Below, piece by piece: positions 1-64,000 of a DNA stretch of 64,000 nt (the stretch's first letter is position 1; every line of letters starts with the position of its first letter). This stretch comes from Halioglobus japonicus. GTDB taxonomy: Bacteria; Pseudomonadota; Gammaproteobacteria; Pseudomonadales; Halieaceae. Under the pieces are notes generated by a model. That model saw only the letters and a list, made by a program, of their open reading frames with translations, was not told the origin of the DNA and made no database searches. Position numbers and translations under genes: made by a program. The stretch covers positions 1,736,001 through 1,800,000 of the forward strand of contig NZ_CP019450.1 of NCBI RefSeq assembly GCF_001983995.1, in the 5' to 3' direction.

Positions 1-353
1 TATCTTAAGGCTGTGGCGTGTCCTCGCTATCCGGCTGGCTTGCCTTACAGCTCTGCGAGTTGAAGATGGATCGCCTGATCTTGAGGGCGAGGCCGAGGTA
101 CAATCGCATTTGAGATTTATCAGATCTAAACCTGTCTGAGGATGATGATTCCTATTGGCGACTTCCAAAATCATTAATTTGAAATAGTCCGAAGGAAGTT
201 GTCAGTACTTGACAGTTTCTATCGGATTGGTCAACTGTCGATTCCGGCACTAGATTTCCTAAAATTCTACCAAAAGATGTCCTAATCCCTGAATTGGTCG
301 TAGATCACAGGTACATCAGCCCCCGGACTGGAGGAATTCCTGCTGAGATTTCA
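1..353. other. Intergenic / island-like DNA with no recognisable gene
   Basis: I see no convincing coding region here. The short open frames lack ribosome sites and have no family resemblance. The base composition is visibly more AT-rich than the housekeeping DNA further right. A small palindrome, TGTCA-GTACT-TGACA, lies near 200-215. The stretch lies beyond the tmRNA 3-prime end, a position where integrative elements often sit, but no integrase or direct-repeat attachment site is visible inside the window. Confidence 0.4.
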
Positions 354-686
354 TCACCATTTAGGTGGGAGCTCTTTACTGCGGTACCTCATGTAGCGAT
401 ATCGCTTATTATGCTGCTTGTGTCGGAACTCCACCTCACGCCTGGCGGCTTCACGCTCCATCATCCGACGAAACGGTGCCCGGGTGACTGCGTAATACAA
501 CTCATCAAGCGCGAACTTCTCGATGAGTGGACGCAGGAAAAGGCCAAGGAATATAAGAATGCCATAGTAGGCCGCAACTTCCAGTGGATAGTCGACCGCA
601 AGAAATGAAACTGGCATGCCTCCAAACAACAGGCCCTTGTAAAAGGCTGTAGCCCAGAATGGGTACTCAAAATTATTGCCACTCAT
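354..686 (-). CDS. Small hypothetical membrane protein
   Basis: A 110-residue protein of unknown family. Two hydrophobic stretches can be seen, near residues 15-30 (KGLLFGGMPVSFLAV) and 38-52 (AAYYGILIFLGLFL), followed by a strongly basic, Arg- and Tyr-rich tail, so an inner-membrane protein with a cytoplasmic tail is plausible. The ATG start gives the longest frame. It stands alone, with no operon partner, in AT-richer DNA next to the tmRNA 3-prime end and could be cargo of an old integrated element. A small protein associated with type IV secretion or plasmids (VirB3/TraL-like size and topology) is another possibility, unproved. I do not assign a function. Confidence 0.5.
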   Translation of the reverse strand: MSGNNFEYPFWATAFYKGLLFGGMPVSFLAVDYPLEVAAYYGILIFLGLFLRPLIEKFALDELYYAVTRAPFRRMMEREAARREVEFRHKQHNKRYRYMRYRSKELPPKW

Positions 687-787
687 TTTGCTCTGCCTAT
701 TAGATGATCATGTGTTCAGTATATGCGTTATGTGCGTTTTCTTTTGCTCGGGCCTTGAACTTCAGAAGGAACTGGCTCCACGATTCC

Positions 788-820
788 ACTACAAGGTGTC
801 CAAAGTGGACACCTTGTAGT
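788..820. repeat. Perfect 15-bp inverted repeat with 3-nt loop
   Basis: The arms ACTACAAGGTGTCCA and TGGACACCTTGTAGT are exact reverse complements around a 3-base spacer. There is no T-run on either side, so it is not a standard intrinsic terminator. It lies downstream of the tmRNA 3-prime end in the tmRNA transcription direction, and could be a factor-dependent end, an operator or the remains of a mobile element. Confidence 0.7.
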
Positions 821-856
821 GATTTCATCACAACCGTTCGGTTAACTTTTTTTGTT

Positions 857-1248
857 TGGTGGAGGTGGCGGGAGTTGAACCCGCGTCCGCCAGACCGCTG
901 CCTTCGGCTCTACATGCTTAGATTCCGTTTATTAAGTTAACCGCACACAGCCCAACGGGCAGGACGTGATTGGCGAGCTCTGTATTTGTTTAACAGCAAA
1001 GCCCAGAACGTACTTCGCTGCGGTCCAGTTCTGTATGACAGTCAGTAAACGCGGTACTGGCACCTTGTTTATGACCGCTAGAGCCGAAGCTACTAGATGG
1101 TGTCTTTTGACTGCTTACGCAGCCAGCTGAGCACCGTAGTTGTCGTCGTTGGCAACTATAAAGTTACAGCTTTGGGTTTACGTGATTGGCTGCCATCACG
1201 GCATGCACCAGAAGGTTTTGTATCCGTCGTCGAATCCAAATCACCCCC
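857..1248 (-). ncRNA. ssrA: Transfer-messenger RNA (tmRNA)
   Basis: tmRNA rescues ribosomes stalled on broken mRNAs: it acts first as an alanyl-tRNA and then as a short message that adds a proteolysis tag. Read on the minus strand, the RNA begins GGGGGUGAUUUGG and ends in a tRNA-like T-arm (GGGUUCAACUCCCGCC) and CCUCCACCA. The 5-prime GGGGGUG pairs with the 3-prime CACCUCC to form the acceptor stem, which fixes both ends at 392 nt. The tag reading frame runs from 1153 down to 1115, beginning at GCC and ending in TAA, and encodes ANDDNYGAQLAA, close to the usual A-N-D-E/D-N-Y...LAA form. The CCA is encoded. Its protein partner smpB lies about 2.1 kb away on the same strand rather than adjacent as in Escherichia coli. 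Confidence 0.97.
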
Positions 1249-1259
1249 GTGGACGGGGC

Positions 1260-1265
1260 ATTATA
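1260..1265 (-). promoter_or_regulatory. Probable -10 box of the tmRNA promoter
   Basis: On the minus strand a perfect TATAAT lies 11 nt upstream of the mature tmRNA 5-prime end. No good TTGACA-like -35 is visible at 16-18 bp. The few extra 5-prime bases would be removed by RNase P. Confidence 0.6.
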
Positions 1266-1502
1266 CGCGCTTTGGTGGCCGTTGGGGTGGAATTTTGTCC
1301 CGAGTATCTTCCTGCGGACGATTGGGTTAGAGTCGGACCGTGGCAGTGGCAGGGCGACACCAAGGTGACAAGCTATTTTCTATCGCATTGATTTATATGG
1401 AATTTCAGGTTGGTGTCAGGTGTCTGTCGTGGTGTCTGGGCCGTTTCGTCAGCAGGATGAACGCCACCTCGAAATCAACCCGACAGCAATGGGGAGTAAC
1501 AG

Positions 1503-1982
1503 ATGATAGTACGCAAGCTAAGACTTCAGCGCGGCTGGTCGCAGGATCAACTCGCGGAGTTTACCGGCTTGAGTGTGCGCACAATCCAGCGGATTGAGCG
1601 CGGCCAGCGGCCCAGCCTGGAATCCAGTAAGGCGCTGGCATCTGTGTTCGAGGTGGATATTTCTACTTTCATACCTGAGGACACCACCATGGAAAAAACC
1701 GTTGAAACTCCCCCCGAGCGCGCTGAGATCAAAGACGATGAACGCGCCGCGCTCACCTACGCCAAGAATGTGAAGGATTTCTACCAGGGCATCTTCGTGC
1801 TCGTGGTGCTTGGCATTGTCTTTGTCGCCAAGTTGGGCCCTGAACCCAAGTTGCTATTGTTCTTTGGAGGCATGACGCTCCTCATGGGTGTACAGGCACT
1901 GTTTACGTTCGAGATTATTCGACTGCCTTTCCAGAATATGGAGAAGCGCATCGCCGAAAAGAAACTCGGACGTAAGCTTTAG
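1503..1982 (+). CDS. XRE-family HTH regulator with 2TM domain
   Basis: A 159-residue protein with two parts. Residues 1-57 form a Cro/CI-type helix-turn-helix (RKLRLQRGWSQDQLAEFTGLSVRTIQRIERG). Residues 78-145 resemble the 2TM domain: a short amphipathic lead (YAKNVKDFYQGI), two membrane segments (IFVLVVLGIVFVAKLG and LLLFFGGMTLLMGVQALFTF), then a basic tail (MEKRIAEKKLGRKL). This architecture suggests a membrane-anchored DNA-binding regulator; its target and signal are unknown. It stands alone between the tmRNA promoter region and the permease. The 254 bases upstream contain no other gene and should carry its promoter. Confidence 0.85.
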   Translation: MIVRKLRLQRGWSQDQLAEFTGLSVRTIQRIERGQRPSLESSKALASVFEVDISTFIPEDTTMEKTVETPPERAEIKDDERAALTYAKNVKDFYQGIFVLVVLGIVFVAKLGPEPKLLLFFGGMTLLMGVQALFTFEIIRLPFQNMEKRIAEKKLGRKL

Positions 1983-2151
1983 AGCTTTAACGACCGAGTA
2001 AGAGCTGCGCGCATAGAATCCTGATGCTGTCGGCTCATTGCCTTCAGCCATTCCGGTAGCACAAGCAGGTATGCTGTGGATACCGATGGCAGTGTTGCTG
2101 CTGACGGGCGCTCGTCGACTGAAGTAAGTCTCAGCACTGGCACCTTTGATC

Positions 2152-2183
2152 GCCGGCAGTGTAAGCTGCCGGCTTTGTTGTTT
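2152..2183 (+). terminator. Intrinsic terminator/attenuator just upstream of the permease ribosome site
   Basis: The arms GCCGGCAG and CTGCCGGC pair perfectly around TGTAAG and are followed by TTTGTTGTTT. The U-tract ends directly before the Shine-Dalgarno TGGAGG of the TauE/SafE gene. It could simply end transcription from the XRE gene or act as an attenuator in the leader of the permease. Confidence 0.75.
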
Positions 2184-2195
2184 CTGGAGGTCCCG

Positions 2196-3007
2196 ATGGA
2201 AGGCCTGATACCGCTGATACTGACGATGCTGGCCACAGGCGCAGTCGCCGGATTGATTGCCGGCCTGCTGGGCGTGGGTGGCGGCATAGTGATTGTCCCG
2301 GTGTTGGACACAGCGCTGGCGCTGCGGGGCGTTGATCCTGCTATCCGCATGCATATTGCCGTGGGTACTTCCCTGGCGACCATCATCTTTACGTCGATTT
2401 CTTCTTCTCGTGCTCACCACGCGAAGGGCGCGGTGGATGTCTCGCTGGTGCAGTTCTGGGGCCGTTTATTTTCGTGGGCTCACTGTTGGGTTCGGTGTTG
2501 GCGGCGCAGGTGCAAAGCATTGTGCTGGCAGGCATCTTTGGTGTGGTCGCGCTCATTATCGCGATTCACATGATGTTGCCATTGGAAAACTTTCGCCCCT
2601 GGAAGGATGTGCCCCGTGGCCCGCTGTCGATCACAGTGCCGACAATGATCGGTGGCTTGTCTTCGATGATGGGTATTGGTGGCGGCACCTTCAGTGTTGC
2701 CGCGCTGACCATGATGAGTCAGCCGATTCACCGCGCCGTGGGTACCGCGGCGTTCTTTGGATTGCTGATCGCCATTCCCGGCACCATCGGGTTCATCATG
2801 AACGGCTGGGGCGATCCCCGGCTGCCGGCCATGAATGTCGGTTATGTCAATCTGATTGGTGTGGCGGCGATTTCACCGATGACGGTGCTCATGGCGCCGC
2901 TTGGCGCAAAGCTAGCCCACAAAATGACCCAGCGGCAGCTCAGCCTGCTGTTTGGGATATTCCTGTTGCTGGTGTCGATAAGAATGCTGTTACGCGCCTT
3001 CGCCTGA
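2196..3007 (+). pseudogene. TauE/SafE family sulfite-exporter-like permease, 1-base frameshift
   Basis: The family consists of inner-membrane permeases for sulfite, sulfoacetate or other organosulfur anions, with two homologous halves. The first half carries AGLIAGLLGVGGGIVIVPVL and the second GGLSSMMGIGGGTFSVAALTM, the two signature Gly-rich repeats. Strong RBS GGAGG precedes the ATG. The frame is interrupted around 2458-2464 (GGGGCCG). Adding one C there restores the expected W-G-P-F-I-F-V-G-S-L-L-G junction and a protein of about 270 residues. All other parts look intact, so this is either a recent frameshift or a sequencing error. The substrate cannot be told from sequence. Confidence 0.85.
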
Positions 3008-3346
3008 GGGAACGCGCTGCTTTAGAGGGAAAATTCCAACAGAAAACCGCAATCGAGTGCAGGGGAGCAGTCGACTGCGGTTATTGGGTGACCTTTGACG
3101 GGGGATAACCAAAGCCCGCAAGCTAATGTCAGGGCCCTCCGCCAGGTGCTCTCCTCCATGGGAGAGTATTGCGGTAATCACCGTATACCTGTGTAGGTTT
3201 CCCCTGTCTGCTCCAGGGACGGAGATAGCTCGGGGGCCCACGCTATTAACTATGGTATCGGTGCGGCTATTCGGCAAGCCAATTTATAGACCGAGTTTGT
3301 CTAAGAGCCGGCCCGGTAAATAGTGATTGTGATGCGGCGACGGCCG
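3008..3346. other. Gene-free stretch: long 3-prime UTR of smpB or a small RNA
   Basis: This 339-base stretch has no credible coding frame. On the minus strand it follows the smpB stop and ends in a strong intrinsic terminator. It contains further self-complementary elements, including CTCTCC-CATGGA-GGAGAG and GGGCCC-rich segments, so a structured transcript is likely. I compared it by eye with 6S RNA, the signal recognition particle RNA, RNase P RNA and common riboswitches and saw no match. It may be a structured 3-prime UTR or an independent small RNA; no clear promoter is visible. Confidence 0.35.
3038..3082 (-). terminator. Strong intrinsic terminator downstream of smpB
   Basis: Arms 3067-3082 and 3045-3060 form a 16-position stem with one G-U pair and one mismatch around a 6-base loop. 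On the minus strand the stem is followed by TTCTGTT. The orientation suits termination of smpB or of an RNA encoded in its 3-prime region. Confidence 0.8.
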
Positions 3347-3829
3347 TTACTGCTTGACGTTGTCGCGAATGATGCGTTGCTTGGTGCGGTTCCAGTCTTT
3401 TTCTTTCTGGGTGTCGCGCTTGTCGTGAGCTTTTTTACCCACCGCCAGGGCGATCTTGGCTTTCACCAGGTGATCTTTCCAGTAGAGCGATGTGCACACG
3501 CAGGTTTGGCCCTTGGCGGTGGTGGCCGCGAGGATTTTTGCCAGCTCTTTCTTGTTCAGCAACAGCTTGCGCGTGCGAGTGGGTTCGGTCACAAAGTGCG
3601 TCGAGGCCGAATTAAGCGGCGTGATATGCGCATTCAGCAGAAAGGCTTCACCGTTTTGCATGAATACGTAGGAATCTGCGAGGTCCGCTTTGCCTGCACG
3701 CAGGCTCTTCACTTCCCAGCCAGACAGAGACACGCCGGCCTCAAAGGTTTCCAGCAGGGTGTAGTCGAAGCTCGCCCGTTTGTTCTGGGCGATCACGTTC
3801 GCAGGTGTCTTGTGTTTCTTCTTTGCCAT
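3347..3829 (-). CDS. smpB: SsrA-binding protein SmpB
   Basis: SmpB binds the tRNA-like domain of tmRNA and brings it to stalled ribosomes in the cytoplasm. The 160-residue length is normal. Visible family features are the start MAKKKHK, the core GWEVKSLRAGKADLADSYV, and the basic tail KKAHDKRDTQKEKDWNRTKQ that mimics the codon-anticodon region in the decoding centre. A longer frame exists upstream, but MAKKKHK is the conserved start. The gene is divergent from the SNF transporter and has its partner ssrA nearby on the same strand. Confidence 0.97.
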   Translation of the reverse strand: MAKKKHKTPANVIAQNKRASFDYTLLETFEAGVSLSGWEVKSLRAGKADLADSYVFMQNGEAFLLNAHITPLNSASTHFVTEPTRTRKLLLNKKELAKILAATTAKGQTCVCTSLYWKDHLVKAKIALAVGKKAHDKRDTQKEKDWNRTKQRIIRDNVKQ

Positions 3830-3936
3830 GGCGCGCATTATACGGACGCGGGAAAGTTCATAAACGGTAATCTTTCCCTTTTCACCCGGCAGGGGGTGGG
3901 GCAATCTAAGCTCATGATAATGCTAAGGAATTTTAG

Positions 3937-5285
3937 GTGACTGCAGCGCTCTGGCAGAGCTCGCCTGGCTGGCGTACCCGCACGACATTCGTATTGGCAC
4001 TGGCAGCGGCCACGATTGGCCTGGGCAGCCTGTGGCGTTTTGCCTGGTTAATGGGCAGTTTTGGCGGCGGCGCTTTCATGCTGACGTATGTGGTGTCGCT
4101 GTTGCTCCTGAGTGCGCCACTGATGGTGGCTGAAGTCGTGATCGGTAGCCACGGCAGGTCGGGGCCGCCGCTGGCGCTGCGCTGGGTGGCAGACAGGTCG
4201 TTGATTTCGCGCTATTGGATGGTGCTGGGCGTACTGGCTGCCATCACTGGCCTGATGGTGCTGTCCTGCCTCACGGTAGTGGCCGGCTGGGCGCTTGCCT
4301 ATATCCCGCTGATGCAGGGCAGTACCTTCTCTGCTGCCAGTGCCCCGATGGTGGCCGAGGCATTCACCGAGTTACTGGCAGACCCGCAGCGCCAGTGGTT
4401 CTGGCAAACCCTGTTTGTGGTGGTGCTGCTGATTGTGAGCGCCCAGGGTGTCAGGCGCGGCCTGGGCGTATTTGTGTGGCTGGCTATTCCCCTGATGATT
4501 ACGCTGCTGGGGGTGCTGGTGCGCTTTAATCTGGACAACGGCAACCTGGATCAGGCCGGCGACTATCTGTTCAGCCTGAAGGCGGTGGACTTTACGCGCG
4601 AGGCGGTGCTGGCCGCTATCAGTCACGCGTTGCTGACGTTCGGGCTCGGTGTGGGCGTGGGAATGGCTTACGGTGCCTATGCGCCACGGCGCATCCCGGT
4701 GGCGCGTTCAGTGCTGGCGGTAGCCGCGTTTAATGTTGCGATTGCATTGTTGGCGGCACTGGCGATTTACCCGTTGATGCTGGCAACTAACCTGGTGCCC
4801 AATAGCGGGCCGGGACTGCTGTTTATCAGTGCTCCTTACGCCTTCGGTAATATCCCTCACGGTGATGGATTCGGCGTGGCGTTCTTTCTGCTGACGGTGG
4901 TGACCGCCCTGGGGCCGGCCTTGCCCTGCTGGAGCCCGCCATTGCGAGCGTGCGCCAGGTGTTGCGCGGCCAGCGCTGGGCCGCCGTGTTGATGTGTGCG
5001 GCAATTGTTTGGCTGCTGGCGGCGGCGATTGCCTGGTCGCTGGCGGGGGAGGGGTGGTTTGCCAATCACAACTTGCTGCAGGTTTTTGATGAACTGGCCG
5101 CGGGTGTTCTTATTCCTCTGGTATGTTTGATGGTGGCCCTACTGGTGGGCTGGCGGCTGCATCCTGCGGTGTTACGCGAACAGCTGGGGCGTGAATCCGC
5201 GCTGATGTTCTCGCTCTGGCGGGGTCTGTTGCGCTATATTGCGCCGCTGGCAATTATCGTTGTTGCCCTCGCCAGGCTGATTTGA
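3937..5285 (+). pseudogene. Sodium-dependent SNF (LeuT-type) transporter, 1-base frameshift
   Basis: Neurotransmitter:sodium symporter family proteins take up amino acids or related solutes with Na+. The N-terminal segment GLGSLWRFAWLMGSFGGGAF matches the unwound TM1 region (GNxWRFP in LeuT, here with Ser replacing Asn), and LTFGLGVGVGMAYGAY matches TM6. At least ten membrane segments are visible. GTG is the start, preceded by AAGGA. The frame breaks near 4918-4928: adding one G restores A-L-A-L-L-E-P-A-I-A-S-V, the normal family sequence, and continues for about 110 more residues, for roughly 449 in all. It interrupts the usual smpB-ratA neighbourhood. The substrate is unknown. Confidence 0.85.
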
Positions 5286-5304
5286 ATAAAACTGTTGTAA
5301 GACC

Positions 5305-5736
5305 ATGACCCATATCCAGCGCAGTGCGCTGCTGCCCTACAAGCCCAAGCAGATGTTTGACCTGGTGAATGATATCGAGGCCTATCCGCGCTATATGGAT
5401 GGCTGTGTCGGCGCCGAAGTGTTGCGCCGTGAGGAAGACATCATTGAAGCTCGGCTGGACTTGTCCAAGGCGGGGATAAAGCAAAGCTTTAGCACGCGCA
5501 ATCGGGTGGTGGATGCAAGGCATATTGCGCTGGAACTGGTCGATGGGCCGTTCCAGCAATTTGCTGGCAGCTGGGAGTTTCTACCCCTGGGTGATGAGGC
5601 GTGCAAAGTAAGCCTGGAACTGCGTTTCAAGGTGAATAGCGCGGTGCTGGGGGCGGCGGCAGCCAAACTGTTTGATTCAGTGACAACCAATCTGGTGAGC
5701 GCGGTAGAGAAGCGCGCCAGAGAACTTTACGGGTGA
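5305..5736 (+). CDS. ratA: RatA/Coq10-type START-fold protein
   Basis: A 143-residue START-like lipid-binding protein. The N-terminal IQRSALLPYKPKQMFDLVNDIEAYPRY and the C-terminal helix LFDSVTTNLVSAVEKRARELYG are typical of the Coq10/RatA family. Homologues assist ubiquinone-dependent respiration. The E. coli protein was described as an anti-ribosomal toxin, but the family is widespread as a housekeeping gene and the toxin label should be treated with care. Only a few bases separate it from rnfH, so the two are probably co-transcribed. Confidence 0.92.
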   Translation: MTHIQRSALLPYKPKQMFDLVNDIEAYPRYMDGCVGAEVLRREEDIIEARLDLSKAGIKQSFSTRNRVVDARHIALELVDGPFQQFAGSWEFLPLGDEACKVSLELRFKVNSAVLGAAAAKLFDSVTTNLVSAVEKRARELYG

Positions 5737-5740
5737 TTTG

Positions 5741-6040
5741 ATGAGCGAAACCATTCACGTTGAAGTGGCCTATGCCCTGGCGGGAAAGCAGGCGATTATG
5801 GCCCTGGATGTCACCGAGGGTACCACAGCATTGCAAGCCGCCCAGCAATCAGGCATTACCGAAAAGTTCGAGGATATTGACCTCGACAATGCCAAGCTGG
5901 GGATATTTGCCAAGGTCGTGGCACCGACCCAGGTATTGCGTGAGGGCGATCGGGTGGAGATCTATCGGCCTTTGATCGCCGATCCTAAAGAAGTGCGCAA
6001 GGCACGAGCGGCGCGCGCCAAGGAACGCCGCAGCAAGTAA
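5741..6040 (+). CDS. rnfH: RnfH family ubiquitin-like protein
   Basis: A 99-residue beta-grasp (ubiquitin-like) protein. The start at ATG, MSETIHVEVAYAL, is better than an in-frame TTG one codon earlier. The motif LREGDRVEIYRPLIADPKEVRKARA is diagnostic of the family, followed by a basic tail. The partner of RnfH is not well known; in this conserved neighbourhood it always follows ratA. The gene ends shortly before the convergent bamE. Confidence 0.93.
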   Translation: MSETIHVEVAYALAGKQAIMALDVTEGTTALQAAQQSGITEKFEDIDLDNAKLGIFAKVVAPTQVLREGDRVEIYRPLIADPKEVRKARAARAKERRSK

Positions 6041-6071
6041 CGCTAGCAGATTTTGCTTTTAGAGCCGGCGT

Positions 6072-6407
6072 TTATGCGCCGGCGCGATCTTCAGCGGCAT
6101 CGCCGCTGACTTCCACCAGTACGTCGTTTTCAAAGATAACGGTCAGGCGGTTCTCGGAGAGAATGTCCAGGCCATTGCTCTTGCGGTAGGCGTAGTCCCA
6201 GCGATCTTTGTTGAAGGGGTCTTCCACCAGTGGCGTGCCCAGAATGAAGCGCACCTGGCGTTTGCTCATGCCTGGCTCCAGCTGCTCTACCATGTCCGGT
6301 GTGACGATGTTGCCCTGTTCCACGTCGATGCGGTAAACACCCGGAAAGCCCACGGCGCTGCAGGCGCTGAGACAGGTGAGGGCGAATACAATAAAAGCAA
6401 TGCGCAT
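6072..6407 (-). CDS. bamE: Outer-membrane assembly lipoprotein BamE (SmpA/OmlA)
   Basis: BamE is a small lipoprotein of the BAM complex that inserts beta-barrel proteins into the outer membrane. The start MRIAFIVFALTCLSAC gives a signal peptide with a lipobox (LSAC, Cys at position 16). The mature part shows the family core: RIDVEQGNIVTPDMVEQLEPGMSK, VRFILGTPLVEDPF and DRWDYAYR. The length is about 111 residues. A longer upstream start would bury the signal peptide and was rejected. The gene is divergent from fur, which is its usual neighbour. Confidence 0.95.
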   Translation of the reverse strand: MRIAFIVFALTCLSACSAVGFPGVYRIDVEQGNIVTPDMVEQLEPGMSKRQVRFILGTPLVEDPFNKDRWDYAYRKSNGLDILSENRLTVIFENDVLVEVSGDAAEDRAGA

Positions 6408-6481
6408 GGGGTAGAACTTCCACTTCGTTAACTGGGGTGGCATCATACCGCTACTGAATCCCAACGAGAAGCCCTGAAGAT

Positions 6482-6892
6482 ATGGCCGAAGAAAACCAGG
6501 AACTGCGCAAAGCGGGCCTGAAGGTGACCCTCCCCCGCGTCAAGATCCTGCAGATCCTTGAAAGCGAAGCCGGCCCGCACCATATGAGTGCTGAAGACGT
6601 ATATCGCGCGTTGCTGGACGCTGGCGAAGACGTGGGCCTGGCGACGGTATACCGGGTGCTGACGCAGTTTGAAACTGCCGGCTTGGTGACGCGCCACAAT
6701 TTTGAAACCGGACATTCGGTGTTTGAGCTCGCCAAAGGCGAACACCACGATCACATGGTGAATGTGGAGTCCGGTGAAGTGATTGAATTCCACGACGAGA
6801 TTATTGAGCAGCGTCAACGGGAGATAGCCGAGCAGCACGGTTTCGAGCTGGCGGACCACTCGCTGGTGCTTTACGTTCGCAAGAAGTCCTAG
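6482..6892 (+). CDS. fur: Ferric uptake regulator Fur
   Basis: Iron-responsive repressor of 136 residues. The winged-helix part (residues 1-82) contains LRKAGLKVTLPRVKILQIL and DVGLATVYRVLTQFE. The metal-binding part has the motif HHDHMVNVESGEVIEFHDEIIE, with the His-rich site that binds iron. The C-terminal Cys-rich zinc site found in some Fur proteins is absent; the tail is LADHSLVLYVRKKS, as in Pseudomonas-type Fur. No clear Fur box is visible in the short bamE-fur intergenic region, so I cannot show self-regulation. Confidence 0.96.
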   Translation: MAEENQELRKAGLKVTLPRVKILQILESEAGPHHMSAEDVYRALLDAGEDVGLATVYRVLTQFETAGLVTRHNFETGHSVFELAKGEHHDHMVNVESGEVIEFHDEIIEQRQREIAEQHGFELADHSLVLYVRKKS

Positions 6893-6937
6893 TTTTCGGG
6901 CAGTCGCCCGATATCCCTGAAGTTACGCGATTGGAAT

Positions 6938-6961
6938 GTGCCTGATGCCAGAATCAGGCAC
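6938..6961. terminator. Hairpin between convergent fur and recN
   Basis: The arms GTGCCTGAT and ATCAGGCAC are perfect complements around GCCAGA and overlap the recN stop codon. Only a short TTT follows on the plus strand, so it is a weak, possibly bidirectional, terminator. A second short hairpin (TCGGGC...GCCCGA) lies immediately after fur. Confidence 0.5.
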
Positions 6962-8606
6962 TTTCCAGCATTTCGCGTGCGTGTGCCAGCGTCTGTTCAG
7001 TGATCTTGACGCCGCCGAGCATGCGGGCGATTTCTTCGACTTTCTCATCCTGGCCAAGTGTGCTCAGGCGGGTTTCCACGGAATCCTTGTTTGATTGCTT
7101 GCTCACCTGCAGGTGCTGTTGGCCCTGGGCTGCAACCTGAGGCAGGTGGGTGACGCACAGGACCTGGGCGGTGCCAGCCAGGTCGCGCAGCAACTTGCCA
7201 ACCACCTCGGCCACGGCACCGCCAATGCCGACATCCACTTCGTCAAAGACCATGCTCGGTACGGTACCTGCGCTGGCGGTGACAACCTGAATGGCCAGGC
7301 TGATCCGTGAGAGCTCACCGCCGGAAGCGATTTTGCCCAGCCCCTGTGGCGCTGCTCCTGGGTTGGTGCTGATCAGAAACTCAATGTCTTCAACGCCATG
7401 GGGGTGGGGGGAGCTGTTGTCACGGGGTGTCAGGGCAATTTCCAGTGTGCACTGCGCCATGGCCAGCGTGGCGAGTACCTCCTGAGCGGCTTTGACGAGC
7501 TTTTTGGCTGCCCGGGAGCGGCTGCTGCTGAGTTTCTTGGCCTGCCCGGCATAGGCTCGCTCGAGGCTGGCCATCTCGCCCTGCAACTCCTTGATGCGCT
7601 CTTCGCTGCCGGCGAGTGAATCCAGTTCCTCGCGCAGGCGTTGATGGACCTCGGCGACCTGCTCAGGCATTACGCGATGCTTGCGCGCCACATCGTAAAT
7701 AGTCTCCAACCGGCGCTGGACGATGTCGAGGCGCTCCGGGTCGATTTCCACGGCGTCGAGATGGCGCTGGATCTCGCTGCGGGCCTCGGCGATCTGGATG
7801 GCGGCGCTGTCGAGCAGTTCCCGGGCAGAGTCGGCGGCGTTGCCGGCATGGGCGTCGTCGCTGAGCAGCTGCAGGGCCTGGCGGGTGCCATTTTCCTGTT
7901 GGTCACACAAATCCAGGGCAGAATGGGCCGAGGACAGAATCTGCTCGGCGTTGGCCAATAATTTCTGTTCCTGCTCAAGCTCTTGCAGTTCGGTTTCGCC
8001 CAGTGCCAGTTGGTCGAGCTCCTCCACCTGGTAGGCGAGCAGTTGCGCGCGGGAGGCGTGTTCATCGGCCGAGCCGGTCAACAATTCAAGCTCACGCTGG
8101 GCGCGCAGCCAGTTTGACGCGCTTTGCTCGACGTCAGCGGCGAGTTTCTGGTGCCCGGCATAGGCGTCGAGCAATGCGCGCTGGACGGGTTTGCGCAGCA
8201 GCGACTGGTGCGCGTGCTGGCTGTGAATATCGATGAGCAGGGCGCCCAGTTCCGCGCAGTCCTGCAGTGTGGAGGGTGAACCGTTGATATAGGCGCGGCT
8301 GCGACCTTCTGCGGTAATGACCCGGCGCAGCAGGCATTCATCGCCGCCCTCCAGGTCGCGGCTGTCCAGCCAGGCGCTGGCCGCGGGCAGCGCGCTGATA
8401 TCGAAGGTGGCGGCAATTTCCGCCCGCTTGGCGCCGTGGCGCACGGCCTTGGGGTCGGCCCGGTCGCCCAGACACAGGCCCAACGCATCCAGGGTGATGG
8501 ATTTGCCGGCGCCGGTCTCGCCGGTGATCACGGTCATGCCCTCGGCGAATTCCATCTCCAGTTCCGAGACAATCGTGTAGTTGCTTATGCTGATATGGCT
8601 GAGCAT
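6954..8606 (-). CDS. recN: DNA repair protein RecN
   Basis: RecN is an SMC-like ATPase that acts at DNA double-strand breaks. The Walker A motif GETGAGKSITLDAL lies near residues 29-42; a long coiled coil fills the middle; the ABC signature LGKIASGGELSRISLAIQ and Walker B VFDEVDVGIGG lie near the end. About 550 residues is normal. MLSHISISNYTIV is the conserved start; an in-frame ATG eight codons earlier was rejected. SOS control is usual for the gene, but I did not find a clear LexA box by eye in the short gap before hrcA. Confidence 0.96.
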   Translation of the reverse strand: MLSHISISNYTIVSELEMEFAEGMTVITGETGAGKSITLDALGLCLGDRADPKAVRHGAKRAEIAATFDISALPAASAWLDSRDLEGGDECLLRRVITAEGRSRAYINGSPSTLQDCAELGALLIDIHSQHAHQSLLRKPVQRALLDAYAGHQKLAADVEQSASNWLRAQRELELLTGSADEHASRAQLLAYQVEELDQLALGETELQELEQEQKLLANAEQILSSAHSALDLCDQQENGTRQALQLLSDDAHAGNAADSARELLDSAAIQIAEARSEIQRHLDAVEIDPERLDIVQRRLETIYDVARKHRVMPEQVAEVHQRLREELDSLAGSEERIKELQGEMASLERAYAGQAKKLSSSRSRAAKKLVKAAQEVLATLAMAQCTLEIALTPRDNSSPHPHGVEDIEFLISTNPGAAPQGLGKIASGGELSRISLAIQVVTASAGTVPSMVFDEVDVGIGGAVAEVVGKLLRDLAGTAQVLCVTHLPQVAAQGQQHLQVSKQSNKDSVETRLSTLGQDEKVEEIARMLGGVKITEQTLAHAREMLESA

Positions 8607-8750
8607 GCGGTTCCCCAATGGTTTCGGCATTTATACCCCAGAAGCCTGCGCGCATAAACATCCATGCTGTGTGCCTGTCGCCTGGACGCACAGGTTTTGT
8701 AAATTGACTGGGCTGTGATACAACCTGTGACCAGGGACGACAGGAACCGC

Positions 8751-9782
8751 ATGAGTATTGAAGTCATATCAGATCGCGCTAGTGTACTGCTCAAAACACT
8801 GGTAGAGCGGCACATTCGCGACGGCCAGCCGGTGGGCTCGCGCACACTAATGGAAGAATCCGGCCTGCCTGTCAGTGCTGCGACAATCCGCAATGTCATG
8901 TCCGACCTGGAAGATCGTGGTTTTCTGGTATCACCCCATACCTCAGCCGGGCGCATTCCTACGGCGGCGGGTTACCGGTTGTTCGTGGACAGCCTGCTGC
9001 AGGTCCAGCCCCTCACCGCCGACGCTGTTTCGGCACTGCGCACCGAGCTTAATCCCGACAAGACCTCGTCGGAACTGGTCCAGAGCGCCTCGAATATGCT
9101 GGCCAATATTACCGCCCAGGCCGGGCTGGTGACGGTGCCCAAGCAGGAGGCTAACCAGCTGCGTCAGGTGGAATTTCTGCCTCTGTCTGGCAACCGTGTG
9201 CTGGCGATACTGGTGGTGAACGAGCGCGAGGTGCAGAACCGGATCATCCACACTGAGCGACCATTTTCTGAGGAACAGCTGCGTGAGGCGGCCGCCATGG
9301 TGAATCAACGCTTCGCGGGACAGGCCCTGAATCGGGTGCAGGATGGTCTGTTGCGGGAAATGCATGACGCCCGCGCCCAGATCGACGCTTATCTGCGCGA
9401 CTCCCTGGATCTGGCCAGCAAAGCGCTGGGTCAGGAAGACAACGAGGAGTACGTGGTTGCGGGCGAGAGCACGCTGATCGGCAATGCCACGGCCGAAGAA
9501 GTGGTCAAACTGCGCGAGTTGTTTGATGCCTTCGAGCAGAAAAAAGATCTGCTGCACCTGCTGGACCGTTGTTCCAGCGCCGAGGGTGTGCAGGTGTTCA
9601 TTGGCGAAGAGGCAGGCTACGAGGTCTTTGGCGATTATTCCGTAGTGACCGCCCCCTACAGCGATGGGGTGCAAACCCTGGGTGTGCTGGGTGTGATCGG
9701 CCCCACCCGGATGGCCTATGAGCGGGTGATTCCCATTGTGGATGTCACTGCCAAAATGTTGAGCCAGGCACTGGCCAAATAA
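8751..9782 (+). CDS. hrcA: Heat-inducible transcription repressor HrcA
   Basis: HrcA represses chaperone operons by binding CIRCE operators. The 343-residue protein has the N-terminal winged helix (DRASVLLKTLVERHIRDGQPVGS, then AATIRNVMSDLEDRGFL) and the diagnostic SPHTSAGRIPTAAGYRLFVD. The C-terminal end has the usual GVLGVIGPTRMAYERVIP. The ATG start MSIEVIS follows CAGGAA. It lies just before grpE-dnaK-dnaJ, its expected targets, but no CIRCE element (TTAGCACTC-N9-GAGTGCTAA) is visible before any of them. Confidence 0.95.
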   Translation: MSIEVISDRASVLLKTLVERHIRDGQPVGSRTLMEESGLPVSAATIRNVMSDLEDRGFLVSPHTSAGRIPTAAGYRLFVDSLLQVQPLTADAVSALRTELNPDKTSSELVQSASNMLANITAQAGLVTVPKQEANQLRQVEFLPLSGNRVLAILVVNEREVQNRIIHTERPFSEEQLREAAAMVNQRFAGQALNRVQDGLLREMHDARAQIDAYLRDSLDLASKALGQEDNEEYVVAGESTLIGNATAEEVVKLRELFDAFEQKKDLLHLLDRCSSAEGVQVFIGEEAGYEVFGDYSVVTAPYSDGVQTLGVLGVIGPTRMAYERVIPIVDVTAKMLSQALAK

Positions 9783-9897
9783 GCCGCATTCGGGCCCCGG
9801 CGGGCCCTGTTTCCGACAGCCGTCAATTCTCCTCCAGGCCAGGTCCTGTCTGGCCTGGGCCAGGCTCGAACCGGGCCGAAAAATCTCATTTTTTTCC

Positions 9898-9925
9898 CTT
9901 GAACCTCCCCAATCCGTCCCCATAT
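9898..9925 (+). promoter_or_regulatory. Sigma-32 heat-shock promoter before grpE
   Basis: CTTGAA (9898-9903) and CCCCATAT (9918-9925) with a 14-bp spacer match the RpoH consensus CTTGAA-N13-17-CCCCATNT almost exactly. The grpE GTG start lies about 45 bp downstream. This supports RpoH control of the grpE-dnaK-dnaJ cluster. Confidence 0.85.
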
Positions 9926-9966
9926 CCGTGACATCCCCTGAATTGATGCCATAACGGAGTACAAGC

Positions 9967-10572
9967 GTGGCCGAGCAAGACCCAAAACAGCCCGAAAACG
10001 AGATCCAGGAAGAACAGTCCACTGGCGTGGAGGTTGAACTGGAAACCGCCGAAGAAGTGGCTGCCGCTGAAGCAGCAGAAGCAGAAGCAGAAGCAGAAGC
10101 AGAAGCAGAGGCTTCGCCGGACGATGAAGTGGCCCAGCTGCAGGAAGAACTGGCTGCTGCCAAAGACGCCGCCCTGCGCGCCCAGGCCGAGGCCCAGAAC
10201 GCCAAGCGCCGCGCCGATCAGGACGTGGAAAAGGCCCGCAAATTTGCCCTTGAACGCTTTGCCGGTGAGTTGCTGCCCGTCGCCGACAACCTGGAACGCG
10301 CCCTCGAGGCCGCCTCTGGCGATGACGAGGCCATCAAGCCGATTGCCGAAGGCGTTGAGCTGACCCTTAAGAGCCTGCTGGACGTCCTCGGCAAGCAGAA
10401 TATCGAAGTGGTAGAGCCCAATGGCGAGCCCTTCGACCCCAATCTGCACCAGGCCATGAGCATGATCGAGAACCCCGAGGTAGAGCCCAACACCGTAATC
10501 GCGGTAATGCAGAAAGGCTACACCCTGAACGGCCGTCTCATCCGCCCCGCCATGGTAATGGTCAGCAAATAA
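9967..10572 (+). CDS. grpE: Nucleotide exchange factor GrpE
   Basis: GrpE drives ADP release from DnaK. The 201-residue protein starts at GTG. An unusually acidic N-terminal region (residues about 5-58) contains a pure Glu-Ala repeat encoded by a hexanucleotide tract. It is followed by the long dimerisation helix ([28 protein letters not shown]) and the beta-domain with [14 protein letters not shown] and [22 protein letters not shown], all typical. Downstream lies a palindromic repeat element before dnaK. Confidence 0.96.
10078..10107 (+). repeat. Hexanucleotide tandem repeat inside grpE
   Basis: Five perfect copies of GAAGCA encode Glu-Ala pairs in the disordered N-terminus of GrpE. Because the unit is a multiple of three, copy-number changes by slippage would alter the tail length without breaking the frame. 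Confidence 0.9.
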
Positions 10573-10577
10573 ACCAT

Positions 10578-10683
10578 GGGGTCAGGTCTCAAATTTCTCA
10601 GACAACCCCGGGGTCAGACCCGGATGTCTGAGAAAAATAAGACCTGACCCCGGGGTTGTCTGAGAAAACAGAGACCTGACCCC
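10578..10683. repeat. Palindromic GGGGTCAGGTC repeat element between grpE and dnaK
   Basis: The element starts GGGGTCAGGTCTC and ends with its exact reverse complement. Inside, 10596-10617 and 10644-10665 are perfect 22-nt inverted repeats, and the CTGACCCC/GGGGTCAG core is repeated several times. Such GGGGTCAGGTC elements resemble REP-type mobile repeats associated with REP-associated (RAYT) transposases in many proteobacteria. In RNA it would form a long hairpin and could affect the grpE:dnaK expression ratio. No transposase is nearby. Confidence 0.8.
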
Positions 10684-10776
10684 GAAAGGGGTTGAATCTG
10701 GCCAAGACGACCCCAGATAGAGAACAACGCAATTGATTAGGCGTCTCGGACGCCACCCAAACTGGAGAGATTTACA

Positions 10777-12705
10777 ATGGGCAAGATTATCGGAATCGAC
10801 CTGGGTACCACTAACTCGTGTGTATCCGTACTGGACGGCGACGCACCTCGCGTGATTGAGAATGCGGAAGGCGATCGCACTACCCCTTCTATCGTGGGTT
10901 ACACCGACGACGGTGAGATCCTGGTTGGCCAGAGCGCCAAGCGTCAGGCGGTGACTAACCCCACCAACACCCTGTTCGCGGTTAAGCGTCTGATCGGCCG
11001 TAAGTTCAAGGACGATGTGGTTCAGAAAGACATCAGCATGGTCCCTTACAAGATCATTGAAGCTGACAACGGCGACGCCTGGGTTCAGGCCAAGGACGAC
11101 AAGATGGCGCCTCCGCAGGTGTCTGCTGAAGTTCTGCGCAAGATGAAAAAGACTGCCGAGGAATTCCTGGGCGAGCCCGTAACCGAGGCTGTCATCACCG
11201 TACCTGCCTACTTCAACGACTCCCAGCGTCAGGCGACCAAGGACGCCGGCAAAATCGCTGGTCTGGAAGTCAAGCGCATCATCAACGAGCCGACTGCGGC
11301 TGCGCTGGCCTACGGCATGGACAAGGCCAAGGGCGACCACACTGTGGCGGTTTACGACCTCGGTGGCGGTACTTTCGATATCTCCATCATCGAGATCGCA
11401 GAAGTCGACGGCGAGCACCAGTTTGAAGTGCTGTCTACCAACGGTGACACCTTCCTCGGTGGTGAAGACTTTGACCTGCGCCTGATCGAATACCTAGCGG
11501 ACGAGTTCAAGAAAGAGCAGGGCATTGACCTGCACAACGACCCGCTGGCTCTGCAGCGCCTGAAGGAAGCTGCTGAAAAAGCCAAGATCGAGCTGTCATC
11601 CAGCCAGCAGACTGAAGTGAATCTGCCGTACATCACTGCAGACGCAACCGGTCCCAAGCACCTGGTGGTCAAGCTGAGCCGCGCCAAGCTGGAAAGCCTG
11701 GTGGAAGACCTGGTCAAGCGCTCCATGGAGCCCGTGAAGACGGCCCTGCAGGACGCGGGCCTGTCTCCCTCCGAGATCGACGACGTGATCCTGGTCGGTG
11801 GCCAGACCCGCATGCCGATGGTTCAGAGCGTTGTCGCGGACTTCTTCGGCAAAGAGCCGCGCAAGGACGTTAACCCCGACGAAGCGGTTGCCATGGGTGC
11901 CTCTATTCAGGGTGCGGTACTGTCCGGCGACGTGAAAGACGTACTGCTGCTGGACGTAACTCCGCTGACTCTGGGCATCGAGACCATGGGTGGCGTGGCT
12001 ACTCCGCTGATTGAGAAGAACACTACGATTCCGACCAAGAAGTCGCAGATCTTCTCTACCGCTGACGACAACCAGACTGCCGTGACCATTCATGTAGTCC
12101 AGGGTGAGCGCAAGCAGGCGACTGGCAACAAGTCACTGGGTCGTTTCGACCTGGCCGACATCCCGCCGGCACCGCGCGGCATGCCCCAGATTGAAGTGAC
12201 CTTCGACCTGGACGCCAACGGTATCCTGCACGTGTCTGCCCAGGACAAGGCAACCGGCAAGGAACAGTCCATCCGCATCACTGCCTCCGGCGGTCTGAGC
12301 GATGAAGACATCGAGCAAATGGTTGCTGACGCTGAAGCTAATGCTGAAGCCGATGCCAAGTTCGAGGAGTTGATCACCGCGCGCAATACTTGTGACGGCC
12401 TGATCCACGCTGCCAAGAAGACCATCGAGGAAGCTGGCGAGCACGCTACTGATGAGGAGAAAGCTGCGATTGAAGCTGCGATCACCGAAGCAGAAGAAGC
12501 CGTTAAGGGCGACGACAAAGCCGCCATTGATGCCGCTGCCGAGAAGCTGACTGAAGCTACTGGCCCTGTTGCGCAGAAGATGTACGCTGCCCAGGCAGAG
12601 CAGGCACAGGCAGCTGGCGCCGGCGCCGAAGGTGCTCAGGCAGAGCCTGCCGGTGAAGACGTCATGGACGCCGAGTTTGAGGAAGTTAAGGACGACAACA
12701 AGTAA
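10777..12705 (+). CDS. dnaK: Molecular chaperone DnaK (Hsp70)
   Basis: DnaK is the ATP-dependent Hsp70 that folds and protects cytoplasmic proteins. The 642-residue sequence shows [16 protein letters not shown] at the start, the ATPase motifs [15 protein letters not shown] and [13 protein letters not shown], the interdomain linker [16 protein letters not shown], and the C-terminal [19 protein letters not shown] precedes the ATG. A small hairpin (GGCGTC-TCG-GACGCC, 10740-10754) sits in the leader. It lies downstream of the sigma-32 promoter of grpE, but the repeat element in between may impede read-through. Confidence 0.98.
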
Positions 12706-12724
12706 GTCCCGCTTCCTTGCTGAA

Positions 12725-12784
12725 GGAGCGACTTCGGTCGCTCCGGTTACCAAGTTCGACCACGCGGGCCACTGATGCCCGCGT
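12725..12784 (+). other. Two hairpins in the dnaK-dnaJ gap
   Basis: The first (12725-12744) is GGAGCGAC-TTCG-GTCGCTCC, a perfect stem capped by a very stable UUCG tetraloop. The second (12762-12784) pairs ACGCGGGC with GCCCGCGT and is followed by AGTCATTTTA. Neither has a full U-tract. They may stabilise the dnaK message or reduce read-through into dnaJ. Confidence 0.6.
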
Positions 12785-12824
12785 AGTCATTTTAGGAATA
12801 GCTGTAAAAGTACGCTGAGAAATC

Positions 12825-14790
<1,966 letters not shown>

Positions 14791-14808
14791 TAGCAGATGG
14801 AACCCGCT

Positions 14809-15663
14809 ATGTCCGAACACATAGTTAATATCGATGAGACCAACGCTGCAGCGCTACTGATCGAGGAATCACATAATCGTCCGGTGGTCGTCGACTTCTG
14901 GGCAGATTGGTGTGAGCCCTGCAAAGTGCTTATGCCGCTGTTGGAGAAAATCGCCAACGAATATAACGGCGCGTTTTTGTTGGCCAAGGTCAACGCGGAC
15001 GAACAGGGCATGATTGCGCAGCAGTTTGGCGTGCGCAGCCTGCCGACGGTGATGGTGATTAAAGACGGGCAGCCTGTAGATGGTTTTGCCGGTGCCCAAC
15101 CCGAAAAGGAAATTCGCGAACTTCTGGGCAAGTATCTGCCCAAACCCTGGGACGGCCTTCTGCAACTGGCGAAAGAAGCCATGGAGGAGGGCAATTTTGC
15201 CGCTGCTCTGACCCCGCTGCGCCAGGCCTGGGAAGAATCCGGTCAATTGTACGAGATCACCGTGGCCTATGTGCACTGCCTGATTGAGTCCATGCGTCTG
15301 GACGAAGCCGAAGCACTGCTCGACGGCGTGCGCATGGCGGATCAAGACGCCGCTTATGAACAACTGCGGGCTCAGTTAGAAATTAAGCGTCAGGCAGCCA
15401 AGTCACCAGAAATTGAAGCGCTGGAACAGCAGCTGGTCGCTGACCCGGATAATCTGGATGTGATGGCCCAGCTGGCGGTGCAGTTGACCAATGCTGGTCA
15501 ATTCAAGGACGCCATGGAATATCTGGTCACCATTTTGCGCAAGGACCTGGATCACGGCGATGGTGCCACCAGAAAGGCGTTGCTCGACACCATCGCCTCG
15601 CTCGGTAAGGGTGACCCTCTGGCGGCGGAGTATCAGCGCAAGCTCTACAGCCTACTTTATTGA
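14809..15663 (+). CDS. cnoX: Thioredoxin-TPR chaperone CnoX/YbbN-like
   Basis: An N-terminal thioredoxin domain (VVVDFWADWCEPCKVLMPLL; cis-Pro in VRSLPTVMV) is followed by about 170 residues of TPR-like helices. This is the CnoX (YbbN) architecture, a chaperedoxin that protects proteins from bleach-type oxidation and transfers them to DnaK/GroEL. Unlike the E. coli protein (SQHC), the active site is a full WCEPC, so disulfide chemistry is likely. The start at ATG-MSEH is preceded by GGAA; an ATG four codons earlier is possible. The position right after dnaK-dnaJ-dapB fits a chaperone role. Confidence 0.88.
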   Translation: MSEHIVNIDETNAAALLIEESHNRPVVVDFWADWCEPCKVLMPLLEKIANEYNGAFLLAKVNADEQGMIAQQFGVRSLPTVMVIKDGQPVDGFAGAQPEKEIRELLGKYLPKPWDGLLQLAKEAMEEGNFAAALTPLRQAWEESGQLYEITVAYVHCLIESMRLDEAEALLDGVRMADQDAAYEQLRAQLEIKRQAAKSPEIEALEQQLVADPDNLDVMAQLAVQLTNAGQFKDAMEYLVTILRKDLDHGDGATRKALLDTIASLGKGDPLAAEYQRKLYSLLY

Positions 15664-15677
15664 CGGCGAATGCGGTA

Positions 15678-16685
15678 ATGCTCCCACCTAGTATTTCCCT
15701 GTGTATGATCGTCAAGGACGAATCGTACTTCCTGCCCCGTTGTCTTTAAGCCGCCGCTGATTTTGTCGATGAGATGATCGTGGTGGACACCGGCTCAAGC
15801 GATGACTCGCGAAATATTGTACAGCGCCTGGGGGCCAAGGTGTTCGATTTCGCCTGGTGTGATGATTTTTCCGCCGCGCGCAACTACTCGCTGGAGCAGG
15901 CTAGCGGCGATTGGATCGTCGTGCTGGATGCAGACGAGATGATCGACCCAGCTAACTGGCTGCGCCTTCGTGAGCTGGTGACGACCACCGAGCGCGATGC
16001 GTTCTTTCTCAGCGAACATAATTACACGAATCAGCGCTTCGAGGGCGGCTTTGTCCCGACAAAGCAGCAAACACCTTACACCCGCGGTTTCAAAGGTTAC
16101 AAGGTGCATGCCATTGCCCGGCTGTTCCGAAATTCACCGGCAATTCGCTATCGCGGCCATGTACATGAGGTGATTGATACCTCGCTTGGTGAAGAGCAGT
16201 ACGAGGTGGTGAATATCGTGATTCACCACCATGGGGAAGAGAGCCCTCAGCGGCCCAAGGAAGTTCGCCATAGGAGCTATCTCCGGCTGATGGAGCAGGA
16301 TCTCGACAGCGATCCTTCCGGTCGCCTTTACGGTACGGCGGCGTCCATTCGCATGCACTACCTCAAGGACTATGCCACCGCGGCCAGGTACTATGAGTCA
16401 GCTATTCGTCTGGGCTGGCGGCCACAGGACAGCCGCGAAGGCTGGGCGCTGTGCCAGTATCTGGCCGGTGACCTTGAGGCTGCCTACGATGGCTATCGGG
16501 CTCTCTATGACGAGAAGCACGTCAGCGTTAATCTCTGTATTAATCTGGCCAATCTCGCCGTAAAACGTAACGAGAAACCCTTTGCTGCTGACCTCCTGGA
16601 GAGGGCGATCGGCCTGGGTGTGGTCGACGTCAAGACCCGTATCAGCCTCGAGCATAACATTCGGTTTCTGCGCGACAATACCTGA
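15678..16685 (+). pseudogene. Family 2 glycosyltransferase (SunS/TPR type) with in-frame stop
   Basis: The reading frame starts MLPPSISLCMIVKDESYFLPRCL, typical of GT2 enzymes, then meets TAA at 15747-15749, and continues in the same frame AAADFVDEMIVVDTGSSDDS, LDADEMIDP and a TPR-like C-terminal half. The break is a nonsense codon, not an indel. Translation could restart at the ATG at 15774 but would lose the first beta-strand of the nucleotide-sugar fold. Family members transfer sugars to lipids or proteins; the acceptor here is unknown. A sequencing substitution or genuine inactivation are both possible. Confidence 0.75.
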
Positions 16686-16838
16686 GCACATTGCCTCCCC
16701 ATTGACCGAGTACGCTACGGTCAATTATTGTGATTTCTGTCAACATTGTACCCCTCGTCGGTGCTCGCTATGGTACGGGCCAGCAGGGGCTATGAGCCCT
16801 TCTTTTGCGCCAATTTTGCAGCCGAGGAGGTATTTGCA

Positions 16839-18023
16839 GTGGACACATCTTTCAGCGCCGAGGACCTGGCGTTCCGAGACGAGGTGCGCGAGTTCTTCGC
16901 CACCGCCTATGACCCTGAACTGGACGCTCGCCTGAACAACCCCGATCCCAGTGTGTTTCCGGCGGCGATTGTGGACTGGCAGAAACGCCTGCATGACCGC
17001 GGCTGGATTGCGCCCGGTTGGCCCGAGGCCGTGGGTGGTACGGGCTGGACAGCGACCCAGAGCTTTATATTCGAAACCGAGCGCGCAGCGCACGGTATTC
17101 GCGATGTGCTTCCCTTTGGCCTGAAAATGGTCGGCCCCGTTATTTATACCTTTGGCACCGATGAGCAGAAAGAGCGCTTCCTGCCCAAGATTCTTGCCAG
17201 CGATGAGTGGTGGTGTCAGGGCTATTCTGAACCTGGTTCCGGCTCTGACCTTGCCTCACTGAAAACCCGCGCCGTGCGCGACGGTGATGACTACATCATT
17301 AACGGTGCCAAGATCTGGACAAGCTACGCTCAGTTTGCCGATTGGATCTTCTGCCTGGTGCGTACCAGCACCGAGGGCAAGAAGCAGGAAGGCATCAGCT
17401 TTTTGTTGATCGATATGAAGACGCCGGGCATTAAGGTCAACCCAATTGTGTCCATTGATGATCATCACAGCCTTAACGAGGTTGAGTTCAACAACGTACG
17501 CGTGCCCGTTGCCAACCGCATCGGTGAGGAAAACAAAGGCTGGACCTACGCCAAGGCGCTGCTGGCGCACGAGCGCACAGCGATTGCCGAAGTGGCTGAC
17601 ACCAAGCGTTGGGTACAAATGGTCAAGGATTACGCTACCACCGAAGTAAACGGCGGCAAGCGCCTGATCGACGATCCGCTGTTCCAGAAGCGCATCTCCG
17701 ACGTTGAGATTGAGCTCATGGCGCTGGAGTTTACCGAGCTGCGTGTACTGGCGTCGGTCGCCAAAGGGGGTGCCCCGGGAGCGGAATCTTCACTGCTGAA
17801 AATCAAGGGCACCGAATTGCAACAGGCCAGCCAGGAGTTGCTGATGGATCTGGCAGCGCACTATCAGGGCGTTCGCCCAGGCGCTCCTGAGGCAGAAGTA
17901 CTGGGGCATGAATTCGGCTCCAAGGCATTCAAGAAATATATGTACGGCAGGGCATCGACTATTTATGGCGGTTCCAACGAAGTGCAGCGCAACATCATCG
18001 CCAAGGCCGTACTCGGTCTGTAA
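16839..18023 (+). CDS. Acyl-CoA dehydrogenase
   Basis: FAD-dependent dehydrogenase that introduces the alpha-beta double bond in acyl-CoA thioesters. GTG is chosen as start because a perfect AGGAGG lies 8 bases before it, giving 394 residues. Visible features are WWCQGYSEPGSGSDLASLKT, the mid-domain WTSYAQFADWIFCLVRT, and the C-terminal YGGSNEVQRNIIAKAVLGL. Members with this form often act on branched, steroid or ring-derived acyl-CoAs and often form a heteromer with a second, paired subunit such as the next gene. It begins a run of same-strand genes reaching aceK and the histidine phosphatase. Confidence 0.92.
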   Translation: MDTSFSAEDLAFRDEVREFFATAYDPELDARLNNPDPSVFPAAIVDWQKRLHDRGWIAPGWPEAVGGTGWTATQSFIFETERAAHGIRDVLPFGLKMVGPVIYTFGTDEQKERFLPKILASDEWWCQGYSEPGSGSDLASLKTRAVRDGDDYIINGAKIWTSYAQFADWIFCLVRTSTEGKKQEGISFLLIDMKTPGIKVNPIVSIDDHHSLNEVEFNNVRVPVANRIGEENKGWTYAKALLAHERTAIAEVADTKRWVQMVKDYATTEVNGGKRLIDDPLFQKRISDVEIELMALEFTELRVLASVAKGGAPGAESSLLKIKGTELQQASQELLMDLAAHYQGVRPGAPEAEVLGHEFGSKAFKKYMYGRASTIYGGSNEVQRNIIAKAVLGL

Positions 18024-18038
18024 GCAGGAGGTATCACA

Positions 18039-19175
18039 ATGAATTTCGATTTTTCTGAAGAACAGGTGATGCTCCGCGACAGCGTTGCGCGCTATGTACA
18101 AGACGATTACGATTTCGACACTCGTCGCGGCATTGCCGACTCCGAAGCCGGTATCGACCGAGCCAAGTGGCAGACGTTTGCGGAGCTGGGCTGGCTGTCT
18201 ATTCCCTTTGAGGAAGAGTTCGGTGGTTTCGGCGGTGGCGCCGTGGATGTCATGGTTGTCATGGAAGAACTGGGGAAAGGCTTGGTACTCGAACCGTTCT
18301 TCGCTACCGTATTGCTCTACGGTGGCCTGCTGCAGAAGGCGGGCAGTGCCGCGGTTAAAGCCGAGCGTATTCCGGCGATCATCGATGGCTCAGAGCTGGG
18401 CGCATTCGCCTACCTGGAGCGGCAGGGCCGCTATGAACTGACTGACCTGAAAACCACGGCGACCCAGCAGGGCGATAACTACGTGCTCAATGGCGAAAAA
18501 GTTGCGGTAGCCAATGGCGCCAATGCCGACTATTTCGTGGTGTCCGCCCGTACCGGTGGCGAGCAGAGTGATGACTCAGGCATTAGCCTGTTCCTGGTGC
18601 CAGCCAACGCTGAGGGTGTATCAAGGGTCAGCTACCGCATGATGGACGGCCAGATTCTGGCGAATGTGGTGTTGGACAATGTATCGGTTCCCACCGGCCA
18701 CTTGCTGGGAACGGAAGGCGACGCCCAGGCAGTGATCAATGAAGTGGTTCGCGAGGCCAACCTGGCGCTTTCCGCGGAAGCCATCGGCATTATGGAAACG
18801 CTGAACAGCAAGACTGTGGAATACGCCCGTACGCGCGAGCAGTTTGGCGTGGCTATCGGCTCCTTCCAGGCTCTGCAACATCGTATGGTAGACACCTTTA
18901 TGTCGTACGAGCAGGCCAAATCGCTGCTGTACCGGGCGGTATGTGCGCTGACCGATGACGAAATGGATACCGACGAAGCCATTCATGCCCTGCGGGTGAT
19001 GATTACCAAGTCCGGCAAGCACATCTTCGGCGAAGCCATCCAGATCCACGGCGGTATGGGTATTACCGATGAACTGGATATTGGCCATTACGCCAAGCGA
19101 CTCATGATGATCGGCGCCACCTTCGGCGATGGCGATTATCATCAGGCAAAATTCAACAGCCTGCGCTATAACTAG
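18039..19175 (+). CDS. Acyl-CoA dehydrogenase, second subunit
   Basis: A 378-residue acyl-CoA dehydrogenase paralogue. It starts MNFDFSEEQVMLRDSVARYVQ behind AGGAGG, 15 bases after the previous gene. The C-terminal region HIFGEAIQIHGGMGITDELDIGHYAKRLMM is conserved. Tandem pairs like this make alpha2-beta2 dehydrogenases in steroid side-chain degradation in actinobacteria (FadE pairs); a similar heteromer here is an inference. The substrate is unknown. Confidence 0.92.
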   Translation: MNFDFSEEQVMLRDSVARYVQDDYDFDTRRGIADSEAGIDRAKWQTFAELGWLSIPFEEEFGGFGGGAVDVMVVMEELGKGLVLEPFFATVLLYGGLLQKAGSAAVKAERIPAIIDGSELGAFAYLERQGRYELTDLKTTATQQGDNYVLNGEKVAVANGANADYFVVSARTGGEQSDDSGISLFLVPANAEGVSRVSYRMMDGQILANVVLDNVSVPTGHLLGTEGDAQAVINEVVREANLALSAEAIGIMETLNSKTVEYARTREQFGVAIGSFQALQHRMVDTFMSYEQAKSLLYRAVCALTDDEMDTDEAIHALRVMITKSGKHIFGEAIQIHGGMGITDELDIGHYAKRLMMIGATFGDGDYHQAKFNSLRYN

Positions 19176-19250
19176 TACACTGTTCCAATCCTGCGCCCAC
19201 TAAACTGAGTGGGCGCAGCTCCTTTCTTTCTTCATCCTAGGAGACCCCCG

Positions 19251-20285
19251 ATGAAACTAGGTTTTCTGCTCGGTTATTCCGGCAAGCAAATTCACATTCC
19301 CATGGACCTGATCACACAGGCTGAATCCATGGGTTACGATTCCGTTTGGACCGCTGAGGCCTACGGCAACGATTCTATTACCGCGGCTTCCTGGATCCTG
19401 GCCCAGACTTCCAAGATCAAAGTGGGCACCGCCATCATGCAAATGCCTGCACGTACGCCGGCGATGGCCGCCATGACCGCCATGTCGCTGGATCAGCTGT
19501 CCGGCGGGCGCTTTATCATGGGCCTGGGTGCCTCCGGCCCTCAGGTAGTGGAAGGCTGGCACGGCGTTCCTTACGGTAAGCCTGTAACCCGTACCAAAGA
19601 GTACATCCAGATCGTGCGCAAGATTTTCGAGCGCGACGGGCCGGTTGAATTTGACGGCAAGATGTACCAGATGCCGAACAAGTCAGAGGGCACTACCGGC
19701 CTGGGCAAGCCGCTCAAATCGATTCTTGAGGGCAACCCGGACATTCCCATTTACACTGCATCCATCACCCCCGCGGGCCTGCGCTGCGCCGGTGAGGTTG
19801 CCGATGGTGTGTTCCCCGTGTGGATGGATCCCACCAATTACGACGTGCTGGGTGAACACATTGGCACCGGCCTGGAGAAGAGCGGCCGCACCCTTAAGGA
19901 CTTTGACATTGCGCCCTTCGTGTCGGTAGCGATGAACGACGACCTGGATGCCGCGTTTGATTCTCTGCGCCCCTGGCTGGCGCTGTACATTGGCGGCATG
20001 GGCGCGCGCAATAAGAACTTCTATAACGACTATGCCACGCGCATGGGCTATGGCGACGCAGCCAAGAAGATTCAGGATCTGTACCTGGATGGCAAGCCCG
20101 CTGAAGCTGCTGCAGAAGTGCCCAATGAACTCCTGGACGAAGTGTCGCTGGTGGGTTCCAAGGACCGGATCCGCGATCGTCTGCAGGCCTGGAAAGAGGC
20201 AGGTGAACGCGGTGAGGTAGGCACCATGCTGCTGGGCGTTCACGACCCTGAAGTCCTGGAGCTGTTTGCGCAGGAAATGCTCTGA
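19251..20285 (+). CDS. LLM-class (F420-type) flavin-dependent oxidoreductase
   Basis: A 344-residue luciferase-like TIM-barrel protein. Features include KLGFLLGYSGKQIHIPMDLITQAESMGYDSVWTAE, AIMQMPARTPAMAAMTAMSLDQLSGGRFIMGLGASGPQV and VADGVFPVW. This subgroup is annotated as F420-dependent in actinobacteria, but FMN use is also possible. Start is ATG after TAGGAGA. The stop overlaps the SDR start by one base (TGATG), so the two are translationally coupled. Placed after two acyl-CoA dehydrogenases, it probably takes part in the same catabolic pathway. Confidence 0.88.
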   Translation: MKLGFLLGYSGKQIHIPMDLITQAESMGYDSVWTAEAYGNDSITAASWILAQTSKIKVGTAIMQMPARTPAMAAMTAMSLDQLSGGRFIMGLGASGPQVVEGWHGVPYGKPVTRTKEYIQIVRKIFERDGPVEFDGKMYQMPNKSEGTTGLGKPLKSILEGNPDIPIYTASITPAGLRCAGEVADGVFPVWMDPTNYDVLGEHIGTGLEKSGRTLKDFDIAPFVSVAMNDDLDAAFDSLRPWLALYIGGMGARNKNFYNDYATRMGYGDAAKKIQDLYLDGKPAEAAAEVPNELLDEVSLVGSKDRIRDRLQAWKEAGERGEVGTMLLGVHDPEVLELFAQEML

Positions 20286-21097
20286 TGCAATTGGCCGGTA
20301 AGGTCGTCATTGTCACTGGGGGTGCGAACGGTATCGGTCGCGCCCTCTGCGAACGCTTTCATGCCGAAGGTGCTGAAAAGTTGGTTGTGGCCGACCTCGA
20401 GGGTGACAATGCGCGCGAATTTGCCAGCACCATCGATGGTGATGCATATGAAGTCAATGTGCGCGATGAAGCTGCAATAGCGGCAATGGTCGCTGACGTT
20501 GAAGCCCGATACGGCCGAATCGACTTGTTCTGCAGTAATGCGGGGATTATCGCCCTCGATGGGGAGCCCTGGTGGGCAACGTCGGCAAGTAACGAAACCT
20601 GGTCGGCGATGTGGGATATACACGTGATGTCCCACGTATTTGCTGCCAGAGCTTGTCTGCCGGGTATGTTGGAGCGCGGTGAGGGTTACTTCCTGAATAC
20701 CGCTTCCGCCGCGGGGCTACTTAGCCAGATTGGCGATGCAGCGTACTCAACGACGAAGCATGCCGCTGTAGGTTTCGCGGAATCCCTGGCGATCACGCAC
20801 GGTGATGACGGCATCAAGGTGTCTGTGCTTTGTCCCCAGGCCGTTGCCACACGTATGGTAAACGCAACTGAAGATGCCGGTGACGATATGGTCGGTGGCA
20901 CTGCCGGCGTCGATGGTGTGCTGAGCCCGACAGCAGTGGCAGACTCGGTAGTAGAGGGATTAGCCAATGAGCAATTCCTTATTCTGCCGCACCCGGAAGT
21001 AGAGCAATATCGCGCCAACAAGGCCCGTGACTATGGCCGCTGGATTGGCGGTATGCGCAAGATGCGGCGCATGTTGAACTTGAGTACAGCGAAATAG
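20285..21097 (+). CDS. SDR family oxidoreductase
   Basis: A 270-residue short-chain dehydrogenase. The cofactor loop is TGGANGIGRAL, the structural motif is NAG (SNAGIIAL), and the catalytic residues are Ser in NTASAAGLLS and YSTTK. An Asp in VVADLEGDN after the second strand suggests NAD preference. It overlaps the upstream LLM gene and probably oxidises a hydroxyacyl or alcohol intermediate of the same pathway. The exact substrate is not evident. Confidence 0.9.
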   Translation: MQLAGKVVIVTGGANGIGRALCERFHAEGAEKLVVADLEGDNAREFASTIDGDAYEVNVRDEAAIAAMVADVEARYGRIDLFCSNAGIIALDGEPWWATSASNETWSAMWDIHVMSHVFAARACLPGMLERGEGYFLNTASAAGLLSQIGDAAYSTTKHAAVGFAESLAITHGDDGIKVSVLCPQAVATRMVNATEDAGDDMVGGTAGVDGVLSPTAVADSVVEGLANEQFLILPHPEVEQYRANKARDYGRWIGGMRKMRRMLNLSTAK

Positions 21098-21112
21098 TGC
21101 TGGGCGCGCGAA

Positions 21113-22840
21113 GTGGAGAAGAGAGAACGCTTCGCGCGCACCATCCTCAATGGCTTTGAGGTTTTCTTCGCAGAATTTCAAAACATCACCCTGGCGGCTA
21201 AAAGCCGCTTCGAGAATGCCGACTGGCAAGGCATGCAGAATTCTGCGCGGCGCAGAATTGATCTGCGTAAGCAGCGCACTCGAGAAATCATCGAGTATGT
21301 GGAGTTGGTCGCAGGCGAAGATTTGAGGAACTTTGAATTCTGGAAGGCCTCCCGAGAGATTTACGCAAACCTGGTCGCAGGACATAACAACTTCGAGATC
21401 GCAGAGACATTTTTCAATTCCGTCTACTGCGCCGTATTCGATCATCGCAACATTCGCGACGACTATGCGTTCGTGTTTTCCGCCCACAGCGATATGCCGG
21501 CGGCCGATGTTGCTGCGGTATTTCGCAGCTACTCCCGTGAGCCGATGGATCAATTGTTTGGCCAGGTTCTGGCAGATTTCGCCTTTGATATCCCCTACGA
21601 AAATCTGACGCGAGACCTTGAGAATATTCTGCTTGTTGCGGAGCAAGTGCTTGTGCCGCAACTGCCTGGCATCGAACGTGAGCTTCGGTTTGAGGTTCTT
21701 GAGCACCATTTTTTTCGCAACAAGGGCGCTTATATTGTCGGCCGGGCTGCGAGTGGTGATCACAGTGTGCCCTTCGTACTGCCGATCCTGCATAATGAGC
21801 GAGGTGCGGTGTTTGTCGATACCGTGCTGTTCGGTGCGGACAAACTGAGTGTCATCTTCAGTTTTACGCGCAGTTACTTTCTTGTGGATGCTCGTATTCC
21901 ATCGGCGTATGTCTTGTTTTTGAAGCAGCTGATGCCCGCCAAGCCGATATCAGAGATCTACAGCGCCATGGGCTACAACAAGCATGGCAAAACTTACTTC
22001 CATCGCAGCGCCTATCGGCATATGACAGGCACGACGGATAGGTTTGTGGTGGCGCCTGGTATCAAGGGCATGGTGATGAGCGTATTCACCATGGACAGCT
22101 ACCCCTTTGTATTCAAAATCATCAAGGACCGTTTCACGCCGCCCAAGGACATGAGCCGCCAGCAGGTGAAAGACAAGTACGAAATGGTGAAGCGTTGGGA
22201 CAGGGCAGGGCGAATGGCTGATACTCAGGAATTCACCAATCTTACCCTCGCCAGAGAACGGTTCTCTGATGAACTGATGGAAGAACTTTGGCGTGTGGCG
22301 CCGTCTGTGCTCGAGGAACGCGGCAAGGCGCTGATTATTAAGCATGTGTACGTTGAGCGCCGTATGACGCCGCTGAATCTTTACCTGCAAGACGCGACCG
22401 AGGAGCAGGTGTTCGCGGTCATGGACGAATACGGTAATGCCATTAAGCAATTGGCAGCGGCTAATATCTTTCCCGGCGACATGTTACTTAAGAACTTTGG
22501 TGTGACCCGGCATGGGCGCGTGGTGTTTTACGATTACGACGAAATTGTGCCCTTGCTGGACTGTAATTTCAGAGTGATTCCTGAGCCTCGTACCGAAGAG
22601 GAAGAGATGGCCAGTCAGCCGTGGTACTCTGTTGCGCCTAACGACATCTTTCCCGAAGAATTCCGACTGTTCTTTTCTGGCAATCAGCGCGCGCGTTCCG
22701 CCTTCGATGCACTTCACAGCGATATTTATCAGGCAGCATTCTGGCAGAGCCTGCAGGCGCAGATTCGCAGCGGCTACGTAGAGAGTTTTTTCCCCTATCG
22801 CAGAAAGTTGCGATTCAACCGAGATCTGGAGACTGCCTGA
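21113..22840 (+). CDS. aceK: Isocitrate dehydrogenase kinase/phosphatase AceK
   Basis: AceK phosphorylates and dephosphorylates isocitrate dehydrogenase and so switches carbon between the TCA cycle and the glyoxylate bypass. The 575-residue protein starts at GTG. The C-terminal kinase fold shows VVAPGIKGMVMSVFTM (ATP loop), VFKIIKDRF (Lys) and FPGDMLLKNFGV...VVFYDYDEI (catalytic and metal Asp). Usually aceK follows aceBA; here it is downstream of an acyl-CoA catabolic gene set and its stop overlaps the next gene (TGATG). Coupling to a pathway that produces acetyl-CoA makes physiological sense. Confidence 0.95.
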   Translation: MEKRERFARTILNGFEVFFAEFQNITLAAKSRFENADWQGMQNSARRRIDLRKQRTREIIEYVELVAGEDLRNFEFWKASREIYANLVAGHNNFEIAETFFNSVYCAVFDHRNIRDDYAFVFSAHSDMPAADVAAVFRSYSREPMDQLFGQVLADFAFDIPYENLTRDLENILLVAEQVLVPQLPGIERELRFEVLEHHFFRNKGAYIVGRAASGDHSVPFVLPILHNERGAVFVDTVLFGADKLSVIFSFTRSYFLVDARIPSAYVLFLKQLMPAKPISEIYSAMGYNKHGKTYFHRSAYRHMTGTTDRFVVAPGIKGMVMSVFTMDSYPFVFKIIKDRFTPPKDMSRQQVKDKYEMVKRWDRAGRMADTQEFTNLTLARERFSDELMEELWRVAPSVLEERGKALIIKHVYVERRMTPLNLYLQDATEEQVFAVMDEYGNAIKQLAAANIFPGDMLLKNFGVTRHGRVVFYDYDEIVPLLDCNFRVIPEPRTEEEEMASQPWYSVAPNDIFPEEFRLFFSGNQRARSAFDALHSDIYQAAFWQSLQAQIRSGYVESFFPYRRKLRFNRDLETA

Positions 22841-23547
22841 TGGCAACTATTTATCTGATTCGCCATGGACAGGCGTCCTTTGGTTCCGCCAACTATGATC
22901 AGCTTTCGGAGCTGGGTCAGCGGCAGGCGGACGCTACCGCTGAGTACCTGGCCAGTGTTGGCATTGAGCTCGACGCTGCCTACAGCGGCGATTTGTCGCG
23001 CCAGCGCGAGACCTGCGAGAGAGCGCTGGCAGGGCAGGTGGACGGTGTACCACATCACATCGATGCGCGGTTTAACGAAGTGAATAATGACGAGCAGGTC
23101 GCGGCGTTGGCACCCGTGATTATGGAGAGCAATCCTGCGCTGGCTGAGTTGATTAGTGGCGGCAAGCCCTCCAGCAAGGACTATCAGAAAATTATTGAGG
23201 CGGTGTTCACTCACTGGGTAACCCAGGACTGTTCACAGTACGGCATTCAGACCTGGGAAGATTATTCGAGCAAGGCGCATTCTGCGTTGCGCGAGGTGAT
23301 GAAGCAGCAAGGGTCGGGTAAGAGTGTTGGCATCTTTACCTCGGGTGGCACCATTGCCACGCTGGTGGCGCATGTTCTGGGGGTGTCAGGAGAGAAGGTA
23401 TATCGCTTCTATGAGCCTATTTTTAACTGTTCCGTGACCCAGCTCTTTTACAGCGGCGACAACGTCTCTTTATCCTATTTCAATGATCGGTCATTCCTGC
23501 AGATGCTCAGCCTGGAGAAGGGCGAAAATCTGGTGACCTACCGCTAG
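22840..23547 (+). CDS. Histidine phosphatase family protein
   Basis: A 235-residue phosphoglycerate-mutase-like protein. The catalytic motif is YLIRHGQASFG at the N-terminus; the second His is not in a standard position but TSGGTIATLVAHVLG resembles the usual GGTI segment. The substrate is unknown. The ATG overlaps the aceK stop, so expression is coupled. The gene ends on a CTAG that also forms the stop codon of the convergent MATE gene. Confidence 0.88.
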   Translation: MATIYLIRHGQASFGSANYDQLSELGQRQADATAEYLASVGIELDAAYSGDLSRQRETCERALAGQVDGVPHHIDARFNEVNNDEQVAALAPVIMESNPALAELISGGKPSSKDYQKIIEAVFTHWVTQDCSQYGIQTWEDYSSKAHSALREVMKQQGSGKSVGIFTSGGTIATLVAHVLGVSGEKVYRFYEPIFNCSVTQLFYSGDNVSLSYFNDRSFLQMLSLEKGENLVTYR

Positions 23548-24887
23548 CGTACCTTGATCTGCATCCATTTGCGGGAATTGTAACGCCACAGCAAGAGCGT
23601 TGCTTTGATCACGTAGTCCATGAACATCACCAGGAACATCCAGTGGATGGACATGTCCAGTGACAGTATAAGGAATGCGGGAAGGAGCCGTCCCAGCATT
23701 ATACCGCTAACGGTCGCGATGAGCGGGAAGCGGGTATCCCCTGCGCCACGCAGCGCGCCTCCAATGGCGGCATCAACGGCCATAAGAGGCTGACAAAGCG
23801 CGATGACATAGATGAATATGCGAGTAAACTCAGCGGCCTCAGGATCTTCGATCATGAAGCCAGCGAGTTCCTCAGCATAAATGGCGGTCAGCACGGAGAT
23901 CGAAACCATCGCGATGAGCGCCATCCTGAGCCCGCGCCAGCCCGCCTTCATGGCCATTTCCGGGTTGCCTGCACCGAGTTGCTGGCCCACCAGGGTAGCC
24001 GCGGCAATACCGAAACCAAACCCTATGACAATAGAGAATGACACCAAACTGATGCCGATGCCGTAGGCGGCATATGCATTTGTGCCATAGCTGGCGACCA
24101 GACCGAAGAACACCAGAAAGGCGGTTTGTACAAAACCCTGCTCAGCAACTGAAGGCAGCCCAATACTGATTAGCTGGCGCGCAGTCATCATGTTAACGCG
24201 CAGCCGTTTTACGGGTTTGATGTTGAAGGCCCCTCGCCACCAGATGGCAACAAATATGGTAGTGATGGTGGCAGCGGCCGCACTTCCGCCTAGGCCAATG
24301 CCCTGAACGCCGAAGGCAGGGACAGCGCCGACACCTGTGGCGAGAACCCAGGCCGCTATGATGTTGAGCACCGAACTGCAGAACAAGAAGAGCAGGGGGG
24401 TGATTACGTCGCCTGTGGCACGCAGTGCGGTCGACAGAATCGTATTAAGTGCAGAAAACACGTTAAACAGGCCCAGCCAGAAGATGAAGCTGGCAGCTGA
24501 GGCTGAGGTCTCCTCATCGAGGCCAAACAGGCCGACAATAAATTCTGGTACGAGCAGTGGCGGTAGTCCGAGTAGCAGTCCGAAGAACACGGCCATGGCC
24601 ATGGACGTCCAAGTCGCCATCTCTGCCTGGCGGTGGTCGTTGGCGCCCCAGTTGCGGGCGACAATGGCTGTAGTGGCAACAGATAGCCCCATTAACACCG
24701 CCTGGATGAGGAAGAACACCCGGTGGCCCGTTGTGACTGCGGCTACGGCGCTGGGCCCCAGGGGCGAGGCGATCTTAATATGTAGAAAGCCTACGGTGGT
24801 GAACAGCAGGTTCGAGATGATCGTTGGCCAGGCCAGTTGCCATACGCGGCGACTGGTAGAGCCGGTCTCCTGGTCAGACGACGACAT
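23544..24887 (-). CDS. MATE family efflux transporter
   Basis: A 447-residue inner-membrane protein with 12 predicted membrane segments in two homologous halves. Family-like sequences are VWQLAWPTIISNLLFTTVGFLHIKI at the start, ALRATGDVITPLLFL, and GLPSVAEQGFVQTAFLVFFGLVASYGTNAYAAYGI in the second half. MATE proteins export drugs or cationic metabolites using Na+ or H+. Its ATG follows directly on the stop of the tag gene, so the two form an operon. Confidence 0.92.
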   Translation of the reverse strand: MSSSDQETGSTSRRVWQLAWPTIISNLLFTTVGFLHIKIASPLGPSAVAAVTTGHRVFFLIQAVLMGLSVATTAIVARNWGANDHRQAEMATWTSMAMAVFFGLLLGLPPLLVPEFIVGLFGLDEETSASAASFIFWLGLFNVFSALNTILSTALRATGDVITPLLFLFCSSVLNIIAAWVLATGVGAVPAFGVQGIGLGGSAAAATITTIFVAIWWRGAFNIKPVKRLRVNMMTARQLISIGLPSVAEQGFVQTAFLVFFGLVASYGTNAYAAYGIGISLVSFSIVIGFGFGIAAATLVGQQLGAGNPEMAMKAGWRGLRMALIAMVSISVLTAIYAEELAGFMIEDPEAAEFTRIFIYVIALCQPLMAVDAAIGGALRGAGDTRFPLIATVSGIMLGRLLPAFLILSLDMSIHWMFLVMFMDYVIKATLLLWRYNSRKWMQIKVR

Positions 24888-25472
24888 TCAGGGGCCTTTC
24901 TTTCCCAGAGCAGCACACTCTTTGTGTCTGAAACAGTCGACGGTGTGGTCGTTGACCATGCCGGTGGCCTGCATGTGCGCATAGATGATGGTAGATCCCA
25001 CGAAGGTAAACCCACGCTTCTTCATGTCCTTGCTAATTGTGTCCGATAGCGCCGTAGTGGCGGGCACCTGCTTCATGCTTTTCCAATGGTTCTGGATGGG
25101 GGTGCCGTCGACGAAGTTCCACATATAGTTGGCGAAGATACCGAATTCGGCCTGTGTTTCCAGGAACGCCCGGGCATTTTTTCGGGCGCCATAGACTTTC
25201 AGTTTGTTGCGGATGATGGCTGGGTTCAGCAGGATTTTATCGAGCTTGCTGTCACGATAGCGGGCGATTTTCCGGGCATCGAAATTATCAAAAAGCGTCC
25301 TGTAACCTTCTCGCTTGCGGAGTATGGTAATCCATGAAAGCCCAGCCTGAGCGCCTTCCAGAATAAGGAACTCGAACAAGGTCTGGTCGTCCCATACGGG
25401 CACGCCCCACTCTTCATCGTGATATTTAACATAGAGGGGGTCATCTCCACACCAGGTACAGCGCTTGGTCAT
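24888..25472 (-). CDS. tag: DNA-3-methyladenine glycosylase I
   Basis: Tag removes 3-methyladenine from alkylated DNA. The 194-residue protein shows the zinc ligands of the family (RCTWC at the start, YHDEEWG, and HTVDCF at the end), the catalytic region LILEGAQAGLSWITILRKRE, and RGFTFVGSTIIYAHMQATGMVNDH. It is the first gene of a two-gene operon with the MATE transporter. Confidence 0.95.
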   Translation of the reverse strand: MTKRCTWCGDDPLYVKYHDEEWGVPVWDDQTLFEFLILEGAQAGLSWITILRKREGYRTLFDNFDARKIARYRDSKLDKILLNPAIIRNKLKVYGARKNARAFLETQAEFGIFANYMWNFVDGTPIQNHWKSMKQVPATTALSDTISKDMKKRGFTFVGSTIIYAHMQATGMVNDHTVDCFRHKECAALGKKGP

Positions 25473-25587
25473 AGTCTCTCTCCGCGGGGGTAACAGTATG
25501 GTCCCGGGTAGTGGGCCTGTCTAGGCTGCACTGGTACAGCGAGGTGGCCTGTGCCACACTTTGCGTCCCCTAGCGATAGACCCTCTC

Positions 25588-26346
25588 ATGATTGACTCAA
25601 TTCTCTTCACTCGACACGGCCACGTGGCCCAACTCACCCTCAATAAGCCCGAGAAGCACAATTCGCTCGGCCAGCAGGAACTAGAGGCGATTCAGCATCA
25701 TTTGCAGGAAGTAGCGTCAGATCGTGATGTGAGAGTGCTGGTGGTGACCGGCGCTGGCGAGAAAACTTTCTGTGCCGGTGCTGCGCTCAACGAGTTGGGG
25801 GCTGGCAAGATCAGCGGCGATCACTTCCAGGCGACGACGGATATGCTGGCCCAGTTGCCCATTCCGACGATTGCCTCGCTCAATGGCAATGTTTTCGGTG
25901 GGGGAGTGGAGCTGGCATTGAGCTGTGACTTCCGTATTGGTGTCGAAGGCAGCCGTATGCGGGTCCCTGCCGCGGCCATTGGACTGTGCTATCCGATCAG
26001 CGGCATTAATCGCTTTGTAGAGCGCCTAGGTGTGAATCTTGCCAAGCGGATTCTCGTGGCGTCGGAGACGTTTACAGCCGCCCAGATGCTGGACATAGGC
26101 TTTCTGGATCATCTAGTTACTTCCGAGGGCCGCGCAGAGAAAACCAGCGCGCTCGCAGAGCACATTGCCGGGCTCGCGCCCCTGGCTGTGCGCGCAATGA
26201 AAGACATCCTCCAACAGGCTGCCGGCCAGGGCATTGATCCCGAGGCGGCCAACGTCTTGTCTGACTTGTGCCTTGAATCTGATGATTTGCAGGAGGGCTT
26301 CGCTGCCCAGAGGGAGAAGCGTAAGCCGGTGTTTAGTGGATGCTGA
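25588..26346 (+). CDS. Enoyl-CoA hydratase/isomerase family protein
   Basis: A 252-residue crotonase-fold protein. It shows LNKPEKHNSLGQQE, the oxyanion-hole loops EKTFCAGAALNEL and NGNVFGGGVELALSCDFRIG, and a C-terminal helix with KPVFSGC. ATG at MIDSILFTRHG is preferred to an upstream alternative. The two catalytic Glu residues of classic enoyl-CoA hydratase are not obvious (VPAAAIGLCYPISG), so it may be an isomerase or another crotonase-superfamily enzyme. Divergent from tag and convergent to the ApbE-like gene. Confidence 0.88.
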   Translation: MIDSILFTRHGHVAQLTLNKPEKHNSLGQQELEAIQHHLQEVASDRDVRVLVVTGAGEKTFCAGAALNELGAGKISGDHFQATTDMLAQLPIPTIASLNGNVFGGGVELALSCDFRIGVEGSRMRVPAAAIGLCYPISGINRFVERLGVNLAKRILVASETFTAAQMLDIGFLDHLVTSEGRAEKTSALAEHIAGLAPLAVRAMKDILQQAAGQGIDPEAANVLSDLCLESDDLQEGFAAQREKRKPVFSGC

Positions 26347-26352
26347 TTAAAC

Positions 26353-27249
26353 TCAGCGTGGCGCGAGTGGGCCGTGACAAGAGAGCTCTCGGTCGATCGC
26401 CATCCACTGAACCCCTAGGGTATCCAGCCATGCCATAGCTGCCTGCTCGGTTTTGAGGCGTGCGATACTTGCAGCCCCTGATGCCGTCAGGCAGTTCTCG
26501 GCGACTACTACTACGCTTAGCAGCCCGGGAATCGGATGGCCGTCGATAGGGCTGAGGCCTCGGCCAAAGTTTTCACCGTTAAAACTGATCCGCTTTTCGA
26601 AGTCGCCGCGCTTTGTGAACCCCGCGTTATTGACCTTGAGCCGTGCAATGGCTGTGCGTACGCCCTGTGGGTGCCGGACCCCTATCAACCAGTTCGCGCC
26701 GTCGGCAGCTTTGCCGATGGTGATAACATCCTGGTCGAGTTCAATCATCGCGCTTGCAACATCGTCTCGCAGAAGAAGTTTGCGAACGCAGTCCACAGCA
26801 TAGGCACATACAAGGCTATTGAGATCGATCAGCATGCCCTGGCTCTCAAGCCTGGCGCCTGCTTCAGTGATTTCGAGTTTTGACCATCCAATTATCGACA
26901 ACAGGCTCTGCAGTTGTGACTCTGTGGCCGTTAATCCGCCATTGTCGGAATAACAATTTTGAAGCAAACGTGTTGTGGGGTCGTAGAGATGATTGCTTTG
27001 TTCCCAAAGCCGGGTGGCGTAATCAAACAGCCCGCGAGCCTCAGCATCCAGTTCTATAAAAGCGCCAGTGCCCGCTACCTGATTTATCTGGCTTACCAGT
27101 GAGTGTTGCTCGTAGGAGCAGAACTTGACCTCCAGGCGTCGTAATTCCTGCTCCGCCGCAGCGATCAGTTCATCTCCGTTGTTACGAGGGCCCGTGATAA
27201 TGAGAGAACATGAGCGACCGAAAACATGGAGCCTGCATTTTGAGGTCAT
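26353..27249 (-). CDS. Divergent ApbE-like (FAD:protein FMN transferase fold) protein
   Basis: About 298 residues with the order of ApbE motifs: KFCSYEQHSLVSQIN (family: sTYrpdSElsrlN), YDPTTRLL, IDLNSLVCAYAVDCV (DlGgiaKGyAvD), IGVRHPQ, and LSVVVVAENCLTASGAASIA. However the metal-binding Asp and Thr in the usual aDALaTAl segment are Ser here (ASGAASI), the GG-D-R motif is ELDQDV, and HIIDP is RGLSPIDG. It also lacks a signal peptide. It may not transfer FMN or may have another role. No Rnf/Nqr or fumarate reductase-like target is nearby. Confidence 0.65.
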   Translation of the reverse strand: MTSKCRLHVFGRSCSLIITGPRNNGDELIAAAEQELRRLEVKFCSYEQHSLVSQINQVAGTGAFIELDAEARGLFDYATRLWEQSNHLYDPTTRLLQNCYSDNGGLTATESQLQSLLSIIGWSKLEITEAGARLESQGMLIDLNSLVCAYAVDCVRKLLLRDDVASAMIELDQDVITIGKAADGANWLIGVRHPQGVRTAIARLKVNNAGFTKRGDFEKRISFNGENFGRGLSPIDGHPIPGLLSVVVVAENCLTASGAASIARLKTEQAAMAWLDTLGVQWMAIDRELSCHGPLAPR

Positions 27250-27319
27250 GGTTTTTTGTAAGACCTTGTTTTTTTTGGCTGTGTACTAGTTTGCCACTTT
27301 TAGTTCCAATCGCCTATCG

Positions 27320-30300
27320 TTAGTGGGCCCGTGGTTTCGGTCCGAACACATGAATTTCAAGTTTCTGTTGGTTTGGATCGAATGTGATTTCACACAGACC
27401 TCCAATTGCATTATCCAGATCTCCGAGAGCCGAAAGCTGAAAATCTGTAGACAAATCCGGATTTACTGGCGCTACTGATGAGCAAGCTCGAAAAGTCGAA
27501 TTTCCGCTCATGTACTCGAAAATATTACTATCCACCTCTAGAAAGAAATCCGTCGTCTCGAGCTTGCCTATTAGAGATAAGCTGCCCCAAATTGACCTAT
27601 ATAGCGCCACTGTCATTGGCGGAGTTTGTTCGAAGGGTATACATAGCGGTTCAACTCTATTAATGCTTATCACATTGGTTCGCTTTAGCTCTCGCGAATC
27701 GCATATATCTTCTATTGCGAGTTCCACGAATCTTTGCAAGTCCACTCCGCGTTGCATTGGTACTTTTGAAAAGTACATATCTAATACGCGAAGGGAGTTG
27801 GCGATCAGCCATGATTGCGTATGGCAGTCGCTCGGCGATATGGGAGCGCTATCTGATTGTAACTTGAGTCGCTCATCGAAATGTGAGGATATAGCATCGC
27901 GTCTTTCTCTCTGGAACTCGAAATGCTGTGACATTTCATTCTCGGCTAAATTTGCTGCCACTGACATTTCATGAGCGTATTCTAGGGCTTTGTTCTTTAT
28001 GGAAATAGCATCGTAGAGCTTTCGAAGAATGCCGAGGACGCCAAGAATCAGGATTAGGTAGCCAGTATATGCCCACCAGGTTCTCCATGGGGCAGTTGCG
28101 ACATTAACGTGTACCATCGAAGACTCGGTGCTCCATGTTCCTTCCAAGTTTGTTGCTTGGATCTCAAAGCGATATCCGCCAGCGGGTAGGTTTGTGTAAG
28201 TGGCGGAGTGATCTCTTCCTGAATACACCCACTCCTCTTGTAGGCCAAGGAGGCGATATCGATATTCATATGAGTCATGTGCAATGTAGTCCAGGACTGA
28301 AAACTTGAACATCATGAACATATCGTCATGCTTTAAGTGTACTTCCGCTTTTTCTGAGCCAAAGTTTGTTTGAACATCAATTGCCTGTGACTTGATACTT
28401 GTAACTCTCAGTTGGGGCGACTTGATTTCCGTTGATACATCTTGGGGGAAAATTTTGTTGTAACCATTGACTCCTCCAAAGTATAAGTTCCCATCGTCGT
28501 CTTTGAATGATGCAGCGAAATTGAAATCATTTCCTTGAAGTCCGTCTTTTACCAAGAAGTGGCGTAGCGGTGTTTTGTCATGGCTGAACAAGAGAACCCC
28601 CTTCTGAGTTGCAGTCCATATTCGACCTAAATCGTCAATTTCGATGCTGTAAACAGTGGTGTTCGAGTTTTCTTTGGAGATAGCTCTAGCCATAGCGCTC
28701 AGCGACTCACTGTCGCTCTCGAACTTTACATAAAATAAGCCGTGATCTTTGGTGCCAATATAAAGATCGCCGCCGGCGCCACTTTGAAGGGCGAGGATTC
28801 GAGGGGCACTTTCGAGACCATCGAACTTTATGTCGACCACTTGAAACTCAGACACGTCTTTCGAAAGACGATATATGCGCTTCTCACTTACAGCATAGAT
28901 TTCTCCATCAGATACCTCTTTGACTAAAGTCACTGAAGCGTCATCAATTGATAAATCACGAACTAACTCTCCATTTGAAAGCAGATACAAGCCAGAGTTG
29001 TATGTGGCTATCCAGATGTGGCCTGAGTTCGATTGAAGTATTGAAGTGACAGCGAGGCTTTTTGCTGAAGTCGGTAAAGGGCGCTCTACAAGCCCGGAAT
29101 TTGTGTGTACTAGGTCGATACCATGTTCCTGATAACCGACCCAAATTGACTCACCAATAGTTGTTAACGTCATGATACGGTGGTCAGTGAGAGCATTTGG
29201 ATGGCCCTTGTCAAATCTTTCATGAAAACCTGATTCATCGAGTCTAAATAGTCCGTTGTAGGTGCCAATCCATAATTGTCCCGATGAATCTTTCGTAAAT
29301 GCCAGCACCTCTGGGTGTATTCCAGAGCTTTGTGCGCTATGAAGCTCCATTTCGATTTTCGTTGCGGCGTAGAGACCCTGGTAGGTGCCTATCCATAGCT
29401 CGGAGTCAGTTTTCAGCAGGGCCATTACTGAGTCGTTGCCTAAAGACGTATTTTCGGCTCTGATTACCTCTGCTAACTTAAGATTGCTCGAAAAAATATA
29501 GATCCCTTTGTTGGTCAAAACAAATAGAGCATTGTCGATCCAGAGTACTTTCGCGATGTGAATGTCATACTTTTCCGGAAGTTCAATGCGAGAGATACTT
29601 GATCCGAAGTCTGGTGAAAGTTTAGAAATCTGCCCTGTGCGGTCAGCAACTATCAGCGAATTCTCAGGCCCTTCACTTATGGCAACTATTTGCTGCTCGA
29701 TCTCGGCTGTGGATAGCTTCTCAAACGAGTTCCCACTGACGAAAAATTTGGCTAGACCGAACGAGCCTCCAATAAAAGTGTTTCCTGTTTGTGTATGTGT
29801 TATTGAAACAATTTCGAAGGAGTTTCGCTGTTCGAGGGCGTCGGTACGGACTTGAACTAACTTTGATGTCCCCTTGAGCCTGAATACGTTAGTGCGAGTA
29901 GTGATCCAATTCTGAGAAGTCTCGTCTTTCGATACACTGGTTATATTGGTTAAGTCGAAATTCGTACTATGGCTAACAATCGTTGCTGCATGATTGTTGA
30001 GTGAAATTGAGACCAGCCCAATGCCGTATGCGGCCACCAAGATATCACCCGTATTGGACTCGCTAATTCCGCGAATGTCGGAGAAGAGGACTTTGCCTTC
30101 CTTTGACCTGGCTTCCTGAAACCTAGATAGAGTACTCCCATCAAATTTGTACAGTCCTTCTTGTGTGCCAATCCACAAGTTTCTCATTGAATCTTGATGT
30201 AATGAGGTAATTGTTGGCTGCGCAATTTGCTGAGCGAATGTTGGGGAAACTATTTGATAGTTCGAGTAGACCGGACCGCTGGCTCCGAGAAAGAGAGCTG

Positions 30301-30334
30301 CTATCAAGGTTAAGAATCTTAGATCGATGTGCAT
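27320..30334 (-). CDS. Propeller sensor with degenerate histidine-kinase domain
   Basis: About 1004 residues. A signal peptide (MHIDLRFLTLIAALFLGASGPVYS) leads to a periplasmic domain of Reg_prop beta-propeller repeats (many copies of the form WIGTQEGLYKFDG, WIGTYNGLFRLDE), then a Y_Y_Y domain (YEYRYRLLGLQEEWVYSG), one membrane segment (WWAYTGYLILILGVLGILRKL), and a cytoplasmic part like HisKA_2-HATPase kinases. In that part the phosphoacceptor HRxKNNLQ is replaced by RERRDAISSHFDERLKLQS and the N-box is absent, so it is probably a pseudokinase. It is in tandem with a full hybrid kinase and may heterodimerise with or modulate it. The DNA is clearly AT-richer than the flanks. Confidence 0.85.
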   Translation of the reverse strand: MHIDLRFLTLIAALFLGASGPVYSNYQIVSPTFAQQIAQPTITSLHQDSMRNLWIGTQEGLYKFDGSTLSRFQEARSKEGKVLFSDIRGISESNTGDILVAAYGIGLVSISLNNHAATIVSHSTNFDLTNITSVSKDETSQNWITTRTNVFRLKGTSKLVQVRTDALEQRNSFEIVSITHTQTGNTFIGGSFGLAKFFVSGNSFEKLSTAEIEQQIVAISEGPENSLIVADRTGQISKLSPDFGSSISRIELPEKYDIHIAKVLWIDNALFVLTNKGIYIFSSNLKLAEVIRAENTSLGNDSVMALLKTDSELWIGTYQGLYAATKIEMELHSAQSSGIHPEVLAFTKDSSGQLWIGTYNGLFRLDESGFHERFDKGHPNALTDHRIMTLTTIGESIWVGYQEHGIDLVHTNSGLVERPLPTSAKSLAVTSILQSNSGHIWIATYNSGLYLLSNGELVRDLSIDDASVTLVKEVSDGEIYAVSEKRIYRLSKDVSEFQVVDIKFDGLESAPRILALQSGAGGDLYIGTKDHGLFYVKFESDSESLSAMARAISKENSNTTVYSIEIDDLGRIWTATQKGVLLFSHDKTPLRHFLVKDGLQGNDFNFAASFKDDDGNLYFGGVNGYNKIFPQDVSTEIKSPQLRVTSIKSQAIDVQTNFGSEKAEVHLKHDDMFMMFKFSVLDYIAHDSYEYRYRLLGLQEEWVYSGRDHSATYTNLPAGGYRFEIQATNLEGTWSTESSMVHVNVATAPWRTWWAYTGYLILILGVLGILRKLYDAISIKNKALEYAHEMSVAANLAENEMSQHFEFQRERRDAISSHFDERLKLQSDSAPISPSDCHTQSWLIANSLRVLDMYFSKVPMQRGVDLQRFVELAIEDICDSRELKRTNVISINRVEPLCIPFEQTPPMTVALYRSIWGSLSLIGKLETTDFFLEVDSNIFEYMSGNSTFRACSSVAPVNPDLSTDFQLSALGDLDNAIGGLCEITFDPNQQKLEIHVFGPKPRAH

Positions 30335-30433
30335 TTCGAAAAGTCCTGCTCCGGTAAGGATCAAGATGTTCTAAATGGCGAAAATCCTTCTTGCTACTCC
30401 TTCAACGAAAAATACTGATAGTTCCGTTATCGA

Positions 30434-33400
30434 TCAATCGACGTAAATTCGCCTAAATTCGTTTTGAAACTCAGAGTCGGCTGTCCTAAGGAGATTGAGT
30501 TTGAAGAGATAGTCAGTATCCTCATTCTTCTTTGCGCCTTCCTCAATTGTCGCGCTTATCCCTCGCACTTTTATCGCTCCTACGTTTGCGCTCAACGATT
30601 TTATTGCGTGGGCAGTGCGCGCAATTTCTGTAAAGTCATTGCTCTCGATGCAGTGTTCAATTTGAGATAGCTTCTGGGCGAACTGCTCGCGATAGCCGTC
30701 GAAGACTTTGAAAAGCAGGGGCTTACCTGTGGATTTCTCAACTTCCAGAATTGTTGAAATAGCCTTCTCATCAAAAATATCCTGATGCAGATCAACCACT
30801 TCCAGGCTATTGGTGTTGTTAGTGAACTGAATATCTTTCAGTCCGGATCTTGTTGAAATGTCGAGGGCGCCCTTAATGTCGTCAATGGAAAATGGTTTAG
30901 AAATGAAATGATCCATTCCAGCATCAACACATTTTTCACGATCAGTTGGATTTATTCCTGCGGTGAGAGCGACAATTTTCGCCGGTTTTAGTTTGAGCTC
31001 CGTCTCAAATTTTCTGATCTTCTTAGTAGCGTCGAATCCGTCCATTACAGGCATCTGACAGTCCATCAGTATCAGATCAAATGGGTTGGATTTATACTTG
31101 GTCACAGCTTCTTCGCCATTTTCCGCAATCGTTACGGTAAGCCCCATCATTCCAAGCATTTCTATTACAATTTCTTGGTTGGTTGAAACATCTTCGGCAA
31201 CAAGAATCGAAATTTGATTCTCATTGTTCTTTGGCGACTTCGTATCAATATTGCTTTCAGCCCGACGTTCATTGAGCTGTTTCTTGAGATTTTTAGCGTT
31301 CTGTAGAGTAAATGGCTTCGGGAGCGTCATCCATTTACTCGATATAATTTCAGGCCGCACTTCGTTCATTCGAAGCATTAGATACCCACAAGAGATGTTT
31401 TCAACCATGAGTGACTGTTCCAGTTGTGGATATTCTCTCAGATCGTTGAAGTCTGCTATGTAGACTCCATTGGGGTCGAGTGCATTTTCCTCTTTATACC
31501 AACTGCATTGAATGTTCTCGAAAGCCAGATGGCTTTCGATCGTCTTATAAAAAGCAGGTGTAGAAGTCGCGATATAAACAGTGGTGGGATGTTGGGCTAT
31601 CGAGTCTGACTTGGTAGTTTCTGGTTGTAAGGGGACGCATATAGATATTTCAGTGCCTACGCCGATTTCAGATCTAATTTCAATTTCGCCGCCCATAATC
31701 CCAATATAGTGCTTTGAGATTGACAGACCTAAGCCGGTGCCACCATATTCACGAGTTGTGCTTGCGTCAGCTTGAGTGAACGCTTCGAAAACCCTTGCTT
31801 GGGTGTTTCCATCCATGCCGATACCGTCATCTCTAACCGATATTATCACCAATTCTTTTTGACTATCCGCATCACTGCTTCTAGTCGAGGCTAGAACATC
31901 AATACAACCGTGATGCGTGAATTTGATGGAGTTACTGACGAGATTCATTACAACCTGGCGAATCTTGGTCGGGTCACCGACATAAGTATTGCTAATCGAT
32001 GTTCCAATAATGACGTTAATATCCAGGTTCTTTCTTGCCGCAGGTTCTGCCTGTAAGTAGCAGACCTCATCAAGTAACTCTACCAAGCTAAATTCGATTT
32101 GCTCTAACTCGACTTTAGAGGCTTCTAGCTTTGAATAGTCGAGTATCTCATTGATAAGCGTGAGAAGTGCATTGCCGCTTTTATGGGCGGCTGTCGCAAA
32201 CTGCTTCTGCTGAGTATCCAATTCTGTGTGCAGTAGAAGCTCCGTCATGCCAATCATTCCATGCATAGGAGTGCGTATTTCATGACTCATGGTTGCAAGA
32301 AACTCAGACTTTGCAGTGTTTGCAGATTCCGCAGCTAGTCTCGCCTCTTGAAGATCAGAAGTTCTTTCATCAACCATCCGCTCAAGTTCTTGCTGTCTTT
32401 CAATAGCAGCGGCGGTCTGTCTCCGTTGTGCTCGCATATACAGGGCGAATAGGAACGAAGCCAAAGCCGTATAGGCCGCGTACGCCAGTGGGCTTTGCCA
32501 GGGTGGAGGTGAGACTTCTATGGGTAAAGATAGGGCATCCCAATTCCACTCGCCTGCCGTACTAGCTGCGGCTAACTTGAGTGTGTATGAGCCCGGTGGC
32601 AAAGTGGTAATAGATACTATTCTGGAGTCTGGTGATATGTTCCAGGTTGAGTTCAGCCCCTCAATTTTGTATGCATACTGGACAAGGTCGGGTGCTGAGA
32701 ATTCTGAAGCGTAGAATTCAATCGAAAGCATCTTGTCTTCGTATGTGAGATTTAACTTGTCGAGTTCATGGTACGGAACGTCAAACGTTCTGCGCTCGTT
32801 CATGACCTTGATGGAATAAATGGCTACTTCTGGCAGTTGTCCTGTATTTTGGATCAAAGCTGGATCAACAACGTTAAACCCCGAAATACCGCCAAACAGA
32901 AGCTTTCCGTCGACATCTGTAAAGGACGCTCCCATGTTGAATTCTAAACCTTGCAATCCATCTTCGATCCCAAAGTTGGTGGCTTCCGAGAGTGAAGGTG
33001 CGATTCGGGTCAGGCCTCTATTATGCGAAAGCCAAAGGTAGTCTTCAGAATCAATCTGAATTCCGTAAATGCTAGAGCTTGGGATGGTGATGTTAGAAAT
33101 ACCATTTTCAAACACTGGTCTGAGTTCTGTGCGGTAATCATAGGTCCATTTGGCTATGCCACCACCGGCGGTACCTAGCCAAAGTGTTCCATGGCTGTCT
33201 TCCTTGAAGGCCCAAATCATGTCACTTTCGAGACTGTTTGGATTTTGGCTATCTGTATAGATTCGACTAAAAGTCTCTTCTTCTATCAGAAAACGATTAA
33301 GTCCGTTTTGGGTGCCTATCCATATATAGCCAAGACTGTCCTCAAACATTGCTAGCACACGGTTGTCACTGATGCTTTGTATGTTGTACTCGTCATGTAG

Positions 33401-34864
33401 CAATTGTGTAAAAGAGTCGGACTCCTCGTTGTAGATATTGAGCCCGCCTCCATAAGTGCCGATTAGCAGCTCTCCACTTGATAGCCTAAGTAGTGATGTG
33501 ACGCCATTGCTGCTAATCGATGTGTCAGAAAGGGGGGAATGTCGATATACATCAACCTTGTTGTTGGTGAGGCTTAATCGATTTAGTCCACCATCATAGG
33601 TACCTATCCATAAGTACTCGTTGTCGGCAAGTAGACTCATTACGGTATCGGATGAAATGCCAGGGTCAGTAAATGGATTGATCCATTCAAATTCCTCTGA
33701 CCCCTCCGGTAGTCTATTGAGTCCTCTGTCGGTCGCTACCCATAAACTGCCGTCTTTGGTCCGGGCAAATGCGTTTACGGAACTGCTCGATAGTCCGCCA
33801 CGAACTTCATCGAACGCTTCGAAGCGGTTCTCGCTTCCGCTGGCAAGGCCATGGACTGTGCCGACCCAGTATTGGCCATCACGCGATTGGAAAATTGAGT
33901 ACGCCGCAATTTCTGGTAGGCCCGAATTTTGCTCTCTATATCGAACAAAGCTTTCTCCGGCTGGATCAAAAAGGTTGAGGCCATTCTCTGTGGCAAACCA
34001 CACATTGCTTTGTGCATCGACATATATCTCTGTAACGCTATTGCTTGAGATAGAATCTAACTGACTCTCCAGATGAGCGAAGTGCGTTGAAGAACCCTCT
34101 ACTGGGTCGTATCTGTAGGCTCCCTGATTTTCGGTAGCTATCCAAATTTTGTCAGCGGATTCAGCCGCAATGTAGGTCGGTTTGGCTTGCTCGGAGGTTG
34201 GTGTTGCTGTTGGTACGAGTCTATGTCTCTCAATTACCAAGTCTTCGATACTAATGCTAATCAGACCGGCGCGTTGGGTAGCTACCCAAACTACGCCGCT
34301 GTCCTCACTTTGATCGAAAGAATGGACGATCCCGAAATTCGGGATTTTTTGATTGTCTGGAATCAGATGTTTGAAGGTTTCCGAAACGGGGTCGAAAACG
34401 CTGATGCGATCTATATATCCGATCCATAGGCGTCCAGTGCTGTCAGCATATATAGATTGAATGTCGTCAGATAATAGAGAGTTTCGATCAGCGGGGTTGT
34501 ATCTGTATGCGCGAAACCCATTTGTTATCTGGTTGTAAAGGTTCAGGCCACCTCCATGGGTTGCAACCCATAGATTGCCCTCAATGTCTTCGTCGATACC
34601 TGAAATGGTATCAACTGTGAGTGAATCATCGATCTGTGCTGAGGCGGTGAAGCTTTCGAGGTGGCGACCAGTGTATTTGGTTAGTCCCTCCTGGGTCACG
34701 AGCCATAAGGCTCCCTGAGAATCCTGATGTATCTGCCTGACACTTTGTTGAGTAAGTTGGTCAGAGATTGGCGACTTGCTAAATCTAATATAGCGATGCT
34801 GGTCTAATGCATGTGTAGCTGCAGTAGCCCATATAAGTAGTACTAATAGAATCAAGCGCTGCAT
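30434..34864 (-). CDS. Giant hybrid histidine kinase: propellers-Y_Y_Y-HisKA-HATPase-REC-Hpt
   Basis: A 1476-residue hybrid sensor. A signal peptide is followed by two Reg_prop beta-propellers (residues about 25-690), a Y_Y_Y domain, and a membrane helix ([19 protein letters not shown]). The cytoplasmic part has HisKA with [19 protein letters not shown] (His861), HATPase with NLVSNSIKF, a degenerate receiver-like segment, a true receiver [13 protein letters not shown] (Asp1268), and an Hpt domain with [12 protein letters not shown] (His1419). A whole His-Asp-His phosphorelay is thus in one protein, but no DNA-binding domain is present. Such receptors often sense polysaccharides or other extracellular compounds. 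The final phosphate acceptor may be the REC-GGDEF-EAL protein at 38034-39845, which is an inference. Confidence 0.93.
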
Positions 34865-34954
34865 AGTCAGCTAACATTGTTATTCTGGAGGATAAATTTT
34901 ATGCCATTGTGGGCATAAAGTTCAAAAGGCGGAATCGCCTGATCAAGTAAAGAC

Positions 34955-34995
34955 GGCGCGGAGCTAGGGGTAGGCAGTCCTAGGATCTCCGCGCC
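34955..34995. terminator. GC-rich hairpin after the repeat-protein gene
   Basis: GGCGCGGAG pairs perfectly with CTCCGCGCC, with an inner CTAGG/CCTAG stem. On the minus strand, downstream of the repeat-protein gene, the tail is GTCTTTACTTG, only weakly U-rich. It may act as a terminator separating this gene from the sensor kinase, or as a stabiliser. Confidence 0.5.
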
Positions 34996-35050
34996 AGAAA
35001 GAAATTTGTTATCTGGAGGGTATTACAGTCTTACAGATTGCTAGCTATGG

Positions 35051-35719
35051 CTATTTCAGGCCCCATTTGAAGGCATTCTGCTCTGCATAGGACTTCAAGC
35101 CCCACTTAAACGCGCTCTGTTCACCCGCAGATTTCAGGCCCCACTTAAAAGCTGTTTGCTCACCAAAAGACTTCAAGCCCCACTTAAATGCGCTTTGTTC
35201 GCTAGTCGATTTCAAACCCCACTTGAACGCAGTCTGATCACCAGTAGATTTAAGGCCCCATTTAAAGGCGCTTTGCTCGCTGAACGATTTCAGGCCCCAC
35301 TTGAATGCGCTTTGCTCCCCAGTTGTCTTGAGGCCCCATTTGAAGGCACTCTGCCCTGAGTGATTCATGGTGCCCCATTCATAGCTTGTAGAGCTTGTAA
35401 TCGATTGATTGGATTCGTTATTGCTGGGATTGGATTTGGCCCATTTGTTCCCGCCTGCAGCGCGCTCCGTTGCTCCCCATTTGAAGCTTTCAGTCTGCGT
35501 TTCGACACTCTTGCCCCACTTGTAGCCTGAGGTATTTGCTCGAGTGTAGGAGGTGGCTCCGGCAATTGAGTGGCTGACCCTCTGAATGGTGCTGTGGCCG
35601 CCAGAACCTAAAGTCGGGCCTGATTGAGAAACCTCAGCCAAAGTTGTGTTTGGTGCCGCGATCAGGAGTGCGGAAATACTAGAGATGCCCAGAGCTTTGA
35701 TCTTTGCCGAAGTTTTCAT
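35051..35719 (-). CDS. Secreted protein with eight 13-residue AFKWGLK repeats
   Basis: A 222-residue protein of no family known to me. A signal peptide (MKTSAKIKALGISSISALLIAAPNTTLA, cleavage likely before EVS) leads to a Ser/Gly/Asn-rich segment with degenerate motifs (GYKWGKSVETQ, SFKWGATE, NKWAKS, YEWGTMN). The last 98 residues are seven full copies of AFKWGLKSxxEQS plus a terminal AFKWGLK at the very C-terminus. Codons differ between copies while amino acids are kept, which argues for selection on the protein. Regularly spaced Trp-Gly and Gln could form stacked strands as in amyloid-like matrix proteins, or act as a ligand array. RBS AGGTAGG precedes the ATG. It lies between the sensors and the subtilase. 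Confidence 0.85.
   Translation of the reverse strand: MKTSAKIKALGISSISALLIAAPNTTLAEVSQSGPTLGSGGHSTIQRVSHSIAGATSYTRANTSGYKWGKSVETQTESFKWGATERAAGGNKWAKSNPSNNESNQSITSSTSYEWGTMNHSGQSAFKWGLKTTGEQSAFKWGLKSFSEQSAFKWGLKSTGDQTAFKWGLKSTSEQSAFKWGLKSFGEQTAFKWGLKSAGEQSAFKWGLKSYAEQNAFKWGLK
35054..35347 (-). repeat. 39-bp in-frame tandem repeat array (8 units, last partial)
   Basis: The unit encodes A-F-K-W-G-L-K-S/T-x-x-E/D-Q-S/T/N. Only positions 9 and 10 of the unit vary freely (TG, FS, TG, TS, FG, AG, YA). Third-codon bases vary from copy to copy, so the array is old and maintained rather than freshly duplicated. Confidence 0.95.
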
Positions 35720-36054
35720 TTTGCCTACCTACTGTTTTCTGATGGGAATTGTTCGCGCGGAAATCTGTGACACGCGTATATGTTTTTGTGTTTTCTTGGG
35801 GCAGTTTGAGACCCCGTTCACACTCTTTTTCTGCGGTGCTTGACTTCGATATAAGAGCAACGACTGACCAAAATAAACTAGTAGGTCTAACCATTTTGGG
35901 TTAGTTGGCGGGTGAAATTTGATTGTGAGAAAGCTGAGGCGAGCAGCGGTATGCTCTAGGTCACTGATTTATATGAAATAACTCAGTGCTGAGGGTGGTC
36001 TGGTTAAAAATTGACCCAGTCTGGGTAATTTACCGGACCGTGGCGTCGATGCAA
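35720..36054. other. Intergenic promoter region of the repeat-protein gene
   Basis: There is no credible gene in these 335 bases, which are AT-rich. They must hold the promoter of the repeat protein (minus strand) and the 3-prime end of the subtilase-GGDEF operon. I see no convincing -35/-10 pair, no sigma-54 element and no strong terminator. Confidence 0.4.
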
Positions 36055-38025
36055 TTACGGTTGCTTACCGAGTTGCTCAATCTGGCGGCGTTCCATCTCG
36101 TAGATTTGCAGCCATTGGAAGGGTGAATCGGGGGGTTCTTTGGCGTCGGGAGGCAGGCGTTCTACGTGCGATTTGATGCCCCAAACGCGGGTGTCACTGC
36201 GGCCTTTCTCAGCGGGGAAGGGCGACAGCATCAGTTCGAGGCCGGGGAGGCTGGTGTCGCCTTCATCGGTGATAATGGCGGGGCCCTGAAAGTGATCCTG
36301 GCCGGCGATGTCGTCTGCCAGGCTGAGGCCTTCGTTGCCGCAGCCGCGCCTTCCCAGAGTGATTGCGCGCGTGATGCTCACATAGCCCTGGCCCTGCTCG
36401 AACGGGCTGTAGGAGAGCAGGCCATCATGATTAATAGCGAGATCGGCGGTGCTGGTGAGCATGCACTTGACGTCGTCTGGAGTCAGTTCGGGTTCGAGTT
36501 GCAGTAACAGGGCTACCAGCCCGGACACCAGGGCAGCCGCTTGCGAGGAACCGGTCATTACGAATTCGCCGGTGTCCAGTACGTATTCGGGATAGTCCTT
36601 GGTGAGACTTGATCCAGGGCGGGTAAGTCCAGTCATGTGCCCGCCCGGCGCGACTATGTCAGGCTTGATGTGCGCCGAAGGGGTAGGGCCGCGCGATGAG
36701 AAATCCGGAAGATAATCGTCGCTGCGATCCAAGGGGGTCCACGAGTCGGTGATCGCCCCAACGGTGATAATGTAGGGCAGGTTGCCGGGTGAACCCACAC
36801 TCATCAATTCAGGGCCTTCGTTGCCAGCAGCTGCGACTACGACAATGCCTGCCTGCCAGGCGCGCATCACAGCTTGATTAACCGGATCCAGGAAATAGGG
36901 CCACCGGGGTCGCGATGCAAATGATAGGTTGAGCACACGGATATCAAATTTCTCGCGGTTATCGATGGCCCACTGAACGCCGCGCACAATATCCAGCATG
37001 CCCCCCTGACCTTCGACATTGAAAGCCTTGATCGTCACCAAATTGGCGTCGGGGGCGATGCCCTTGAAAGAGCCGGTTGGTTTGCCGTTGCGCAGCGTGG
37101 GGCCGCTATTGCCCAAAATACTGGTCATGTGCGAACCGTGCCCGCTTTCGTCAAAGGCTTCATCAACTTCACGACCATTGATCGCATCATAGCGGCCCAG
37201 AACCCGGGGTTGTCCCTGGGTGTTCAGTGACAGATGATCGTGTTCCCAAAGCCCTGAGTCGAGCACGGCAACGGTGACACCCGCGCCGCGAATATCGTGC
37301 AGATGCAGGCTGTCTGCCCCTGCTACGGTCGCGTAGTAGAAGTCATTGTGGTTATCCGGGTACGCGGGCGGACTTTCAACTTTACAATTCTCACCAAAGT
37401 GGATGGCGGCGCTTACTTTGTTCTGGCGCTCAGGGGAGGGGGCATCATCTTTATTGGCGAATTCGATCTCCAGGTGAGCCGTGCCCGAAAAGGGGGTAGT
37501 AGTGGTTTGGCTGAGGGCAAGTGACATTTTGCCTGGCGTGTTGGGCAGCGTGTCGGCAGCTACGTTACTGTCACCGACGCTCGCGCGGGTGACGGCTCCC
37601 CAGGCGGCAGGCCAGGTCATGTCTATCTGCGTTGCTTTCGCGGGGGCGTCACTTTTGTTGATTAAGCGCCAGCGCATGCTGTCAGGTGAAAACTCGAGCT
37701 GCAGGTAGCCGGCTACGTTACAGTCCGAAGAAGGCTCGGTGTACTCGTCGGGGGGATCGAACGCCAGGTCATCGATGTATCGATGTACCTTGTCTGAAAC
37801 CAGTATGGCTTCCAGTTGCTGGCGATTAAGCTGCGCCCCAACGGCATCAATGATGGGTAGCTGATGGGTGATCTCGCCCTTATGGGTAGCCACCAATGCG
37901 GCCATGGCGTCGGCAGATTCGCCCTGCAGCATCACGTGCAGAGGCTGTTCTTCGCTATTGGCGGTGAAGCTCACAGCACATGTCATGGCAATCAATGTCG
38001 CCCGCATCGGCGCCAAATATTTCAT
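36055..38025 (-). CDS. Secreted S8 family serine peptidase (subtilase)
   Basis: A 656-residue protein with a signal peptide (about residues 1-24) and a pro-region. The S8 triad is visible: Asp256 in VAVLDSGLWEHDH, His296 in ESGHGSHMTSI and Ser494 in TGSSQAAALVSG; the oxyanion Asn is in AAAGNEGPE. After the protease domain comes a tail of about 120 residues with RVWGIKSHVE, faintly like the repeat motif of the neighbouring secreted protein. It should act in the periplasm or outside the cell. Its start lies 8 bases after the stop of the REC-GGDEF-EAL gene, so the two form an operon. Confidence 0.92.
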   Translation of the reverse strand: MKYLAPMRATLIAMTCAVSFTANSEEQPLHVMLQGESADAMAALVATHKGEITHQLPIIDAVGAQLNRQQLEAILVSDKVHRYIDDLAFDPPDEYTEPSSDCNVAGYLQLEFSPDSMRWRLINKSDAPAKATQIDMTWPAAWGAVTRASVGDSNVAADTLPNTPGKMSLALSQTTTTPFSGTAHLEIEFANKDDAPSPERQNKVSAAIHFGENCKVESPPAYPDNHNDFYYATVAGADSLHLHDIRGAGVTVAVLDSGLWEHDHLSLNTQGQPRVLGRYDAINGREVDEAFDESGHGSHMTSILGNSGPTLRNGKPTGSFKGIAPDANLVTIKAFNVEGQGGMLDIVRGVQWAIDNREKFDIRVLNLSFASRPRWPYFLDPVNQAVMRAWQAGIVVVAAAGNEGPELMSVGSPGNLPYIITVGAITDSWTPLDRSDDYLPDFSSRGPTPSAHIKPDIVAPGGHMTGLTRPGSSLTKDYPEYVLDTGEFVMTGSSQAAALVSGLVALLLQLEPELTPDDVKCMLTSTADLAINHDGLLSYSPFEQGQGYVSITRAITLGRRGCGNEGLSLADDIAGQDHFQGPAIITDEGDTSLPGLELMLSPFPAEKGRSDTRVWGIKSHVERLPPDAKEPPDSPFQWLQIYEMERRQIEQLGKQP

Positions 38026-38033
38026 GCCGTGAA

Positions 38034-39845
38034 TCAGTCTTGTGGTTTGGGCGTCAGGTCAGCAGAGAAGTCTTGCTGCAGCGTGTCGGGAACATCTTCG
38101 GGATACAGCGGTCGGGCGAAATAGTATCCCTGGAGCAGATGGCAGCCTTTGGCCACGAGGTAGTCCAGCTGGTCTTTCTGTTCAATGCCTTCTGCGATCA
38201 CGCGTAAATTGAGGGTGTTCGACAAGGCAATAATGGCGTCGACTATCGCGGCACCATCGGTGGTGTCGAGGTCAGCGACAAAGCTCTGGTCGATTTTCAA
38301 TGTGTCGATCGGGAAGCGCTTCAAATAACTGAGCGAGGAATAGCCGGTGCCGAAGTCGTCTACCGCGACTTCCAGTCCAAGCTCCTTGAGCTCGCTCAGC
38401 TTTTTAATGTTGGCTGGCGCATCGTTCATGATGGCGCTCTCAGTGAGTTCCACTTCCAGGCGATTGGCGGGTATGTGAGCGCTTTCGAGGAAAGCGCGCA
38501 TGCGCTTGGGTAAATCGTCCTGATTGAACTGAATCGGTGAGATATTGACGCACACCCGAAACGGGGGGAGTCCCAGTGAATCCCAGTAGCGACAGTGGCG
38601 GTTTATCTCACCGAGCACCCAGTCGCCAAGCTCTATAATCTGGCCGGTACGTTCGGCCACCGGAATAAACTCCAGGGGTGAAATCATCCCCCTGTCGGGG
38701 TGCTTCCAGCGTACCAGGGCTTCCATGCTGACCACGGTGCCGGTCGCGGTATCAATCTGGGGCTGATAGCGCAGTTCCAACTGGTTGCTGCTCATGGCGT
38801 AGCGCAGTTCTTCTTCCATCTTGAGCTGTTCGACTGCCCGGGCGTTCATTTCTTCATCATAGAAGCGAAAGCAGGCTCGGCCTGCCGCCTTGGCTACATA
38901 CATTGCGGTATCCGCATTGCGAATCAGTGCATCAGGATCCTGGCCATCTTGCGGGAAGACAGCTATGCCAATGCTGGGAGTAACCACCGGGTTATGTGAT
39001 TGCAGAGCGATGGGTTCGGACAGCGTGTTGAGAATGCGCTTGGCCACTTTCTCAATATGCGCGCTGTCTTTTACATCCGATAGCACTACGGTAAATTCGT
39101 CGCCACCCAGGCGCGCTATTTCGGTGTTGCTGGTGTATTCGTGTTCGTCGTTGGCGCTGTTCTCAGTGTAGTAGTTGATCGCATCATCTTCGCGCAACTC
39201 CACGGTGAGTCGCTTGGCGATCTCTACCAGCAGACGGTCACCGCGACTGTGGCCGATGGAGTCGTTGATGCGCTTGAAGTGGTCGAGGTCGATAAACAAC
39301 AATGCAGCACCCGTATCGTGACGGCGGCAACGCTTGAGAATTCGATTGAGCTGTTCGTTGAAGCTACGTCGGTTGGGCAGGCTGGTCAGTGGGTCGTAGT
39401 AAGCCAGATAGCGCAGCCGGTCTTCCTGGCGCTTGAGCGCGTTGAAAGCGTCTGAGGCGCGCAGCATGTACTGCACATCCCGGCCCAGCAGTGACCAGTT
39501 CACAGGTTTGGTTTTGTACTGAGTGGCGCCCGCCTGGAATCCCTGGTCAATAGATTCGCGATCGTCCGAACCAGTGACGATCATGATAGGGATGGATTCC
39601 CCCTGGGGCATCTGGCGAATTCGCTGGCACACTTCCAGGCCCGTCATGCCGGGCATTTCTACATCCAGGAAAACAAGGTCGGGTCGCTCGCGGGCGAAGA
39701 CGTCGAGCGCTTCGGTACCATCGGCGGCTTCAACCACCACCATGTCTTCTGCCTCAAGGCACTGGCGAGTGAGCAGACGAACATTGAAGTCGTCATCGCA
39801 TACCAGAATTTTCGCGCGATAATGCGCTCGATCTTCACTGATCAT
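38034..39845 (-). CDS. Response regulator with GGDEF and EAL domains
   Basis: A 603-residue cytoplasmic c-di-GMP enzyme. An N-terminal receiver (KILVCDDDFNVRLL; phosphate site LVFLDVEMPGMTG; Lys in YKTKPVNW) is followed by a GGDEF domain (ARLGGDEFTVVLSD) and an EAL domain with all key motifs (EALVRW, ELTES, DDFGTGYSSL, LKID, IAEGIE). Both activities may be present. There is an unusual Asn/Glu-rich insertion of about 25 residues before GGDEF that separates the RxxD-like REDD from the active site, so product inhibition may be altered. It is transcribed upstream of the subtilase. Confidence 0.93.
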   Translation of the reverse strand: MISEDRAHYRAKILVCDDDFNVRLLTRQCLEAEDMVVVEAADGTEALDVFARERPDLVFLDVEMPGMTGLEVCQRIRQMPQGESIPIMIVTGSDDRESIDQGFQAGATQYKTKPVNWSLLGRDVQYMLRASDAFNALKRQEDRLRYLAYYDPLTSLPNRRSFNEQLNRILKRCRRHDTGAALLFIDLDHFKRINDSIGHSRGDRLLVEIAKRLTVELREDDAINYYTENSANDEHEYTSNTEIARLGGDEFTVVLSDVKDSAHIEKVAKRILNTLSEPIALQSHNPVVTPSIGIAVFPQDGQDPDALIRNADTAMYVAKAAGRACFRFYDEEMNARAVEQLKMEEELRYAMSSNQLELRYQPQIDTATGTVVSMEALVRWKHPDRGMISPLEFIPVAERTGQIIELGDWVLGEINRHCRYWDSLGLPPFRVCVNISPIQFNQDDLPKRMRAFLESAHIPANRLEVELTESAIMNDAPANIKKLSELKELGLEVAVDDFGTGYSSLSYLKRFPIDTLKIDQSFVADLDTTDGAAIVDAIIALSNTLNLRVIAEGIEQKDQLDYLVAKGCHLLQGYYFARPLYPEDVPDTLQQDFSADLTPKPQD

Positions 39846-39976
39846 TATTAGAAGCAGAAAAATTTTTGAGAGTGCGGTAGGCTATCATCACTGACTACGT
39901 CCGCCTAGCCCGAATCATAAATGCAGTGGGTTTATTGGCGGAGAGGGACGATCAAGGGGGGTGTAACGGACTGGGC

Positions 39977-41221
39977 ATGCGAGTACATCTGTCTGCGGTA
40001 TACAGGCTGGTGGTTCCTTTTATGCTCGTTGCCTTGGCAATGTGGGCGCGTGGTTTCGCTCCCTCGCTGGATCATGAAGCCAGCATTCTGCTGGAAAATC
40101 TTCCCTACCTTTTGTGTGCTATCTGCTGCGGTCTGGGGTGGATGTTCAATCGTCTGCGATTGGCCCTGGCGGCGTTGGCCTCCACGGGTTTGTATCTGCT
40201 TATCAAATTGCACCTTCAGGTCAGTCTTTCCGAGTCGCCCGCGGGTGAATTGTATCTCTTTGCTGGCCTCGCCCTCGCAGTGGGAGTGGCCTACCTCCTG
40301 GTCGTGCGCGATTACGGCTTGCTGACGCTGCGCAGTTTGTTGATGGTGATCATATTCGCGGGGCTGTTGGGTCTTTGTTATGGAGCCGCGGAGTGGATTG
40401 GCGCAACGGATGCCGCATGGTCTGCGCGTTTCGCTGCGCCCACCCACGACGATTATATTCTGTCCCATGCGGTGTCGTGGCTGATCGCCGGTGCGGCGCT
40501 GCTGGCTATCTTTTTGGTGCTGGCGCGCGATGATGAAACGGAGGGTGCGCTGTTTGGCGCGCTGTTGGCAGGGTTTTGTGCGCTGGCGTTTTTGCACCTG
40601 GAGCAGATCTCTGTGGTGATGGCCTGTGCGGGCCTGCTCAGTGTGGGTTGGGGACTGATCCGCGGCTCGCACGCGATGGCTTATCGCGATGATCTCACCA
40701 GCTTGCCGGGCCGGCGGGCCTTAAGCGAGCGCCTGCAGAGCCTGGGGCGGCATTATGCTATTGCCATGCTCGACGTGGATCATTTCAAGAAATTCAATGA
40801 CACCCATGGCCACGAGGTGGGCGATGAGGTGCTGAAGCTGGTTGCGTCGCGCATCCGGCAGGTGGGTGGTGGCGGCACTGCCTACCGCTACGGCGGCGAG
40901 GAATTTTGTGTTGTGTTCCCGCGCAAGTCCGCGGAGGAGTGCGCGGAGGTACTCGATCAGGCGCGCGAGCGTATCGCTAACTATGAAATGTCCATTCGCG
41001 ACCAGGGCAGGCGTCCGGTCAAGGCGAAGGAGGGCACACGACGTCGTGGCGCCACTCGATTGTCCGCGGCGTCCGTTTACGTCACCGTCAGTGCCGGCAT
41101 AGCGGAACGGGATGACAAGCTGCAGACGCCGGAGGAGGTTATGGCCGCCGCAGACAAACAGCTTTATCGAGCCAAGCGCGGTGGCCGCAATCGGGTGGCA
41201 TGGCCGGGCTCTAGAAAGTAA
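39977..41221 (+). CDS. Membrane-bound diguanylate cyclase (GGEEF)
   Basis: About 414 residues. The N-terminal half has six to seven hydrophobic segments (for example VPFMLVALAMWARG, YLFAGLALAVGVAYLLVV, LLMVIIFAGLLGLCYG) and the C-terminal half a GGDEF domain with YRYGGEEFCVVFPR and LDVDHFKKFNDTHGHEVGD. The start MRVHLSAVY is preferred over an upstream GTG. The RxxD inhibitory site is not in the canonical place; an unusual GGGG stretch occurs there. An RRGATRLSA insertion sits late in the domain. It should make c-di-GMP. Divergent from the REC-GGDEF-EAL gene; its stop abuts that of the next, convergent gene. Confidence 0.92.
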   Translation: MRVHLSAVYRLVVPFMLVALAMWARGFAPSLDHEASILLENLPYLLCAICCGLGWMFNRLRLALAALASTGLYLLIKLHLQVSLSESPAGELYLFAGLALAVGVAYLLVVRDYGLLTLRSLLMVIIFAGLLGLCYGAAEWIGATDAAWSARFAAPTHDDYILSHAVSWLIAGAALLAIFLVLARDDETEGALFGALLAGFCALAFLHLEQISVVMACAGLLSVGWGLIRGSHAMAYRDDLTSLPGRRALSERLQSLGRHYAIAMLDVDHFKKFNDTHGHEVGDEVLKLVASRIRQVGGGGTAYRYGGEEFCVVFPRKSAEECAEVLDQARERIANYEMSIRDQGRRPVKAKEGTRRRGATRLSAASVYVTVSAGIAERDDKLQTPEEVMAAADKQLYRAKRGGRNRVAWPGSRK

Positions 41222-42928
41222 TCAAGAAAATAGTGGGTCGTTGCGCTTGAGGCGCTGTTCTTCGACAAAACGGGGAATTTGCTGCAGTGGAATGGCCGGG
41301 CTGTAGTAAAAGCCCTGCACTTGCTGACAGTTTTTCTCGCGCAGGAATTCCACCTGCTCGTAGGTCTCGGCACCTTCTGCCACCACCAGCATACCGAGAC
41401 GGCGAGCCATCTCGATAATCATGGTGCACACCGCCTCCTGGTGTGCGTTGTGCGGCAGGTCGCGCACAAAGCAAGCGTCGATCTTGAGTGCGGAGATCGG
41501 TAGTTCGGTCAGGTGTGAGAGCTGTGAGAAGCCGGTGCCGAAATCATCCAGTGAGAAGGACACACCCAGCAGTCGCAATTCGTCCATGCGGGCTTTAATG
41601 GCCGCCGGGCTCTTGAGAATGGTGCTTTCGGTCAGTTCCAGCTCCAGCCTCGAAGCATTGGTGCCGGTGCGGCTGATGATGTCTTTGACGATCTCAACAA
41701 AGCGGTCGTCCTGGATTTGCGAGAACGAAATGTTCACCGCTACATCGACGTTGCGAATGCCCTGTTCTTCTATCCATACCTGCGCTGCACATGCGTGCTG
41801 GATAACCTGGTAGCCGATCGTTTTCATCAGCCCCATATCTTCGCAGGCTGACAAAAATTCGCCGGGGCATAGCAGGCCACGCTCGGGATGGTTCCAGCGC
41901 AACAGGGCTTCAAGGCCCACCAGTGCGCCGGTGTTGAGATCTACCCGGGGCTGGTAGTGCAGCTCGAACTGATTTTTGCGCACAGCGGTACGCAGTTCCG
42001 CGGCCAGTGAACTGGCACCAGAGTCGTCGAAACTGATCTGGTTGGTGTAGCGGATAAACTTGTTGCCATCGACGGTCTTGGCCTGTTGCATGGCGCTGCG
42101 TGCGCACTCAACCAGTTCGGCAAAGTCTTTGCTGTCGTCGGGGAACATGGCGGCGCCGATGCTGGCGTCGATCGAAACCTGCTGTTCGCTCAGAATCATC
42201 GGTGCCGCAATCGATTTGAGCATCTTCTCCGAGATGAGCTCCACGTCGGCGAAAGAGCTGACATCTTCCAGTACCACGGCAAACTCATCGCCACCCAGTC
42301 GGGCGATGCTGTCGGTGCTGCGCATCTTGTTCAGTAGACGCCGCGAAATAGTCTTGATCAGCAGGTCGCCGTCGGCTTCGCCGTAGTGATCGTTGATGTT
42401 GGCGAACTGATCCATGTTGATGTAGAGCAGTGCGGTGTTGAAACCGTAGCGTGATGAGCGCTCCATGGCCCGCTCCAGGTGAGCGCGAAAGCCTACCCGG
42501 TTCAGCGCGCCAGTGAGTCCATCGCGGTTCGACAGTTGCTGGATCTTATCGCGTGCCTGCTTGAGCTGGATGCAGTAGTCCAGAATGCGGTGAACCAGTG
42601 CATCCTGAATCTGGCCGCGCACCAGGTAGTCCTGAGCGCCCAGATCATTTAGTTGTTCCAGCGTGGTTTGCTCTGCGTCATCTAACAGCAGAATTAGGGG
42701 AACGGTGGCGTTGTTCTTTTGCGCCAGTCGCAGCAGGTATTCGGTTTGTGGGCCGTAGGCCATGATGACAGCATCAATGGCAGGATCCAGCAGGGCTTCC
42801 AGTGGCCGCTCCATCGACTCCGAGCTCGCCAGTTGGAACTGCTGCAGCGGCGCTCGCTCAAGACAAGCTGACAGCACCAGATGATCTGCCTGGTGTTCAG
42901 AAATAATGAGTACGGTGTTTTGTTCCAC
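41222..42928 (-). CDS. Pseudo-receiver GGDEF-EAL protein
   Basis: A 568-residue soluble protein. Residues 1-120 have a receiver-like fold, but the phosphate-accepting Asp is lost (AVIMAYGP) and the conserved Lys is Arg (DYLVRG), so it should not be phosphorylated. The GGDEF domain has ARLGGDEFAVVLED with an intact RSTD inhibitory site. The EAL domain has EALLRW, ELTES, DDFGTGFSQL, LKID and VAEGAE. It may act as phosphodiesterase regulated by GTP or c-di-GMP binding. The gene is convergent with the membrane cyclase and has no gap to it. Confidence 0.92.
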   Translation of the reverse strand: MEQNTVLIISEHQADHLVLSACLERAPLQQFQLASSESMERPLEALLDPAIDAVIMAYGPQTEYLLRLAQKNNATVPLILLLDDAEQTTLEQLNDLGAQDYLVRGQIQDALVHRILDYCIQLKQARDKIQQLSNRDGLTGALNRVGFRAHLERAMERSSRYGFNTALLYINMDQFANINDHYGEADGDLLIKTISRRLLNKMRSTDSIARLGGDEFAVVLEDVSSFADVELISEKMLKSIAAPMILSEQQVSIDASIGAAMFPDDSKDFAELVECARSAMQQAKTVDGNKFIRYTNQISFDDSGASSLAAELRTAVRKNQFELHYQPRVDLNTGALVGLEALLRWNHPERGLLCPGEFLSACEDMGLMKTIGYQVIQHACAAQVWIEEQGIRNVDVAVNISFSQIQDDRFVEIVKDIISRTGTNASRLELELTESTILKSPAAIKARMDELRLLGVSFSLDDFGTGFSQLSHLTELPISALKIDACFVRDLPHNAHQEAVCTMIIEMARRLGMLVVAEGAETYEQVEFLREKNCQQVQGFYYSPAIPLQQIPRFVEEQRLKRNDPLFS

Positions 42929-43178
42929 CTATTCGCCCTGGGTGCCCGACAATGGTCTTGGCAGTCCGCGTCAGGGGAATCCCCAATGCCTGACTGCTTA
43001 TTCTTTATATAACATGAAGTTATACGGAATAACTCATAGGAATTCTAGTGCTTGTTTATGAAATATTTCCGATCTTGGGGCTGGTGAGCTTTGGCGATAG
43101 CGATTCGTGGCCTGCCCAGGCATTGCTGCGGGCCGGCTGTGTATTATGCTGAGCGAGTCTGTCCCTGTAGAAATCAAA

Positions 43179-44003
43179 ATGACCCAAGAATTACTGTTCG
43201 ATGTGACTGAGGGCGTTGCCCTGATCACGCTCAACCGCCCTGAAGCCCACAATACCCTGACCTCAGGGCTCATCGCGGGACTCGGCGCCGCCTATCAGGA
43301 ATGTGATCAAAACGATGCTGTGCGTGTTGTGGTGGTCACAGGTGCCGGCAAGAGCTTTTGTGCCGGCGCTGACATGAGTGGCGGAGGGACGACGTTTGAC
43401 AGCGAGGCGGTGGCGATGGAAGTGGACTCCTGCCCACTCAGCATGCAGGCCTGGGATGTGCGCAAGCCTGTTATTGCAGCGTGTAACGGCCACGCGGTCG
43501 GCGCAGGTCTGGGCATGGCAATGCAAACCGATATGCGGGTATTCGCGGATGAGGGCAAATACGGCTTTCTCCAGGTGCGTCGGGGTGTGGTGACAGATTT
43601 TGCGATGGAGTACGTGCTGCCGCGGGTCATCGGCATGGAGCGCGCATTGGAGTTGCTCATGCGCGGCCAGCGGCTGACCGGCCAGGAGGCAGTTGAGTGG
43701 GGCCTGGCCGGACGCAGCGTGCAGGCTGATCAGGTCCTCGACACGGCCATGGACATTGCCCGGGATATTGCCGTTAACAGCGCGCCGTTGGCCATGGCGT
43801 TCCACAAGCGCCTGCTTTGGCGGGGCATGGATATGTCTCTGAGCGACTTTGCGGGGTTGGAGAGTCGGGCACTTAACCTGAGCATGACGCGCCCCGATGC
43901 CATCGAGGGCGGCATGGCCTACTTTGAGCGACGCGCCCCCGATTGGCAGGGCTCGGTAAGCTCAGAATGGCCCGACTGGATGGCGGAAGCAGGGGACGAC
44001 TAG
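43179..44003 (+). CDS. Enoyl-CoA hydratase/isomerase family protein
   Basis: About 274 residues of crotonase fold. MTQELLFDVTEGVALITLNRPEAHNTL is the likely start, although an in-frame ATG eleven codons before (MLSESVP) is possible. Oxyanion-hole motifs are GKSFCAGADMSGG and CNGHAVGAGLGMAMQTDMRVF. The region KYGFLQVRRGVVTDFAMEYVLPRVIG replaces the usual glutamate segment, so catalytic type is unsure. It stands alone and probably serves beta-oxidation of an unusual acyl-CoA. C-terminal SSEWPDWMAEAGDD is not family-typical. Confidence 0.88.
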   Translation: MTQELLFDVTEGVALITLNRPEAHNTLTSGLIAGLGAAYQECDQNDAVRVVVVTGAGKSFCAGADMSGGGTTFDSEAVAMEVDSCPLSMQAWDVRKPVIAACNGHAVGAGLGMAMQTDMRVFADEGKYGFLQVRRGVVTDFAMEYVLPRVIGMERALELLMRGQRLTGQEAVEWGLAGRSVQADQVLDTAMDIARDIAVNSAPLAMAFHKRLLWRGMDMSLSDFAGLESRALNLSMTRPDAIEGGMAYFERRAPDWQGSVSSEWPDWMAEAGDD

Positions 44004-44053
44004 CTCAACCCGGTTTAGTCGAGGCTGGCACGTCCACCTGTCGGGCGCGACGC

Positions 44054-44542
44054 TTACAGCGGCTCGCAGCTGAACACCGGGATATTGCGATCCGTCCTGG
44101 CCTGGTACTCATCAAAGTCTGAGTATGTCTCTACCAGCAGGGGCCAGAGCGCGGCTTTTTCTTCGTCGCTGACCTGGCGGGCCATGTACTCTCTCTCTTC
44201 ACCGTCCGCCATGATCTTGATTTGGGGGTGCGCCTTGAGGTTGTAGTACCAGACCGGGTTCTTTGGCATGCCGCCGCAGGAAGCCACCAGCACCTTGTTC
44301 TCGCCGTCGCAAATATGAATCAGCGGAATCTGGCGGGTCTTGCCGGTTTTGGCGCCGGTCATGGTGACTAGGCATACCGGGCCACCCAGAAAGCTTTTCA
44401 TGAGTCGGCCTTTGCTCAGGCGGAAGATCTTCGCCTGCGCCCGGCTGCCAAATTTCAGAAAAGCCTTAATCATTGGCAGCTGGCTTTCCTTGTACTGAAC
44501 CACGTCTTCGCGGCGAGTTTTTACATAATCGTATTTTGTCAT
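44054..44542 (-). CDS. Deazaflavin-dependent nitroreductase (Ddn) family protein
   Basis: A 162-residue split-beta-barrel protein. VCLVTMTGAKTGKTRQIPL and VLVASCGGMPKNPVWYYNLKAHP are diagnostic of the F420H2-binding Ddn family (TIGR00026). The longer open frame runs over nadA; ATG at MTKYDYVKTRRED is chosen because the upstream part is only the antisense shadow of nadA. In mycobacteria the family uses F420 to reduce quinones or nitro compounds; the cofactor in gammaproteobacteria is uncertain. Divergent from nadA. Confidence 0.88.
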   Translation of the reverse strand: MTKYDYVKTRREDVVQYKESQLPMIKAFLKFGSRAQAKIFRLSKGRLMKSFLGGPVCLVTMTGAKTGKTRQIPLIHICDGENKVLVASCGGMPKNPVWYYNLKAHPQIKIMADGEEREYMARQVSDEEKAALWPLLVETYSDFDEYQARTDRNIPVFSCEPL

Positions 44543-44650
44543 GGTGAGCTGTTCCCCTGATTCGAGGGCACAGCTTATCGGACGATTTCCCCGGTGCCAA
44601 TCTGTGCTAGAATCGCCGCCTGTTTTTTGCCCCGCCACGCCCAAGAAAGT

Positions 44651-45724
44651 ATGAGTATAGCGACCGACAAACTGGAAACGATTCGCCAGCAGGTACAGCA
44701 TCATCTGGACCACGCCGAACAGCATCGTCTGGATCCTGCCCGTGAGGCTGCATTGATTGAGCAGATCAAAGCGCGGCTGATCGAGGAAAACGCTGTAATA
44801 GTGGCCCACTACTACACATCTCCCGTCGTGCAGGCCCTGGCTGAAGAAACCGGTGGTTGTGTCTCGGATTCCCTCGAGATGGCACGCTTCGGTAATGAGC
44901 ATCCGGCGGACACGCTTGTGGTCGCCGGGGTCAAATTTATGGGCGAGACCGCGAAAATCCTGACGCCGGAAAAGCGCGTACTCATGCCCACACTGGAGGC
45001 CACCTGTTCTCTGGACCTGGGCTGTCCCATCGATGAATTTTCCGCATTCTGCGACCAGCACCCCGATCGCAAGGTTGTGGTCTACGCCAACACCTCGGCG
45101 GCCGTAAAGGCCCGCGCCGATTGGGTGGTCACGTCCAGCATTGCGCTTGAGGTGGCGGAACATCTGGCCGAACAGGACGAGAAAATCATTTGGGCGCCGG
45201 ATCAGCACCTGGGTGACTATGTGCGCCGGGAAAGCGGTGCCGACATCATTATGTGGGACGGCGCCTGTATCGTGCATGAAGAATTCAAGGCGCGCGGTAT
45301 CGCCGATCTCAAGGCGGTGTACCCCGACGCTGCCGTGCTGGTGCATCCAGAGTCACCGGCAGCGGTGCTGGAGCACGCTGACCGCGTGGGCTCTACGACC
45401 CAGATTATTCGCGCGGCCATGGAGATGGACAACAAGCAGTTCATCGTGGCAACGGATCAGGGCATCTTCTACAAGCTGCAGCAGATGGCACCGGACAAGG
45501 AATTCATTATTGCACCCACTGCGGGTGAGGGCGCTACGTGCCGCAGCTGTGCCAATTGTCCGTGGATGGCCATGAATGATCTGGAAACACTCGCGAGGGT
45601 GTTTGATCAGTCAGACAACGAAATCTTCGTCGACCCGGCACTGGGTGAGCGGGCCATGGTGCCGCTGACGCGAATGCTGGATTTCGCCGCCGACCTCAAC
45701 CTGAAGGTCAAGGGCAACGCCTGA
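44651..45724 (+). CDS. nadA: Quinolinate synthase NadA
   Basis: NadA condenses iminoaspartate and dihydroxyacetone phosphate to quinolinate in NAD synthesis. The 357-residue protein shows [21 protein letters not shown], the Cys residues that bind the [4Fe-4S] cluster ([19 protein letters not shown] and [16 protein letters not shown]), and [17 protein letters not shown] at MSIATDKLE follows AAGAAAGT and is preferred to a longer frame. Located alone between the Ddn-like gene and the M48 protease (convergent). Confidence 0.96.
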
Positions 45725-45737
45725 TCCGTACACCGGG

Positions 45738-47225
45738 TTAGAAGCTTTCCATCTGCTGGCGCAGTAGCGCCACATCCCGCAGGCGCTGTTGCACCTGCGC
45801 TGTGGTGTGGTAGTCGTTGCGAGTGAGCTTCAGGGCGTAGCTAAGCTGCCGTTCTGCCTCGTCGAGAATACCATTGAGAATAAAGTACTCTGCCCGCGAT
45901 TGGTGGAGGCCGGCGATATTGCCCGACAGTCCCTGAACCTCTGCCAATAGATACCATAGCCCCGGGTCAGTGGGCCGGCGCGTGCTCTGCGCCAGCAGTA
46001 CTTCTTCGGCAATGTGCGCTTCACCGTTGGCCATGAGTGCCTTGGCGTAGGTCATGGTGAGCGGGTGATTGCCGGGGCTGAGCGCCAGGCGCTTACGCAG
46101 TTTTTCCGCCGCTTTCTCCGGCGTATTGCGCGCCATGTCGATCTCGGCATCGGCAATGACATATTCCAGGCGATCGGGATTACCCGACCAGATGCTGTCC
46201 AGGGCCAGCGCTGCCTCATCGGCGCGGCCAGCTTCGGTCAGCGACAGCACCAGCCCGTACTGTGCCGCCTCACGCGAGCGAGGTGTGCCGCCAAGCTCAC
46301 CCTTGAAACGCTGTACCGCTTCTTCGGGTGTATTGGCCAGCTGTACATAGGCTCTGGCGCGCATCAACTGATAATCCAGGCTTACCGGGCGAATGGTTTT
46401 CGGGTACTGGCGAGCGCGGTTGCGGGTGTCGGCTATCCGGTTTTCAGACAGCGGGTGAGTGCGCATGAACTCTGGTATGCGTTCGCTGCTGGAGTAGCGC
46501 GAGGCTTGCAACATGCGCTCGAACATGGCCGGGGCAGCGTGGGGGTCCATGCCGGCCTCTACCATGGTCTGCATACCGATTCGGTCGGCTTCCTGTTCGT
46601 TGCCGCGACTGTAGCGCAAGGCATTGTTCTGGGCCGCGGCCTGGCTTGCCGCCAGAGCCGCCATGCCGGCATCGCCGCCGGCGGTGGCCATTAACACCAG
46701 GCCGGCAAGCATGCCTGCCAAGTTCATGGGCGTCTGGGATTTCTGAAACTCCACGCCCCTGGAGAAGTGACGCTGGCTCAAGTGAGCAATTTCGTGGGCC
46801 AGAACGGTGGCGAGTTCATCTTCTGTCTGGGCGTATAGCAACAGCCCGTTGTGTACCCCGATAACGCCGCCCGGTACCGCGAATGCGTTAATGGTCGGAT
46901 TGTCGACCACCACCAGTTCCAGTCGTCGATCTTCGAGTTTGCTGTGTGTCGCCAACTGGTAGGTCAGGTTCTCAATGTAATCGAACATCAATGGGTCGGT
47001 GACGGTGGACACCTGGCTGCGAAAAATCTTCAACCAGGTGCGGCCCAATTGGTGTTCGAATTCAGCGGAGAAAAGGCTGGTGCTGGATTCGCCCAGATTG
47101 GGCAACTTGAGCTCTTCGGTATTGGCCCGGGCAGGCGCTGCCAGCAAAGACGCGGTCAGCAGCGCGCAGAGGAGCGTTGCCGTGGCGCGCAGCGAAGGAG
47201 TTGCCGGTTGGCGATTAAATTGCAC
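45738..47225 (-). CDS. bepA: BepA-like M48 periplasmic metalloprotease with TPR tail
   Basis: Zinc protease and chaperone for outer-membrane assembly. GTG (VQFNRQP...) is chosen so that a standard signal peptide follows (ATLLCALLTASLLAAPARA); an upstream ATG is possible. The active site is LAHEIAHLSQRHF (HExxH) with EADRIGMQ providing the third ligand. Residues beyond about 270 form TPR-like helices. BepA degrades misfolded LptD and BamA-stalled proteins. It is next to nadA on the opposite strand. Exact orthology to BepA rather than LoiP-like proteins is likely from the TPR tail. Confidence 0.88.
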   Translation of the reverse strand: MQFNRQPATPSLRATATLLCALLTASLLAAPARANTEELKLPNLGESSTSLFSAEFEHQLGRTWLKIFRSQVSTVTDPLMFDYIENLTYQLATHSKLEDRRLELVVVDNPTINAFAVPGGVIGVHNGLLLYAQTEDELATVLAHEIAHLSQRHFSRGVEFQKSQTPMNLAGMLAGLVLMATAGGDAGMAALAASQAAAQNNALRYSRGNEQEADRIGMQTMVEAGMDPHAAPAMFERMLQASRYSSSERIPEFMRTHPLSENRIADTRNRARQYPKTIRPVSLDYQLMRARAYVQLANTPEEAVQRFKGELGGTPRSREAAQYGLVLSLTEAGRADEAALALDSIWSGNPDRLEYVIADAEIDMARNTPEKAAEKLRKRLALSPGNHPLTMTYAKALMANGEAHIAEEVLLAQSTRRPTDPGLWYLLAEVQGLSGNIAGLHQSRAEYFILNGILDEAERQLSYALKLTRNDYHTTAQVQQRLRDVALLRQQMESF

Positions 47226-47392
47226 TAACACAGACCAGATATCTTGTGAACCACAGTTGCCGAGCATTGTACTGCAATCAGTTACCCTTGGGGCAATGCC
47301 CCCTTGAGCAACTTAGAGCACATCGAGGGAGCGAAGTTCATTCGCACTTGCGTAATGCGTATACTTGGCCATCCTGAAAGTGTGGAACAAAC

Positions 47393-47623
47393 ATGACGGC
47401 AACAATAGAACTGGACGCAAAGGGGCTGGATTGCCCGATGCCACTGCTCAAGGCGAAGCGCGCCCTGAACAACATGTCGACGGGCGAGCGGCTGCGAATT
47501 ACGGCGACCGATCAGGGGTCCATGCGCGATTTCAGGGTGTTCGCCGAGCAGTCCGGTCATCGACTGCTATCGTCGGAGGAATCCGCCGGCGGCGTTTATA
47601 TCCACCTCATCGAAAAGGCCTAG
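47393..47623 (+). CDS. TusA family sulfurtransferase
   Basis: A 76-residue protein with the CPxP motif GLDCPMPLLKAKRAL, whose Cys carries persulfide sulfur, and a typical two-layer fold. TusA proteins deliver sulfur to tRNA thiolation, molybdenum cofactor or other pathways; this one could serve any. ATG start gives MTATIELDAKGLD. It is 15 bases before the AI-2E family permease gene, a pairing common in gammaproteobacteria. Part of a probable three-gene run with the permease and the M16 peptidase. Confidence 0.92.
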   Translation: MTATIELDAKGLDCPMPLLKAKRALNNMSTGERLRITATDQGSMRDFRVFAEQSGHRLLSSEESAGGVYIHLIEKA

Positions 47624-47638
47624 GGACGGAACTGACGA

Positions 47639-48735
47639 ATGTTCGACACTTTCAACAAATGGTATAAGCGCTACCTGTTTGAGGAGGAGGCCATCCTCCT
47701 GCTGGTAATGCTGGTGATTTCCGTCACGCTGGTGGTGACCATTGGCGATATTCTCGCGCCGCTGCTGGCGGCCATGGTGCTGGCGTTTCTGATGCAAGGT
47801 CTGTCGTCCAAGCTGCAGGGCTATGGGTTGCCTAAATGGGTTGGTGTGAGTGTCTCATTCCTTGTTTTTGTCGGTGCCTTCTTCGGCGTTACCCTGGGGC
47901 TATTGCCGTTGGCCTGGCGACAGTTCTTAAGCCTCGCTTCTGAATTACCCGCCATGTTGGGGAAAGGCCAGCAGCTGCTGGCGGTGTTGCCGGAGCAATA
48001 CCCCGAGTTGTTCAGCGAGCAACAAATGAGCGACTTCGTCAGCATGGCGCAGGCGGAGGCTGCCACGCTGGGACAATTCGTGGTGACCCAGGGGTTGGCC
48101 GGTATCAGTGGCCTGTTCGCATTCATGGTTTACATGATTCTTATCCCGATTCTGGTGTTCTTTTTCCTGCGTGACAGAGAACTCATCCTGAATTGGCTGG
48201 GCGGCTTCCTGCCTGAAGAACGCCCGCTGTTAACCCGCATCTGGACCGAAATGAACCTGCAGTTTGCCAATTATGCGCGCGGCAAAGTGATCGAGATTAT
48301 TGTCGTGGGTGCCGTCAGTTACGCCAGCTTCTCTTGGATGGGGCTGAATTACGCCGCTCTGCTGGCACTGCTGGTTGGACTGTCGGTCATCATTCCCTAC
48401 ATCGGCGCTGTAATCGTGACGCTACCGGTAGTGCTGGTGGGCTTTTTCCAGTGGGGCTTTGCCGGTGAATTTTATACGCTGTGTGTGGTCTATATTGTAA
48501 TCCAGGCCCTGGATGGCAACGTGTTGGTGCCTTTCCTGTTTTCTGAGGCAGTGAACCTGCATCCTGTGGCCATTATTCTCGCCATTCTGTTTTTCGGCGG
48601 GATCTGGGGTATGTGGGGGTGTTTTTCGCGATTCCCCTGGCAACTCTGATTAAGGCGATTATTTACGCCTGGCCAAGTGGGGAGGGTGACCCGATGGAAC
48701 TGCCCGCTCCAGACATCGAAACTGCTGTGGAGTAA
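47639..48735 (+). pseudogene. AI-2E family transporter (PerM-like), 1-base frameshift near the end
   Basis: An inner-membrane protein with about eight hydrophobic segments, for example EAILLLVMLVISVTLVVTIGDILAPLLAAMVLAFLM. After GGIWGMWG the frame is lost at a G-run (48615-48621). Adding one G restores V-F-F-A-I-P-L-A-T-L-I-K-A-I-I-Y-A-W-P, the normal family C-terminus, and the stop at 48733-48735, only 3 bases before the next gene. Without repair the frame ends at about 48649. The family includes the AI-2 exporter TqsA and Na+/H+ antiporters; substrate not evident. Confidence 0.87.
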
Positions 48736-48738
48736 TTC

Positions 48739-51603
48739 ATGCCGCTTTCTCACTTTGGGCGCCAGTATCTGCTGCTGCCCCTGCTGTTTGCTGTTGTTTT
48801 TGTCGTGGGCTGTGCCGGCTCGCCAGACCCGGACAGCATGCAGCCAGTGCAGAGTCCCAATGACGACCGGCAGTATCGGTTGCTGACGCTCGACAACGAG
48901 ATGCAGGTGCTCTTGATCTCTGATCCGCAGACTCCCAAGGCGGCGGCCTCGCTGGATATTAATATCGGTAGCGGTGATAACCCCGAAGGCCGTGGCGGCC
49001 TCGCTCATTTTCTGGAGCACATGCTGTTTCTGGGGACCGAGAAATACCCGAACCCCGCTGAATACGAACAGTTTATTACCGAGCACGGCGGCAATCGCAA
49101 TGCCTACACCAGCATGGAGCACACCAACTACTTTTTTGATGTAGATGCTGCATACCTTCCCGAGGCGCTCGATCGGTTCGCCCAGTTCTTCATCTCGCCG
49201 CGTTTCGATGAGGCCCTTGTCGATAAAGAAAAGAACGCGGTGCAGTCCGAGTATCAAATGGGATTGAAGAGCGATTCGCGCCGCGGGCTTGATGTACTGC
49301 AGCAGGCGATGAACCCGGAACATCCTTTTAGCCAGTTTACGGTAGGTAGCCTGGAGACGCTTGCTGATCGTCCCGACTCGAGTATCCGCGATGAGTTGCT
49401 GGCGTTCTACGATAGCCAATACTCGGCCAATATCATGCGCCTGGTGGTGCTTGGGGAAGAGTCGCTGGATGAGCTTGAGGCCATGGTCGTGCCCATGTTT
49501 TCACCGGTGCCGAACAAATCGTTCCAGCATCAGAGTATAGACGCACCTCTGTTTGCTTCAGGCGAGCTGCCAGCACTGTTACAGATTCAACCACAGGCGA
49601 CGCGCCGGTTGCTCCAGGTACTGTTTCCACTGGGAGATTACCGCGACGACTACCAGGCCAAGCCCATGTCCTACCTGGGGAATCTGGTGGGCCATGAGGG
49701 AGAGGGCAGCCTCTTATCCCAACTCAAGGCCGAAGGTCTGGCTGAATCTCTGGCAGCCGGATCCGGCCTGGGTTGGCGCGGCGGCTCATTGTTCAGCGTG
49801 TCCGTAACCTTGACCGAGCAGGGCGTCGCCAACTATGACCGCGTCGTTCAGCTCTTGTTCGCTTATCTGGAGGTGGTTCGTGAAGCGGGCCCTAAAGAGT
49901 GGCTGTATGACGAGCAGGCCCGCGTGGCTGACCTGGCGTTCCGTTTCAAAGAGCGCGCCGAGCCGATCAATTACGTTGCCTCACTGGCCAGCAGCATGCA
50001 CTACTTTGCGCCAGAGGATGTGTTGCGCGGTAACTACATGATGACGGATTACCAGGCGCAGATGCTTCGGGAAGTGGTTGCTCAGCTGACCCCGGACAAC
50101 GCACTCGTGGTACTCGATGACCAGAGTGTGAGCACGGACAAGGTCTCGCCGTACTACGGTGTTCCCTATTCGCTGGCTCCCGCGTCTGCGGCGCAGCTTG
50201 CTGGGTGGGAAGCAAGCCCGGGGGATGTCGCGCTGGCCCTACCAGAGCCCAATGAGTTTATCGTCGACAATGTGGCGCTGGTTGATGTCGATCAGGAGAT
50301 GGTCGGTAATCCGCAGCGCGTATTGAATGAGCCGCGCAAGCGGATATGGTTTGCTCAGGACGATGAATTTCGCATTCCCAAGGGGGCTTTGTACGTCAAT
50401 TTCCGCTCGCCCCTCGCGGGCCAGAGTGCAGAGCAGGCTGCGCGGGCATCGCTATACACCGCGGTAATACGCGATCAGGTGAATGAATACACCTATCCGG
50501 CCTTGCTGGCGGGTTTGAATTTCAGCTTCTACAAGCACGCCCAGGGGATTAGCCTGCGCATCAGTGGCTATACCGACAAACAGTTTGTATTGCTCAAAGA
50601 CATCCTCGAAGACATTGCTGAGGGTGACTTTGAAGCGCAGCGGGTTGAGAACATTCGAAAGGATATGATCCGGGGTTTGGAAAACGCGGTTGCCAAGCGA
50701 CCTTCCAGCCAGGTGTTCGACGATTTACGAGAATCACTGTTGCGCGGAGAGTGGGGTGAGCAGGCGCTGATCGATGCCCTGCGCAATACCGATCAGGCAA
50801 CGCTGGGCAACTATGCCGAGGCTTTCTGGCAAAGTGCCACCGCCGAGGCGCTGGTGTACGGAAATTATGAGCTGCCCGCTACCAAAGAACTGGCGAAGAT
50901 GCTCGATATGGTTGTGCCCGAGGGGGCGCCACCGCAGTTGCCTCTGCTGCAGGTGACCCGCCTGACTGAAGGTGAGCAGGCGTTATACCCGGTGACTGTG
51001 CAGCATGACGACTCCGTGCTCGCGTGGTACCTGCAAGGGGCTGGGAATAGCTGGGATGATCGCGCTGCGACGGCGCTTACTGCCCAGATCATGAAGTCAG
51101 GCTTCTTCCAGCAGCTGCGTACCGAGCAACAATTAGGCTATATCGTCCAGGCATTTTCGTGGCCGCAGTTTGACGTGCCCGGCCTGGTGATGCTGATTCA
51201 GTCACCGGTGGCTGACGGTGCCAGCCTCGCCTCCGCCATGCAGGCCTTTATGGCCGGAGTCGAGGGTGATCTGGATGAGGCCCAGTTTGCCCGTCATCAA
51301 CGCGCGCTGGTGAACGAAATCAATCGCCCACAGAAGAACCTGTGGGAGCGGGCCGAGTTCTACTGGCAGTCTATTGCCAAAAAACGCTTCGAGTTTGATG
51401 GTCGTGAGCAATTGGCGGCCGCGGTTGAAGCGCTGACCATGGAATCCTGGAGCGCTTACTACCAGGAACACTTCCTCAGTGAGGCGCGTTCACTGCAAGT
51501 TGTCGCGCCCGGCAAGTGGGGCAAATTACCCGCTGGTGAGCAAACTCGGTACTCCTCGGCTGCCGATATCAAGGCATCTCACGGTTATTACCAGGTTCAG
51601 TGA
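48739..51603 (+). CDS. M16 family metallopeptidase (pitrilysin/insulinase type), lipoprotein
   Basis: A 954-residue zinc peptidase. Signal peptide with a lipobox (FVVGC, Cys near residue 24) suggests a membrane-anchored periplasmic protein. The inverted zinc motif HFLEHMLFLGTEKYP (HxxEH) and the downstream ligand Glu (ALVDKEKNAVQSEYQMG) are present. The second half has the inactive partner domain, including EQQLGYIVQAF, typical of the insulinase family. It is 3 bases from the (repaired) permease stop. It probably degrades small peptides in the periplasm. Confidence 0.93.
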   Translation: MPLSHFGRQYLLLPLLFAVVFVVGCAGSPDPDSMQPVQSPNDDRQYRLLTLDNEMQVLLISDPQTPKAAASLDINIGSGDNPEGRGGLAHFLEHMLFLGTEKYPNPAEYEQFITEHGGNRNAYTSMEHTNYFFDVDAAYLPEALDRFAQFFISPRFDEALVDKEKNAVQSEYQMGLKSDSRRGLDVLQQAMNPEHPFSQFTVGSLETLADRPDSSIRDELLAFYDSQYSANIMRLVVLGEESLDELEAMVVPMFSPVPNKSFQHQSIDAPLFASGELPALLQIQPQATRRLLQVLFPLGDYRDDYQAKPMSYLGNLVGHEGEGSLLSQLKAEGLAESLAAGSGLGWRGGSLFSVSVTLTEQGVANYDRVVQLLFAYLEVVREAGPKEWLYDEQARVADLAFRFKERAEPINYVASLASSMHYFAPEDVLRGNYMMTDYQAQMLREVVAQLTPDNALVVLDDQSVSTDKVSPYYGVPYSLAPASAAQLAGWEASPGDVALALPEPNEFIVDNVALVDVDQEMVGNPQRVLNEPRKRIWFAQDDEFRIPKGALYVNFRSPLAGQSAEQAARASLYTAVIRDQVNEYTYPALLAGLNFSFYKHAQGISLRISGYTDKQFVLLKDILEDIAEGDFEAQRVENIRKDMIRGLENAVAKRPSSQVFDDLRESLLRGEWGEQALIDALRNTDQATLGNYAEAFWQSATAEALVYGNYELPATKELAKMLDMVVPEGAPPQLPLLQVTRLTEGEQALYPVTVQHDDSVLAWYLQGAGNSWDDRAATALTAQIMKSGFFQQLRTEQQLGYIVQAFSWPQFDVPGLVMLIQSPVADGASLASAMQAFMAGVEGDLDEAQFARHQRALVNEINRPQKNLWERAEFYWQSIAKKRFEFDGREQLAAAVEALTMESWSAYYQEHFLSEARSLQVVAPGKWGKLPAGEQTRYSSAADIKASHGYYQVQ

Positions 51604-51653
51604 TTCTTGTAACAAAACTACAGAATCGGCAATAAACGACGCTATTTTTCATG

Positions 51654-51681
51654 CCAAAATGGAACTAATATTCCATTTTGG
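51654..51681. promoter_or_regulatory. Perfect 11-bp palindrome upstream of aceE
   Basis: CCAAAATGGAA and TTCCATTTTGG are exact reverse complements around CTAATA. It lies about 150 bp before aceE and 50 bp after the M16 gene. It does not match the PdhR operator. It could be the operator for another regulator or a hairpin at the end of the M16 transcript. Confidence 0.55.
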
Positions 51682-51706
51682 TCGCACATAGAGTAATATT
51701 TTTACA

Positions 51707-51745
51707 AACAAGGCCGCCCGGAAGCGATTTCCCGGCGGCTTTGTT
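51707..51745 (+). terminator. Hairpin between the M16 peptidase and aceE
   Basis: AACAAGGCCGCC pairs with GGCGGCTTTGTT (one G-U pair). An A/T-rich tract precedes it and only CGTATTT follows, so it is a moderate, possibly bidirectional terminator. TATACT at 51755-51760 may be the -10 of the aceE promoter, without a good -35. Confidence 0.5.
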
Positions 51746-51833
51746 CGTATTTACTATACTGGGATGGCGGCTATTTCTTTATTAAGTTCTAAAAAGATAC
51801 CCTCAAGATCCCCCATATTTGCAGGTGTAGGGC

Positions 51834-54485
51834 ATGGCAGACGATAAAGATCCGATTGAAACCAAAGAGTGGCTGGATGCCCTCGATGAAGTGATTCGCA
51901 ATAGTGGTCCGGAAAGGGCTAATTACCTGATGATGGCCCTGGGACGCCATGCACTGGATAACCGGGTCAAGCTGCCTGATTCGATCACCACGCCCTTTGT
52001 GAACACGATCTCCGCCGACGACGAGAAGCGGATGCCAGGTGATTTGTTCATGGAGCGGCGCATTCGCTCACTGGTGCGCTGGAACGCCCTCGCCATGGTG
52101 ATGCGGGCCAACGACAATGACGAAGGTCTGGGCGGCCATATCTCCAGCTTCTCGTCCAGCGCCACCCTCTATGATGTGGGTTTCAACTATTTCTTCCGTG
52201 GCAGTGACGGCGATCACCCCGGAGATCTTGTGTTCTACCAGGGCCATTCAGCACCGGGCATGTACGCCCGCTCTTTCCTGGAAGGGCGCCTGAGTGAGGC
52301 GCAGCTGGATAATTTCCGCCGTGAAGTCGACGGCAATGGCCTGTCCTCTTATCCGCATCCCTGGTTGATGCCCGACTACTGGCAGTTTCCCACCGTCTCC
52401 ATGGGGCTTGGCCCCATCCAGGCCATTTACCAGGCGCGCGTCATGAAGTATCAGCAGCACCGCGGTCTGGTGGATCACGGTGATCGCAATGTCTGGTGTT
52501 TCATGGGCGACGGCGAGTGTGATGAGCCCGAATCTCTGGGCGCCATCTCTCTGGCGGGCCGCGAAAAAATGGGTAACCTCAACTTTGTCATCAACTGCAA
52601 CCTGCAGCGCCTCGATGGCCCGGTGCGTGGCAACGGCAAGATTATCCAGGAGCTCGAGGGCGTGTTCCGCGGCGCTGGTTGGAATGTGATCAAGGTCATC
52701 TGGGGTCGCAAATGGGACTCACTGCTGGCCAAGGACGAGTCCGGTCGCCTGCGCCAGCGTATGGATGAGGTCTGCGACGGTGAGTTGCAGAACTACAAAT
52801 ACAATGGTGGCGCCTACACCCGCGAGCATTTCTTCGGCAAATACCCTGAGAGCCTTGAGTTGGTGAAGGACCTGTCAGACGAGGAGATTATGTACCTCAA
52901 CCGTGGCGGTCACGATCCCTATAAAGTTTACGCCGCCTATGCCCAGGCCGTGGCGGAGACCGAGCGCCCCACGGTGATTCTGGCCATGACAGTAAAAGGT
53001 TATGGCATGGGTGAAGCCGGCGAGGCGAACAATGAAACCCACTCGCTTAAAAAGTTGGATATGGACAGCCTCAAGGCTTTCCGCGACCGTTTCGGTATTC
53101 CTATCGGCGACGAAGCCCTCGCCGACGTGCCTTACTACAAGCCTGCCGAAGACAGCCCCGAGGTGCGTTATATGCGCCAGCGCCGAGAGGAGTTGGGGGG
53201 CATGATTCCCGCGCGCCGCAGCGAGATGGAACTGCTGCAAACACCGCCGCTGGATGCGTTTGCCAAGCAACTGGGAAGCAGCGGCAAACGCGCTATTTCC
53301 ACCACCATGGCTTTTGTCAGGCTGCTCTCCAACCTGGTCAAGGACAAGGCCATTGGCGAGCGAATTGTGCCCATTGTGCCTGACGAAGCACGCACTTTCG
53401 GCATGGAGGGCATGTTCCGTCAGCTGGGTATTTATTCGTCCGTGGGGCAGCGTTACACGCCCCATGACGCCGGCCAGATCATGTTTTACAAGGAAGATAT
53501 CAAGGGCCAGATTCTCGAGGAGGGCATTAACGAAGCTGGCGCCTTCTCCGCCTGGCTGGCGGCGGCAACGTCCTACAGCACCAGCGCCTACCCCATGGTG
53601 CCGTTCTATATTTACTACTCGATGTTCGGCTTCCAGCGGATTGGCGATCTGGCCTGGGCGGCGGGCGATTGCCAGGCACGGGGCTTTCTTATTGGTGCCA
53701 CCGCTGGACGCACCACGCTAAACGGTGAGGGTTTGCAGCACCAGGATGGCCACAGTCATTTGCAGGCCAGCACTATTCCCAATTGCGTCAGCTATGACCC
53801 AGCTTATGCCTACGAATTGGCAGTTATTATTCAGGACGGCCTGCACCGCATGTACGAACTGGGTGAGAACAAGTTCTATTACATCACCACCATGAACGAA
53901 AACTACGTGCAGCCGGCTATGCCTGAAGGCGTTCAGGAAGGCATTATCAAGGGCATGTATAGCCTGCGCAAAAGTGAGGCAGGGCACTCGCTGAGTGCTC
54001 AACTCATGGGTGCGGGGACCATTCTGCGCGAGGTGGAAGCTGCCGCAGAGATTCTCGAATCAAGGTACAACGTTAATGCGGATGTCTGGAGCCTCACCTC
54101 CATCAATGAGCTGCAGCGCGAAGGCAAGGCGGCGACGCGCTGGAATATGCTGCACCCGGAGGAGGCGCCGCGTGTGCCCTACGTTACTCAGCTGCTGGAC
54201 GGCGCGTCAGGTCCGGTCGTGGTGGCCACGGATTACATGAAATCCTATGCCGACCAGATCCGCGAGTTTATTCCCGGGCATTTCACGGCATTGGGGACCG
54301 ACGGCTTTGGCCGTTCCGATACCCGCTCACGCTTGCGTGATTTCTTCGAGGTAAGCCGCGAATTTGTCGTTCTGGCAACGCTCAAGGCACTGGCGGATGA
54401 GGGTGCTATCGAGGCGTCGGTGGTCACCGCCGCCATGGCTGATCTCGGTATTTCCGCCGATAAATTCGACCCCCTCACGGTATAA
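51834..54485 (+). CDS. aceE: Pyruvate dehydrogenase E1 component (homodimeric)
   Basis: E1 decarboxylates pyruvate with thiamine diphosphate and acetylates the lipoyl groups of E2. The 883-residue length and sequence ([25 protein letters not shown]..., [29 protein letters not shown]-binding [27 protein letters not shown]) match the AceE type of proteobacteria. It is 15 bases before aceF. No pdhR or lpd is in the window, so E3 is encoded elsewhere. Confidence 0.97.
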
Positions 54486-54500
54486 GAAAAGGATAATCAC

Positions 54501-56123
54501 GTGGCTAAGCAACAAGTAACAGTACCGGATATTGGCGGCGCCGAAGGGGCTGAGGTCATCGAGCTTCTCGTCGCGGTTGGGGATGCAGTTGAGGTTGATC
54601 AGGGCCTCTGTGTGCTGGAATCCGATAAGGCTTCCATGGAGATTCCGTCGTCGGCGGCGGGAGTGATCGTGGAAATTCTGGTCGCCGAAGGTCAGGAATT
54701 AGCTGAGGGCGCACCGGTCGCGGTTATCGATACCGGCGCTGAGGCGGAGGCAGAACCTGCTGAGCCGGCGCCAGCGGATACTCAGCCTGACGCAGCGCCC
54801 ACGGCTGAGCCTGCTGCTGTACCTGCAGCCGCCCCTGCGGCTACAGAGGTGGCGTCCGAAGTCGTCCCTGTGCCAGATATCGGCACTGATGACGCGGTGG
54901 AGCTGATCGAGATCGCAGTCAGCGTTGGCGATGATGTGTCTGAAGGTGATTCGCTGGTCGTGCTTGAATCTGACAAGGCCTCCATGGAGGTTCCCGCACC
55001 CTTTGCCGGTGAGGTGGTAGAGATCCGCGTCAATGAAGGTGACCAGGTCAAACAGGGCGACGAACTGGTCGTGCTGAAGGGCGCGCAAGTTGTAGCTGCA
55101 CCTGCGTCCGCGCCCGCGCCAGCGCAAGAAGAGGCACCGGCAGAATCCCCCGCGGCGCCAGCGCCTGTCGCCGCGGCAGTGCCCCCGGCAACCCCGGCGG
55201 TGGCCCCGGCTGCGGGTGGCAGTGTTTATGCCGGGCCCGCAGTACGCAAGTTGGCCAGGGAATTTGGTGTGCCGCTGGGCGAAGTGACCGGAACCGGTCC
55301 GCGCGGCAGGGTGCTCAAGGAAGACTTGCACAGCTTTGTGCAGCAACGACTCAAGGCGCCTGCGGCGGCATCTACCAGCGGAGGCGCCGGTATTCCCGAC
55401 ATTCCGGAAGTAGACTTCGGACAGTTCGGGGAAGTCGAGACCACCGCGCGCTCAAAAATGGACAAGGTTACCGCCAGCAACATGCAACGCAGCTGGCTGA
55501 ATGTGCCCCATGTGACGCAATACGACGACGCCGATATCACCGATCTGGAGGCGTTCCGCGCGAGCATGAAGGCTGAAGCCGAGCGCCGTGGCACTAAACT
55601 CACACCCATGCCGTTTATTCTGAAAGCCTGCGCTGTCGCACTGCGGGATAATCCCAAGTTCTGTTCCTCTCTGGCCGACGGCGGTGAGTCACTGGTGTAT
55701 AAAAAATACATGCATATCGGCATGGCCGTGGATACCCCGGCCGGGCTGGTGGTGCCCGTGATTCGTGACGTCGACAAGAAGTCGATCTGGGAACTCTCCG
55801 AAGAAGTGCTGGCCATGGCAGCCAAGGCGCGTGACCGCAAGCTGCGCCCTGTTGATATGCAGGGCGGATGCTTCACGGTGTCCAGTCTGGGTGGTATTGG
55901 CGGTACCGGATTCACGCCCATCGTCAATGCACCGGAGGTAGGTATTCTCGGCGTGTCCCGGGCGGACATGAAGCCGGTTTGGAATGGCAGTGAATTCGCT
56001 CCGCGCAAAATGCTGCCCTTGTCGTTGTCCTATGACCACCGTGTGATTAACGGTGGTGACGGCGGCCGGTTCATGAGTCAGCTGGTGTCGCTGTTGGGCG
56101 ATATTCGCCAGATCATCATGTAG
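54501..56123 (+). CDS. aceF: Pyruvate dehydrogenase E2 (dihydrolipoamide acetyltransferase)
   Basis: A 540-residue E2 with two lipoyl domains (lipoyl-lysine in LESDKASMEIPS and LESDKASMEVPA), two Ala/Pro-rich linkers, an E1/E3-binding domain (GPAVRKLAREFGVPLGEVTGTGPRGR), and the catalytic domain ending SYDHRVINGGDGGRFMSQL with the His-x-x-x-Asp active site. Two lipoyl domains is intermediate between one (many bacteria) and three (E. coli). GTG starts the frame after AAGGA. The downstream osmolyte genes begin 95 bases later. Confidence 0.97.
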   Translation: MAKQQVTVPDIGGAEGAEVIELLVAVGDAVEVDQGLCVLESDKASMEIPSSAAGVIVEILVAEGQELAEGAPVAVIDTGAEAEAEPAEPAPADTQPDAAPTAEPAAVPAAAPAATEVASEVVPVPDIGTDDAVELIEIAVSVGDDVSEGDSLVVLESDKASMEVPAPFAGEVVEIRVNEGDQVKQGDELVVLKGAQVVAAPASAPAPAQEEAPAESPAAPAPVAAAVPPATPAVAPAAGGSVYAGPAVRKLAREFGVPLGEVTGTGPRGRVLKEDLHSFVQQRLKAPAAASTSGGAGIPDIPEVDFGQFGEVETTARSKMDKVTASNMQRSWLNVPHVTQYDDADITDLEAFRASMKAEAERRGTKLTPMPFILKACAVALRDNPKFCSSLADGGESLVYKKYMHIGMAVDTPAGLVVPVIRDVDKKSIWELSEEVLAMAAKARDRKLRPVDMQGGCFTVSSLGGIGGTGFTPIVNAPEVGILGVSRADMKPVWNGSEFAPRKMLPLSLSYDHRVINGGDGGRFMSQLVSLLGDIRQIIM

Positions 56124-56218
56124 CCACTCCCCGTTCTGGTGCCAGTGGCCGATTTTGGTGCTATTGGCACAGAACCTGCTACATTCGGAGTAATTCCATT
56201 GTGCAAGGTGGCTAAACC

Positions 56219-57115
56219 ATGGCAGAGCGAGGCCAAGACTGGCAGCAGGCGTTTTTGCAAGCGCATGCCCTGCCGCCTGACTACCTCCCATCTGCACTGA
56301 AATGGTTCGCGCCGGTGGCCCAATTATTGGTCGAGCACCAAGGTAGTGCAGGGCGATCCATTCTTGTAGGGGTTAATGGCAGTCAGGGCTCTGGCAAAAC
56401 CACGCTATCGGATTACCTGGTAGCGCATTTCAGGGCTGAATACGATCTTGAGGCGCTGGCCCTGTCTCTCGATGACTTCTATCTAACGCTCGCTGAGCGG
56501 CAATCCCTGGCAGAGCACAGTCATCCGCTGTTCCTGACCCGTGGTGTACCCGGCACCCACGACATGGCCCTGCTGCAGTCGACGCTGCAGGCGCTGCTGG
56601 CCGGTGAGAATCCGGCGGTTCCCCGCTTTGACAAAGCCATCGACGATCGTCGCCCCGAATGCGATTGGGATCAGCCGGCGCGTCCGGTCGACATTATTCT
56701 ACTAGAGGGCTGGTGCCTGGGGGCGCAAGCTGTCGAGGAGGACGCACTGGTCGCCCCAATCAATGCGCTTGAGCGTGAGCAAGATGCTGACGGCCAGTGG
56801 CGCCGCCGGGTCAATAACGTCCTTGCCAGACCCTTTCCTGAGCTTTATGCACTGGTGGACCAGTGGTTGATGCTCAAGGCACCCTCATTTGATTGCGTTT
56901 ATCGCTGGCGGCTTGAGCAGGAGCAGAAATTGGCTGCCTTTCGCTCTGGCCGCGGGGTGATGTCCGCCGAAGGTGTCGCCCAGTTTGTACAGTTCTATCA
57001 GCGGATTACTGAACAATGCCTCGCCGATTTGCCCGGGAAGGTGAATCACCTGTTCACGCTCGATGAGGCGCGGCGAATTGAAAGCTACCTGGCGGCACCG
57101 GGAGTGCGGCTGTGA
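56219..57115 (+). CDS. D-glycerate 3-kinase (plant GLYK type)
   Basis: P-loop kinase of 298 residues: GVNGSQGSGKTTLSDYL (Walker A), LALSLDDFYLTLAERQ, TRGVPGTHDMALL and IILLEGWCLGAQAV match the GLYK family, which phosphorylates D-glycerate to 3-phosphoglycerate. Its stop overlaps the next gene (GTGA). Beside a glucosylglycerate phosphorylase it can recycle the released glycerate and provide the 3-phosphoglycerate for resynthesis. ATG directly after GGTGGCTAAACC. Confidence 0.9.
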   Translation: MAERGQDWQQAFLQAHALPPDYLPSALKWFAPVAQLLVEHQGSAGRSILVGVNGSQGSGKTTLSDYLVAHFRAEYDLEALALSLDDFYLTLAERQSLAEHSHPLFLTRGVPGTHDMALLQSTLQALLAGENPAVPRFDKAIDDRRPECDWDQPARPVDIILLEGWCLGAQAVEEDALVAPINALEREQDADGQWRRRVNNVLARPFPELYALVDQWLMLKAPSFDCVYRWRLEQEQKLAAFRSGRGVMSAEGVAQFVQFYQRITEQCLADLPGKVNHLFTLDEARRIESYLAAPGVRL

Positions 57116-57942
57116 CCCCGAGGCTGGTGTTTACCGATCTCGATGGGTCGCTGCTGGATCACGATACCTATAGTTTCGAGCCGGCCTTGCCAGTGCTAGC
57201 CATACTGCGAGAGCAGGGTATTCCGCTGATTCCGGTCACAAGCAAGACCCGTGCAGAGGTAGAGCGCTTGCGCCAGCACCTGGACAACGCCGATCCGTTC
57301 ATCGTGGAAAACGGTGCCGCGGTGATGATTCCCGTTGGCTATTTCGCGCAGCAGCCAGCGGATACTGAGGTCCGTGGCAGCTACTGGGTTCATGAACTGA
57401 GTGCACCACGCGAGGTTTGGCAGGCGCAGCTGCAGACGCTGCGGTCGGACTACGCCGGACAATTTGAGACCTTTGCAGATATGGGGCCATCAGGCATTGC
57501 CCAGGGGACAGGGTTGGCATTGGCTGACGCTGAGTTAGCCAATTGTCGTGAGTACAGCGAACCGCTGCGCTGGTTGGGCTCGGTAGAGGACCGCAGCGAA
57601 TTTATTGAGCGATTACGTCACGCGGGTGCCACGCCATTGCAAGGAGGGCGCTTTCTGTCCGTGGCCGGGGCCTGCGATAAGGGGCGGGCGCTGCGCTGGT
57701 TGCGCGGTGCTTATCAGCAGGCTCTCCAGGCGTCTACCGTGGACGACCTTGCTGCCGGCGACAGTGGCAATGACGTGGCAATGCTGGAGGCGGCGGGTAC
57801 CGCGCTTGTCATCCGCTCTCCGGTACATGATTTTCCGGTGGTTAAACGCGTCAACCAACTCATGCACAGTCGGGCTTTTGGCCCGGCAGGCTGGGCGGAA
57901 GGTGTGCTTCAGTGGCTGGCTATTGCTGACCACAACGATTGA
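57112..57942 (+). CDS. Glucosyl/mannosyl-3-phosphoglycerate phosphatase
   Basis: A 276-residue HAD hydrolase of the MpgP/Cof type: FTDLDGSLLDHDTYSFEPA (nucleophile Asp), VTSKTRAEVERL, FIVENGAAVMIP and AAGDSGNDVAMLEAAG. The family dephosphorylates mannosyl- or glucosyl-3-phosphoglycerate to the osmolyte. Its GTG start overlaps the kinase stop. With GpgS just downstream, glucosyl-3-phosphoglycerate is the likely substrate. Confidence 0.9.
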   Translation: MTPRLVFTDLDGSLLDHDTYSFEPALPVLAILREQGIPLIPVTSKTRAEVERLRQHLDNADPFIVENGAAVMIPVGYFAQQPADTEVRGSYWVHELSAPREVWQAQLQTLRSDYAGQFETFADMGPSGIAQGTGLALADAELANCREYSEPLRWLGSVEDRSEFIERLRHAGATPLQGGRFLSVAGACDKGRALRWLRGAYQQALQASTVDDLAAGDSGNDVAMLEAAGTALVIRSPVHDFPVVKRVNQLMHSRAFGPAGWAEGVLQWLAIADHND

Positions 57943-57958
57943 TTAAGGAACGAAATAC

Positions 57959-59188
57959 ATGGGTGATTTTTACCAGAACGGCATCATTACCACGCTGCAT
58001 AACCTCTCCGATCGACCGCTCGAAGAGTTGGAGGCGGATCTGCAGGCGTTTTCTCGCGAACGTCCTATGGGGTTGATTCTGCCGTCACTGTATTCGGAGT
58101 TGGAGGGCGAGGCGATGCCCAAGATACTGGACGAACTCCAGGGCGCCGGTTATCTGTCGGAAATTGTGATCGGTCTGGATCGGGCGACCGAGGACCAGTA
58201 TCGCCAGGCACTGGGTTTTTTTGGACAATTGCCGCAGCGCCACCGGGTGCTCTGGAATGATGGGCCGCGTCTCAAAGCACTGGACGAGCAGCTCCAGGCC
58301 CAGGATCTGGCGCCCAAGGAATTGGGCAAGGGGCGCAATGTCTGGTATTGCATGGGTTATACGCTGGCATCCAATCGCACCGAATCTGTGGCTTTGCACG
58401 ACTGTGACATCGTGACCTACGAACGCTCCATGCTGGCACGGCTGATCTACCCGGTGGCCCATCCGCGATTCAACTATGAGTTCTGCAAGGGTTATTACGC
58501 CCGGGTTGCCGACGGCAAGATTAACGGTCGTGTAAGCCGTCTGTTGGTGACACCGCTATTGCGCGCATTGAAAAAATGTCTGGGTGATATGGAGTACCTG
58601 GATTACATGGATAGCTTCCGTTATCCGCTGGCGGGGGAGTTCTCCTTCCGTCGAGATGTGCTCAATGACATTCGTATTCCCAGTGACTGGGGGCTTGAGA
58701 TCGGCGTTCTGTCCGAGATGTATCGCAACTACGCCAACAATCGCCTGTGCCAGGCAGACATCGCCGATGTATATGATCACAAGCATCAGGAACTTTCCGC
58801 CAACGATGATCAGGGTGGGTTGTCGAAAATGTCCATCGATATCACCAAGGCGTTAATTCGCAAGCTGGCGACCCGGGGTGTGACGTTTAATACAGAGTTG
58901 TTTCGTTCCCTGAAGGCCACTTACTACCGCATTGCCCTGGATTTTGTGGAGACCTATCACAACGATGCAGTAATGAATGGCCTGACATTGGATATTCACA
59001 ATGAGGAAAAAGCGGTGGAGATGTTTGCCGAGAATATTATGAAGGCAGGCGAAGCGTTTCTGGCGCGGCCCATGGAGCGTCCCTTTATTCCCAGTTGGAG
59101 CAGGGTGATCAGCGCCTTGCCCGATGTGCTCGAACAGCTTCACGAGGCGGTTGAGGCCGATCACCGCGATTTCGGGCAGGGGGGCTAG
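57959..59188 (+). CDS. gpgS: Glucosyl-3-phosphoglycerate synthase (GT81-like)
   Basis: A 409-residue glycosyltransferase with [32 protein letters not shown], the metal motif [15 protein letters not shown] (DCD), and [13 protein letters not shown]. These fit GpgS, which transfers glucose from NDP-glucose to 3-phosphoglycerate. It follows the phosphatase by 16 bases and precedes the phosphorylase by 8. It makes glucosylglycerate phosphate, the precursor of a salt- or nitrogen-stress osmolyte. Confidence 0.9.
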
Positions 59189-59196
59189 CGGGCACC

Positions 59197-60972
59197 ATGC
59201 AACAGCGTGACAGCGATCAGGCCCATTTACTGGACCGGGTTCAACACCATGTTGACCTGATATACCGAACCAACCCACTGTCGGTGAACCTGGACAGCCT
59301 GGCTACATCACTGCTGGAACTGATGCGCCTCGATCCTGCTGCAGCACCACCGCCGCAGTACGTGAATCACTGGAGCCAGCGCGACGCCATTGCAATTACC
59401 TACGGCGATAGCATTCTCAGGGAAGGTGAAAAGCCCCTGGTGACATTAAAACGTTTTTTCGATCAGCACAGCGAGGGCTTGCTGACAGGAGTGCATATTC
59501 TGCCGTTTTGTCCCTGGAGTTCAGACGATGGATTTTCGGTGCTCGATTATTCCAGCGTGAATGAAGCATTGGGTACCTGGGATGACGTCGAAGCCATCGC
59601 TGGCAGTTACGACCTCATGGCGGACCTGGTCATTAACCACTGTTCTGCGCGCAGCCTGTGGTTCCAGAATTTTCTCAAGGGTGAAACGCCGGGCAAGGGG
59701 TACTTTTTTACCGCATCGCCGGAGGATGATCTGAGTCAGGTGGTGCGGCCGCGCACGTCCGAGCTGCTGCGGGAAGTGGAGACCAGCGAGGGTACGCGGT
59801 ACGTTTGGTGCACGTTCAGTCACGATCAGGTGGACCTGGATTTTCGCAACCCTGAGGTGCTCAAGCAGTTCGTCAGTATTGTCCGTCATTATCTCGACAA
59901 CGGCGTGCGAATTTTTAGGCTAGATGCGGTGGCGTTCCTGTGGAAAGTCGCCGGTACCACCAGTCTTAATCTGGAGGAGACACACGAGGTAGTGCGGCTG
60001 TTGCGCACTTTGGTCGAGCACGCGGTTCCCGGTGCGCTGCTGATTACTGAAACCAATATCCCCAACCAGCAGAACCTGTCTTACTTTGGTAACTCCAATG
60101 AAGCCCACTGTATCTACAATTTTTCGCTGCCGCCGCTATTGGTCAACACACTGGTCACCGGGAATTGCCAGCATCTGAAGATGTGGATGATGAGTATGCC
60201 TCCAGCCCAGAACGGCACGGCGTATTTCAATTTCATCGCCTCGCATGATGGTATTGGCTTGCGCCCTGCAGAGGGTTTGCTCAGTGATGCCGAGCTCACG
60301 TCATTGGTCGAGACCATGGGGCAATTTGGTGGTCATGTGTCTTACCGTGCTCTGGAAGATGGGCAGAGCAAACCCTACGAGATCAATATCTCGCTGTTTG
60401 ATGCCCTGCAAGGAACGACATCGGGGCCTGATGAGTGGGGCGTGGAGCGCTTTGTGTGTGCGCATGCCATCATGCTTGGCCTGGAAGGCATACCGGGCAT
60501 TTACATCCACAGCCTGCTGGGTACGCGCAATGACTATGACCGTGTAGAGAATGCCGGGCACTATCGCGCGATCAATCGGCATCAGTGGGATGATGAGGCG
60601 CTGGAGTCGGTGCTGTCGCGCGAGGATTCCAGTCACGCTCAAGTGTTCGCCCGTATCAAGGCGCTGCTGGCGATTCGCCGTGAGCAGGCAGCATTTCACC
60701 CCAATGCCACGCAGTTTACGCTGCATCTGGGTGATGCCGTTTTCGGTTTCTGGCGCCAGAGTATGGATCGCCGCCAGAGTGTGTTCTGTATCAGCAATAT
60801 TTCCAATGCCGCTATACCATTGGCATTGTCGGATATTAACCTGATAGGCACCGATGATTGGGTGGACCTGATCAGCGGGACCCACTATCACGGCCGCGAT
60901 GAGGTCATCGACGTGCACCCCTACCAGACAGTGTGGATTACTAACCTGGAGGGTCACTCCGGGGCCCTGTAA
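59197..60972 (+). CDS. Glucosylglycerate phosphorylase (GH13_18)
   Basis: A 591-residue GH13 sugar phosphorylase. The catalytic nucleophile Asp is in [11 protein letters not shown] and the acid/base Glu in LITETNIPN; the conserved Asp is in [10 protein letters not shown]. The pattern [21 protein letters not shown] is closer to glucosylglycerate phosphorylases (YcjM-type) than to sucrose phosphorylases. It would split glucosylglycerate with phosphate to glucose-1-phosphate and glycerate. Position in a synthesis operon supports that specificity. Sucrose phosphorylase activity cannot be fully excluded. Confidence 0.85.
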
Positions 60973-61045
60973 CTGCATTTGTGCCAGCGAAGCTGTGTTA
61001 AACTCTCTGACCAGATAATGACGCAATTTCAGGGACCTTTAGCCA

Positions 61046-62236
61046 ATGATCATCAAACCACGTGTGCGCGGTTTTCTTTGTATTACTACTCACCCCACCG
61101 GCTGTGAAGCCAATGTTAAAAAGCAGATCGATTATGTGAAAGCGCAGGGCCCGATTGAAGACGGCCCCAAGCGTGTGCTGGTGATTGGCGCTTCGACCGG
61201 TTATGGCCTGGCTTCGCGCATCAGCGCTGCTTTCGGTGCGGGCGCTTCCACCCTGGGTATTTTCTTCGAGAAAGAAGGCACCGAGCGCAAGCCCGGCACC
61301 GCCGGCTGGTATAACTCCGCGGCGTTCCACAAGTTCGCTGAAGAAGAGGGCCTGTATGCCAAGAGTATTAATGGCGACGCCTTCTCCGATGACATCAAGC
61401 AAAAGACGATTGAAACCATCAAGGCTGATATGGGCCAGGTGGATCTTGTGGTTTACAGCCTGGCCGCCCCGCGTCGCCAGCACCCGGTTACGGGCGAGGT
61501 TCACAATTCCACGCTTAAGCCGATCGGCAAGGATACCGTGCAAAAAGGTGTCAACACCGATAAGGAAGAAGTACAGGACTTCCATATTGAACAGGCCAAC
61601 GATGACGAGATAGCCAACACCGTTGCCGTCATGGGTGGCGAGGACTGGCAGATGTGGATTGAAGCGCTGGATGCAGCGGGCGTGCTCGCTGATGGCGCCA
61701 AAACGACTGCTTACACCTATATCGGTGAAAAGCTGACCTGGGATATTTACTGGCACGGCACCATCGGTGCTGCCAAGAAAGATCTGGATAGGCGCGTCAT
61801 CGATATTCGCGAGCGTCTGGCGGCCAAGGGTGGCGATGCCCGCGTCTCAGTGCTTAAAGCGGTAGTGACCCAGGCCAGTGCAGCTATTCCGGCCATGCCG
61901 ATTTACCTGGCGTTGCTGTTCAAGGTGATGAAAGAAAACGGCACCCATGAGGGATGCATTGAGCAGGTTGATGGCCTGTTCCGCGATTCGCTCTATGGCG
62001 CTGAACCCTATCTCGACGAAGAGGGTCGTCTGCGGGCAGATCGCAAGGAGCTCGACCCTGCGGTGCAGGCGGCGGTGGCCGATCTTTGGCAGGATATTAA
62101 TACTGACACGCTACACGATCTTTCCGACTTCGCTGGCTACAAGCGCGAATTCCTGCAGCTGTTCGGGTTCGAGGTTGACGGTGTTGATTATGAAGCCGAT
62201 GTCGATACAGTTGCGCCCATCGAGAACCTGGTGTAA
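61046..62236 (+). CDS. fabV: Enoyl-ACP/CoA reductase FabV
   Basis: NADH-dependent trans-2-enoyl-ACP reductase of 396 residues, the last step of fatty-acid elongation. Typical sequence: [45 protein letters not shown] and the catalytic [24 protein letters not shown] (Tyr-x8-Lys). FabV is usually resistant to triclosan. It stands alone or is co-transcribed with the MBL gene, whose start is 2 bases after the stop. Confidence 0.96.
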
Positions 62237-62238
62237 TC

Positions 62239-63075
62239 GTGCTTGATCACGGCGTACCGTTTCGTCTGAACGCCAGGGTCAGGCGTATTGTGGCTCCCAA
62301 CCCCGGGGTGATGACCGGTGCGGGAACCAACACGTACCTGCTGGGGGATGAGCAGATCGCCGTGCTTGACCCTGGGCCGGCGATTCCCGAGCACATTGAT
62401 GCCATCCTGGAAGCTGGCGGTGACAAGATCAAATGGGTGGTATGCACTCACACCCATCCGGACCACTCGCCCGCCTGGAAAGCTATTGCCGACGCCACCG
62501 GCGCCAAGCCCCTGGGTATGTCGCCAGAAGATAAAATGTTTCAGGATGAGACATTCAAGCCGATCTGGGAGCTTGAGCACGACGACGTGTTACGCAGCGA
62601 CGAGTTCACGCTGCGGGCGGTTCATACGCCGGGTCATGTGAGCAACCATTTCTGCTTCTTTCTGGAAGAAGAGCGTATGTTGTTTGCTGGTGACCATATT
62701 ATGAACGGTTCCACGGTTGTTATCGTACCGCCCAGCGGCGATATGAAGGCCTACATCGAGTCACTGCAGCTGTTGCTGGAGTACGATCTGGAGCTGATTG
62801 CACCGGGACACGGTGAGGTGATGGAAAATTCCAAGGCCATCGTGGAGTGGCTGGTGAACCATCGCCTGCAGCGTGAGGCCAAGGTCATCAAGGGCTTGCA
62901 GCACACCGGTCGGGCCAATCTCGATACGCTGGTCAAGGTGGTTTACGACGATGTCGATGAAGGTCTGCACGAGATGGCCAAACTGTCGATGAGTGCCCAT
63001 TTGATCAAGTTGCAGCAGGAGCAAAAGGTCCTGCAGCACGCGGATGACGACAGCTGGGAGCTGGTCAACAGCTAA
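62239..63075 (+). CDS. MBL-fold metallo-hydrolase
   Basis: A 278-residue metallo-beta-lactamase fold protein with CTHTHPDHSPAWKAI (HxHxDH metal motif), VHTPGHVSNHFCFFLEEERMLFAGDHIM and APGHGEVMEN. This type resembles LACTB2-like and PNPLA-associated hydrolases; substrate not known. GTG start 2 bases from the fabV stop suggests coupling. The C-terminal winged-helix-like segment is typical of this subgroup. Confidence 0.88.
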   Translation: MLDHGVPFRLNARVRRIVAPNPGVMTGAGTNTYLLGDEQIAVLDPGPAIPEHIDAILEAGGDKIKWVVCTHTHPDHSPAWKAIADATGAKPLGMSPEDKMFQDETFKPIWELEHDDVLRSDEFTLRAVHTPGHVSNHFCFFLEEERMLFAGDHIMNGSTVVIVPPSGDMKAYIESLQLLLEYDLELIAPGHGEVMENSKAIVEWLVNHRLQREAKVIKGLQHTGRANLDTLVKVVYDDVDEGLHEMAKLSMSAHLIKLQQEQKVLQHADDDSWELVNS

Positions 63076-63084
63076 GTCTCTGTT

Positions 63085-63166
63085 TTCTTAGAACTTCTGC
63101 GGATAGTGGGCGCTATTCTTAGAATAAATGGCGCTATTCGTAGAAAATTGAACCAATAGCTACGAA
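63085..63166. promoter_or_regulatory. Helically phased repeat array before the acyl-CoA ligase
   Basis: Four related 9-bp sites occur: TTCTTAGAA (63085), TTCTTAGAA (63116), TTCGTAGAA (63137) and the inverse AGCTACGAA (63158). Start-to-start spacings are 31, 21 and 21 bp, close to whole turns of B-DNA. The middle two sites are embedded in a 21-bp direct repeat (GCGCTATTCNTAGAA core). A cooperative regulator could bind one face of the DNA here. Confidence 0.6.
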
Positions 63167-63236
63167 ATCCGGTTGTTGGCCCCGTCGAAGGCGCCTATGA
63201 TGCATCTCACTCGAATGCAGAGGGATGCCCGCAATC

Positions 63237-64000
63237 ATGTCGGACGCCTACCAGCCCCGAACCCTGCCGCAGCTGGTCACCCAGGCCGCTGCCACTCATG
63301 GCGCACGCACGGCCATTACCGATGGCGATGTAACGCTTAGCTACACCCAGCTCGATGAGGCCCGGATTGCGGCCGGCCGGGCATTTATTGCTGCCGGGCT
63401 TGGGAAGGGCGACCGCATTGCCATCTGGGCTCCCAATATCTATCAGTGGATTATTGCCGCGATTGGTGCGCAGTCAGTAGGCGGCGTGCTGGTACCGCTG
63501 AATACCCGCATGAAAGGGGCAGAGGCGGCCTATGTGCTGCAAGCCAGCGGCGCGAAATTACTCTTTACCGTTGGCGACTTTCTGGGGGTGAACTACCCAG
63601 CACTGCTGCAGGAGCAGGCACTACCCGCGCTGGAGCAGGTGGTGATGCTAGACGGGGGTGACGGTGGAGTGTCTTGGGAGATATTTCTGGCCGAGGGCGA
63701 TTCTGTGGCTGCCCAAGAGGTGGCGGCCCGTGCCGATGAACTGACGCCAGATGATGTGCTCGACATCCTCTTTACATCCGGTACGACAGGCAATCCCAAG
63801 GGCGTGGTGACCTGTCATGGCCAAAATATCCGGACCTTTGAAAACTGGAGTGCTACGGTCGGTCTGCGCGCTGATGACAACTATCTGGTCATCAATCCCT
63901 TCTTCCATTCCTTTGGCTATAAAGCTGGCTGGCTGGCCTGCATTATCCGCGGCGCTCATATGTTGCCGGTAAAGAACTTCGACCTCGATGCGGTAATGGC
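63237..64000 (+). CDS. AMP-dependent acyl-CoA synthetase, truncated by window end
   Basis: The first 254 residues of an adenylate-forming ligase. Seen are SYTQLDEARIAAGRAF, GKGDRIAIWAPN, NTRMKGAEAAYVL and the P-loop-like DILFTSGTTGNPKGVV, the AMP-binding signature. MSDAYQPRTLPQLV is the start. Similarity to FadD3/FadD-like ligases of steroid or fatty-acid breakdown is suggestive. The rest lies outside the window. Upstream is the repeat array. Confidence 0.9.
   Translation, partial: MSDAYQPRTLPQLVTQAAATHGARTAITDGDVTLSYTQLDEARIAAGRAFIAAGLGKGDRIAIWAPNIYQWIIAAIGAQSVGGVLVPLNTRMKGAEAAYVLQASGAKLLFTVGDFLGVNYPALLQEQALPALEQVVMLDGGDGGVSWEIFLAEGDSVAAQEVAARADELTPDDVLDILFTSGTTGNPKGVVTCHGQNIRTFENWSATVGLRADDNYLVINPFFHSFGYKAGWLACIIRGAHMLPVKNFDLDAVM

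Follow-up and report, generated by a model that had tools for sequence, protein, structure and literature searches.

The stretch of Halioglobus japonicus DNA analyzed here (64,000 nucleotides of contig NZ_CP019450.1, hereafter the window) carries a gene whose product has a signal-peptide-like start, recognized by eye, followed by near-identical tandem copies of a short peptide. The initial annotation was right in this observation, the family to which the gene belongs is real, and its repeat pattern is surprising: copies of the heptapeptide closing each repeat unit agree within a genome, whereas genomes often differ from one another in it, which went beyond the single-genome view of that annotation. 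Our preferred, still tentative reading, to which we give a probability of roughly 0.4, is that the gene encodes a secreted precursor of a multi-copy peptide or multivalent ligand, processed by a subtilase and sensed by a propeller kinase, both of them encoded nearby. It comes closest to one idea of the initial annotation, that of a ligand array.

The coding sequence (35051 to 35719, minus strand, stop codon included) specifies 222 amino acids and was delimited by the list of open reading frames (ORFs) and by homologues in the same frame. Residues 1 to 28 (35636 to 35719) form the signal-peptide-like segment; the signal peptide had been called clear, and what stands is a plausible start, similar to the N termini of the relatives, whose assignment comes from reading the sequence by eye. 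According to the alignment, residues 29 to 118 (35366 to 35635) comprise a conserved V-x-x-V-S-H-S-[LI]-A...YT-like segment, which reads VHRVSHSLA...YT-like in the window protein, and four degenerate Trp motifs (GYKWG, FKWG, NKWA, and YEWG) located before the array and absent from the initial annotation. Residues 119 to 222 (35054 to 35365) are the array itself, made of eight 13-residue units that each end in AFKWGLK, the last one meeting the stop codon; this is the array previously described as seven full copies plus a terminal AFKWGLK, counted in another phase. Both the ORF and Tandem Repeats Finder, which places the array at 35053 to 35354 with periods of 39, 78, and 117 and a score of up to 329, confirmed it. 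The unit consensus of the window protein is [NTS]-x-[SGA]-[GED]-Q-[STN]-AFKWGLK, so that the earlier count of only two free positions per unit was too strict, as positions 1, 2, 3, 4, and 6 vary among the eight units. The synonymous codon divergence noted earlier proved to be saturated, with a mean pS of 0.92 and a pN of 0.15 between the eight units. Over residues 29 to 118, approximately, pS is 0.73 and pN 0.35 with respect to the nearest relative (L031). The gene is present in a single copy in its own genome, and the family members carry from 2 to 20 units. In one set of members, the C terminus of the protein coincides with an exact unit end in all 29 that reach a stop codon.

Chance, low complexity, and an antisense artifact were rejected on the grounds of reading frame, gene order, and low pN/pS; given relatives that share the frame, the gene order, and the array and that show low pN/pS, neither chance nor a false ORF is at all likely. 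Homologues and purifying selection, the lack of which had been named in the initial annotation as grounds for rejecting its proposal, were both found. A long antisense ORF running across the array of L037 was taken for a codon artifact.

A sequence search recovered the repeat protein from 27 of 58 genomes, its own included, and a profile search detected it in 68 of 140 Halieaceae genomes, representing 20 of 28 genera; the expectation of copies in other genomes, with a signal-peptide-like start, was thereby borne out. All 16 matching genomes in a sample of 390 from the order belong to the Halieaceae, and the only match among 369 genomes sampled from the class is the H. japonicus genome itself. 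Named relatives include Seongchinamella, Pseudohalioglobus, Mangrovimicrobium, Haliea, Parahaliea, HTCC2148, and MAGs, some of which are labelled Halieaceae, a family of mostly marine bacteria. No relative of the repeat protein was found in viral contigs, and a phage origin was therefore rejected. Draft contigs stop inside the array at L039, L044, L046, L051 and L057, L118 and L119, and L120, which indicates that assemblies truncate the repeat gene and may hide it. A degenerate member in genome G089 (L158, 1937 to 2302, minus strand) has an undetermined base in the array region and is not counted among the 68 carriers.

The window protein matched no Pfam family up to an E value of 0.1, DUF5943 lying beyond that limit (E 0.67; 11 bits versus 27), and it matched neither an NCBIfam family nor a PDB sequence; Rfam gave no match between 34000 and 37000 of the window. 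Four of 24 relatives exceed a Pfam whole-protein cut-off, each for a different family: L045 for DUF7211 (66.9 versus 27), L041 for HTH_AraC (30.7 versus 26.6), L050 for OAF_C (29.2 versus 29), and L049 for DUF6180 (27.1 versus 26.9). In none of these cases does a single stretch pass, and we read them as weak matches summed over the repeats. The sole stretch passing on its own among the 24 relatives was to Lysostaphin_N, in L050, where the whole score is below the cut-off. This family (PF25533), which we take to be the N-terminal tandem repeats of lysostaphin with a period of 13 residues, shares that period with the array and gave weak matches in three of 25 members (scores of 28.4 bits, in L050, and 29.7 bits, with a cut-off of 60); unlike lysostaphin, however, the repeat protein stays below the cut-off and has no enzyme domain attached. 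KWG- or WG-repeat families are absent from the Pfam matches of the same number of members. The gene name "KWG repeat-containing protein" occurs in PMC5350142; the likeness is limited to the letters KWG. As the initial annotation had supposed, then, the repeat family appears to fit no Pfam, NCBIfam, or PDB-sequence family convincingly, and none of the open-access papers that our literature searches brought up describes it in its title or opening abstract lines.

To describe the heptapeptide, we assembled 54 arrays with a 13-residue period, each of three units or more and together comprising 431 units. The unit pattern required Gln, Thr, Glu, or His at position 5, Lys or Arg at position 9, and Trp or Gly at position 10, which means that these three positions are partly conditioned by the pattern, whereas positions 7, 8, 11, 12, and 13 and the mixing of Lys with Arg are unconditioned. 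The longest run matching the pattern was taken, so that odd boundary units outside it were uncounted (for instance, one before the L132 run), and some of the counted arrays are cut by contig ends. Left out were nine loci whose genomes were already represented by another locus, L056 (two units), L055 (which ends before the array), L109, L121, L141, L144, and L147 (fewer than three units by the pattern), L114, L119, L123, L124, and L142 (contig-end cuts or no match to the motif filter), the 12-residue arrays L137, L140, and L143, and L110, which the pattern missed since position 9 is Ile in all nine of its units.

In 48 of the 54 arrays, all units of the array share one heptapeptide (unit positions 7 to 13), and 31 different heptapeptides, or words, occur among the arrays. 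Position 9 is Lys in 28 arrays and Arg in 26, and no array mixes the two. Only one array each shows more than one residue at position 7, 8, 10, or 13; the number rises to three arrays for position 11, four for position 12, and nine for position 5, while the spacer positions 1 to 4 and 6 are mixed in 29 to 40 arrays. Among pairs of units from one array that reach a pS of 0.8 or more, all 150 share the heptapeptide if the first unit is excluded (17 arrays), as do 97.2% of 248 pairs if all units are included (32 arrays); the lower pS bins gave 88 to 98% identical pairs. At the same pS of at least 0.8, only 2.5% of 7,364 sampled pairs between genomes share the heptapeptide. The six spacer residues differ at 2.1 to 2.5 positions within arrays versus 3.3 between genomes. 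On a subtilase tree of 53 rows, built by a quick method and read without a shuffled control, the word changed at least 34 times, the floor being 29 for 30 words, and Lys and Arg were exchanged at least 15 times. Some members in one genus, g6, have a period of 12 residues; of these, L137 is uniform, and L140 and L143 are uniform except for the last unit or its end. These 12-residue arrays carry words such as RSRWRRD.

Because the heptapeptides remain identical where pS is saturated, their uniformity is not due to recency, and recent gene conversion alone fails to explain uniform words at saturated synonymous sites. Whole arrays change word together, after which the copies stay alike while synonymous sites drift, and turnover from one founder unit followed by purifying selection on the word explains the pattern. 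That copies agree within a genome past synonymous saturation and switch together between genomes suggests selection for a single exact short sequence.

The repeat gene lies in a set of five genes that share one direction and a conserved order. On the minus strand, a response regulator with GGDEF and EAL domains (38034 to 39845; 603 amino acids) is followed by an S8 subtilase located just upstream of the repeat gene (36055 to 38025; 656 amino acids; PF00082, E 8e-49), the repeat gene, a hybrid histidine kinase (30434 to 34864; 1,476 amino acids) for which Pfam gives a Reg_prop beta-propeller and Y_Y_Y sensor, a receiver, and an Hpt domain, and a second Reg_prop/Y_Y_Y protein (27320 to 30364; 1,014 amino acids) in which Pfam shows no kinase domain. 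The sensor part of the hybrid kinase matches the solved sensors 4a2l and 3v9f by sequence. The second Reg_prop/Y_Y_Y protein is possibly a co-receptor or a degenerate kinase; its identity among relatives is lower than that of the hybrid kinase. The full five-gene order was recovered in 18 of 27 fetched loci, the remaining nine being L054, without the second Reg_prop gene, L052, which is rearranged, and seven loci cut by contig ends.

The initial annotation had named as support a position of the copies next to sensors or a subtilase. Defining as adjacent two genes on the same contig and less than 2 kb apart, we found that every one of the 68 carriers has a subtilase match, with adjacency in 67, and that the kinase (E 1e-110) is matched in 57 of 68, with adjacency in 43; a few of these 57 matches are partial or probably belong to another propeller kinase (G004). 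Of the 25 carriers in which no kinase match is adjacent, 17 or more have a contig that ends less than 1 kb from the repeat gene, the array having probably broken the assembly there, while in several genomes of genus g6 the kinase is away from the repeat gene. The kinase was matched in 10 genomes that lack the repeat gene, and the subtilase in 11 in which no repeat gene was detected; of these 11, four end at the slot (G016, G070, G130, and G136) and G089 holds the degenerate member mentioned above, leaving six. In G008, which has no repeat gene, kinase, or second propeller gene, the subtilase directly adjoins the next conserved flanking gene. Conservation extends to genes beyond the cassette, so adjacency on its own is partly family synteny. 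In G084 (L126, 1313 to 2029, minus strand), the word AYKWGIQ ends in Gln and the subtilase matches as two overlapping pieces, which may mean that both genes are decaying or that the sequencing was at fault.

With one exact word per genome, many copies of it, and a protease and usually a propeller kinase alongside, the system looks like a multi-copy peptide precursor. We infer the function of the repeat protein from its sequence and context, and the mechanism would be as follows. The precursor would be exported to the periplasm or beyond, where the adjoining subtilase may trim it or cut between units, yielding many copies of one short peptide. The part carrying the sense would be the heptapeptide at unit positions 7 to 13, AFKWGLK in this case. 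The neighboring beta-propeller hybrid kinase might read either the peptide or the uncut array, and the output would pass via the GGDEF-EAL regulator to cyclic-di-GMP control, so that the system could report cell density, kinship, or envelope proteolysis.

A comparable layout is known from yeast precursors of the alpha-factor type, which contain a multi-copy pheromone and are processed by the S8 protease Kex2. As in alpha-factor, the putative secretory precursor has a pro-region and, after it, a series of near-identical peptide copies, the associated protease has a subtilase fold, and the peptide word differs between species. The bacterial system differs in that general dibasic sites are lacking, an acidic S1 residue is not apparent in the aligned neighboring subtilase, and the candidate receptor is a propeller histidine kinase. 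Indeed, dibasic (Kex2-type) sites between copies are not general, most junctions having one basic residue or none, and two adjacent Arg residues occur only in some words of one genus. No acidic S1 residue was seen when the subtilase was aligned to 9ues and 3afg, at the positions that we take to form S1. Cleavage after a terminal Arg is not general either, as the last array residue varies (Arg in 45 of the 54 arrays, Lys in 3, Asn in 3, and Gln, Gly, and Ser in one each). Short non-unit tails occur in L126, L130, and L133, and the last units are altered in the 12-residue arrays L140 and L143. Also counting against a precursor are G008, which keeps the subtilase without the repeat gene or either sensor, the distant kinase in several genomes of one genus, and a hairpin between the repeat and kinase genes. 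The most specific version, namely, an alpha-factor-like system of a Gram-negative family in which a secreted, species-specific word of up to 20 copies is cut by a dedicated subtilase, read by the propeller hybrid kinase, and fed to the cyclic-di-GMP regulator, with whole arrays switching words like mating-type or quorum dialects, is in our opinion improbable.

Multi-core RiPP precursors offer a second comparison. Cyanobactin precursors are processed by the subtilases PatA and PatG, and the present proteins likewise combine several core-like peptides per precursor with a subtilase nearby. Unlike in those systems, the signal segment is of Sec type, the cores are uniform rather than varied within a precursor, and no modification enzyme was found among the window genes scanned, five in Pfam and nine in NCBIfam. 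Against NCBIfam, the subtilase scored below threshold both for PatA (42.2 bits versus 421) and for its best match, mycosin (131.4 versus 278.75).

Alternatively, the units may be the beta-strands of a secreted repeat protein, as in a functional amyloid, a fiber, or a matrix sheet, in which like side chains stack in ladders and the copies hence match; the protein would be a biofilm component under cyclic-di-GMP control, and the subtilase a protease of maturation or dispersal. The GGDEF-EAL gene within the cluster agrees with this, as does the majority residue at two unit positions, both partly conditioned by the pattern, namely, Gln at position 5 (53 of 54 arrays) and Trp at position 10 (all 54). 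AlphaFold puts strands on the unit cores; in a 20-unit relative they are about 10 residues long and form a regular beta meander in its last ~110 residues (pLDDT of about 59 to 67, versus 25 to 55 before). However, the mean pLDDT is low, at 45.6 for the window protein (pTM 0.28) and 43.2 for the 20-unit relative (pTM 0.31), too low to rely on, so that the models neither show nor exclude beta structure and the stacked beta-strands or amyloid of the initial annotation were not borne out. Curli (CsgA) and other functional amyloids are secreted repeat proteins in which Gln and certain aromatic or hydrophobic positions are conserved; the secreted-looking repeats resemble them in those positions and in possible beta-strands, yet Pfam scans of the window protein and members gave no Curlin repeat match. 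Curlin (PF07012) is also absent from the H. japonicus genome, with a positive E. coli control, and the one CsgG-domain match above the cut-off there, a 313-amino-acid ORF, has neighboring ORFs that are unlike a curli operon by eye. Moreover, a stack should tolerate exchange among Ile, Leu, and Val or between Lys and Arg, which is almost absent within arrays, and members with two or three units exist. Two genomes, G086 and G102, have between subtilase and kinase only a short secreted-looking ORF, of 108 and 105 amino acids, respectively (L151, 8937 to 9263, and L154, 8678 to 8995, both minus strand), with one FQWG motif and no array. These ORFs suit a precursor better than a polymer. A structural role is possible but, in our view, rather unlikely. 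In the same two genomes, the subtilase is shorter, lipoprotein-like, and below the threshold of the subtilase search.

The low-confidence models would also agree with a disordered array that binds adhesively to the envelope, a sticky, coacervate-like or surface-binding polymer whose stickiness comes from Trp beside Lys or Arg together with Asp or Glu and whose avidity is tuned by the number of repeats. Lys or Arg does precede Trp in the 54 arrays, where the pattern demanded it, but L110 has Ile there throughout, the net charge per unit is small by eye, and such a function has no need of one exact word per genome, which makes this explanation distinctly improbable.

Finally, the array could be bait, that is, a dedicated substrate or inhibitor of the subtilase, with the sensor gauging how much of it is cut as a measure of envelope proteolysis. 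The presence of a subtilase match in all 68 carriers, beside the repeat gene in 67, favors this, as does G084, where a split subtilase match coincides with a word ending in Gln; the genomes with a subtilase match and no detected repeat gene, six at the strictest count, speak against it. Before a control was introduced, the word core correlated with the catalytic domain of the subtilase (partial r of 0.62 to 0.65; 25 genomes), but with the response regulator as the control the value was 0.13 (p 0.19; 25 genomes), and -0.03 with two outlying genomes removed. No link was found between core and sensor (0.02, p 0.41; 19 genomes), and the N-terminal part of the subtilase alone kept a weak one (r of 0.21 to 0.25, p of 0.02 to 0.03). 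Co-variation of the word with its partners is thus unsupported, and the loss of the catalytic-domain signal under control likewise weakens the bait explanation, which we deem very unlikely.

If the word is a signal, a peptide-language system would exist in Gram-negative bacteria, where to our knowledge such systems have rarely been described, with neighboring genes for its presumed maker, cutter, and reader and with about thirty dialects in nature available for testing. If it is structural, the arrays would define a new secreted repeat family that requires its units to match. On either reading, none of the family libraries searched contains a convincing entry for the protein.

Between the repeat stop codon and the kinase gene lies a strong stem-loop (34955 to 34995, minus strand), which suggests that transcription may end before the kinase gene and would suit separate, abundant expression of a structural protein. 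Across 21 loci, the mean lowest local energy downstream of the repeat gene is -24.6 kcal/mol versus -13.8 for mononucleotide shuffles, each locus surpassing its own shuffled mean, while upstream there is little hairpin signal (-15.7 versus -13.4). Hairpin energies alone were used as evidence; terminator counts were discarded as useless, being 18 of 21 loci versus 33 of 63 shuffles downstream and 8 of 21 versus 19 of 63 upstream. Elsewhere in the window, Tandem Repeats Finder reported a perfect AGCAGA hexamer repeat of six copies at 10074 to 10109.
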